A DNA stretch of 47,881 bases. Origin: Gilliamella sp. Lep-s35 (GTDB lineage Bacteria > Pseudomonadota > Gammaproteobacteria > Enterobacterales > Orbaceae). How positions within the stretch are numbered: position 1 is the first letter of the stretch; every line of letters starts with the position of its first letter. This document shows, one piece after another, positions 1-47,881 of the stretch. The DNA lies in the NCBI RefSeq assembly GCF_009795845.1, contig NZ_WTEX01000018.1, positions 1 to 47,881 of the forward strand, read 5' to 3'. The translations under genes and the position numbers were made by a program. The notes beneath the pieces are model-generated. The model made no database searches, was not told the origin of the DNA, and saw nothing but the letters and a program-made list of their open reading frames with translations.

Positions 1-239
1 ATGCTAAACAACACCACGGACATCGCTATGCAAGATTTAGGGGAAGAGCACAGGTTCAAATGCAGTGTTTATTGGCCGCAACGGCACAAAATATCAAGAA
101 AATAGCGATAAAGCTATTTTTGTTACGTTTTTTTAGGCCATTTTTTAATTTATTTAATAGAATCCAAATTAAAAATCCTGTTTATGGTTTAAATAAAAAA
201 ATAAACCCCGAATTATATCGAGGTTTGTCATTAATCTGA
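1..239 (+). mobile_element. IS1182-type insertion sequence, 3' end (cut by window edge)
   Basis: The last 239 bases of an insertion sequence. Its outer end reads, on the minus strand from 239 inward, TCAGATTAATGACAAA. Almost the same 16 bases start the partial element at 40838 (TCAGATTGATGACAAA) and the inverted copy at 47789. Bases about 146-239 recur in reverse complement at 47789-47881. The rest lies outside the window. A strong hairpin abuts the element directly at 239. Confidence 0.8.
3..239 (+). CDS. IS1182-family transposase, C-terminal fragment
   Basis: An open frame runs from the window edge to a TGA at 237-239 (78 codons). It begins with a stretch typical of the C-terminus of DDE transposases of the IS1182 group, including HGHRYARFRGRAQVQMQCLL followed by AATAQNIKK. 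The start and most of the protein are off the window. A run of seven A at 195-201 carries the frame past the point where the inverted copy at 47824 (six A) stops, so the last 12 or so residues here may be a frameshifted tail. The stop codon is the very tip of the terminal inverted repeat. It ends about 250 bases before aspT, in the same direction. Confidence 0.75.
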   Translation, partial: AKQHHGHRYARFRGRAQVQMQCLLAATAQNIKKIAIKLFLLRFFRPFFNLFNRIQIKNPVYGLNKKINPELYRGLSLI

Positions 240-264
240 AAAGGGCTGTAAATAGCCCTTTTTT
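239..264 (+). terminator. Intrinsic terminator beside the IS end
   Basis: Nine-base perfect stem AAAAGGGCT / AGCCCTTTT with a six-base loop, followed by more T. It is a strong rho-independent signal on the plus strand and touches the outer end of the IS1182 copy. It should stop transcription leaving the transposase before aspT. Confidence 0.8.
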
Positions 265-304
265 GTGTTATGCATAAAACCCAATTAATACATTATAGTT
301 TTTA

Positions 305-420
305 TTAACGATTTTAACTATTACACCTCCCTTTTAACAATGATATTAATCGTTAAAACTGAATATCTATTCTTTAGTTTGCGGTTTAACATGTAAAAGT
401 ATTCATAATATTTTATGAAT
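305..420. promoter_or_regulatory. Two dyads upstream of aspT (possible operators)
   Basis: TTAACGATT at 305-313 and its inverse AATCGTTAA at 348-356 form a widely spaced repeat. A perfect 8-base dyad ATTCATAA/TTATGAAT sits at 401-420. Both lie in the leader of aspT-asdA. No regulator can be named. The second dyad has the ArgR half-sites in the wrong order. Confidence 0.2.
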
Positions 421-491
421 ATTATTTAAATGCCAAATGTATCTTTTCAAATTCATTAATCACAAATCATTGCGCTATAAGGACAATTATT

Positions 492-3811
<3,320 letters not shown>

Positions 3812-3831
3812 TTAGACAAATAAACCTAATC

Positions 3832-3858
3832 AAAAACCCTAGAAAATCTAGGGTTTTT
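3832..3858 (+). terminator. Terminator of aspT-asdA
   Basis: Perfect 12-base stem AAAAACCCTAGA / TCTAGGGTTTTT with a three-base AAA loop, 20 bases after the asdA stop. The T-rich right arm gives a plus-strand terminator, and the A-rich left arm would also work from the other side. Confidence 0.85.
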
Positions 3859-4037
3859 ATTTATTAAATAAAAACAAACAGATCCCCAAAATTGTTTAAA
3901 AAAATCAATTGATTTCATTTGAATTTTTAATGGATTGAAAAGCAATTATTTATAAAGTAATATTGCGCGTGGTTTATTTTAGATAAGGCTATTTAATCCT
4001 AAATTGAACGTGAATTTGATAAAATTGTTATATTTTT

Positions 4038-4066
4038 AAAGAGGCTATTAAACAGCCTCTTTTTTA
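4038..4066. terminator. Hairpin terminator 3' of the lipoprotein gene
   Basis: Stem AAAGAGGCT / AGCCTCTTT with a seven-base loop and a run of T on the plus strand. It lies 14 bases past the stop of the minus-strand lipoprotein gene, where it may end that message. The U run is better in the plus direction, so it probably works both ways. Confidence 0.6.
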
Positions 4067-4079
4067 TGAAATACTAATA

Positions 4080-5021
4080 TTATTTGATTACATAAAAATT
4101 GACGTCACGAGTATCTCGAAGAGCATCAATAAATGGTCTTAATACTTTACTATAAGTTTGCTCTGGATCGTTTTCTTTTGTACATTGGCTTTCTGTGTTA
4201 TAGCTTTTAGCCATTGCATCATTGGATGCTAAATTATTGTATGGTTTTGTAAAATCACTACCTTTTAAGGTAAGAAGGTGATTCCAATCATTTAAAAGAC
4301 TTTCCATATATTGGCGACCTTCTTTACATTTTATGCTATTTAAATCAATATTAGGAATAACATATTGATTTATATTACTGAACTTTTTAGGGTTATAAGT
4401 AAAACCAATTTTTTCTTCACCAGAATCTCCTTTTAAATACTCAATAAAATCACTTTCACGGTATAATTTTTTTAACCGTTCGTGATAAGATTGTTTTTTC
4501 TTTAATCTTAGATTTTGTGTTATTTCTTCTGGAAAAGGCTGATCATAAGAATAATCCCAATGATAATTACTTTTTTCAATCAATACATCATTAATTAATT
4601 TTGCTGAAACCTCTATTTCAAATTCTTCACCATTAATAATGACCGGAATGTTATTAATCTCTTTTTTGGATTTTAATATTTTAGTTGCCTCTTCATCGCT
4701 GATATCGGTTGTTGAATAGATAGCAGTGTATAAAAAATAGTTACTTTGTGTTGGGTTAACAAGACCTGAGTCTCCAAATTGAGCTGGTTTTACGACAAAA
4801 TTGAAGTTGTCATCATTATACGATAAGGTATGTTTGCCATATTCAAATGTATAATTAACGCCTGATTTTGCTGGGATGGTTAGTTCGTTTCCATCAATAG
4901 CGACTTTGATTTCGTTATTGGTGGGGTTGTCAATCCAACGTTCAATGGAGCTAGGTTCAGAACAACCAACAAGTGTAAGGCTATAAGCTAATAGTAAACA
5001 GTATTTTATTTTCTTCATCAT
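4080..5021 (-). CDS. Predicted lipoprotein of unknown function
   Basis: 313 residues not recognised by family. The N-terminus is a lipoprotein signal: MMKKIKYC, a hydrophobic stretch, then the lipobox LVGC with cysteine at residue 20, so the mature protein should be lipid-anchored. Ser-Glu follows the Cys, which argues against inner-membrane retention by an Asp+2 rule and favours the outer membrane. Residues about 30-80 look like a small beta domain of the PEGA kind (NPTNNEIKVAIDG, then IPAKSGVNYTF). The rest is charged and lysine-rich with no motif I can name. The second ATG (5018) is an equally good start; neither has a clear Shine-Dalgarno. It stands alone between terminators. Confidence 0.7.
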   Translation of the reverse strand: MMKKIKYCLLLAYSLTLVGCSEPSSIERWIDNPTNNEIKVAIDGNELTIPAKSGVNYTFEYGKHTLSYNDDNFNFVVKPAQFGDSGLVNPTQSNYFLYTAIYSTTDISDEEATKILKSKKEINNIPVIINGEEFEIEVSAKLINDVLIEKSNYHWDYSYDQPFPEEITQNLRLKKKQSYHERLKKLYRESDFIEYLKGDSGEEKIGFTYNPKKFSNINQYVIPNIDLNSIKCKEGRQYMESLLNDWNHLLTLKGSDFTKPYNNLASNDAMAKSYNTESQCTKENDPEQTYSKVLRPFIDALRDTRDVNFYVIK

Positions 5022-5286
5022 AATAAGTGTTTTTATAATATTAAAAAGGATAAGATATTACCATATCGTTGGTAAATCTAAAGAAATTTAATATCTATTG
5101 TGTGAATTTTTTTAAAGTAATAATGATAGTTAACCATTTATAACACAAAAATACTTCATGAAGCATGAAATAATTCCCCTTAAAATATAACACACTAACT
5201 ACACTGCGTAATTTTTTACTTCCGTTTTGCATTAATTATAGGAGTATTTAATATTTGATGATGAAGATCAGTGTTTATCTTAAATA

Positions 5287-5321
5287 AAAAATAGGAAATA
5301 AAAAGGTTATTTCCTATTTTT
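5287..5321 (-). terminator. Terminator of nadR-pnuC
   Basis: Perfect 15-base stem AAAAATAGGAAATAA / TTATTTCCTATTTTT around a five-base loop, about 50 bases past the pnuC stop. It has U tracts in both directions, so it may also shield pnuC from plus-strand transcription. Confidence 0.75.
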
Positions 5322-5358
5322 ATACTGAAACAAGGGGCTTTCCTGAAACTTTTTTACA
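5318..5358 (-). repeat. MITE-like end, related to 29751-29966
   Basis: Contains TTTTATACTGAAAC, then CTTTCCTGAAA and TTTTTTACA. This matches the reverse complement of the left end of the 216-bp element at 29751 over roughly 40 bases, with a diverged spacer of six bases. The partner end was not found nearby, so it is probably a solo or decayed copy. Confidence 0.55.
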
Positions 5359-5371
5359 AAATCTAGTCTAG

Positions 5372-6061
5372 CTACTCTTTTTGTTCAGAACGCTTCCATT
5401 CACAAATTCCATAAATGGCATTAAATAGGTAAATTAAGTATTGTGTTGCGATAATAATGTTGTTGGTATAGATATTTAAAATAATAACCAATACATTTAA
5501 TATTATCCATACATACCAGTTAAAAGAGTATCTCATCATCAGTAATAACTGAGCAACCAAACCTAATCCAAAGATGAAACTATTAATAACAAGTTGGTAA
5601 GTTGTATTAGGTGTACCAATTTTATCCGTTAGATAAACATTGATAAAAGCAGCAACAATCAGAAAGATGAGAGTATATAAAAAGCTAGTTTCACTTAGTG
5701 AACGGACTTTAATATTTTTATTATTATCTATGTTCTTTTTCCATGTAAGTAAACCATAGATATGTGAACAAAAATAGTAAATTGATGGTAATCCAGCACC
5801 AATATTGCCTCCAAGAATATTAGCAGAACATTCAGCAACACCAGCAAACATGCCTAATATATTACCTACGTTTTTACGCTTTGCTAATAAAATAACACAG
5901 ATTAGACCGCAAAAAGAGCCTATGTAAGAAACCGTATAGCGTAAATCAAATTTAGTTAATGGATTCGTGTATAAAAATGCCAATGTTACACATAATATAC
6001 AAAATAATGGATAGAATTTATTGCGTCCGATTAAAATAATAATGTCGCTTAATTTATTCAT
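5372..6061 (-). CDS. pnuC: Nicotinamide riboside transporter PnuC
   Basis: Inner-membrane facilitator that brings in nicotinamide riboside, which NadR then phosphorylates and so traps. The 229-residue protein has about seven hydrophobic segments. It carries family-typical aromatic and Asn residues: the NILGMFAGV helix, and the NWYVWIILNVLVI segment near residues 180-195, which resembles the WxxW/N motif for substrate binding in PnuC. It starts two bases after the nadR stop, so uptake and kinase are cotranscribed. It is followed by a strong terminator. The family is clear. Riboside rather than base or mononucleotide transport is inferred from the NadR partner. Confidence 0.9.
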   Translation of the reverse strand: MNKLSDIIILIGRNKFYPLFCILCVTLAFLYTNPLTKFDLRYTVSYIGSFCGLICVILLAKRKNVGNILGMFAGVAECSANILGGNIGAGLPSIYYFCSHIYGLLTWKKNIDNNKNIKVRSLSETSFLYTLIFLIVAAFINVYLTDKIGTPNTTYQLVINSFIFGLGLVAQLLLMMRYSFNWYVWIILNVLVIILNIYTNNIIIATQYLIYLFNAIYGICEWKRSEQKE

Positions 6062-6063
6062 AA

Positions 6064-7350
<1,287 letters not shown>

Positions 7351-7357
7351 TTATTTT

Positions 7358-7375
7358 TGTTCAACATATTAAACC
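7358..7375 (-). promoter_or_regulatory. Candidate NadR box upstream of nadR
   Basis: TGTTCA-N6-TAAACC matches the enterobacterial NadR box TGTTTA-N6-TAAACA at 10 of 12 fixed positions. It lies 58 bases ahead of the nadR start, in the region shared with the divergent gene at 7542. The NadR recognition helix looks conserved, which supports but does not prove function. Confidence 0.45.
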
Positions 7376-7541
7376 AAAATAATTTGTCTTTATATTAATT
7401 GATTAAATTTTATAGAAATTACCTTTAAAATAGTGAATACTTATTTGTTATTAATGATATTAAATCGCATTATTTTTAACTGAGATATCAGTCATTTATA
7501 TTCAAATTTTTAATTTAAATAATTTATTTAAGAGGAATGGT

Positions 7542-9140
7542 ATGAAAATTCAAAAATTAGCTTTTTTTATTGCGTTTGCTTCTAGCAGTGTTTTTGCGAA
7601 CAATAATGTAACACTTAATAAAGTAACGCTTTTTTTGCAAGGTGCCGAATTACAAGGGCAATCAACGGTATCGTTGACGAAAGGCGAAAGTGAAATTTTA
7701 TTGACTGGAATTGCCAATGGCGTTAAAGCTAATTCCATTAATGTTGGATTTGGCAATGATGCTAACGTGAAAGTATTATCAACATCATTCAATGATAATT
7801 ATATTGACAATAGTAAAGAAAACCAAGAAATTCAATCTTTATTTGAAGAATTACAAAATTTACAAGAAAAACACGATACAATCGAAATTGAATTAAAAGC
7901 AGTATCAGAACAAGTTACTCTTTTACAAGGGAATCGTTTAGATTTGTTAGTTAAAGGTGCTAATGATGATTTAAATGGAATGCAAAGTGCATTAGATTTT
8001 ATTAAAACTAATTTAGTTACAGTATTAAACGAACAAAACAAACTACAAAAACAAGTCGATCAGATAGATGAGCAGATACTACAATGCCAAGATAAGATCG
8101 ATAAACAGAAAGCATCAGCAAAAAATACAACAAATGCAATTACCGTAAAAGTTTATTCTAATAAAGATATTACTCTGCCTGTTACCTTGTCCTATGTTAC
8201 TAATAAAGCGGGTTGGGCACCAATTTATGATGTGCGTGTTGCTGATATTAATTCGCCGTTACAGTTAACTTATAAAGCGGATATTTATCAAAATACAGGT
8301 TTAGATTGGCAAAATGTTGATTTTAGTTTATCGACTTCGAATCCAAGTGAAGGAGTAATCGCCCCAAATTTAGTTCCTTGGTATATTGATATATATACCC
8401 AAAAAAACGGATTGTTGAAAAATGATGGTAACATGAGCGCTAAAAAGTCAAAAGTTGCCTTCGATATTGATGCAGATGTCTATATCGATGATAATAATGA
8501 TAATGCATTAACCAATACATCAGATATTAATACTCGCTTCGAGGTTAAATTACCTTATACGATTAAATCCAATAGCAATAATAATATCCTTACATTACAA
8601 AATAAAGAAGTGGAGGCAAAATATCATTATATTGCTATTCCTAAATTAGATAGCAGTGTGTACTTACAAGCGCAAATTGTTGATTGGGATAGACTTAACC
8701 TTTTACCAGGTAAGTCAACGGTATTTTTTAATGGTAATTATATTGGCGAAAGCTTTATTACTACTAAAGATTTAAAAGAGACGTTAGATATCTCTTTAGG
8801 AAAAGATAAAAATATCTTTATTGCGCGTAATCGTAATGTTAATGAAACATCAAAACCATCGTTATTTGGTAATGATATTTCACAAAAATATGCTTACACC
8901 ATTGACGTAAAAAATGCCAAAACATTACCGATTGATCTTGTTGTTTATGATCAATTGCCGATAATAGTTAATAAATCCGTTTCACTTGATGATGCTAGAT
9001 ATGATGGTGCAACCTATAATAAAGAAACTGGCGAATTAATATGGGAATTTAAGTTAAACCCAAGCGAAAATAAAAATCTTAATTTAAGTTTTAAACTAAC
9101 TTATCCAAAAGATAAAGTTAACGATATAATTGGTTTATAA
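7542..9140 (+). CDS. Exported DUF4139 / mucoidy-inhibitor-A-like protein
   Basis: 532 residues with a signal peptide (MKIQKLAFFIAFASSSVFA, cleavage predicted before NNN), so probably periplasmic or outer-membrane-associated. After an N-terminal beta region (about 22-90) there is a coiled coil (about 95-190, repeated Q/E/L/K such as LQNLQEKHDTIEIELKA). The conserved GWAPIYDVRV stretch follows near 224, and a long beta-rich C-terminal domain covers the rest. This order is that of the DUF4140/DUF4139 family. Its biochemical role is not established; some members are called mucoidy inhibitors. AGAGGAATGGT precedes the ATG. recD follows 24 bases later on the same strand, probably by chance rather than function. 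Confidence 0.8.
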   Translation: MKIQKLAFFIAFASSSVFANNNVTLNKVTLFLQGAELQGQSTVSLTKGESEILLTGIANGVKANSINVGFGNDANVKVLSTSFNDNYIDNSKENQEIQSLFEELQNLQEKHDTIEIELKAVSEQVTLLQGNRLDLLVKGANDDLNGMQSALDFIKTNLVTVLNEQNKLQKQVDQIDEQILQCQDKIDKQKASAKNTTNAITVKVYSNKDITLPVTLSYVTNKAGWAPIYDVRVADINSPLQLTYKADIYQNTGLDWQNVDFSLSTSNPSEGVIAPNLVPWYIDIYTQKNGLLKNDGNMSAKKSKVAFDIDADVYIDDNNDNALTNTSDINTRFEVKLPYTIKSNSNNNILTLQNKEVEAKYHYIAIPKLDSSVYLQAQIVDWDRLNLLPGKSTVFFNGNYIGESFITTKDLKETLDISLGKDKNIFIARNRNVNETSKPSLFGNDISQKYAYTIDVKNAKTLPIDLVVYDQLPIIVNKSVSLDDARYDGATYNKETGELIWEFKLNPSENKNLNLSFKLTYPKDKVNDIIGL

Positions 9141-9164
9141 ATAAGTGAATAACAGAAATAAAAT

Positions 9165-11018
9165 ATGTTAAACGAGTGGTTAAACCAATTTAAACAAGAT
9201 AGCCAAATTAGTTTGCTAGATATTCATTTGGCAACGTTTTTGACGAATAAAGCAATGTTAAATGATGATATTACTACCAAACGTTTTAGTTTTTTGGTTC
9301 TATCACTAAGTAAAGAGGTTAGATCGGGACATGTTTGTCTTGATCTAACACTTTTAACCCCTCCGGCTATTGATACATCACTTTGGTTAGCTTTAGCCTC
9401 GCCAAACGAACAAGATTGGCGCCTCACTCTTGAACAAGCAAGCCATAATCAGGTTGTGAGTGATGGCACAAACTTGTCTCCCCTTGTGTTTATTGAAAAT
9501 AAACTTTATTTTCAACGAATGTGGTTGGACGAAACGAATGTCGCACAATATTTTAATCATACAACTTTTAGTGAACAACCAAGTTATTATCCTGATTTAA
9601 GCACTATACTAAATCAGCTTTTTACTCAGCAACAATCTCAAACTGATTGGCAAAAAGTAGCTGTTGCAGCGGCATTAACACGCAAAGTAGCGATTATTTC
9701 GGGTGGGCCTGGCACAGGTAAAACAACAACTGTAGCTAAGATTTTAGCAGGAGTTTTATTAACCAATCCTAATGCTCGAATTGTGACGGCAGCGCCAACA
9801 GGTAAAGCGGCATCAAGGTTAACAGAATCACTGAGTCGAACAATAGAACAACTCAATTTTGCATCATTAAACCTAAAGGCCGAAGCAATCACCTTACACC
9901 GTTTATTAGGTGCAAAAGCTGATAACAGCTCATTTACGCACAACAAAAATAATCCTTTACATATTGATGTGTTAGTTATTGATGAAGCCTCTATGGTTGA
10001 TTTAAACATGATGGCAAGAGTGATTGAAGCGTTACCTATTTTAGCACGCTTGATTCTGCTTGGTGATAAAGATCAGCTTTCATCTGTTGAAGCTGGAGCT
10101 GTATTTGGTGACCTTTGTACTTTTATTACTCAAGGTTATAGTCAACCTAGGGCAAAAGAGCTAAGCCAATTAACTGGTTATAATGTGCCAGCTTGTGAAC
10201 AAACAGCAACAATTACCGACAGTATTTGTTTATTACAAAAGAGTTACCGTTTTAACGAATCATCAGGCATTGGTTTGTTAGCTAATGCTGTGAAAGAAGG
10301 GCGCTTAAATGCCGTTAAAAAATTATTAACAGATGAGCAGCCACTAAACGATATCCAATATCATCCGCTATCATCTCAACAAGTTTATGAAGATGTTTTA
10401 CATGATAGCATTCACCACTATAAACATTATTTAAATGCGATTAAACAAACTGGCATTAACGATATCGCATCAGTTTTAGCTAAATTTGCCCAATACCGCT
10501 TACTTTGCGCAGTAAGAGAAGGCCACTTTGGCGTAGAAGGTTTAAACAAACAAATTGAATTACTATTAGCCAAAAATAAATTGATTCAATTAAAAAACAA
10601 AGAAACATGGTATGTTGGGCGACCAATTATGATTTTGCGTAATAGCACTTCATTAGGGCTCTATAATGGCGATATTGGCATTACATTAATGGCTGAGCAT
10701 GACAGCTCAAAATTGCGGGTATATTTTCCATTTGCTGACGGTTCGATTAAAGGATTTTCACCATTTCGCTTACCTGAACATGAAACAGCGTATGCCATGA
10801 CTATCCATAAATCGCAAGGTTCAGAGTTTGATCATGTCAATATTATCCTGCCAACTGATTATTCGCCACTGCTAAATCGTTCATTGCTTTATACCGCTAT
10901 TACTCGCGCTAAAAAAACAGTTTCTATTTATGCCACTGAACCGATTTTATTACAAGCAGTCAAAAGTCAAACTCAAAGGCACAGTGGTTTGGTGAATTTA
11001 TTACAGAATAATCATTAA
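9165..11018 (+). CDS. recD: RecD, alpha subunit of exonuclease V (RecBCD)
   Basis: Superfamily 1B helicase (5'-3') of the RecBCD recombination and DNA-degradation machine. 617 residues against 608 in E. coli. The Walker A GGPGTGKTTT is near 180-189, Walker B DEASMVD near 273. LGDKDQLSSVEAG is motif III. MTIHKSQGSEF and YTAITRAKKTV are the C-terminal motifs V and VI. The N-terminal RecB-binding part is present. recB and recC, which usually sit next to recD, are not in the window: the upstream neighbour is the DUF4139 gene. RecD needs RecBC to act, so they should be elsewhere. No terminator is obvious before the convergent gltL. Confidence 0.93.
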   Translation: MLNEWLNQFKQDSQISLLDIHLATFLTNKAMLNDDITTKRFSFLVLSLSKEVRSGHVCLDLTLLTPPAIDTSLWLALASPNEQDWRLTLEQASHNQVVSDGTNLSPLVFIENKLYFQRMWLDETNVAQYFNHTTFSEQPSYYPDLSTILNQLFTQQQSQTDWQKVAVAAALTRKVAIISGGPGTGKTTTVAKILAGVLLTNPNARIVTAAPTGKAASRLTESLSRTIEQLNFASLNLKAEAITLHRLLGAKADNSSFTHNKNNPLHIDVLVIDEASMVDLNMMARVIEALPILARLILLGDKDQLSSVEAGAVFGDLCTFITQGYSQPRAKELSQLTGYNVPACEQTATITDSICLLQKSYRFNESSGIGLLANAVKEGRLNAVKKLLTDEQPLNDIQYHPLSSQQVYEDVLHDSIHHYKHYLNAIKQTGINDIASVLAKFAQYRLLCAVREGHFGVEGLNKQIELLLAKNKLIQLKNKETWYVGRPIMILRNSTSLGLYNGDIGITLMAEHDSSKLRVYFPFADGSIKGFSPFRLPEHETAYAMTIHKSQGSEFDHVNIILPTDYSPLLNRSLLYTAITRAKKTVSIYATEPILLQAVKSQTQRHSGLVNLLQNNH

Positions 11019-11084
11019 ATGTATTGTATTAAGCATATTAAAGCTTAACAAATAAAAACAGGACAGTTAAGCCCTGTTATTTTA

Positions 11085-11810
11085 TTAGTGGATGATTTTA
11101 GCTAAAAAGTCTTTAGCACGATCGGATTGTGGATTGGTGAAGAATTGTTCTTTTGATGTATCTTCAATGATTTCGCCCGCATCCATAAAGATAACTCGGT
11201 GGGCTACTTTACGAGCAAAGCCCATTTCATGGGGAACAACCATCATGGTCATACCTTCATAAGCGAGCTCTACCATAACATCTAACACTTCGTTAACCAT
11301 TTCAGGATCGAGTGCTGAGGTTGGTTCATCAAACAACATAACAATAGGATCCATACATAATGCACGAGCGATCGCTACACGTTGTTGTTGACCACCAGAG
11401 AGCTGAGCAGGGTATTTATCTGCATGGGCAAGTAAACCAACACGCTCTAAAAGATTAAGCGCTTTTTCTCGAGCTTCTTCGTCTGTTCGACCTAACACTT
11501 TAATTTGTGCAAGTGTTAGATTTTTTAAAATAGTTAAATGTGGAAACAGTTCAAAGTGTTGAAACACCATGCCCACTTTAGAACGTAATTTTGCTAAATT
11601 TGTTGACTTGTTAGTAATTTCTGTACCATTAATAACAATTTTACCTTTTTGAATAGGCTCTAAAGCATTAACGGTTTTTATCAGTGTTGATTTACCTGAA
11701 CCTGAAGGACCACACACAACAACAACTTCGCCTTTACCAACTCGCGTGGTGCAGTTTTTTAATACCTGAAATTGTCCATACCATTTTGATATATTTTCTA
11801 AGGAGATCAT
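11085..11810 (-). CDS. gltL: Glutamate/aspartate ABC importer, ATPase GltL
   Basis: Cytoplasmic ATPase that drives the GltJK permease, 241 residues as in E. coli. The Walker [10 protein letters not shown] is at 34-42, the signature LSGGQQQR near 137, and Walker [15 protein letters not shown] follows. It belongs to the polar amino acid group (GlnQ/GltL). It is the last gene of gltI-J-K-L, with its ATG overlapping the end of gltK by four bases, so it is translationally coupled. Its stop faces the stop of recD 66 bases away. Substrate is assigned from the similarity of GltK and from synteny with lnt. Confidence 0.92.
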
Positions 11811-12508
11811 CGATTTATCCCTTTTTTAAAATAATTAACTAAACATGAAGCAGTAAAACAAATTACAAAATAACTTGCTGCTGCAAAAATAATCATTGAA
11901 TATTTATCTGTACCGCCTTGGGTGCCCCCAATTTGAGTTACACTTGCGCCAAATAAATCTATTAACCCCATAACATAAACTAAAGACGTATCTTGAAATA
12001 AGATAATACCTTGGGTTAATAATAATGGCACCATTGATCTAAACGCTTGCGGTAAAATAATTAAACGCATTGCTTGGCTTTTAGTCATTCCTAGTGCATA
12101 AGCAGCGTGGTATTGTCCTTTTGCAACGGCATTAATACCCGCACGAATGATTTCAGAATAATAGGCAGCTTCAAATAGTGCAAAAGCAATCATCGCTGAT
12201 GCAATACGTACATCTGCATAAGGTGGTAAGTTAAATACATATTTAATCACTTGTGGTAGTGCTAAATAGAACCATAATAACACTAATAAAAGAGGTATTG
12301 AGCGAAATAAAGTAACATAACTTTTTGCAAAAATATTTAATATTTTAATATTAGATAAGCGCATTAACGCCAGTACGGTTCCCCAAACAATGCCAAAAGC
12401 AACTGCGATGAAAGTGATTTTAGTTGTTAGCCATAATCCACTTAATAATAATTCATAATTATCTAATACTAATGAAGGGATATTTGCAATCCAATTAATT
12501 AACTGCAT
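11807..12508 (-). CDS. gltK: Glutamate/aspartate ABC importer, permease GltK
   Basis: Membrane subunit of the GltIJKL importer, 233 residues from the chosen start. It follows E. coli GltK closely: the [16 protein letters not shown] loop, [13 protein letters not shown] (the EAA coupling helix) and [17 protein letters not shown]. There are about five membrane helices. An in-frame ATG exists at 12520, but GGAGG lies immediately after it and five or six bases before the ATG at 12508, so the shorter start is preferred. The gltJ stop then lies one base upstream. GltJ and GltK form the heterodimeric channel. Confidence 0.93.
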
Positions 12509-12509
12509 A

Positions 12510-13304
12510 TTATCCTCCATGACTCATGTTAGGTAAGCGAGTGTACTTTTCAACAATTCGCATCACAGTAATTACCAAATAATTAATCAGCATAAAGGTA
12601 ATAGTCACACCCAACAATATTTCAATAATGCTATTAGTTGACTCATTGATACGATCGATTTGACCAATCAAATCAATTAACCCAATTGTTGAAGCGACCG
12701 ATGAGTTTTTAATAATATTGGTCATTTCTGATGTTAATGGTGGAATAATACGTCGATAAGCGTTTGGTAATAAAACATACATATAAGCTTGTCGATTCGT
12801 TAAACCTAGAGCAATAGCGGCATAGCGTTGACCTTTTGGTAACGTTTGAATGCCAGTTCTTACCTGTTCAGCAATACGTGCTGAAGTAAACAAACCTAGT
12901 GCTATTGCCGCAGTGATAAATGCGCTTACATTGGGCGATAAATCAGATATAAACCAAACTTTTATACGGCCACTTAATATTACAGGCAGTATCATGTACC
13001 ACAAAAACATTTGTACAAGTAATGGAATATTACGAAATAGCTGAATATAACTTGCTGCAAAGTTATTTAAAAATTTATTATCTAATGTTCTACATATCCC
13101 AACAAGCGATCCTAGTACAAAAGCGATGATCCATGCAGTAAAAGCTAATGAAGCCGTGACGATAACACCGTCTAAAAGCCAGTTTAAATAAATTCCATCA
13201 CCATAAGGAGTTGGTTCAAAAAAAAGCATCCAGTTAAAGTTTACAAAGAAGTCGAAAACACGTATACAGCATGCTTTAATAAATTGTATCCAATCAAAAA
13301 TCAT
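12510..13304 (-). CDS. gltJ: Glutamate/aspartate ABC importer, permease GltJ
   Basis: Second membrane subunit, 264 residues, about 18 more than E. coli GltJ because of a longer N-terminus before the PYGDGIYLNWLLDG stretch. FRNIPLLVQMFLWY, the coupling helix region ARIAEQVRTGIQTLPKGQ, and LLPNAYRRIIPPLTSEM are close to the E. coli protein. It ends one base before gltK begins. A 91-base intergenic stretch with a stable hairpin separates it from gltI, which may let the binding protein be made in excess of the channel. Confidence 0.92.
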   Translation of the reverse strand: MIFDWIQFIKACCIRVFDFFVNFNWMLFFEPTPYGDGIYLNWLLDGVIVTASLAFTAWIIAFVLGSLVGICRTLDNKFLNNFAASYIQLFRNIPLLVQMFLWYMILPVILSGRIKVWFISDLSPNVSAFITAAIALGLFTSARIAEQVRTGIQTLPKGQRYAAIALGLTNRQAYMYVLLPNAYRRIIPPLTSEMTNIIKNSSVASTIGLIDLIGQIDRINESTNSIIEILLGVTITFMLINYLVITVMRIVEKYTRLPNMSHGG

Positions 13305-13330
13305 AATATATTTAATTCGCTAAATTAGAT

Positions 13331-13362
13331 CATGTACCAAATGCTGTCACATTCAGTACATG
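13331..13362 (-). other. Intergenic hairpin between gltI and gltJ
   Basis: Outer stem CATGTAC / GTACATG (7 bases) encloses a second stem AATG/CATT with a six-base loop, with a symmetric 2+2 internal loop. There is no U run, so it is more likely an RNA-stabilising or processing element than a terminator. In E. coli the sRNA SroC comes from the equivalent gltI-gltJ gap; homology here is not claimed. Confidence 0.5.
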
Positions 13363-13383
13363 GATGGAAAGACAAGAAAAGTA

Positions 13384-14292
13384 CTAATCTAATGCTTTAT
13401 CATTAGGATTGGCAAATAGTTCAACCATTTTTGGTGAAATCTCAAGACCCATATTTGCACCTTTTGGCGGAACAGGTTGAGTAAACCATTTGTTATAGGA
13501 TTCTAATGCCTTTCCTGACTTTTGTGCATCAGCAATGGTTTTATCCATTAATTGTTTAAATTGAGTATCGCCTTTTCTTAACATACAACCATAAGATTCA
13601 TAAGAAAGCGGTTCACCAATAATTTTCCATTCAGCAGGATTAATTGCACGAGAACGTTCACCAGCAAGTAATGCATCATCCATTAAAAATGCCACAGCGC
13701 GACCCGTTTCAAGTGCATTGAATGCATCGCCATGATCTTTTGGCGTAATGATACGAATACCTAGGTTATCTTTATTGTTGATTTGATTTAAACGGATTTC
13801 TGACGTTGTGCCAGCAGTAGTTACCACATTTTTGCCTTTTAAATCTTCAATACTATTGATATTGCTATCTGCTTTGACTAAGAAGCGCGTACCAACAATA
13901 AAAATACTGTCTGAAAAATCAACTGTTTTTTGACGTTCAAGGTTATTTGTGGTTGAACCACATTCGAAATCATAAGTATAGTTGTTAAGTAATTGAATAC
14001 GAGTCTTAGAGGTAATTGGTAAATATTTTACTTGAAGATTTGGCAAATTTAATTCTTTTTTAACTGCATCAACAATTAAATTAGAATAGTCTTGTGAATA
14101 ACCAATAACTTCTTGTTTTTCACCATAATAGGAAAATGGAATCGAAGATTCTCGATGACCAACAACAATAACACCTGTATCTTTAATTTTGGCTAATGTA
14201 CCGCTTAGCTCTTCTGCAATAGCTGAACCAGTCATTAGACCTAACATTGCAAATGATAACACTAATTTGGTTAATTTTGTCTTTTTGTTCAT
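13384..14292 (-). CDS. gltI: Glutamate/aspartate periplasmic binding protein GltI
   Basis: Periplasmic solute-binding protein for GltJKL, 302 residues from the preferred start. It has a signal peptide ending in GSAIAEE, then the type II binding fold with VGHRESSIPFSYY, DFECGSTTN (the segment next to the Asp/Glu side-chain pocket in this family) and RAVAFLMDDALLAGE. An upstream ATG at 14298 sits directly against AGGAG, leaving no spacing; the ATG at 14292 is six bases from it and is chosen. First gene of gltIJKL, with a TATAAT-type -10 on the minus strand at 14358-14363. As in E. coli, lnt lies just upstream in the same direction. Confidence 0.94.
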   Translation of the reverse strand: MNKKTKLTKLVLSFAMLGLMTGSAIAEELSGTLAKIKDTGVIVVGHRESSIPFSYYGEKQEVIGYSQDYSNLIVDAVKKELNLPNLQVKYLPITSKTRIQLLNNYTYDFECGSTTNNLERQKTVDFSDSIFIVGTRFLVKADSNINSIEDLKGKNVVTTAGTTSEIRLNQINNKDNLGIRIITPKDHGDAFNALETGRAVAFLMDDALLAGERSRAINPAEWKIIGEPLSYESYGCMLRKGDTQFKQLMDKTIADAQKSGKALESYNKWFTQPVPPKGANMGLEISPKMVELFANPNDKALD

Positions 14293-14357
14293 ACTCATCT
14301 CCTACTGTTTAGTTTGTATCATATTAAATAATTTTAATATTTTTACAAAGGCCGTAT

Positions 14358-14363
14358 ATTATA
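14358..14363 (-). promoter_or_regulatory. -10 box of the gltI promoter
   Basis: Perfect TATAAT on the minus strand, about 65 bases ahead of the gltI start. The -35 position (about 14381-14386, TACTTT) is poor, so an activator may be needed. Confidence 0.45.
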
Positions 14364-14514
14364 ACTTATTTTTTTGCATAAAAGTACTTTTTACTGTCTA
14401 TTTATCACGGAGCTAGATACAATCACTAATCAGCGTGTTTTTGCTAATGATTGATTATACTAAAACTTCTTAAACCTAATTATATTTAAGCAAAAATTAT
14501 GCCAATATCATAAA

Positions 14515-16056
14515 TTATGAACGTCTTTTTATAAAAAGTGAGATAAACATAAATGCCATAATAACAAAGTAAGGAATATTCCCCCATCTTGCATAAGGCG
14601 TTAACCCAACTGTTGGTGAAACAGAAGCTGACAAAACATCTGTTTTGAATTGAGGCAATTGTTTAAAAATATTTCCATGCTGATCAATAATGGCTGTAAT
14701 ACCTGTATTAGTACTACGAATTAACGGCCGACCAAACTCAAGCGCTCTAGCTTGTGCCATTTGTAAATGCTGTTTAGGACCAATACTATCGCCAAACCAT
14801 GCATCATTAGACACCGTTAATAAAAAATCACTATCAGGGGTAAATTTTTGTCGCATTAAATCTGACAAAATAATTTCATAACAAATAGCAGGCGTAAATT
14901 TAAAGCCCTTTATAACTAATTGTGGTTGTTTTGCTTGGCCAGATTTCATTGATGACATGGGAACATTAAGTAATTCAGCAATTGGCTCAAGTACTGACTC
15001 TAGTGGTGTAAATTCACCAAAAGGCACTAAATGGTGTTTTTGATAACGATTTATTGTCGGATATTGATAGGGTTCCTTTTCACCCAATACTAATAGTGTA
15101 TTATAGATATCACCATTGGATTGATAACCATCTTCACCAAATCGATAATCAATAATACCGACAGCAATTTCAGCATTATGGGATCTGGCTTCATTATCCA
15201 AATGTTGTAAAAAAGACTGCTGATTAATTTCGTAATCGGTAATGCTTGCTTCTGACCATATAATGATCTTATTTTCTTCAAGGTTATCTTGAGTTAGCTT
15301 GGCATAGGTCTGTAAGGTATTATTCAGTTGTTCTTTTGTCCAACGAATTGACTGTGAAATATTTCCTTGAATTAAGGCGAAATTAGCTGAACGGCTGTTA
15401 TCGATGGTTGTCCATTCAACATTTTTGAATGAAATTGGTGCAAAAAAGATCGTAATAAGTGCATTAAATGCACCAAAAGAGTGCCTTTTAGGAATTTTTG
15501 CAGTGGCGGATTTTATACCATAAACTAGCAAGCCACATAACACCACTAAAATTAAATTAACACCATCAATACCAAAGACAGAAAAATAAGCACGTAAAGG
15601 ACTATCAAGCTGACTATAACCTAATTGTAACCAAGCAAAACCTGTCAAAATATAGCCACGTAAAAACTCGGTCACTTGCCAAAGAATTGGCGCTACAAGC
15701 ACAAGCTGTTTGAACGAAAATGGCGTAGCAAACCGATTTGTCAATCTCAATAAAAAGGCGAATAGCATTGGATAGATCGACAAATACAGAACTAAAAGCC
15801 CCAGAATAATTACGCCAACAAAAGGCGGTAACTCTCCATACTGTTTAATACTAATATAAACCCAGTGAACGCCAGCTAAAAAGTAGCCAAAACCCCAACT
15901 TAATCCAAGCAACGTGGCTTGTTTTTTAGATTTATCGGCGATAAGCCATAATAGCCCAGCAAACGACACAAAGGCTAAAGGCCAAATATGAAAAGGGGCA
16001 TAGCTAAAAACCGCTATACCACCTAAAAGCAAGCTTAATAAAATTGGCTTAAGCAT
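14515..16056 (-). CDS. lnt: Apolipoprotein N-acyltransferase
   Basis: Inner-membrane enzyme that adds the third acyl chain to the N-terminal cysteine of lipoproteins so that Lol can move them to the outer membrane. 513 residues (E. coli 512), with about six N-terminal membrane helices, a periplasmic nitrilase domain (about 225-480) and a final helix. The catalytic triad is visible: Glu about 269 in WSEAS, Lys about 340 in [10 protein letters not shown] (with the partner Glu eight on), and Cys about 392 in AICYEI. It overlaps corC by eight bases, as expected for the conserved corC-lnt pair. One of its substrates could be the lipoprotein encoded at 4080-5021. Confidence 0.95.
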
Positions 16057-16921
16057 TTTCAGGTAACTCTAAATTAGGTGCTGTTGCGCCATCAGGAATT
16101 GTTACATGTAGTTGAATAATACGCCTTCTGTCGGCAATGGTTACTTTAAATTGATAACCATCAATTGTAATACTCTCGCCACGTAAAGGTAAACGACCAA
16201 AATGCTGCATCACAAGCCCGCCAATGGTGTCCATTTCATCATCACTAAAATCAGTGGCAAAGATTTCATTAAAATCTTCAACGGGTGTAAGTGCTCGAAC
16301 AGTATAAACCGAAGGGGACAAGCGACGGATATCACGATCTTCAACCTCGTCATATTCATCTTCAATATCACCAACAATCAGTTCTAAAATGTCTTCGATA
16401 GTCACAAGCCCCGACACACCGCCAAACTCATCAATAGCCATTGCCATATGGTAACGCTGCATACGAAACTCTTTTAGCATATGATCAACACGTTTACTTT
16501 CAGGCACAACAACGGTTGGTCTAAGGATTTTTTTCAAATCAAAATTATCGACGCCTTGGCGAATAAAAATCAACAGATCTTTTGCCAATAAAATCCCTTC
16601 AATATGATCGCGATCTTCACTAATAACAGGATAGCGGGAATGCCCATGTTCAGAAATAATATCTAAACACTCATCAAGTGAATAATTGTCTTTAATGGTA
16701 ACAATTTGAGAGCGGGGGATCATAATATCGCGAATGCGTTGTTCAGCAATATCCATAACGCCTTCGATCATATCAAGCGTATCGGGATCGATAAGCTCGT
16801 TTTCTTCGGCTTCGCGGATCACTTCGATCAGTTCTTCTTTATCTTTTGGTTCTGAATGAAATAACTGACTTAACCATAATGCAAACCCTTTTTTAGGTCT
16901 CCGGTGATTATCATCACTCAT
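16049..16921 (-). CDS. corC: CorC/YbeX, CBS-domain and CorC_HlyC protein
   Basis: 290 residues (E. coli 292). The N-terminal region (about 25-60, [15 protein letters not shown]) precedes a CBS pair (about 70-190, from [10 protein letters not shown] to [14 protein letters not shown]), then a transporter-associated C-terminal domain (about 205-285). It lacks the membrane domain of larger CorC/CNNM-type proteins, so it is soluble or peripheral. It is linked to Mg2+/Co2+ efflux and, in E. coli, with ybeY and ybeZ to ribosome and membrane homeostasis; the exact reaction is not settled. It is translationally coupled to lnt. The ybeY gene lies 117 bases upstream, and ybeZ, which normally precedes ybeY, is missing here. 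Confidence 0.9.
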
Positions 16922-17038
16922 TTGTGCTTTTCCTTTCTTACTTTATTATTAATTTACTATTTTTGGCTTAGTTTACTTAATTTACTTACTAAAAAAGTTT
17001 GCAAAATAGCATATAACTAAACGGCTTATCGTACATTT

Positions 17039-17506
17039 TTATTCATCAATGGGTTGATAAGGATCTTCAAACCCCAACTGCTGCATAATATCAATTTCGA
17101 TATTTTCCATTTCTTCGGCCTCGTCGTCAAGGATATGATCATAGCCCAATAGATGCAAACAACCATGCACAATCATATGTGCCCAGTGTGAAGTTAATGA
17201 TTTATGTTGCTGATCTGCTTCCGCTTCAACCACTTGCTTACAAATCACCAAATCGCCAAGCAAAGGAACATCAATTTCAATGGGTGACTCAAATGGAAAA
17301 GATAATACATTGGTTGGCTTATCTTTATGACGATAGGTATTATTTAATTGCTGACTTTCTTGCTCATCAACAATACGAATAGTTAGCTCGGCATTATCCA
17401 CAAATTGTGGCAAAATAATCTCTAACCATTGCAAAATTTGCGCCTCGGTTGGCAGATTTTGGCAATCTTTGGTAGCAATTTGTAAATCTAAAATTATTGC
17501 GCTCAT
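17039..17506 (-). CDS. ybeY: Endoribonuclease YbeY (rRNA maturation)
   Basis: Zn-dependent single-strand RNase involved in 16S rRNA 3' end maturation and 70S quality control. 155 residues, as in E. coli. The metal site [11 protein letters not shown] (three histidines) is near 116-126. [18 protein letters not shown] is the other family signature. It sits 23 bases downstream of rlmH and ahead of corC, so ribosome genes rsfS, rlmH and ybeY run together before corC-lnt. In E. coli the upstream neighbour is ybeZ, absent here. Confidence 0.94.
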
Positions 17507-17529
17507 TCTATTTTGATTACCTTAGGTTA

Positions 17530-18000
17530 TTATTCACGATGATAAGGGTGATTAGTCGTTAAACTCCATGCTCGATAAAGGCTTTCAGCCACAATCACGC
17601 GTACTAAAGGGTGTGGAAGAGTAAGCGGGGACAGCGACCAACTCTGCTCGGCTGCCGCTTTACAAGCAGGCGATAACCCCTCAGGGCCACCAATCAATAA
17701 ACTCACATCTCGCCCATCGGCTTTCCAACGTTCTAACTGCTCGGCTAAATTATGGGTTGTATAAGGTTTACCGGGAATATCGAGTGTCACAATACGATTA
17801 CTTTTACCGCAGGCATTTAACATCAACTCGCCTTCTTTGTCTAAAATTCGTACAATGTCGGCATTTTTAGTACGCTTACCTGCAGGGATCTCAACAAGCT
17901 CTAACGGCATATCTTTAGGAAAGCGAGCACAATAATCATCAAAAGCTGTTGTAACCCAACTTGGCATCTTGGTACCAACAGCAATAAGCTGAATTTTCAC
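17530..18000 (-). CDS. rlmH: 23S rRNA pseudouridine-1915 N3-methyltransferase RlmH
   Basis: SPOUT methyltransferase that methylates pseudouridine 1915 of 23S rRNA in assembled ribosomes. 156 residues from a GTG start, beginning [16 protein letters not shown] (the first Val read as Met), which matches the E. coli N-terminus. GGAG lies eight bases ahead of the GTG. A longer frame to 18066 exists but would overlap rsfS and add residues unlike the family, so it is rejected. [11 protein letters not shown] and [23 protein letters not shown] are the cofactor-binding knot. The rsfS stop is four bases upstream. Confidence 0.95.
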
Positions 18001-18004
18001 GCCA

Positions 18005-18319
18005 TTAACTCCAAAGCTTTTCCAGTTCGTAAAGCTGACGGCTCTCTTCTTGCATAATATGCACAATCACCGAATCCATATCAACTACAACCCAATCGGC
18101 ATCAGTTTTTCCTTCACTACCTAATACCAAATGCCCCTGTTTTTTAGCTTCATCAAGTAAATGGTTAGCAATAGAGGAAACATGACGATTTGAAGTGCCA
18201 GTACAAATAATCATATAATCAGTAATGCTTGATTTGCCACGAACATCAAGGGTAACAATATCTTTGCCTTTTAGATCATCAATCTTATCAATAATAAAAT
18301 CTTGTAACGACTGCTGCAA
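18005..18319 (-). CDS. rsfS: Ribosomal silencing factor RsfS
   Basis: Binds ribosomal protein L14 and blocks joining of the subunits in stationary phase or starvation. 104 residues (E. coli 105). Conserved stretches [19 protein letters not shown] and [16 protein letters not shown] are present. It is the first gene of the minus-strand run rsfS-rlmH-ybeY-corC-lnt and is separated from rlmH by four bases. The DNA upstream (18320-18695) contains a decayed transposase, so the gene that normally precedes it (nadD or holA in E. coli) has been displaced. Confidence 0.93.
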
Positions 18320-18434
18320 AATAAACTCTCTATGATTAAAAAATAAAGCGACATTATAGCATATATTTCAAAAATAACGGCGATGGAATAGCATACATTT
18401 TCAAACAAAAAATTAGTGTTGCTGATACAATTTT

Positions 18435-18599
18435 TGTAAAAAATATTCAGGATTCTATACCGTCTTGAGATTAAAATAATGAAAATAATAATACGAAATT
18501 TGAATTGAGATGTGGAATAATCAACAAATATTTAGTGCGACAAAAGATAGAAAACACCAGCTTAAACGCGTTATGAATTTTTTAAAGAATGAGTTTTAA
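18435..18599 (+). pseudogene. Transposase relic A: left end plus C-terminal piece
   Basis: TGTAAAAAATATTCAGGA at 18435-18452 matches the left inverted repeat of the element at 29751 at 15 of 18 bases. Bases 18507-18599 encode EMWNNQQIFSATKDRKHQLK then RVMNF before a stop. The DNA closely parallels 36046-36120 (relic C), including a shared TTTGAATTGAGATGTGG. This is the kind of C-terminal sequence found after an integrase-core (IS3/IS481-like) domain. The frame is lost after it, where relic B at 21465 seems to take over. It occupies much of the 376-base gap before 18696; the rest of that gap is AT-rich with no gene. Confidence 0.55.
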
Positions 18600-18695
18600 T
18601 TATACGATTTTACTTTTTTATCGACAAAAAAGGCTATAGCTTATAATATAGCTAACTAAATTACTTACAATCAATCATATAATTAATTTTTAAAA

Positions 18696-20120
18696 ATGAC
18701 TTCAAATATATTAACCATTAAATGTCCACAATGTGGAAGTATCAAACATAGTTCATTGGGCAATGAAAAATATCAGTGTGAAGGTTGTGGTGCTGTTTAT
18801 TTTGTTGATAAAAATGATGTACATGTTTTTCATCATCAACAATCTGAACCCCCAAAAACTATCCAGTCAAAAAATAATACAATCAATATTGTAGTTATAA
18901 TTTGTGCAGCGATTTTTTGTACGGTGATTTTTGGCGTTATAGCTGTTTTGCAGGTTTTAGGCAGTGAAGGCTTTTTTGAATCTAAACCCGTAGCGTATTC
19001 AGCAAAAAGTACATCAAATAAAAATCGTACAAATCCACCAGCTACGGTTAATAAAGAAAAATGGACTCATAAAAATATTGATATTTTTGTGTATAAAGAT
19101 ACACCTTATTTGATTATGAAAAGTAAATTAAAAATATCAAAAGACGATCCATTTTCAAGAAGAGAAGAACAGCATTTCATTAAAATTTATGATACCCAAG
19201 CAAATCAGTTTGTTGGTCAATTTGAATTGCCTATTGATGAAAAAAGTCATTTTTCAGAACCTATTCCCTATGAATTAAGAAAATGGGACAACGATGATTT
19301 TTTATTGTTGATTGATAAACAAAAATTATATCGATTAAATAAGCATAATAAAATTTTTGAATATGTTAATGATACCATGTTTGCAAAACAACCTGAGTTT
19401 TCACAAGGATTGGCAGAAATTAAATTTGTAAGCAAAGAATGGGGTGACGGTTTGTATGTGTATACCAATAAAGGGAAGCATTTTTATTTTTACCCTAATA
19501 TAGATAAACTTTATAAAGATGATGAATTTTATAAAGCAAGAACAGGAGCAACGCCATTACCTGCCAATTTCTCAGTACGTACAGCTTTTAGCTTTAGCAC
19601 AATAAGCGATGATTACCCAGATGAAAATTGTCGATTAATACAATATGAGTATCAGTATTTACCCGGTTATCCACGTGAAGAGGCATGGTTTAAATGGTCA
19701 AATTTTTACTATACAAAACAAAATCAAGCTATTGTTATTATTAACAGCGATACGCCTTATGAAAAAGTCCTTTTGGAACCATGGCTAAAGAAAGCATCTA
19801 GAACGTTAAAATATCGAGATTTTACCCCAGATCGTGTTTATTTCTTCCCTAAATTGCTCGATGATAATAGTGATTCGGTGCTAATTGCTTTTTCTACATC
19901 ACCAGTCAAGAAAGATAATTATGTTATTCAATTATTAGATACGAAAAATGCAGATATTCGTTGGAGCTATAATTTTCCTTTAACGTTTAATAGCGTTAAG
20001 GCAAAAATATTGAATGATCGCATTATATTGATGACAGCAGATAAATTAATTCAATTAAATCATCATGGTAAACAAGATTTTATCTTAGATACAAAGTCTT
20101 TAGACAGTAATAAGGAATGA
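18696..20120 (+). CDS. Zinc-ribbon, single-pass membrane protein with large exported domain
   Basis: 474 residues, function unknown. A zinc ribbon is formed by CPQC (Cys10, Cys13) and CEGC (Cys28, Cys31). A membrane helix follows at about 62-86 (INIVVIICAAIFCTVIFGV), then a linker and about 360 residues that should lie outside the cytoplasm. The C-terminal part has short blade-like repeats (YVIQLLDTKNADIRWSYNF; ILNDRIILMTADKLIQLN), suggesting a PQQ-like beta-propeller, but this is a guess. No clear Shine-Dalgarno precedes the ATG. Its TGA overlaps an ATG of the next frame, so it is coupled to the SPFH gene. First gene of a three-gene cassette between transposase relics. Confidence 0.65.
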   Translation: MTSNILTIKCPQCGSIKHSSLGNEKYQCEGCGAVYFVDKNDVHVFHHQQSEPPKTIQSKNNTINIVVIICAAIFCTVIFGVIAVLQVLGSEGFFESKPVAYSAKSTSNKNRTNPPATVNKEKWTHKNIDIFVYKDTPYLIMKSKLKISKDDPFSRREEQHFIKIYDTQANQFVGQFELPIDEKSHFSEPIPYELRKWDNDDFLLLIDKQKLYRLNKHNKIFEYVNDTMFAKQPEFSQGLAEIKFVSKEWGDGLYVYTNKGKHFYFYPNIDKLYKDDEFYKARTGATPLPANFSVRTAFSFSTISDDYPDENCRLIQYEYQYLPGYPREEAWFKWSNFYYTKQNQAIVIINSDTPYEKVLLEPWLKKASRTLKYRDFTPDRVYFFPKLLDDNSDSVLIAFSTSPVKKDNYVIQLLDTKNADIRWSYNFPLTFNSVKAKILNDRIILMTADKLIQLNHHGKQDFILDTKSLDSNKE

Positions 20121-20128
20121 ATGTAATT

Positions 20129-21154
20129 ATGTTTAGTTTTTTTAAAAAACAATTAGCTTCGGTTATAGAATGGCGTGACAATTCAACTGATATATTGTGG
20201 TATCAGTTTCCCGCTAGCAATAATGATCAAATTATCAATGCCAGTAAGCTTATTGTTGCTCCAGGGCAAGGTGCAGTGCTAGTTTATGAAGGTAAAATAG
20301 CCGATGTAATTGAAGACATTGGTATCTATAATTTAAAAACCGATAACCATCCATTTATTACAACAATGCTAAAAATAAGGCAGTCTTTTAAGAGTGAACA
20401 CAAACTTTATATTTATTTTTTCAAAAAAAACAATATCGTTAATCAAGGATGGGGTACCGCATCACCCATTAAGTATTTAGAGCCAGAATATCAGTTCCCA
20501 ATTCAACTTAAAATGAATGGTAACTATGCTTTTTCAATCGGTAATATTCAACAATTTTATCAACAAATTATTGGTCAACGTAATCAATATACAACTCAAG
20601 AAGCAAAAGAATTAATTTCAAATCGTATTATTCAAGAAATAACCAGTTTACTTGCTCAAGTGCAATATAGTTATTTGCAAATAGATTCAAAATTAAGTGA
20701 ACTATCTGAAAATGTTAAAATGCATTTAATTGATGAATTTGTTAAGTTAGGTTTAACTTTGTCTGATTTTCGTATTGTGGCTTCTCAGTTTGATAGTGAA
20801 ACCGAAAAAAGAATTGCTAAAATAGCTGACATTTCGGCCGATGCAATTGCCGCGAGCAAAGGTAATTTAAGTTATATTGAAATGGAAAAATTACAAGCTA
20901 TGCGTGATGCGGCTAAAAATGAAGGGGGAATAGCAGGTTTAGGTGCTCAATTTGTAGCAGGTGCCGAATTATCAAAAATCTACACTCAAAATGTAGCAGA
21001 TACTGATAATAAGCAAGGCTCTTCTGACTTTGAAAAGATCGATAACGATGATATATATAGTAAGTTAACAAAATTAAAACAATTGTTAGATATCGGGGTA
21101 ATTACTCAAGCGGAGTATGATGCAAAGAAAAAAGAGTATATTGATAAGCTTTAA
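20129..21154 (+). CDS. SPFH/band-7 protein with C-terminal SHOCT domain (YdjI/virion-core-like)
   Basis: 341 residues from the ATG at 20129. An earlier ATG at 20117 touches the AAGGA and leaves no spacing, and family members begin like MFSFFKKQLASVIEW, so the later start is preferred. Residues about 20-240 form an SPFH-like domain (VIEWRD, LIVAPGQGAVLVYEGKI). A helical stretch ISADAIAASKGNLSYIEMEK follows, then a Gly/Ala-rich part. The end is a SHOCT module (YSKLTKLKQLLDIGVITQAE, ending YDAKKKEYIDKL). There is no membrane helix, so it probably assembles on a membrane or on the partner proteins. The role is unknown. SPFH proteins with zinc-ribbon partners are found in membrane-stress neighbourhoods, but that does not fix a function here. 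Confidence 0.75.
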   Translation: MFSFFKKQLASVIEWRDNSTDILWYQFPASNNDQIINASKLIVAPGQGAVLVYEGKIADVIEDIGIYNLKTDNHPFITTMLKIRQSFKSEHKLYIYFFKKNNIVNQGWGTASPIKYLEPEYQFPIQLKMNGNYAFSIGNIQQFYQQIIGQRNQYTTQEAKELISNRIIQEITSLLAQVQYSYLQIDSKLSELSENVKMHLIDEFVKLGLTLSDFRIVASQFDSETEKRIAKIADISADAIAASKGNLSYIEMEKLQAMRDAAKNEGGIAGLGAQFVAGAELSKIYTQNVADTDNKQGSSDFEKIDNDDIYSKLTKLKQLLDIGVITQAEYDAKKKEYIDKL

Positions 21155-21169
21155 TTAAGGAATAACAGA

Positions 21170-21412
21170 ATGAAAACATTTTTAGCCAGTCTTCTTATTG
21201 CTTTTATTTTTACGTTGTCACTAGGGATAATATTATTAATATGGGATATAAATGTATTTCAATATGTTGATATAACTAAAATCCTTTTAACTATTTTAAC
21301 TATTGTTGTTAGTAGCATTATATTATGCCTTATTTGGGCATTACTTTTTAATCATGGCGAATACCGCTATGATAAAAAAGAGGGTAATGTAGCCCAATTT
21401 AAAAAAAAATAA
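21170..21412 (+). CDS. Small two-helix membrane protein, unknown
   Basis: 80 residues with two hydrophobic helices (about 3-27 and 34-61) and a basic, hydrophilic tail ending QFKKK. No family recognised. AAGGAA lies about eight bases before the ATG, and the gene starts 15 bases after the SPFH stop, so it belongs to the same operon. It could be a membrane partner of the SPFH protein. No terminator is clear after it; the DNA runs into relic B. Confidence 0.6.
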   Translation: MKTFLASLLIAFIFTLSLGIILLIWDINVFQYVDITKILLTILTIVVSSIILCLIWALLFNHGEYRYDKKEGNVAQFKKK

Positions 21413-21464
21413 TAGGTTGTTGAGTTTTAGCTATAGCTTAAATTGGTAATTAAATAACTCTATT

Positions 21465-21536
21465 TCTAAGAAAATTCCTTATCAGTTTTTAGAAAATTAT
21501 TTTAATCACGAAGTGTAACAACTTTGAGTTTTTACA
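21465..21536 (+). pseudogene. Transposase relic B: last residues and right end
   Basis: Bases 21465-21518 encode SKKIPYQFLENYFNHEV and a stop, parallel to GKTPYAFLEGDFNHEM and stop at 36169-36216 (relic C). CNN follows in both. GAGTTTTTACA at 21526-21536 resembles the right end (GTTTTTGACA) of the element at 29751. It continues just where relic A (18507-18599) leaves off when both are laid on relic C. It lies in the 331-base gap before yhcC; the rest of the gap (about 21540-21743) shows nothing I can assign. Confidence 0.5.
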
Positions 21537-21743
21537 TATAGACTAAAATTAAGATGGAGATGATAATTAAGACATCTTTACTATTTTTCTATCTAATGGT
21601 AACCGACAAAGATTGGTGGTATTTCCCCATCAAAATCACCCATCCATATTTATCGGTATCAGTTGAAAATAAATTGATAGCTATTAATAAAAAATGAAGT
21701 AGATAAATGAAAAGGATGCTTTTTCCATAATCACTAAATCCGA

Positions 21744-22670
21744 TTATGATTTAAAAAAGTAACAATCACCAATAGCACTACCTTGAGCGCCAAACTGACG
21801 TAAATTGTGATCAACAGCATTCATCGATTGCCAGTGGTTTTCGCACCAATCGGGAGCGAGTAAAGTTGGTTTTCTGGCATTAGCTGATATGCGATGATAC
21901 AAAATATTTGCGGGAGTTTGCCGAATGATATCGCCAGCAATATCAACATATTCATCTAATGACAATACAGCAAGCCGCCCAGCCCGCCACGCTTTTGCCA
22001 TAATACTACCTTCAACAATATGTAAAGGATGCAGCTTTAAACCGTCCACGCCACTATCAAGCACACGCTCAAGGGTTATGAAATTATCTTGTTTGGTTTC
22101 TTTCGGTAAACCAATAATTAAATGAGTGCAAACCTTAATACCAAGTTTGCGCGCTTTTTGTACGGTTTGCTGGTAATCATCAAAAGTATGCCCTCGATTA
22201 ATATCGTGTAAGGTTTTATCATGGGCTGTTTGTAAACCCAGTTCTAACCAAACTTCATAGCCATTGGATTGATAATGCGCAAGCAAATCAAGTGCTTCAT
22301 CAGGAACACAATCAGGGCGAGTACCCACACAAAGTCCAACAATATCTGCACTATTGAGGGCTTGTTGATACATATTTTTTAGAATTTCAACCTCAGCGTA
22401 GGTGCTCGTATAAGCCTGAAAGTAAGCAAGGTATCGTTTAGATTTTTGCATTTGCTTGGCTTGCAAAGTTAATTGCTCAGAAATTGATTTAACCTGAATA
22501 GATTCATCAATGATTGAGGCAACATTACAAAAAGTACAACCACCTTGACCAATAGTACCATCTCGATTAGGGCAGCTAAAGCCACCATGTAAAGTAAGTT
22601 TATAGATTTTTTCGCCATAACGACGTTGTAAATCGGAACCAAATGTATTAACGACTAAATGAAGTTGCAT
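21744..22670 (-). CDS. yhcC: Radical SAM protein YhcC
   Basis: 308 residues (E. coli YhcC 309). The radical-SAM iron-sulphur cysteines are in GGFSCPNRDG...GGCTFCNV (Cys about 33, 45 and 48), with the long first spacing typical of the YhcC/Elp3-like group. KVCTHLIIGLPKET and the KLHPLHIV segment are also family hallmarks. The substrate is uncertain; it has been suggested to act in RNA modification. Single gene on the minus strand, starting about 200 bases downstream of the plsB stop, with no obvious linkage to neighbours. Confidence 0.9.
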   Translation of the reverse strand: MQLHLVVNTFGSDLQRRYGEKIYKLTLHGGFSCPNRDGTIGQGGCTFCNVASIIDESIQVKSISEQLTLQAKQMQKSKRYLAYFQAYTSTYAEVEILKNMYQQALNSADIVGLCVGTRPDCVPDEALDLLAHYQSNGYEVWLELGLQTAHDKTLHDINRGHTFDDYQQTVQKARKLGIKVCTHLIIGLPKETKQDNFITLERVLDSGVDGLKLHPLHIVEGSIMAKAWRAGRLAVLSLDEYVDIAGDIIRQTPANILYHRISANARKPTLLAPDWCENHWQSMNAVDHNLRQFGAQGSAIGDCYFFKS

Positions 22671-22870
22671 AATAAACCAAATAAGATTTTTAATTATTTT
22701 ATCAATATATCCACAATACTCAATTGGTTTTAAGTAAAAACAATTGATTAATCAAATTATTATTTTAGTAATCTATAATGCCCTCTCCCCAAAAGTGGAT
22801 AAAAGTCGCTTCTATTGAAAATAGCTTATTAACTAAACCGTATATATCAGCCAAATTTTAGCACTTTGCT

Positions 22871-25291
22871 TTAGTCGCTCAGATTAATTTCATCTATAGT
22901 CTGCATTATCCTTGTAGTAATAAGCGGTTTAAGTATTTCATTCATTTTTTCAATTTTGGGTATGTTTTCATCACCTTGGTCATCTAAATAACCTTGTTCA
23001 CGCAATGATGCAACTAATGTTGAAAAGACACCTTTATCAAAAAATTCAGGCGCATTAATGCCGTGCAAAACGGATAATCGTTCAGCAATTAATCGACCTT
23101 CTTTTTCTAGCATCGCACGGCTAATTGTTGGTTCTTTTTTTAATAAAGAAAACGCAATAGCATAACGTTGCAAAGTATCTTTAGATGATGCCGCAATTAA
23201 TTGTAATCTGGACATTTTTAAATTATTTAATGTTAATTTATCGTGTGAATAGTTGATAAAGTTTAATTCAGCATACGCATTAATAATTTTATTTACATAT
23301 TCAGTAAGTTGTTCTTCATTATGATAAACAAATAACTCTGATTTAATTAAAGGGAAAAGTAATTTTACTTGTTGTAAAACTTCATCAGGTGAAATTGGGT
23401 TATGTTTGAGCATAATTCTGGCTATGATGGCAGGAATAATCAGTAAATGCTGAATGTTATTGCGATAATAAGTCATTAATACTGCTTGTTCGTTTGTAAG
23501 ACCAACCATTTCCCCCGCTTCATCAGTAGTAATAATGAATTTGCCCATATCTTTGGCATGTTCAAATAATTCTTCTGCTGTTTGCTCTGGAATAGTAATT
23601 AAATTTGAATACGGAATGGCATTTAATAATTTTATTAGGTAATCAATATGTTCTAAAAGTCTGGCTTTGGTTAAAGCTCGCTGATCAGCCGCTAATAAGA
23701 TTGAACAACATAAGTTCATTGCATTAATTGCTGCTGATGAATTGATATGCTCCATAATTTGTTTAGCAAGTAAGTTGGTTGTTGGTGTTAACCATTGTGG
23801 ACGTTGGGTACCTGTTGCTTCGATAGCATCGCGCCATTCTGGAACATGTTGGTTTAGAAATTGATTTAATGGAATAGGTTGACCAAAGTTAACATAACCA
23901 AATCCTAATTTTTTGAGTTTTAAAAATGCTTTGATAGTACGCCATAAACTCTCTTTTTCTTTTTTTGCGCCACGCAATTCGTTAGCATAGGTTGCGACCT
24001 CTAATACATGTTCATAACCAATATAAACAGGAACAATTGCAATAGGTCTTGCATCACCACGTAGTAATGTTTGAATGGTCATCATTAACATACCCGTTTT
24101 AGGATCGAGTAACCGACCTGTACGCGAGCGCCCACCTTCTACAAAATACTCAACAGCATAACCACGAATGAATAACTCGGCTAAATATTCACGAAAAACA
24201 GAAGTGTAGAGTTTATTACCTCGGAACGAACGGCGGATAAAAAACGCACCCAATCGTCTAAAAATAGGACCTGCAGGCCAAAAGTTTAGGTTAATACCTG
24301 CAGCAATATGTGGCGGAACTAAACCTTGTCGATAAAGCACATAAGATAATAATAAGTAGTCCATATGGCTACGGTGACAAGGTGCATAGACAATTTCATG
24401 GCCATTTTGTGCCAATTCACGAACAGGATCGGCATTGGTCACTTTTAGTCCTTGATAAAGTCGATGCCAGGCCCAAGTAAGGACAAAATCTGTCACTCTG
24501 AGCATACGATAAGAAAAATTAGCGGCAATTTCGTTTAAATTAGCTAATGCATTTTTTTTCGCTTTATCAAGAGTGATATTTTTACTTTTTGCTTCTTCTT
24601 GTATGGCTTCTGAAATAACTTGCTTTTTGAGTAAATTATTGAGCATTGCTTGACGAACAGGCAGCTTAGGGCCAATTGAAGCCATACGTTGTTTGGCAAA
24701 ATGAATACGCGCAACTCGTGCCAACTTATGGGCTAACACTGAAAGATCTTGCTCTGCAACATCGATATCTTTAAACGAAACAGTACGAGAAAAGCGTGTA
24801 TAACAGTCTCTTCCTGACGTTATTATTTTTAAAAATTTACTGGTTGCACCAAGCACTTGTAGTGATAACTTTTTTTTGCCTTCTTTATCAGGTCGACGCC
24901 CAAACATGACCGAAACAGGTAACATTTGAATATCAAGATCATGATTTTGTTGATGTGCTGAAATATAATCTCTTAAAATACCAATTGCTTTATTTTTTTG
25001 TTGATTTGATGCAAAAATACCAGGGCCTTTGTCAATATAGATATAAGCTGGAACGTTTTTTCCGTTGATGTCGATACCTATTAATGGATCGGGTAAATTA
25101 AATTGTAAACAAAGTGACCGAATTACCATCAAATCGATTTGAGAGTTGTAAGGTAATACATATAAAATGGGTTTATCGATATCAAGGTCTAATTCTGTTA
25201 TCGGATCAGTAGGAATCGGTTTACTTTTAACAAAAAGTTTTACCAGCATTTGGATAAGAAAAAAATAAACTTTACTCCACCAAGAAAACAT
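22871..25291 (-). CDS. plsB: Glycerol-3-phosphate acyltransferase PlsB
   Basis: Inner-membrane enzyme that adds the first acyl chain to sn-glycerol 3-phosphate, making lysophosphatidic acid. 806 residues (E. coli 807). The acyltransferase motifs run in order: CHRSHMDYLLLS (His and Asp catalytic), FFIRRSFRGNKLY, YFVEGGRSRTGRLL and IVPVYIGYE. The N-terminal (SKPIPTDPITELDLD) and long C-terminal regions of the full-length form are present. It is transcribed divergently from the DauA-like gene across a 471-base gap. No partner gene is beside it. Confidence 0.96.
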   Translation of the reverse strand: MFSWWSKVYFFLIQMLVKLFVKSKPIPTDPITELDLDIDKPILYVLPYNSQIDLMVIRSLCLQFNLPDPLIGIDINGKNVPAYIYIDKGPGIFASNQQKNKAIGILRDYISAHQQNHDLDIQMLPVSVMFGRRPDKEGKKKLSLQVLGATSKFLKIITSGRDCYTRFSRTVSFKDIDVAEQDLSVLAHKLARVARIHFAKQRMASIGPKLPVRQAMLNNLLKKQVISEAIQEEAKSKNITLDKAKKNALANLNEIAANFSYRMLRVTDFVLTWAWHRLYQGLKVTNADPVRELAQNGHEIVYAPCHRSHMDYLLLSYVLYRQGLVPPHIAAGINLNFWPAGPIFRRLGAFFIRRSFRGNKLYTSVFREYLAELFIRGYAVEYFVEGGRSRTGRLLDPKTGMLMMTIQTLLRGDARPIAIVPVYIGYEHVLEVATYANELRGAKKEKESLWRTIKAFLKLKKLGFGYVNFGQPIPLNQFLNQHVPEWRDAIEATGTQRPQWLTPTTNLLAKQIMEHINSSAAINAMNLCCSILLAADQRALTKARLLEHIDYLIKLLNAIPYSNLITIPEQTAEELFEHAKDMGKFIITTDEAGEMVGLTNEQAVLMTYYRNNIQHLLIIPAIIARIMLKHNPISPDEVLQQVKLLFPLIKSELFVYHNEEQLTEYVNKIINAYAELNFINYSHDKLTLNNLKMSRLQLIAASSKDTLQRYAIAFSLLKKEPTISRAMLEKEGRLIAERLSVLHGINAPEFFDKGVFSTLVASLREQGYLDDQGDENIPKIEKMNEILKPLITTRIMQTIDEINLSD

Positions 25292-25762
25292 AAAAAATAA
25301 ACCTCATACTTTTGTATTATTGACATACTTAACTGATTTTAATTATTTAACTTATTAACTAAACAAAATATTTTACTTGTAAAGCTAGATAGTGTTTTGA
25401 TAAATTAAAAAGCAATTAAGTATATACTTATTACCATTTGATTGTTAACAAATTTGCACAATCTTTAGACCATATGATTTTAGATAAATAAAAACTTGAT
25501 TATAACGTTTTATTGCTAGCAACGCCACGAATCTACTCGGCTTTTATCTTCAATATTAATTTTATAAATAAATTTGTGTATTGTACTTTGCATATAAAAA
25601 AATAAAAAAATGAATTATATTTATTAGATAGTAATGTAATTAATCTTTATCTACATAAAGATTCTATAAAAAGAGGTTTATTTTCATAACACACTTTTAT
25701 TTTCTGTAAAAAAGATTATCTTATTAGACACTTAAGATAATTTTCCCCTAATTGATTAAAAA
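25292..25762. other. 471-base divergent gap between plsB and the SulP gene
   Basis: No gene supported. It is very AT-rich and must hold promoters for plsB (minus) and the transporter (plus). One perfect hairpin is present at 25642-25663 (AATCTTTAT / ATAAAGATT, four-base loop), about 100 bases before the transporter ATG. It has no U run and could be an operator or leader structure. I see no confident -35/-10 pair. Confidence 0.5.
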
Positions 25763-27442
25763 ATGAAATTATATGGCCTTTCTAACACTAAAATTAGCTG
25801 TGCATTGATATCTGCATGTATAAGTACCCCTTACAACACTACTCGTTTTATCAAAGATTTAATTGCCGGAATAACTGTTGGTATTATAGCAATACCATTA
25901 GCAATGGCACTGGCAATCGCTAGTGGTGTACCTCCTCAGCATGGCCTATATACTGCAATTATAGCGGGATTTGTAATTGCATTAACAGGTGGTTCAAAGT
26001 TTAGTGTTTCTGGGCCTACAGCAGCCTTTGTAGTTATTTTATATCCTGTGTCATTACAATATGGATTATCGGGGTTATTTATTGCAACATTACTGTCTGG
26101 TATATTTCTTGTATTAATGGGATTGATTCGATTAGGTCGATTAATTGAATATATCCCATTACCGGTTGTATTAGGTTTTACTTCAGGCATTGCTATCACT
26201 ATCGCGACCATGCAAATAAAAGATTTTTTTGGTCTAACACTTGAACATATGCCAGAAAGTTATATTAGTAAAGTTATTGAACTCGCTCAAACACTACCAA
26301 CCATTAATATTGCTGACACAATAGTTGGCGTAATAACATTGATTGTATTAATTGTATGGCCAAAACTTAGGCTTAAAATATCCGGTCATTTACCGGCACT
26401 GATGGCTGGCATTGCTGCCATGTTTATTTTTAATCAATTCGGCTATCAAATTGAAACGATTGGTTCACGATTTACCTATACACTAGCTGATAATACGATA
26501 GGTCATGGCATACCCTCTGTTCTACCAGAGTTTATTTTACCTTGGCAGCATGCTGAGTTTACTTGGGATTGGTCAACATGTACTGCCTTACTACCAATTT
26601 CACTGACCATGGCAATGTTATGTGCAATTGAGTCGTTACTTTGTGCTGTGGTATTAGATGAAATGACACACACTAAACATCACTCAAATAGTGAACTTAT
26701 TGGTCAAGGTTTAGGAAATATTATTGCACCATTTTTTGGTGGAATTTCAGCAACAGCGGCTATTGCACGGTCGGCGGCAAATGTCAAAGCAGGTGCAACT
26801 TCGCCTATTGCCGCTGTTTTGCATTCTTTAGTTGTTTTACTTGCTCTTATTTGCTTTGCACCAGCATTATCATTTATCCCACTTTCTGCTATGGCGGCAT
26901 TATTACTTATCGTGGCATGGAATATGAGTGCTGTTCAACGCGTCATTTATATTATCAAATGCGCGCCTAAAGATGATATTTTAATTATGCTTATTTGCAT
27001 GTCGTTAACAGTCCTATTTGATATGGTGATTGCCATTACACTTGGGATTGTACTTGCCTCAATTTTATTTATGCGTCGTATTGCCCGCATGACTCGCTTA
27101 GTTGAACTTAATCGTAGCGATAATAAAATCTTAGCATTACGCATTAATGGACCACTGTTTTTTGCTGCTGCTGAACGCACATTTTTAGAAATCTATCAAA
27201 AGATTAATGGATATAGACATATAGTACTACAATGGGATGCTGTACCTATTCTTGATGCTGGTGGGCTCAATGCTTTAATACATTTTATTGATGAACTACC
27301 TGAAGATGTTGATTTATCAATTTGTGAGTTACAATTTCAACCACTAAAGACACTAGCTCGTGCAAAAATAGTTCCTATTTCTAATAAACTGATGTTCTAT
27401 TCAACATTAGATGAAGCACTGAAAGATAAAACTAAGCCTTAA
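25763..27442 (+). CDS. dauA: SulP-family C4-dicarboxylate transporter (DauA-like)
   Basis: 559 residues, aligned by eye along its whole length with E. coli DauA (YchM): [20 protein letters not shown] near 31-50, [50 protein letters not shown] and [20 protein letters not shown]. About 12-14 membrane segments occupy residues 30-430. A C-terminal STAS domain follows (about 450-555, with [20 protein letters not shown]). In E. coli DauA takes up succinate, aspartate and fumarate, mostly at acidic pH. A similar role here would support the aspT-asdA pathway, but sulphate or bicarbonate cannot be ruled out by sequence alone. Confidence 0.85.
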
Positions 27443-27624
27443 TAACTAATTCACTGTGCAGTGAAAGTTTGAATAAAACTAATTACTGTGCAGTAAATTG
27501 AGTCTTGACTATCTTTTTTCATTTCCTAAATTATTTTTGATATGTTGTGAACTTAAAATCGGGTAAACTAACAAATAAACTATCAATTAGCTGTAGAAAT
27601 TCCATAAGCAAAGTAGATAATGTA

Positions 27625-28326
27625 ATGAATGAACAATTAAAAACTAATAACCCAAATATCAACACCAAAAGAGCCATTCGTAGTTTTGTTTTAAGGCAAG
27701 GACGTTTAACCAAAGGGCAAGAGCAAGCATTAATCAATTTATGGCCTATCTTTGGTATTGAATATAATGCAAATTCCCCCATTACTTTTGACACAAACAC
27801 ACCTATAGTGCTAGAAATCGGTTTTGGCATGGGAGCTTCGCTTGTTGAAATGGCAAAACAAGCACCCAATAAAATTTTTTTAGGAATTGAAGTGCACAAG
27901 CCCGGTGTTGGTGCTTGTTTAATGGCAATTGAAGAAAACCAATTATCAAACTTAAAAGTAATGTGCCATGATGCTGTAGAAGTATTAGAAAATATGATTC
28001 CTAATCATTCACTAGATAAAGTACAAATCTTTTTCCCTGATCCTTGGCATAAAGCAAGACATAATAAGCGCCGCATTATTCAACCCCAATTTGTACAGTT
28101 AATTCGACAAAAATTAAAATTAGGTGGCATTTTGCATCTTGCAACAGATTGGCAACATTACGCAGAACATATGTTAGAAGTTTTAACCCAAGCGGAAGGA
28201 TTTGAAAATTTATCACCAACGGGAGATTACATTCCTAGACCAGATGATAGGCCAATTACAAAATTTGAAAAACGAGGGAAAAATCTTGGTCATGGTGTTT
28301 GGGATTTGCAATTTATGAAAAAATAA
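27625..28326 (+). CDS. trmB: tRNA (guanine-N7)-methyltransferase TrmB
   Basis: Methylates G46 of tRNA using SAM. 233 residues from the ATG at 27625 (E. coli 239). The frame is open back to a GTG at 27547, but the family starts shortly before [14 protein letters not shown], so the ATG is chosen. Its ribosome site is weak. [17 protein letters not shown] is the SAM-binding loop, and [19 protein letters not shown] is the TrmB signature that holds the tRNA-binding basic residues. In E. coli the gene sits next to mutY and yggL; here it follows the SulP gene. A short hairpin covers its stop codon (28325-28346), without a U run. Confidence 0.93.
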
Positions 28327-28348
28327 TGGATAAATAGCAATCCATTAA

Positions 28349-28474
28349 GGAACCATTATACAAAATGAAATAATTGATTTAATTTATTACCGCCGCCCTG
28401 TTGAAGCTTATAACTCAACCCCATTAACACTGGCAAAAATAATCGATTATTCAAGTAGCGTAGTTTTATTTTAG
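28349..28474 (+). other. Short open stretch, possible gene fragment
   Basis: A 41-codon open frame between trmB and the phosphatase, with no ATG and codon use like a real gene. It encodes DLIYYRRPVEAYNSTPLTLA, then KIIDYSSSVVLF. I do not recognise it. It may be a remnant of a lost gene, or chance. Confidence 0.25.
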
Positions 28475-28504
28475 ATTATCTACATAAATAAGGTTGGTTC
28501 AAAA

Positions 28505-29668
28505 ATGATAAACAAGCACTACCAATTAGAAAAAGTTGTTATATTAAGCCGTCATGGTATTCGTACACCGTTACAAAATACACTTGAATTTCTTGAACAA
28601 GTAACACCATTTGAATGGCCTAAATGGCAACATTCCTATGGTTATTTAACAACGCGAGGAGGTGCTTTAGAAGTCTATTTTGGACACTATTTATCGCAAT
28701 GGCTTGAAACCCATAACATAAAACCTTCAGTAACTGCTCCAAAAATATTTGTTTATGCTAATAGCCTACAAAGAACTGTCGCAACCGCACAATTTATTAT
28801 CGCTGGTGCTTATGCTGGTTATGATATTGCAATTAACCATAAATACCCAATCGAAAAGATGGATCCTATTTTTGATCCAAGCCTACGGGATGATTCACCA
28901 GAATTAAAACAAGCGGTATTACATGACATTGAACAAACCAATCAAGCTGAGTCCATTTTTAAAAATTTAGCGCCCGCTTATGAAGTTTTATCTGATATTT
29001 TAGATTATCGACATTCAACATTATATGCCAAACACCAATGTCCATTAGCTGATATTCCGCTTAAGCTTCATCTGGAAAAAAATGAAGAGCCAGCATTACT
29101 TGGCGCACTAGCGATAGGCGCATCAGCGGTTGATGCCTTTGTATTACAATATTATTCAGCTTTTCCTAAAGAACATATTGCATGGGGAAGAATAAATGAC
29201 TTAGCCCAGTGGCAACAAATCGTTCAGCTTCGTAATCAATATATTAATTTAATATGCCACACTAAAACACTGGCAAAACATTCTGCTACGCCCATCATCA
29301 ATACTATAGACAATCTTATGCAACAAGATAATACAGTAAACTTACTTGTAGGGCACGATAGTACAATTGCATCATTGCTAGGGGCATTAGAGTTTGAAAC
29401 TTATCAACTACCAAAGCAATTTGAAAGCACACCAATAGGTGGAAAAGTCGCTTTACAACGTTTTAGACACTTATCTACTGGAGAATACTTTTTTAAAGCT
29501 GAATATATTTATCAAAGCTTTGAACAACTCCATAACGGACAAGTACTGAACGCGGATAATCCACCACAGCATTATCAACTACAACTGAAAAATGCAGCGA
29601 TTAATAATGAGGGTTATTATAGTTGGTCAGATTTTGAGGAACGAATAAAATCTTTCAAAATTAACTAA
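28505..29668 (+). CDS. Histidine-type phosphatase, Agp-like, without signal peptide
   Basis: 387 residues. The histidine phosphatase motif SRHGIRTP starts near 15 and the C-terminal VGHDSTIASLLGAL near 282. It follows E. coli Agp (periplasmic glucose-1-phosphatase) closely: LEVYFGHYLSQWL, YANSLQRTVATAQF, DAFVLQYYSAFP and TPIGGKVALQRF. Unlike Agp it starts directly at MINKHYQLEKVVIL, with no signal sequence. The frame upstream meets a TAG at 28472 with no alternative start that would add one. It has only two cysteines (in HQCPL and LICHT), whereas exported relatives have several for disulphides. So it is probably cytoplasmic. The RHGIRTP form is nearer to phytase/AppA than the RHNLRAP of E. 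coli Agp. Substrate is unknown; a sugar phosphate is plausible given the gal operon that follows. Confidence 0.8.
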   Translation: MINKHYQLEKVVILSRHGIRTPLQNTLEFLEQVTPFEWPKWQHSYGYLTTRGGALEVYFGHYLSQWLETHNIKPSVTAPKIFVYANSLQRTVATAQFIIAGAYAGYDIAINHKYPIEKMDPIFDPSLRDDSPELKQAVLHDIEQTNQAESIFKNLAPAYEVLSDILDYRHSTLYAKHQCPLADIPLKLHLEKNEEPALLGALAIGASAVDAFVLQYYSAFPKEHIAWGRINDLAQWQQIVQLRNQYINLICHTKTLAKHSATPIINTIDNLMQQDNTVNLLVGHDSTIASLLGALEFETYQLPKQFESTPIGGKVALQRFRHLSTGEYFFKAEYIYQSFEQLHNGQVLNADNPPQHYQLQLKNAAINNEGYYSWSDFEERIKSFKIN

Positions 29669-29750
29669 TTATCGTTAAATTATTCAATGTCGCCTAAAAT
29701 TGAATAAGCTAATAACGATAAACAAACAAAGATTATAATAACAAAAATTT

Positions 29751-29966
29751 TGTTAAAAACTTTCAGGAAAGGTATCCGTTTCAGTATAAAACAAACACGA
29801 AATGTAATCGATTTTAAGAAAGATTGCGTTTTATTGGCTAAAATCTATTCTAATTAATTAACCTAAATCTTCTTTTTAAGTAAACCACTCATAAATCATG
29901 ATGGTTATTATCATAAAAAGATTAAGATTATACATAAACACATACCTTTCCTGAAAGTTTTTGACA
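29751..29966. mobile_element. MITE-like element, 216 bp, with 25-bp terminal inverted repeats
   Basis: The left end (29751-29775) and the inverse of the right end (29942-29966) match at 24 of 25 bases. Each starts TGTYAAAAACTTTCAGG from outside. The inside has no coding capacity. Related ends occur at 5318-5358, 18435-18452 and 35882-35917, so this is a family. The ends resemble those beside transposase relics A and B, suggesting a non-autonomous derivative of that element. I see no clear target duplication. It lies directly upstream of the lacY control region, and its right end finishes in TTGACA, a consensus -35. Confidence 0.7.
29802..29817. promoter_or_regulatory. GalR-like operator O1 (inside the MITE)
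   Basis: ATGTAATCGATTTTAA fits the GalR/GalS consensus GTGNAANCGNTTNCAC at 9 of 12 fixed positions. Its centre is 184 bases upstream of O2. It lies inside the mobile element, so it may be chance or a recruited auxiliary site. Confidence 0.35.
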
Positions 29967-29985
29967 GAATCAATTATAACACTTA

Positions 29986-30001
29986 ATGTAAACGATTTCA
30001 T
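29986..30001. promoter_or_regulatory. GalR-like operator O2 (external, about -61.5)
   Basis: ATGTAAACGATTTCAT matches the GalR/GalS consensus at 10 of 12 fixed positions. Its centre is 20 bases from the centre of the CRP site and 99 bases from O3. This is the position of OE in the E. coli gal operon (-60.5). Confidence 0.65.
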
Positions 30002-30002
30002 A

Positions 30003-30024
30003 AAGTGTTATCTAGATCACTTTT
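30003..30024. promoter_or_regulatory. CRP (cAMP receptor protein) site
   Basis: Agrees with the ideal 22-bp CRP palindrome at 19 positions: core TGTTA-TCTAGA-TCACT against TGTGA-N6-TCACA. Its centre (30013.5) is 41.5 bases from the start predicted by the -10 at 30043, the class II position. Confidence 0.75.
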
Positions 30025-30042
30025 TACAACCTTCTTTAATGT

Positions 30043-30048
30043 TATTAT
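30043..30048 (+). promoter_or_regulatory. -10 box of the lacY-galETKM promoter
   Basis: TATTAT (5 of 6 to TATAAT), with a start expected near 30055. There is no good -35, which is usual for a promoter where CRP at -41.5 replaces it. The leader to the lacY ATG would be about 90 bases and contains operator O3. Confidence 0.6.
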
Positions 30049-30084
30049 CGCTTTTAACAAATAACTTTCCTATTCTTAAAAAGA

Positions 30085-30100
30085 ATGTAATCGATTTCTA
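30085..30100. promoter_or_regulatory. GalR-like operator O3 (internal, about +38)
   Basis: ATGTAATCGATTTCTA matches the GalR/GalS consensus at 9 of 12 fixed positions. It is downstream of the predicted start, as OI (+53.5) is in E. coli gal. With O2 it could form a repression loop of 99 bases. Confidence 0.55.
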
Positions 30101-30144
30101 AATGAGTGTGTTAATCATTTAAAGCCTAACAAAGGAAGTTCATT

Positions 30145-31419
30145 ATGAATCAAAAAATAAAATTATCACTAAGTAATAAGAATTATTGGGTATTTAGTAT
30201 CTACTTCTTTCTTTACTTTTTTATTATGGGCGCATATTTCCCATTTTTTCCTGTTTGGTTAAAAATGAATGGTCTAGATGAAGCAAATACTGGATACGTT
30301 TTTTCATTTATTTCATTATTTGCGCTTTTTTTTCAACCTTTGTTTGGATTGATTTCTGACAAATTAGGATTAAAAAAACATCTTCTTTGGATTATCACTC
30401 TACTTCTTGTATTATTTGGACCATTTTTTATATTCGTTTTAGGACCTTTACTTCAATTTAATGTCACTTTAGGCGCCATTGCTGGTGGGCTTTATCTTGG
30501 TATGGTGTTTAGTGGTGGAGCGCCTGCTATTGAAGCTCTAGTTGAAAAAATAAGTCGACGCAGTGGATTTGAGTTTGGACGTAGTCGTATGTTTGGTTGT
30601 TTTGGTTGGGCAATTTGTGCTTCATTTGTTGGAATTATGATTTCTAAAAATGTCAATGCTGTTTATTGGTTATGCTCTGGATTTGCATTGATTCTTCTAT
30701 TTCTAGTCAAAATTGCCGATCCTGCCAAAACGTCAACGACCGAAGTTGTTGAGCAAATGGGATTAAACAAACCTGAACCATTTAATCTAAAACTTGCTAT
30801 TAATTTACTTAAAATGCGTAAAACTTGGTTTTTTATGCTTTACATAATTGGGGTTGCTTGTACTTATGATGTATTTGATCAACAGTTTGCTAACTTTTTT
30901 ACTTCATTTTTTTCTAGTGAGCAAGTGGGTCGAGAAGCATTTGGCTATGTCACAACACTTGGCGAATTCTTAAATGCAACAGTAATGTTTTTTGCACCAC
31001 TGATTGTCATGAAAATAGGCAGTAAAAATACCCTACTCATTGCTGGTACGATTATGTCTATTCGTATCACAGGCTCAGCATTTGCTAGCTCTGCAGTCGA
31101 AGTTGTTATATTAAAAACATTACATATGTTTGAAGCGCCTTTACTACTTGTTGGTGCATTTAAATATATTACCACACACTTCCCTATTCGTTTATCTGCA
31201 ACTGTTTACTTAATTGCATTTTGTTTTGCAAAACAACTATCGATTATGTTTATGTCCATATTTGCCGGCCTAATGTATGTTAAAATAGGTTTTGAAGGAG
31301 CATATTTAGTCCTTGGTTTTATCGCATTTAGTTTTACTCTAATTTCTTCCTTCACATTATCAGGGCGTGGACCATGGGATCTGTGGAAACATAAAAGCAG
31401 TGAAAGGTCTGAAGATTAG
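30145..31419 (+). CDS. lacY: Lactose/galactoside:H+ symporter LacY
   Basis: Major facilitator superfamily permease of the oligosaccharide:H+ symporter family, 424 residues (E. coli 417), 12 helices. [16 protein letters not shown] is nearly the E. coli N-terminus. All the residues known to matter in LacY are kept: the sugar-site Glu in ALVEK and Arg in GRSRMFG (126 and 144 in E. coli), Glu in GEFLNA (269), Arg in MSIRITGSA (302), and His and Glu in KTLHMFEAP (322 and 325). It is the first gene of lacY-galETKM, 45 bases before galE, with AAGGAAG before the ATG. No lacZ or lacI is present. Sugar choice (lactose, melibiose or other galactosides) cannot be settled here. Confidence 0.92.
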
Positions 31420-31464
31420 CAGACACTCACTATAACTATTATTGAATTAGATGAAGGTTTTATT

Positions 31465-32481
31465 ATGAAAATATTAGTAACTGGTGGTTGTGGGTATATA
31501 GGTAGTCACACATGTGTTCAATTAATTCAATCTGGTTATACGCCAATTGTGCTTGATAATTTATTCAACAGCAAGGCTTCGGTATTAGATAGAATACAAA
31601 CAATCACAGGAAAAAAAGTCGATTTTTATCAAGGTGATGTTTGTGACGCACAATTATTAGCAAAAATATTTGCTGAACATAGCATTAGTGCAGTTATTCA
31701 CTTTGCGGGCCTTAAAGCAGTCGGCGAATCAGTACACAAACCACTTGAATATTATGAAAATAATGTTTACGGCAGTATTGTACTAATGAAGGCAATGCGT
31801 AATGCTGGAGTTAAACAGTTAGTATTTAGTTCATCAGCAACGGTTTATGGTGAGCTTGCGCCAGTTCCTTATGTGGAAACTTTACCACAAGGCTTACCCA
31901 CTAGCCCGTATGGTAAAAGTAAGTTAATGGTTGAACAATGTATTATGGACTTAGCCGTTGCTGAACCTGATTGGTCATTAACTTTACTTCGTTATTTTAA
32001 TCCTGTTGGCGCTCACCCAAGTGGTTTAATGGGTGAAGATCCACTAGGTATTCCTAATAACCTTATGCCATATATCACTCAAGTTGCTGTTGGCAAACGT
32101 GAATCATTAGCCGTTTTTGGTAATGACTACCCAACAACGGATGGTACTTGTGTGCGTGATTTTATCCATGTTGTTGATTTGGCTGATGGACATATTGCAG
32201 CACTCAAAGCCGATCATAACCAACATGGGGTACATATTTACAATTTAGGCTCAGGTGTTGGTTATAGCGTATTACAAGTTATCACCGCTTTTGAAAAAGC
32301 ATCAGGAAAACCACTCAATTGGCATTTTGCGCCAAGGCGTGAAGGGGATTTACCCGCTTTTTGGGCTGATGCAAAAAAAGCGGAACAAAAATTGGGGTGG
32401 AAAACCAAACTCACGCTTGATGATATGGTAAAAGATTCATGGAATTGGCAATCAAATAACCCTCAAGGTTATCCTGATTAA
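31465..32481 (+). CDS. galE: UDP-glucose 4-epimerase GalE
   Basis: NAD-dependent enzyme that interconverts UDP-galactose and UDP-glucose, 338 residues as in E. coli. The Rossmann motif GGCGYIGSH is at 8-16, the catalytic Tyr/Lys pair lies in SPYGKSKLMVE near 149-153 with Ser in FSSSATVYG, and NLGSGVGYSVL is near 260. It is the second gene of the operon, ahead of galT by 45 bases. It lets galactose carbon enter glycolysis and also supplies UDP-galactose for surface sugars. Confidence 0.97.
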   Translation: MKILVTGGCGYIGSHTCVQLIQSGYTPIVLDNLFNSKASVLDRIQTITGKKVDFYQGDVCDAQLLAKIFAEHSISAVIHFAGLKAVGESVHKPLEYYENNVYGSIVLMKAMRNAGVKQLVFSSSATVYGELAPVPYVETLPQGLPTSPYGKSKLMVEQCIMDLAVAEPDWSLTLLRYFNPVGAHPSGLMGEDPLGIPNNLMPYITQVAVGKRESLAVFGNDYPTTDGTCVRDFIHVVDLADGHIAALKADHNQHGVHIYNLGSGVGYSVLQVITAFEKASGKPLNWHFAPRREGDLPAFWADAKKAEQKLGWKTKLTLDDMVKDSWNWQSNNPQGYPD

Positions 32482-32526
32482 ATGATATAAACCAATAAAT
32501 TCAGCAAAATTAAAGAAGAGGTAAAA

Positions 32527-33576
32527 ATGGCTAATTTTGACCCTGTTGATCATCCTCATCGACGTTATAACCCACTAACAGGCCAATGGGTATTAGTTTC
32601 ACCACATCGAGCTAAACGACCTTGGCAAGGCCAACAAGAAACGTTAAACGAAGAACAAAAACCAAGTTACGATGCAAACTGTTTTTTGTGTCCAAGTAAT
32701 CAACGTGTAACAGGTGATATCAATCCCAATTACACGGGAACGTTTGTTTTTACCAATGATTTTGCTGCATTAATAGAAGATACGCCTGAATCACCACAAA
32801 GTACAGATCCACTATTTCAAATGCAAAGTGCAAAAGGAACGAGCCGAGTTATCTGTTTTTCACCTGATCACAGTAAAACGTTGCCAGAACTTGATTTAGC
32901 CGCTATTGAAGGAGTTATTAAAACTTGGATCGAGCAACTGCAAGAACTTAGTCAACGTTATCCTTGGGTACAAATATTTGAAAACAAAGGATCAGCAATG
33001 GGATGCTCTAACCCCCATCCACATGGACAAGTTTGGGCTAATAGCTTTTTACCGAATGAAATTGCGCGTGAAGATCTAAATATGCGTAATTACTTTGAAA
33101 AATACCATCGCAATTTATTGGTTGATTATGCTGAAAAGGAACTTATTAATCGTGAGCGAATCGTTGTAGAAACTAAGTATTGGCTTGCCGTTGTTCCTTT
33201 TTGGGCAATATGGCCATTTGAAACCTTATTATTACCAAAAATTCACATTCCACAATTAACCCAATTAAATGACGAACAACAAAGTGATTTAGCTATTGCG
33301 CTCAAAAAATTAACGAGTCGCTACGATAATTTATTTCATTGCTCTTTCCCATACTCTATGGGCTGGCATGGTGCGCCATTTATGCAAGATAAAAATGATT
33401 ATTGGCAAGTACATGCACATTTTTATCCCCCTTTATTACGTTCCGCCACAGTAAAAAAATTTATGGTAGGTTACGAAATGTTAGCCGAAGTACAAAGAGA
33501 TTTAACCCCAGAGCAAGCAGCTGAAAGATTACGTAACGTTAGTGATGTGCATTATAAAGACAAAAAGGATAAATAG
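32527..33576 (+). CDS. galT: Galactose-1-phosphate uridylyltransferase GalT
   Basis: Transfers UMP from UDP-glucose to galactose-1-phosphate. 349 residues (E. coli 348). The catalytic NPHPHGQVW (nucleophile is the second His, about 166) is present, as are the zinc cysteines in CFLCPSN and the N-terminal [33 protein letters not shown] is the C-terminal metal-site region. AGAGGT precedes the ATG. The stop is directly followed by the galK ATG, with no gap, so translation is coupled. Confidence 0.97.
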
Positions 33577-34734
33577 ATGAACGCATTAATCAGAGCAACG
33601 ACACAAGCATTTGAATCTAAATTTGATTATAAACCCGATACACTTATACAAGCCCCCGGTCGTGTAAACTTGATTGGCGAGCATACCGATTATAATGATG
33701 GTTTTGTTTTACCTTGTGCTATCGATTATCAAACGATAATAAGTTGTCACAAACGTTCAGATAATCTTGTTCGAGTTATTGCGGTTGATTATGATAATCA
33801 ACAAGATGAATTTTCGTTAGACTTACCTATTGAAAAACACGCCAAATATCAATGGGCAAACTATGTGCGTGGCGTAGTAAAACACCTAAAAAAATATGCT
33901 AATAATATTTGCGGCGTTGATTTGGCAATCAGTGGTAATGTGCCTCAAGGTGCAGGATTAAGCTCATCAGCATCACTTGAAGTTGCTGTAGCAAAGATGT
34001 TTCAGGTTTTATATAATTTACCATTAGATGGCACTAAATTAGCATTGATCGGTCAAGAAGCCGAAAACCAATTTGTTGGTTGCAATTGCGGTATTATGGA
34101 TCAACTGATCTCCGCCCTTGGGCAAGCTCAACATGCATTGCTAATCGACTGCCGATCATTAGAAGTTAAACCTGTTTCAATTCCTACAGATTTTGCAGTT
34201 GTGATTATTAACTCTAATATCAAACGCGGATTAGTTGATAGCGAATATAATACCCGACGCAAGCAATGCGAGGCAGCAGCTAAGGCGCTCGGCGTAAAAG
34301 CACTACGTGATGCATCGTTAGATGATTTAAAACATATTGAAAGTACGCTCGATCCAATTGCTTATAAACGTGCTCGCCATGTGATAACTGAAAACGAACG
34401 GACTATAAAAGCAGCTCAAGCTTTAGCTAATGGTGACTACAAATTGTTATCAAATCTAATGGCTCAAAGCCACAACTCTATGCGCGATGATTTCGAAATT
34501 ACTGTACCTGCTATTGATTACCTTGTTGAAATTATCCACAATGTTATTGGTGAACAAGGTGGCGTACGTATGACTGGTGGTGGCTTTGGTGGTTGTGTGG
34601 TCGCTTTAGTGCCAAAAGCTAAAGTTGACGATGTTAAAACGATAGTTAACCACAATTATGTAAAAAAGTTTGGTATTAAAGAAGACTTCTATATCTGCCA
34701 CCCAAGTGAAGGAGCTAACGTGATATGCCTATAA
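33577..34734 (+). CDS. galK: Galactokinase GalK
   Basis: GHMP kinase that phosphorylates alpha-D-galactose with ATP. 385 residues (E. coli 382). [20 protein letters not shown] is the galactokinase signature near 28-47. [15 protein letters not shown] is the ATP loop, and [13 protein letters not shown] is the C-terminal GHMP motif. It begins at the base after the galT stop (AAGGA inside galT serves as ribosome site) and overlaps galM by ten bases. Confidence 0.97.
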
Positions 34735-35744
34735 AACAGATAATCACACTTTCAAACAAGCACGGTATGCAAATTAAACTATCGAACTGGGGAGCCACGT
34801 GGCTCTCTTGTATATTGCCTGTCGATGAACAAAACCGTGAAGTATTACTGGGTTGCCAAACTTTCGAACAATATGAAAAGCAAGATGCTTATTTAGGTGC
34901 TACAATTGGCCGATACGCTAACCGTATTGCCAACGCGACAATTGATATTGACAATAGACACTACCCACTTGTGGCTAATCAAGGTGTAAACCAGTTACAT
35001 GGAGGCAAGTTAGGTTTTGATAAACAACTATGGCACATTCAATCTCAATCTGATCAACAAATCACATTTACTTTAACATCACCTGATGGTGATCAAGGTT
35101 TCCCTGGTGAACTTAATGTTGAAGTTACCTATCAATTGACTGATGACAATAAAGTCGTTATCAAATTTAAAGCAACAACTACCAAAACAACACCTGTTAA
35201 CTTAACCAATCATGCTTACTTTAATCTAGATGGAGAAACTAGCAAAGATATTCTTAACCACACCTTGCAAGTTAATGCTAACTTATACTTACCTGTTGAT
35301 AGTAATGGCATACCAAGTAATGATTTAGTTTGTGTCACCAAAAACGATATGGATTTACGTAAACCAAGGCTAATATCTGATAGATTATTAGCAAGTCTTG
35401 ATCGACAAATTACAGGCGGTTACGATCATGCTTATTTATTGGATAAAAATCAAGCTATAGCCGCTAAGCTTGTTTCATCTGATAAAAAAGTGACAATGAA
35501 TATCACAACGACCAAACCATCTTTACAAGTATATACAGGGAATTTTTTACAACATACACCAAATCGCCATAACGGCGAATATGATAACTTTGCAGGGATC
35601 GCGTTAGAAACGCAGTTTTTACCTGATAGCCCTCATCATCCTAAATGGCCACAAGAAAGTTGTTGGTTGCAACCAAATCAGATTTATAGCCATCAAACAA
35701 CTTATCAATTTACCTGTAGAAATTCCTCACATTGTTTACCGTAA
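34725..35744 (+). CDS. galM: Aldose 1-epimerase (galactose mutarotase) GalM
   Basis: Converts beta-D-galactose, released inside the cell, to the alpha form used by GalK. 339 residues. [24 protein letters not shown], the catalytic-His segment [13 protein letters not shown] (about 163-176) and the Glu in [13 protein letters not shown] are all present. It starts inside the end of galK (ten-base overlap). It is the last gene of the operon. A 12-base stem-loop covers its stop codon. Confidence 0.95.
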
Positions 35745-35762
35745 TTTGAGAAATTACGGTAA
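35736..35762 (+). other. Stem-loop over the galM stop codon
   Basis: Perfect 12-base stem TTACCGTAATTT / AAATTACGGTAA with loop GAG. The TAA of galM is in the left arm. No U run follows, so it is probably a 3' end stabiliser or a rho-dependent end rather than an intrinsic terminator. A second imperfect hairpin (GCCCTATC / GATAAGGGC) follows at about 35790-35815. Confidence 0.5.
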
Positions 35763-35881
35763 TAAATATCCATAAAAAACAAAATTAACGCCCTATCACA
35801 GACACACGATAAGGGCTGATATCATAAAGAAAGCTAGAAAATATTTACCTTTCCACATTCATTTGATTTTTTTAGTTTTTT

Positions 35882-35917
35882 TACATAAACGTAGTACACT
35901 CCTGAAACTTTTTGACA
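35882..35917 (+). repeat. MITE-like right end
   Basis: Matches 28 of 36 bases of the right end of the 29751-29966 element (29931-29966), ending CCTGAAACTTTTTGACA. No matching left end is seen before it. Part of the 609-base gap between galM and coaD, which also holds transposase relic C and no gene. Confidence 0.55.
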
Positions 35918-36045
35918 AAATGACGCTGTCTTTATTTATTTAAATAAAATATCTGTTTAGATAAACTGAGTAATAACCAGCATATCAACTAAAAATCGAC
36001 AAAAATCACCTGTCCACAAACCAATGGAAAAACCGAAAGCGTGAT

Positions 36046-36216
36046 GCGAGTTTGAATTGAGATGTGGTATAAGCAGCCAATATTAGCGATTGAAAAGAGA
36101 TAAAACAGAAGCTTAAACACTTTATTAATTGTTGTAATACCGTTAAAACCTATAAAGCAATTTTAGGAAAAACACCTTATGCGTTTTTAGAAGGGGATTT
36201 TAATCATGAAATGTAA
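36046..36216 (+). pseudogene. Transposase relic C (integrase-core type), C-terminal end
   Basis: Longest of three related relics. Bases 36060-36102 encode EMWYKQPILAIEKR. After a one-base frameshift the next part reads QKLKHFINCCNTVKTYKAIL, then GKTPYAFLEGDFNHEM and a stop at 36214-36216. A Gly-Lys-Thr-Pro-Tyr end after a basic helix is typical of IS3/IS481-type transposases, but the catalytic residues are gone, so the family name is tentative. It shares blocks with relic A (18497-18599) and relic B (21465-21518). Confidence 0.6.
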
Positions 36217-36353
36217 CAACACGATGTTTTCCTGCACCTGCAAAAAAGTAAGCATTTAAGAGCAAAACAATGCGGAATTTATAAGGTTAAACTAACATTC
36301 ATTTATAAAATTAGGTATCATATAAGAATCAAACCTACTGGATAACATCACTC

Positions 36354-36842
36354 ATGAAAAGTAAAGCTTTAACCGCAATATTCCCTGGCACGTTCGATCC
36401 GATCACTAATGGGCATATCGACCTTATTACTCGGGCTTCGTTACTCTTTCCTAGATTAATTATTGCCGTTGCTGAAAATCCTAATAAAAATACACTTTTC
36501 ACATTAGAAAAACGTGTTAACTTAGCTTCAACCGCTGTTGAGCATTTACTTAATGTTGAAGTTATCGGTTTTAACAATTTAATGGCTAACTTTGCGTTAG
36601 CGCATAATGCCACGGTTATCGTTCGTGGAGTACGCACCACAAATGATTTTGAATATGAACGACAATTGGCTGAAATGAATCGGGCGTTAAAATCAGATTT
36701 AGATACAATATTTTTAATGCCATCAATCGCAATGGGATTTATTTCATCAACAATAGTTAAGGATGTCGCTTACCATGGTGGTGACGTTTCAAACTTAGTT
36801 CCTTTGCATGTTCAAACAGAATTATTAAAGCGCTTAACATAA
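36354..36842 (+). CDS. coaD: Phosphopantetheine adenylyltransferase CoaD
   Basis: Fourth step of CoA synthesis: 4'-phosphopantetheine plus ATP gives dephospho-CoA. 162 residues (E. coli 159). The nucleotidyltransferase motif FPGTFDPITNGHIDLI starts near 9, and ISSTIVKDVAYHGGDVSNLVP is the C-terminal signature. VIVRGVRTTNDFEYERQLA is the substrate loop. It precedes rlmD by 13 bases, so coaD-rlmD-relA may be one unit. In E. coli coaD is beside waaA, so this setting differs. Confidence 0.95.
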   Translation: MKSKALTAIFPGTFDPITNGHIDLITRASLLFPRLIIAVAENPNKNTLFTLEKRVNLASTAVEHLLNVEVIGFNNLMANFALAHNATVIVRGVRTTNDFEYERQLAEMNRALKSDLDTIFLMPSIAMGFISSTIVKDVAYHGGDVSNLVPLHVQTELLKRLT

Positions 36843-36855
36843 GTTAAAAACGGAT

Positions 36856-38193
36856 ATGGTTAATTTTTACACTCCACAGAAAAAGAAGCTCAAACCACAA
36901 AAATTGACAGTAACAGTTTCATCCTTAGATACTTTTGGGCAAGGTGTTGCTAATCATAATGGTAAAACAATTTTTGTTAAATCTGCCTTGCCTAATGAAA
37001 CCATTGATGTTGAAGTAACTGAAAATAAAAAAAATTATGCTAAAGCCAAAGTTATTAAATATCATAATTTGAGTAAAGACCGAGTCAAACCACAATGTGA
37101 ATATTATCAAAAATGTGGCGGTTGTGAATTGCAACATATTTCGCCGCATTTACAACAACAAGCAAAGTATGATGCATTAATCAAACTGTTACAAAAAGAA
37201 ACAGGACAACCATTAACCAATATTACTCAAAATCCCACACACATTATTGCCGATCAGCCTTATCATTATCGTCGACGAGCAAGGCTTTCGATTAATATTA
37301 TAAAAGGCGAATTAGTGATTGGGTTTCGTCAAGCTGAATCAAACCAAATAACCAATATTAAACATTGTCCTGTATTAGTTGTTGAGTTAGATTCCTTGCT
37401 AGCACCTTTACAAAGCGTACTAAACCACATCAAACAGAAAAAAGCGCTTGGTCATATTGAATTAATTTCAGTCGATAGTGGCATAATTATCGTCTTAAGA
37501 CACACTATGCCATTAACTGAACATGATAGTAAATTATTAAAACAATTTGCCGAAGATAACAATATTTCACTTTATTTTCATGGCAAAGAATTAGTGCATA
37601 TTACAGGTAATACTGAACATTTTTATTTAATTAATAACCTAAAATTAACGTTTAGCCCTCTCGATTTTATTCAAGTAAATTGTAAAATAAATCAAAAAAT
37701 GATTAATCAGGCGCTTGAGTGGCTAACGTTAAAGCCAACAGATCAAGTTTTAGATCTTTTTTGTGGTATGGGTAATTTTTCATTACCTATGGCAACATTA
37801 TGTAAAACTGTAACGGGAGTTGAAGGGGTTGATGCACTGGTTGCAAAAGCAAAATTAAATATTCTATTAAATAACACTAAAATTTGTGCTGAAACCAATT
37901 TTTTAACTAGCAATTTAGATGATAACCAACAATTTTCAGTATGGTGTCAATCACAATTTGATAAGGTATTATTAGATCCTGCAAGAGCAGGAGCACTTAA
38001 TGCAACACTAGAAATTGCAAAATTGGCTCCCTCAAAAATTGTTTATATATCGTGTAATCCTGCAACACTAGCCCGAGATAGCAAACAACTTATCCAAGCA
38101 GGATACCAAATTGAGCAAGTTGCAATTTTAGATATGTTTCCACAAACTAAGCACATTGAATCAATGTTGTTGTTAACGAAATCAGGAACATAA
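36856..38193 (+). CDS. rlmD: 23S rRNA (uracil-1939-C5)-methyltransferase RlmD
   Basis: SAM-dependent methyltransferase of the RumA type, 445 residues (E. coli 433). An N-terminal TRAM domain (about 12-70) is followed by the iron-sulphur cysteines in CEYYQKCGGCELQH plus CPVL near 170. VLDLFCGMGNFSLPMA is the SAM loop, LDPARAGA the base-flipping motif, and VYISCNPATLARD holds the catalytic cysteine. It ends three bases before the relA start codon, the same gene order as in E. coli. Confidence 0.95.
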   Translation: MVNFYTPQKKKLKPQKLTVTVSSLDTFGQGVANHNGKTIFVKSALPNETIDVEVTENKKNYAKAKVIKYHNLSKDRVKPQCEYYQKCGGCELQHISPHLQQQAKYDALIKLLQKETGQPLTNITQNPTHIIADQPYHYRRRARLSINIIKGELVIGFRQAESNQITNIKHCPVLVVELDSLLAPLQSVLNHIKQKKALGHIELISVDSGIIIVLRHTMPLTEHDSKLLKQFAEDNNISLYFHGKELVHITGNTEHFYLINNLKLTFSPLDFIQVNCKINQKMINQALEWLTLKPTDQVLDLFCGMGNFSLPMATLCKTVTGVEGVDALVAKAKLNILLNNTKICAETNFLTSNLDDNQQFSVWCQSQFDKVLLDPARAGALNATLEIAKLAPSKIVYISCNPATLARDSKQLIQAGYQIEQVAILDMFPQTKHIESMLLLTKSGT

Positions 38194-38196
38194 ATT

Positions 38197-40455
38197 ATGG
38201 TATCGATTAGAGGCGCACACCAACATAGCGAAGAACATTATCCACTTACCCAGTTTGATGTTGAACGATGGGCAAAACAAGAGTTATTACTAACTAACCC
38301 CGCATCTTATACAAAATTTAGAGAAGTCTGGGACTTTTGTTTTGAAAGTAGCGCAGGTGCACCAGAGCAAATCTATTGTTTTCAAAATTCAATAGAAATG
38401 GTCGAAATATTAGCAACACTTAATATGGACATTAATAGCTTATGTGCGGCTTTATTACTTCCTTTTGTTGATAGCAAAATAATTCGTCGAGAAGATATTC
38501 CTGAAGATTTCGATCGTGAAATTTCTCATATCATTTCAAGCATTGTCAGAATGAAAGAAATTCGTCAACTACGCGCAATTCGTAACGGCAGTGCAACCAC
38601 TGAACAAATTGATAGTATTCGCCGCATGTTACTGGCAATGGCAAATGACTTTCGCAGTGTTATTATAAAATTGGCAGAACGTATTACCTATTTGCGCAAT
38701 TTAATCAATGCACCGCAAGAAGAGCAAGTGCTTGCGGCTAAAGAGTGTTTTAATATCTATGCACCTTTAGCCAATCGCTTAGGTATAGGGCAATTAAAAT
38801 GGGAGCTAGAAGATTTTTGCTTCCGCTATTTACATCCTAACGAATATCATTTTATTGCTAAAAAATTACATGAAAAACGACTAGATCGTGAATTATATAT
38901 CAACCAATTTGTTCATCATTTACAAGATTTAATGAACCAAGATCACGTTCGTGCTGAAGTTTATGGTCGCCCTAAACATATTTATAGTATATGGCGAAAA
39001 ATGGAACATAAACACCTTAAGTTCGAAGATCTCTATGATATTCGGGCTGTGCGTATTATCAGCGATAGTATCGAAGATTGTTATAACGCATTAGGCATTG
39101 TGCACAGTCATTACAAACATATCGCCAAAGAATTTGATGATTATGTTGCCAACCCTAAACCGAATGGTTATCAATCAATTCATACGGTTGTTTATGGTCC
39201 ACAAGATAAAACAATTGAAATTCAAATCCGTACTGAACAAATGCACAACGATGCTGAACTTGGCGTTGCCGCTCATTGGAAGTATAAAGAAGGCAGTACG
39301 GATAAAATGACCGCTTATGATCAGCGAATTTCTTGGCTGCGAAAATTATTAACATGGCAACAAGAAATGTCAGAAAGCGGCGAAATCCAAGAAGCGGTCC
39401 GTAGTCAAATTTTTGATGACCGAGTTTATGTATTTACGCCTAAAGGTGATGTGGTTGACTTACCAGCAGATTCAACTCCGCTTGATTTTGCTTACCATAT
39501 TCACAGTGATGTTGGACACCGTTGTATTGGTGCAAAAGTTAGTGGACGAATTGTACCATTTACCTACCGCTTAAAAATGGGCGATCAAATCGAAGTTATT
39601 ACTCAAAAACAACCTAACCCAAGCCGCGATTGGCTAAATCCTAACACAGGATTTATTAACAGTAGCCGAGCCAGAGCTAAAATTCAAACTTGGTTTAAAA
39701 AACAAGATCGACATAAAAATATTGCCGCTGGTCAACAAATTTTAGAGCATGAGCTTGAACCTTTAAATATTAGTATAAAAAGTGTTGAAAAGATCCTAAT
39801 CAACAAATATAACGCACATTCGTTTGACGAAGTGCTTGCTGGTATTGGTAGTGGTGATGTAAGAATTAATCAATTAGTTAACTTCATCAATGCACAATTT
39901 AATAAACCGACAGCTGAAGAAGCCGACGAAGCGGTATTAAAACAAATTGCTCAAAAGTCAAACATACAAACTAAAAATACCAATAAAACTAATAATAAAA
40001 AAGGAAGTGAAATTATTATTGAGGGTGTGGGTAATTTAATGTACACCATAGCAAATTGCTGTCGCCCTATTCCTGGTGATCCCATTGCAGGATTTGTTAC
40101 CCAAGGACGAGGAATCTCAATTCATCGTGCTGATTGTGAACAGTTGCAAGAGCTTAAAAATCATGCTCCTGAACGTATTACCCATGCAGTATGGAACAGC
40201 AATACCTACTCAAGCTACACCATGGTAGTACAAATTGTTGCAAACGATCGAAGTGGTTTATTACGAGATATTACTACTGTTTTGGCTAATGAAAAGGTAA
40301 ATGTTCTAGGACTAATTAGTCGCTCAGATATGAAACAACAACTAGCAACAATCGATGTCGATATGGAAATATTTGACCAAGACTCATTAAATCGAGTACT
40401 CAATAAAATCAAACAACTCCCCGATGTTGTTGAAGCAAAACGTTTTCAAGGCTAA
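38197..40455 (+). CDS. relA: GTP pyrophosphokinase RelA
   Basis: Ribosome-associated (p)ppGpp synthetase of the stringent response. 752 residues (E. coli 744). The N-terminal hydrolase-like domain is degenerate, as expected for RelA. The synthetase domain (about 230-380) has YGRPKHIYSIWRKM, FEDLYDIRAVRI and NPKPNGYQSIHTVV. The TGS domain begins near 405 (VYVFTPKGDVVDLPADSTPL), a zinc-finger region near 625 has CCRPIPGDPI, and the ACT domain is at the C-terminus. SpoT-type hydrolase residues are absent, so it is RelA and not a bifunctional Rel. Prophage and IS debris begins just after it. Confidence 0.96.
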   Translation: MVSIRGAHQHSEEHYPLTQFDVERWAKQELLLTNPASYTKFREVWDFCFESSAGAPEQIYCFQNSIEMVEILATLNMDINSLCAALLLPFVDSKIIRREDIPEDFDREISHIISSIVRMKEIRQLRAIRNGSATTEQIDSIRRMLLAMANDFRSVIIKLAERITYLRNLINAPQEEQVLAAKECFNIYAPLANRLGIGQLKWELEDFCFRYLHPNEYHFIAKKLHEKRLDRELYINQFVHHLQDLMNQDHVRAEVYGRPKHIYSIWRKMEHKHLKFEDLYDIRAVRIISDSIEDCYNALGIVHSHYKHIAKEFDDYVANPKPNGYQSIHTVVYGPQDKTIEIQIRTEQMHNDAELGVAAHWKYKEGSTDKMTAYDQRISWLRKLLTWQQEMSESGEIQEAVRSQIFDDRVYVFTPKGDVVDLPADSTPLDFAYHIHSDVGHRCIGAKVSGRIVPFTYRLKMGDQIEVITQKQPNPSRDWLNPNTGFINSSRARAKIQTWFKKQDRHKNIAAGQQILEHELEPLNISIKSVEKILINKYNAHSFDEVLAGIGSGDVRINQLVNFINAQFNKPTAEEADEAVLKQIAQKSNIQTKNTNKTNNKKGSEIIIEGVGNLMYTIANCCRPIPGDPIAGFVTQGRGISIHRADCEQLQELKNHAPERITHAVWNSNTYSSYTMVVQIVANDRSGLLRDITTVLANEKVNVLGLISRSDMKQQLATIDVDMEIFDQDSLNRVLNKIKQLPDVVEAKRFQG

Positions 40456-40465
40456 TTAACATAAA

Positions 40466-40496
40466 AATCGCCACTTTTATAATATTAGTGGCGATT
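40466..40496 (-). terminator. Hairpin after relA
   Basis: Ten-base stem AATCGCCACT / AGTGGCGATT with an 11-base loop, ten bases past the relA stop. The U run is on the minus strand only. It may stabilise the relA 3' end or stop leftward transcription from the phage relics. Confidence 0.45.
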
Positions 40497-40602
40497 GAAT
40501 GGCAATGTTTGACTGATATATTTAAAAGCAATAAATTAAAAATAAATCAATACATTAAAACACCAATAATAGTGCATTTTAACAGCAATTCTTTATTGGT
40601 AC

Positions 40603-40776
40603 TTAATGACGATTCAACAAGTACCGCATCAATTTGATCGGTCGTAAAGTTGTCATTTCTTGCTCGGTTGTTTTAATTTGCTTGATATTGTCTAAAAGGT
40701 TGGGTTTGTTCCACTCTCCTAACCGTTTTAATTCATTGAATACAGAATGGAAATAAACAGGCTCCAAACTTAAAGT
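40603..40776 (-). pseudogene. Phage integrase fragment (P2-like tyrosine recombinase)
   Basis: Minus-strand frame reading VYFHSVFNELKRLGEWNKPN, then LLDNIKQIKTTEQEMTTLRP, and ending at a stop at 40603. This resembles the segment of P2-type integrases that links the N-terminal SAM-like domain to the catalytic domain (the FNELxxLGxW...EMxFL pattern). The catalytic half is missing and the start is lost. With the BRO-N and tail-fibre fragments it points to a decayed prophage between relA and aspS. Confidence 0.5.
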
Positions 40777-40837
40777 TCACTTTAAGATCTTTGCGTACAG
40801 TCATTTTAATGATATTAAAAAACCCACTAAAGTGGGC

Positions 40838-41386
40838 TCAGATTGATGACAAAGAACTCGCTTTTTGGCGAGTTCTTTGATCTAATAGAGAAGAGTCCAT
40901 TATTAAAAGGAATTCTTCTATGCTAAAAAAACCAACGCCAGCGACACCCGAAAAAATAGAGCAAATTTCGTTAGATGCGCTTGTCCCTCAAAATCGCCTT
41001 GTTCGTAAAATAGCTAAAGTCATTGATTTTGAATTTATTCGAGAAGCGGTAGCGCCACTTTATTGGCCTAATAACGGTCGTCCGGCAGAAGATCCGGTCA
41101 GACTGTTTAAAATTATGCTATTGGGGTATCTTTTTGGTATCCCCAGTGAGCGTCGTCTGGTTCAGGAAATTCAGGTCAATTTAGCTTACCGTTGGTTTCT
41201 GGGAATGGGCTTAACCGAAAAAGTGATTGATGCCTAGGCACTCAGCCAAAATCGTCGCCGTCGGTTTAATGATAGTGAAATTTATCAGCAGATTTTTGAT
41301 AATATTGTTGAGCAAGCCATTGCCAAAGGGTTGATAAGTGGTCGGGTTTTATATACGGACAGTACTCACCTAAAAGCAAATGCCAA
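40838..41386 (+). mobile_element. IS1182-type element, 5' half only
   Basis: Starts with the inverted repeat TCAGATTGATGACAAA, nearly the same as the ends at 239 and 47789. Next come a perfect 11-base hairpin at 40851-40878 (AAAGAACTCGC / GCGAGTTCTTT) and the transposase N-terminus. It breaks off at about 41386 against phage-derived DNA. The hairpin in the leader could limit transcription into the transposase from outside. The flank at 40823-40836 is itself a hairpin (CCCACT / AGTGGG). Confidence 0.75.
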
Positions 41387-41388
41387 TT
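40920..41388 (+). pseudogene. IS1182-family transposase, N-terminal part, broken
   Basis: 105 codons are intact, with the DUF772-type N-terminal stretch typical of IS1182/IS5-like transposases: DALVPQNRLVRKIAKVID, NNGRPAEDPVRLFKIMLLGY and SERRLVQEIQVNLAYRWFLG. A TAG at 41235-41237 interrupts it. The same frame then continues with LSQNRRRRFNDSEIYQQIF and VLYTDSTHLKANAN, the first catalytic Asp region, before running into foreign sequence at about 41386. So it has both a nonsense change and a 3' deletion, and it cannot be active. Confidence 0.85.
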
Positions 41389-41733
41389 TTGTTGTTGCTC
41401 ACTATTAATTGTTAATGAGTAACTGCCAGTCTTGCGGATTGTTGATAATAAATCTTCCATGACCCATTCTTCAAAAATAACAGCTTTCTCTTGTTTACTT
41501 TTAATGATTAATCTAAATAAATTTGCCTCACTAATATAAGTCATTTCTTGATTACCACCTTTTGTAAGGGTGTACCGTTTTGTTACACCCTTTTCTTTGC
41601 AATGTAACTCTATTGCTCTGCGTGGTTTTTTATATTCAAGAATAGAACAAACGTCATTAGCTAAAAAACATAATTGGTTGTTAATTTCAGTGGTACGAAC
41701 GGGTGAATTATTGAAGTTGAAAGTAAAGCCCAT
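41266..41733 (-). pseudogene. BRO-N antirepressor-like phage gene, 3' truncated
   Basis: From the ATG at 41733 (an earlier one at 41760 reads through other DNA) it encodes MGFTFNFNNSPVRTTEINNQ, then CFLANDVCSILEYKKPRRAI and EANLFRLIIKSKQEKAVIFE. This is the BRO-N domain found in phage antirepressors. After about 110 residues the frame continues antisense to the IS1182 fragment (from NWHLLLGEYC on), so the natural C-terminus is lost. No good ribosome site. It is probably not functional, although a free BRO-N domain could still bind DNA. Confidence 0.7.
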
Positions 41734-41741
41734 TACATCTA

Positions 41742-42060
41742 ATGAAGGGAAAATACCCACAATTTATCTCGGAGATGGTTTTACACTGTTAGAACCATTT
41801 GAATTTTGCAGATGGGACGGCAAAAAATGGGTATTAGATGAAGAAGAAATGCAAGAGTTTAAAATCAAAAAAATGTAACTATTAGAGACTCTTTACTAAA
41901 TGAAGCTAATACAGAAATTGAAATCATTAATCGAGCAATTCGACTACACAGAGCATCTGAATCAGATAAAACTCGTTTAGAAAAGTTAGAGGTTTATACT
42001 ATCGATTTATACGAACTAGATTTAAATAATGTTGACGTCGTATTTCCCAAAAAGCCGTAA
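41742..42060 (+). pseudogene. Phage tail-fibre assembly protein, C-terminal remnant with frameshift
   Basis: The first part encodes IYLGDGFTLLEPFEFCRWDG, KKWVLDEEEM and a stop after a run of seven A (41869-41875). One extra A would join it to the second part, RDSLLNEANTEIEIINRAIR, SDKTRLEKLEVYTIDLYELD, ending VVFPKKP and TAA at 42058-42060. The layout WDGKKW...E-rich helix...L(E)xYxxxLYxLD is that of caudoviral tail-fibre assembly chaperones. The N-terminus is missing where it meets the BRO-N fragment. A hairpin with CGGCGTG / CACGCCG arms follows at 42092-42138. Confidence 0.65.
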
Positions 42061-42327
42061 ACTGTAATTCACTTTCAAATATAGAAATAAACGGCGTGGT
42101 TAATTATCAATTAATTTAAACAATAATTATCACACGCCGCATCATCATTTTCAATGAGGAATCTGATGCTATTTTTTTATGAAATTAAGATGTAATTAGT
42201 ATCTTTTTGAATTTAATTATATTTTATAAAAACTTTCATAAAATAAATTTATTATCAAAAACTAACTATAAATAAATTAAATGACAATTATTTTAAATCA
42301 TGGTCTTTATACCCTGATAAATTGCTC

Positions 42328-42333
42328 TATAAT
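42328..42333 (+). promoter_or_regulatory. -10 box of the aspS promoter
   Basis: Perfect TATAAT, 36 bases ahead of the aspS ATG. The -35 region (about 42305-42310) is poor. It suggests aspS is transcribed independently of relA and the phage debris. Confidence 0.4.
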
Positions 42334-42369
42334 AATTATCATTTTGTTAATAGTTTACAGGGTATTTTA

Positions 42370-44127
42370 ATGAGAACAATTTATTGCGGACAACTCAATG
42401 CAAGTCATATTAATCAGGAAGTTACGTTATGTGGCTGGGTCAATAAGCGTCGAGACTTAGGCGGTATGATTTTTATTGATATGCGTGATCGTGAAGGTAT
42501 TGTGCAAGTTTTTTTCGATCCTGATTATCAACAAGCCTATCAACTTGCTGGTGAACTTCGTAATGAATTTTGTATCCAAATTAAAGGTAAAGTCAGAGCT
42601 CGTCCTGAAGGTCAAATCAATAAGGATATGGCCACAGGCGAGGTTGAAGTATTGGCGACAGAATTAACGGTATTTAATCGTAGCGATGTTTTACCGCTTG
42701 ATTTTAATCAAAATAATAGCGAAGAACAGCGTTTAAAATATCGTTATATTGATTTACGTCGCCTTGAAATGTCAGCTATTTTTAAAACTCGAGCTAAAAT
42801 TACGGCGTTTGTTCGTTCGTTTATGAACGAACATGGCTTTTTGGATATCGAAACCCCTATGTTAACCAAAGCAACGCCTGAGGGAGCTCGAGATTATTTA
42901 GTTCCAAGCCGTATTCATAAAGGTGAGTTTTATGCGCTTCCACAATCACCTCAATTATTTAAACAATTGTTAATGATGTCAGGTTTTGACCGTTATTATC
43001 AAATTGTAAAATGTTTTCGTGATGAAGATTTGCGAGCAGATCGTCAACCAGAATTTACACAAATTGATGTCGAAACGTCATTTATGACAGCCGAGCAAGT
43101 GCGCGATATTATGGAACAGATGATTCGTGAACTTTGGTTACATGTTAAAAATGTGGATTTAGGTAAGTTTCCTATTATGACTTTTGCCGAGGCGATGCGC
43201 CGTTATGGTAGTGATAAGCCTGATTTGCGTAATCCGCTTGAAATTATTGATGTGGCTGATTTAGTTAAAGATGTTGATTTTAAAGTATTTTCAACACCAG
43301 CAAATGATCCAAAAGGACGTGTAGCATTACTTTGTGTTCCAAATGGCGCTCAATTAACACGTAAACAATTGGATGAATATACTCAGTTTATTTCTGTTTA
43401 TGGCGCTAAAGGTATGGCGTGGATTAAAGTAAACGAACGTAGTAAAGGGTTAGAAGGCGTACAAAGCCCTGTTGCAAAATTCTTTAATGAGTCGCAAATG
43501 GAAGCGTTGCTTGATCGTGCTAATGCAAAAGATGGCGATATTTTATTATTTGGTGCCGATAGCTATAAGGTTGTTAGTGATGCGTTAGGTGCGTTGCGGT
43601 TAAGAGTGGGTAAAGATTTGGGCTTGACTGATGAAAGTAAATGGGCTGTGCTTTGGGTTGTCGATTTCCCTATGTTTGAAGAAACCGATGAAGGTTTAAG
43701 TGCTATGCATCATCCGTTTACTTCGCCGAAAGACTTTACACCTGAACAGCTTATCCAAAATCCTGAAAATGCAGTTGCAAATGCTTATGATATGGTGATT
43801 AATGGTTATGAAGTTGGTGGTGGTTCGGTTCGTATTCACCGTAGCGAAATGCAACAGGCTGTTTTTTCTATTTTAGGTATTAATGAACACGAACAACGTG
43901 AAAAGTTTGGTTTTTTACTTGATGCGTTAAAATATGGTACACCACCTCATGCAGGATTAGCATTTGGTTTAGATCGATTAACAATGCTGCTAACAGGTAC
44001 TGATAATATTCGCGATGTGATTGCATTCCCGAAAACAACCGCAGCAACTTGTTTACTTACTGATGCGCCAAGCCCAGCTAATGCGGCAGCATTAACTGAA
44101 CTTGGTATTGAAGTCAGTAAAAAGTAG
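42370..44127 (+). CDS. aspS: Aspartyl-tRNA synthetase AspS
   Basis: Class II synthetase, 585 residues from the ATG at 42370 (E. coli 590). The frame is open to 42322, but [20 protein letters not shown] is the normal N-terminus and CAGGG lies about eight bases upstream. The OB-fold anticodon domain is at 1-105; the catalytic core has [20 protein letters not shown] and [18 protein letters not shown] (motif 2); a bacterial GAD insert is near 280-415; [15 protein letters not shown] is motif 3. nudB follows within ten bases, as in E. coli. Confidence 0.97.
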
Positions 44128-44136
44128 TGATATTTG

Positions 44137-44589
44137 ATGCAAAAATTTAAGAATCCTGAATCTGTTCTGGTAGTAATATACTGCCAGACAACAGGGCGTT
44201 GCCTTATGTTACAACGGCAAGATGATCCTTGTTTTTGGCAATCAGTAACGGGTAGTATGGAAGTTAATGAATTACCAAAACAAACTGCGATTCGTGAAGT
44301 TTTCGAAGAAACTGGCATTAATATTATTGAACAAAACCTTGAGTTAATTGATGCAAAACATTCTATTGAGTTTGAAATCTTTCCACAATTTAGACATAAA
44401 TATGCGCCAGAAGTTAAGGTAAATAAAGAACATTGGTTTTATTTGCCACTTATTAATGAGATAACGCCTATGCTTACTGAACATTTAGCTTATCAGTGGC
44501 TAACGATTCATGACGCTGCCAAGCTTACCTTATCACCAAATAATAGTGAAGCTATTGGTAAAATTCATAATTTAATTAAATCTAATTGA
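44137..44589 (+). CDS. nudB: Dihydroneopterin triphosphate pyrophosphatase NudB
   Basis: Nudix hydrolase that removes pyrophosphate from dihydroneopterin triphosphate early in folate synthesis. 150 residues from the ATG (E. coli 150); a TTG one codon earlier is possible. The Nudix box is complete: GSMEVNELPKQTAIREVFEE then TGI, which fits GX5EX7REUXEEXGU. FWQSVTGSME and HWFYLPL also agree with NudB. It lies just after aspS as in many gammaproteobacteria, and is probably cotranscribed with the next small gene. Confidence 0.9.
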   Translation: MQKFKNPESVLVVIYCQTTGRCLMLQRQDDPCFWQSVTGSMEVNELPKQTAIREVFEETGINIIEQNLELIDAKHSIEFEIFPQFRHKYAPEVKVNKEHWFYLPLINEITPMLTEHLAYQWLTIHDAAKLTLSPNNSEAIGKIHNLIKSN

Positions 44590-44599
44590 GAGGCCGAAA

Positions 44600-45016
44600 A
44601 TGAAATTGAGTCTATCAGCGATTGTTATGTCTTGTTTATGTTGTTTTGTTTTAACCAGTCATGCTGAGGTAAATGTAAAAAAATGCCAACCTAATCAAAA
44701 TGATTATATTATTTTTGATGAGTACGATTCGAATATAGCTGAAAAGATAATTGAATATAAATTACATAATCAACCAGAAAAGCGAGAAAACAGTATCATT
44801 AAGATATTTGCTAATGAAAATAACGATGATCGAAATGATTGGATAGCTTCTTTTTTGTTTGATGATCAATCTGAGCAATTTCTTTTGTATCAAGTTGATC
44901 AAGATAGCTTTGTTGATCTTGATCAAAAGCAATTTGATTCCTTGTTGCCTAAAATTGTTGAGTGTAATCAAAATAAGCAACTACCTATATATAGCGAAAA
45001 CTTTGATGAAGATTAG
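44600..45016 (+). CDS. Small exported acidic protein, unknown
   Basis: 138 residues. A signal peptide (MKLSLSAIVMSCLCCFVLTSHA, cleavage before EVNV) is followed by an acidic mature protein of about 116 residues with two cysteines (KKCQP near 29, VECNQ near 124) that could form one disulphide. The middle alternates charged and hydrophobic residues, suggesting a small alpha/beta fold. I do not recognise a family. It starts 11 bases after nudB with GAGAGG upstream, and ends about 90 bases before ubiD. Confidence 0.65.
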   Translation: MKLSLSAIVMSCLCCFVLTSHAEVNVKKCQPNQNDYIIFDEYDSNIAEKIIEYKLHNQPEKRENSIIKIFANENNDDRNDWIASFLFDDQSEQFLLYQVDQDSFVDLDQKQFDSLLPKIVECNQNKQLPIYSENFDED

Positions 45017-45106
45017 TTAAATTCAAAGAGATGTTAAGAGTAAATATTAAAAGATATTTTTGGACTAGTTAGCTGAAAATCAATCAGTAACAGGGAGTAA
45101 TAATAA

Positions 45107-46570
45107 ATGAATTTTTCAAATCTTAGAGATTTTTTAGATTATCTTGAGCAGCAAGGTGAATTAAAAAGAATTACTTTCCCTGTTAATCCTTATCTTGAAA
45201 TGACTGAAATCGCTGATCGTGTTTTACGTCGTGAAGGCCCTGCCTTATTATTCGAAAATCCAATTGGTTATGATATGCCTGTTTTATGCAATTTGTTTGG
45301 TACCTCTAAACGTGTTGCAATGGGAATGGGGCGTGAAGATACTTCAGCTTTGCGTGAAATTGGTGAGTTATTGGCATTTTTGCGTGAACCAGAGCCTCCA
45401 AAAGGCATAAAACAATTTTTTAATGTATTACCTAAATATAAACAAGTGTTAAATATGCCAGTTAAACACCGTTCATCAGCGCCCTGCCAAGAGGTGGTTT
45501 TTAAAGATGATGAGGTGGATTTAACTCGTTTACCTATTATGCATTGCTGGCCTGATGATGTGGCACCACTGTTATCTTGGGGGTTAACGATAACTAAAGG
45601 TCCTTATAAAGATCGGCAAAATTTAGGCATTTATCGTTTGCAACGTTTAGGAAAAAATAAGTTAATTATGCGTTGGCTTTCACATCGTGGCGGTGCACTT
45701 GATTTTGCTGAGTGGCAACAAGCTCATCCTAATGAAAGATTTCCTGTTAGTGTTGCTATTGGTGCTGATCCGGCAACTATTTTAGGGGCAGTGACACCTG
45801 TGCCAGATACGTTATCCGAATATGCTTTTTCTGGGTTATTACGAGGTAGTCGAACAGAAGTAGTTAAATCGTTATCAAATGATTTAGAAGTTCCAGCCAG
45901 TGCAGAAATAGTTCTTGAAGGTTATATTGATCCTAATGAATTGGCATCAGAAGGTCCATATGGTGATCACACTGGTTATTATAATGAAATCGAGCAATTC
46001 CCTGTATTTACCGTGACGCATTTAACTCGCCGTAAAGATGCGATTTATCATTCCACTTATACCGGTAGGCCACCAGATGAGCCTGCGGTTATGGGGCTTG
46101 CTTTAAATGAAGTATTTATTCCTATTTTACAAAGACAATTTCCTGAAATTGTGGATTTTTATTTACCGCCAGAAGGGTGTTCATACCGTATTGCGATTGT
46201 TACAATTAAAAAGCAATACCCTGGTCATGCTAAACGGGTTATGATGGGGGTTTGGTCTTATTTACGGCAATTTATGTATACCAAATTTGTAATTGTTTGT
46301 GATGATGATATTAATGCTCGTGATTGGAAAGATGTGATGTGGGCTATTTCAACTCGTATGGATCCTCATCGAGATACGACATTTATTGATAACACTCCAA
46401 TAGACTATTTAGATTTTGCTTCGCCTATTTCAGGCTTAGGTTCTAAAATGGGGCTAGATGCTACTAATAAATGGTCAGGCGAAACTAATCGAGAATGGGG
46501 CAAATTAATTAAAAAAGATTCCAAAATCGTCGACCGTATTGATGAGATTTGGGAAAAGCTTGGTTTATAG
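45107..46570 (+). CDS. ubiD: 3-octaprenyl-4-hydroxybenzoate decarboxylase UbiD
   Basis: Prenyl-FMN-dependent decarboxylase of ubiquinone synthesis, converting 3-octaprenyl-4-hydroxybenzoate to 2-octaprenylphenol. 487 residues (E. coli 497). [45 protein letters not shown] (cofactor/metal loop) and [20 protein letters not shown] are family stretches. It needs the flavin prenyltransferase UbiX, which is not in the window. CAGGGAG precedes the ATG. It implies the organism makes ubiquinone and so can respire. Confidence 0.95.
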
Positions 46571-46670
46571 TGCATTGTTAATTAGAGGAAAAATTACAAA
46601 ATTTGATATAAAAACATAATTTCAAAAGGATAAACATTAAACAAAACTATTCCCTTTTGTTGCAATTATG

Positions 46671-46676
46671 TATAAT
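46671..46676 (+). promoter_or_regulatory. -10 box upstream of the Sel1-repeat gene
   Basis: Perfect TATAAT preceded by TG, 30 bases before the ATG at 46707. No good -35 and no clear Shine-Dalgarno before the gene. Confidence 0.35.
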
Positions 46677-46706
46677 TATTACTAATATCATTATAATTAA
46701 ACAAAT

Positions 46707-47771
46707 ATGAAAAAAATCCAAATTCTATTAGTATTATTGTTATCCATTTCTTATAGTGTAATAGCTACAAATTATAAGGCGCAACCAAACAACACGCAAT
46801 TACAGTTGCAAGAATTAGATTCATTGCTCCCTTCTTTACGTTTATCTGCAGAAAAAGGAAACGCTGAAGCACAGTACTCATTAGGAAGTATCTATAAACA
46901 AGGAGCAGGTGTTGAAGCAAGTGATGTTCGTGCTTTTTTTTGGTATAAAAAAGCCGCCGAACAAGGACTAGCCAAAGCGCAAAATAACTTAGCATTTATG
47001 TATCAAAGTGGATTGGGCACTCATCGAGATTTAAATGAAGCGGTTAAATATTTTAAATTGGCAGCTGATCAAAATTATGCCTTGGCAAAATATAATTTGG
47101 CTTTAATGTATCAAGAAGGGAAAGGTATAGAAAAAAATACCTTAACTGCTATTGACTATTTTAAACAAGCTGGTGACGAAGGTATTTATGATGCTTATCT
47201 GAATCTTGGCATGATATATTTTTTTGGTGATGGTGTAAAACGAGATCGAATGACTGCCGCTGATTGGTTTAGTAAAGCCGCTAAAGATAATATTCCTGAA
47301 GCTCAATACTATTTAGGGCTAATGTCTGAAAATGGCGAAGGTTTGACTCAAGATTATATAGCTGCTAGCAATTTTTATGCACAGGCGGCAGAACATGGAC
47401 ACGTACCAGCTATGTATAATTTAGCTATTATGTATGTAACAGGTACAGGTATTAAACCAGACAATACACAAGCTGCATATTGGTTTACTAAAGCTGCTGA
47501 AGCTGGCAATGCTGATGCGCAATATAATATTGGTGTAATGTATGATGTCGGTGGTGGTGTTGATAAAGATGAAAAAAGAGCCATTGAATGGTATTTAAAA
47601 GCGGCAAAGCAAGGAAGTGTTGATGCTCAGTATAATTTAGGTATCAAATATCTAGAAGGCGAAGGCGTTGATAAAGATCAAGAGCGCGCCGTCTATTGGT
47701 TTACTAAAGCTAGTGAGCAAGGTGATCAAGATGCTAAAGCTTATTTAGACAATTTATTGCCTAAGAAATAA
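46707..47771 (+). CDS. Exported Sel1-repeat (TPR-like) protein
   Basis: 354 residues with a signal peptide (MKKIQILLVLLLSISYSVIA, cleavage near residue 20), so probably periplasmic. From about 50 to 340 it consists of eight 36-residue Sel1 repeats plus part of a ninth, each like AEAGNADAQYNIGVMYDVGG followed by GVDKDEKRAIEWYLKA. These pack as paired helices and act as protein-binding scaffolds. No enzymatic domain is present. Exported Sel1 proteins occur in envelope stress, host interaction and secretion, but nothing here shows which. It is the last gene before the inverted IS end, which begins 18 bases after its stop and may have removed its terminator. Confidence 0.85.
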   Translation: MKKIQILLVLLLSISYSVIATNYKAQPNNTQLQLQELDSLLPSLRLSAEKGNAEAQYSLGSIYKQGAGVEASDVRAFFWYKKAAEQGLAKAQNNLAFMYQSGLGTHRDLNEAVKYFKLAADQNYALAKYNLALMYQEGKGIEKNTLTAIDYFKQAGDEGIYDAYLNLGMIYFFGDGVKRDRMTAADWFSKAAKDNIPEAQYYLGLMSENGEGLTQDYIAASNFYAQAAEHGHVPAMYNLAIMYVTGTGIKPDNTQAAYWFTKAAEAGNADAQYNIGVMYDVGGGVDKDEKRAIEWYLKAAKQGSVDAQYNLGIKYLEGEGVDKDQERAVYWFTKASEQGDQDAKAYLDNLLPKK

Positions 47772-47788
47772 AAAAGGCTAGTGCCACT

Positions 47789-47881
47789 TCAGATTAATGA
47801 CAAACCTCGATATAATTCGGGGTTTATTTTTTATTTAAACCATAAACAGGATTTTTAATTTGGATTTTATTAAATAAATTA
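47789..47881 (-). mobile_element. IS1182-type element, 3' end, inverted copy at the window edge
   Basis: Begins TCAGATTAATGACAAACCTC and is the near-exact reverse complement of 146-239. The two copies face inward from opposite ends and flank the whole window. The rest of the element lies outside. Confidence 0.8.
47824..47880 (-). CDS. IS1182-family transposase, last residues
   Basis: Minus-strand frame of 18 codons reading NLFNKIQIKNPVYGLNKK and then TAA at 47824-47826. It matches the copy at the left edge up to the A run, which here has six A instead of seven and so ends the frame 12 codons earlier. Which copy has the original frame cannot be told from these two alone. Confidence 0.6.
   Translation of the reverse strand, partial: NLFNKIQIKNPVYGLNKK

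Follow-up and report, generated by a model that had tools for sequence, protein, structure and literature searches.

The lacY-galE-galT-galK-galM operon of Gilliamella sp. Lep-s35 is likely to be driven by a galP1-type promoter that CRP activates and GalR represses, and we hold the model to be likely as a whole, with its upstream auxiliary operator and its regulon. The part read from the sequence with confidence is contact repression from one operator, O2, combined with activation by CRP. Without galactose, a GalR dimer would sit on O2, which adjoins the CRP site upstream of the extended -10 promoter, and would block RNA polymerase by contact, while a second dimer on an auxiliary operator would strengthen this repression. 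The likelier partner of O2 would be O1, 184 bp upstream, in a loop that leaves the promoter outside (compare E. coli galP, 182 bp); the leader operator O3 would serve as a back-up or roadblock. Intracellular galactose, derived from lactose by LacZ or from melibiose-type sugars by Aga, would release GalR, galactose being taken as the inducer by analogy with E. coli GalR, and low glucose, acting through cAMP-CRP, would turn the promoter on. The same GalR would control lacZ, by way of the same operator plus CRP module, and aga, by way of a pair of operators some 190 bp from each other, replacing LacI as the lactose repressor.

The window, i.e. the whole stretch of DNA analysed (47,881 bp), is contig C16 of a genome of 2.47 Mb. 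The control region and the operon comprise the following features, with negative and positive positions counted from the predicted start:

29803..29816, + strand: O1, putative upstream auxiliary GalR operator TGTAATCGATTTTA, 1 mismatch, centre at about -245.5
29987..30000, + strand: O2, putative main GalR operator TGTAAACGATTTCA, perfect to TGTAANCGNTTNCA, centre 29993.5, about -61.5
30003..30024, + strand: CRP-like site AAGTGTTATCTAGATCACTTTT, 19/22 to the palindrome, centre 30013.5, -41.5 (class II position)
30040..30048, + strand: extended -10 TGTTATTAT, TGT at 30040-30042 (TG at 30040-30041) followed by TATTAT at 30043-30048
30055 (or the purine at 30056), + strand: predicted transcription start, inferred from the position of the -10
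30086..30099, + strand: O3, putative leader GalR operator TGTAATCGATTTCT, 1 mismatch, centre 30092.5, about +38
30145..31419, + strand: lacY, galactoside/H+ symporter (curated models; residue comparison with E. coli LacY)
31465..32481, + strand: galE, UDP-glucose 4-epimerase (curated model)
32527..33576, + strand: galT (curated model)
33577..34734, + strand: galK (curated model)
34725..35744, + strand: galM (curated model)

The gaps between the five genes are 45, 45, 0 and -10 bases, and a search for terminator-like sites in them found none. The permease and galETKM form one tight gene string, in agreement with a preliminary description of this DNA that had suggested possible joint control of galactoside uptake and the Leloir genes. 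LacY shares 260/416 aligned residues with E. coli LacY, including 16/16 residues checked, and is 99% identical to LacY of Gilliamella sp. Choc5-1; among the matches listed, the named LacY loci closest to it are from Gilliamella. The gene upstream of the control region (28505-29668) resembles glucose-1-phosphatase/phytase genes (PRK10173, 401.7 bits against a cut-off of 425); the match of its product begins at profile position 26, so that the stretch expected to hold a signal peptide is absent.

Counted against the GalR box consensus TGTAANCGNTTNCA, three sites with at most one mismatch are found in the 450 bp before lacY, a number reached by 0/2000 dinucleotide shuffles, and an independent repeat search grouped O1, O2 and O3 as one direct-repeat family with spacings of 184 bp (O1-O2) and 99 bp (O2-O3). 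Together, the 24 lacY control regions available from the genus, this one among them, contain 60 sites with at most one mismatch, against a shuffle mean of 0.27. Boxes with at most two mismatches are not enriched over the whole window (20 found, 20.6 by chance), and the genome-wide count of 870 lies below that of a reversed-pattern control (1162); the operator signal rests on clustering and conservation, not on box frequency. The two operators described earlier, centred at 29993.5 and 30092.5 and 99 bp apart, are both present with 0 and 1 mismatch, respectively, while their number has to be raised from two, since O1 at 29803-29816 is a third. O1 is flanked by two copies, inverted relative to each other, of a dispersed TTTTGTYAAAAACTTTCAGGAAAGCTATGCGTTTNAGTATAAAA-like element about 43-46 bp long (29747-29789 and 29928-29970). 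Matches to the control region number 58 in the genome, counting the region itself, and almost all of them run through this element. A promoter-like site pointing upstream is also seen at 30001-29973 on the minus strand (ATGAAA-17-TATAAT with TG), and its first hexamer overlaps O2.

The CRP-like site, described earlier as 19/22 and centred at 30013.5, is confirmed as the only match with at most three mismatches in the window, and 0/100 shuffles contain one. The TATTAT at 30043-30048 likewise stands, and the TG that precedes it, absent from the preliminary description, makes it an extended -10.

Related genomes share this layout. A lacY at no less than 81% identity is present in 24/35 genomes of the genus, own included (those of G009 and G032 each have one stop codon within the last few residues), and the conservation check proposed earlier could be run on the 24 regions. 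O2 is perfect in 24/24, the CRP site begins 16 bp after the start of O2 in 22 regions and 15 bp in 2, and its score is 17-20 of 22 in all 24. The motif TGnTAnnAT lies at exactly 37 bp from the start of the CRP site in 24/24. The auxiliary operators are more variable: O1 has at most one mismatch in 21/24 regions and is absent in G020, G024 and G026, and O3 has at most one mismatch in 14/24, at most two in 18/24 and three or more in 6/24. No region among the 24 is without both O1 and O3, a result that chance would often give. The composite of operator and CRP site is present in all 24 genomes of the genus with lacY and in 0/11 of those without a lacY match of at least 81%.

The preliminary description likened this layout to that of the E. 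coli gal operon, and the likeness holds for the half formed by operator, CRP site and extended -10. O2 is the counterpart of OE; the distance from operator start to CRP start is 15 bp in E. coli and 16 bp here (15-16 in the genus), that from CRP start to the TG of the extended -10 is 37 bp in both, and both have a class II CRP position and an operator downstream of the start. The likeness fails for the operator count and probably for the downstream loop. The first gene is galE in E. coli and lacY in Gilliamella, which adds O1 184 bp upstream of O2, and the second E. coli operator, OI, lies within galE at 113 bp, whereas O3 belongs to the leader, 99 bp from O2. In E. coli an overlapping P2 promoter is found five bases upstream; here there is no P2-type -10, as the hexamer at that position lacks the first-base T in 24/24 regions. 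The CRP site of E. coli gal scores 14/22 on the scale that gives the near-consensus site here 19/22.

Gilliamella is not alone in having three operators in such a region, because three of 15 galE regions elsewhere have a third operator. In G257, G300 and G121, OE, CRP site, extended -10 and internal operator are joined by a further operator upstream at 109, 99 and 156 bp, respectively; unlike the Gilliamella regions, these precede galE and have OI at 111-113 bp. In G383 the region precedes galT; an operator is found 88 bp upstream, but the OI window contains none. The O1-O2 pair also resembles that of E. coli galP, where two GalR operators lie 182 bp apart before a sugar transporter gene (PMC5110547, Table 1). 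With E. coli lac, the permease and beta-galactosidase families are shared. In lac, auxiliary operators flank the main operator on either side, as they do around O2; unlike in lac, no LacI above the cut-off is found here, and lacY and lacZ lie on different contigs with GalR boxes.

If GalR loops the DNA at this promoter, O1 and O2 are the better candidate pair than O2 and O3, because their spacings share a phase near 10.5-10.7 bp. The spacing is 129 bp in one of the 21 regions and 173-206 bp in the other 20, with a phase R of 0.61 at 10.5 bp over the 21 spacings and a best period of 10.7 in a scan of 6-16 bp (17 cluster values). Under a tree-aware null, P was 0-0.03 with frequent indel events and 0.10-0.23 at the lowest event rate tried; the regions are related and P depends on the rate and size of the indels, and these tests are only suggestive. 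If the helical repeat of E. coli is used (113 bp/11 turns), the absolute phase is at chance level, with 12/21 spacings within a quarter turn of a whole number. The GalR repressosome loop requires HU and supercoiling. In E. coli, GalR loops remain functional up to about 19 turns (PMC4693257). The same report gives E230, D258 and R325 as residues of E. coli GalR that cannot be mutated without loss of looping; among the orthologues, E230 is replaced by S, T, Y or R and R325 by K in 27/27, and D258 is kept in 25/27. Because the regions are related, the tree-null P spans 0-0.23, the absolute phase is at chance and two of the three interface residues have changed, we place looping between O1 and O2 just short of probable.

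The foremost alternative is that no loop forms, O2 repressing by contact, O3 acting as a roadblock and O1 either raising the local amount of GalR or serving an upstream promoter. Some relatives have no O1 or only a weak one, and the same holds for O3; O3 sits in the leader, where RNA polymerase has to pass; and the O2-O3 spacings carry no phase signal, all of which would suit it. The shared phase of the otherwise varied O1-O2 spacings speaks against it, as do the report that OI does not block elongation in E. coli (PMC4693257) and the 21 regions with O1, in which we saw by eye no conserved promoter-like sequence around that operator. We regard the absence of looping as a real possibility that we are inclined to doubt.

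The model of the preliminary description, in which GalR on O2 and O3 closes a promoter-enclosing, gal-type loop of 99 bp, is unlikely. In E. coli gal, repression peaks at operator spacings of 103, 113, 123 and 133 bp and is relieved at 108, 118 and 128 bp, the native OE-OI spacing being 113 bp and not 114 bp as given earlier (PMC4693257). A spacing of 99 bp is therefore near anti-phase, as the series of 108, 118 and 128 extended by one turn gives 98. Across the genus the O2-O3 spacing drifts over 93-101 bp; 17/18 values are within 3 bp of the out-of-phase 98, although 5/18 likewise come within 2 bp of either 93 or 103. O3 is degraded to three or more mismatches in a quarter of the regions (6/24), no P2-type promoter that would need the loop is present, and the changes at two of the three loop-interface residues of GalR count against this loop as well. 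In its favour, both sites exist, E. coli gal forms such a loop at 113 bp (PMC4693257), and off-series spacings recur, with three of the four upstream operators of Enterobacteriaceae-type gal regions located 88, 99 and 109 bp from OE. O3 is also old, since it has at most two mismatches in 18/24 regions and is present, at 90 bp, in another genus of Orbaceae (G038).

The search for a GalR or GalS homologue proposed earlier found a close GalR homologue in the genome, and CRP is there too, above its model cut-off. The homologue reaches 548.5 bits for NCBIfam GalR, 8.5 short of the cut-off of 557, and 429.9 for GalS, so that the GalR model is the best by far; 222/335 aligned residues are identical to E. 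coli GalR. Positions 13, 15-18, 21, 22 and 56, which we take to be the DNA contacts, are identical in 27/27 orthologues. Orthologues of galR (at least 77%) occur in 23/24 genomes with lacY, the one without, G033, being 74% complete, and in 5/11 genomes without lacY, where the copy of G021 has two in-frame stops. The gene lies on another contig, after aga (GH36 alpha-galactosidase) and before a porin gene and lacZ. None of the six LacI-family proteins of the genome reaches 340 bits for LacI (PRK09526), the highest value listed being 178.3. It is very improbable that another of these six binds the boxes instead of GalR, even though half-site sequences are shared within the LacI family, since three of the other five pass the IdnR, GntR and Cra cut-offs and the last two are weak matches only, since galR sits between the box-bearing aga and lacZ, and since galR orthologues accompany lacY (23/24 against 5/11).

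The porin gene between galR and lacZ (L101:8047-9765, minus strand) is of the LamB type; its LamB domain covers the product only from residue 155 of 572, after a long N-terminal extension, and upstream of the gene, at L101:9951, there is a TGTGA-N6-TCACA site. G016 and G021 each have a perfect GalR box about 270 bp before this porin gene. A second LacY-like transporter of the genome, L010 (G000:C103:41097-44234), is 34% identical to LacY and divergent from a LacI-family regulator gene.

Lactose, melibiose-type sugars and the Leloir genes probably all fall under a single GalR regulon, because the operator plus CRP module recurs before lacZ, a pair of GalR boxes surrounds the aga start, and the genome has a close GalR homologue but no LacI above the cut-off. 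The lacZ gene, on a different contig from lacY and likewise preceded by a GalR box, has an operator with at most one mismatch followed by a CRP site at 15-16 bp in 20/21 regions (the exception is G026), and 19 of these 20 have TATAAT at 39 bp from the start of the CRP site. In 44 Orbaceae genomes the composite has 41 matches (reversed control 0), 25 of which were assigned to lacY and 16 to lacZ by comparison with the fetched genes. For aga, one box lies 112-117 bp before the start and a second one within the gene, the two being separated by 187-192 bp in 23/24 fetched regions with aga; in G026 the outer box is 419 bp from the inner one. The conservation of the inner box is weaker evidence, because it lies within coding sequence and coding could explain it. 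Genome-wide there are 51 distinct places with at most one mismatch, 38 inside open frames (the inner aga box among them) and 13 outside by the ORF rule that we used. Five of the latter are O1, O2, O3 and the upstream boxes of aga and lacZ, and the other eight have no evident galactoside gene adjoining. Membership of the regulon, which is assigned by motif, suggests a network in which GalR appears to stand in for LacI as the lactose repressor.

The pattern of operator, CRP half and extended -10 was found in 34/394 Enterobacterales genomes, at one place in each (reversed control 0). In 18/33 Orbaceae genomes sampled it marks Gilliamella lacY promoters; the remaining 16 genomes belong to one other family, probably Enterobacteriaceae, where it precedes galE in 15 and galT in 1; 15 of the 16 have an internal operator, at 111-113 bp. 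Because the full pattern is confined to Orbaceae and this one family among the 394 genomes, shared descent and convergence with E. coli gal cannot be told apart.

Within Orbaceae, the promoter probably belonged to lacY from the outset, the Leloir genes being placed under it later. This reading comes from one genome outside the genus, G038, where lacY alone carries the promoter: its lacY is 75% identical, has O2, the CRP site, TGATATTAT and the leader operator, adjoins lacZ and galR, and has no gal genes in the fetched 10.5 kb. The galETKM genes of G038 occupy a different place, where 13 kb contain a single box and no CRP site scoring above 15/22. Since O1 was not seen in G038 (within the fetched stretch) or in G026, it was apparently gained within Gilliamella. 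The loci fetched from six of the 11 genomes without a lacY match of at least 81% (G003, G007, G015, G016, G018 and G021) have no box with at most one mismatch; galE is kept in all six, and five of them (all except G016) hold lacY remnants. In these five (L103-L107, from G021, G003, G007, G018 and G015, respectively) lacY is in fragments, in some together with galT, galK and galM, which suggests repeated decay of galactoside use in the genus.

Outside the genus we compared 63 lacY-family loci from other genera (L187-L249; best 80 of 107). Aeromonas locus L192 is the only one of the 63 in which the 700 bp before the lacY match contain a box with at most one mismatch, and none of the others has a perfect box at any point of the stretch fetched. 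In L192 (Aeromonas media) lacY is paired with lacZ; a perfect GalR-type box precedes the lacY match by 161 bp, and a CRP-like site is found a further 46 bp upstream of that box, a CRP geometry that differs from that of Gilliamella. GalR-type control of lactose genes may hence have arisen elsewhere too.

A broader history can be put forward tentatively, and we would not yet call it probable: in Orbaceae all galactoside genes (those for LacY, LacZ and alpha-galactosidase, whose own repressors were lost or never existed) may have come under GalR, and in Gilliamella the lacY promoter may have captured the Leloir genes and gained a far operator, O1, in helical phase with O2, while the older leader operator O3 decays. 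If true, lacY and lacZ would be tied to GalR by a shared operator plus CRP module, and the genus would show, in natural intermediates, how a repression loop moves from downstream to upstream. Among the titles and abstract openings of the open-licence literature matches listed, none describes GalR-run lactose genes in Gilliamella or Orbaceae.

The gal and lac operons of E. coli are textbook switches known mainly from one species, and the bee-gut symbiont Gilliamella provides a close natural relative in which a gal-type promoter would run the lactose permease. Operator number and spacing vary over 24 genomes, which makes a ready comparative test of selection on loop phase. Gilliamella species are reported to use melibiose, raffinose and galactose (PMC11822680), and the finding bears on how they may handle the galactosides of the bee diet.
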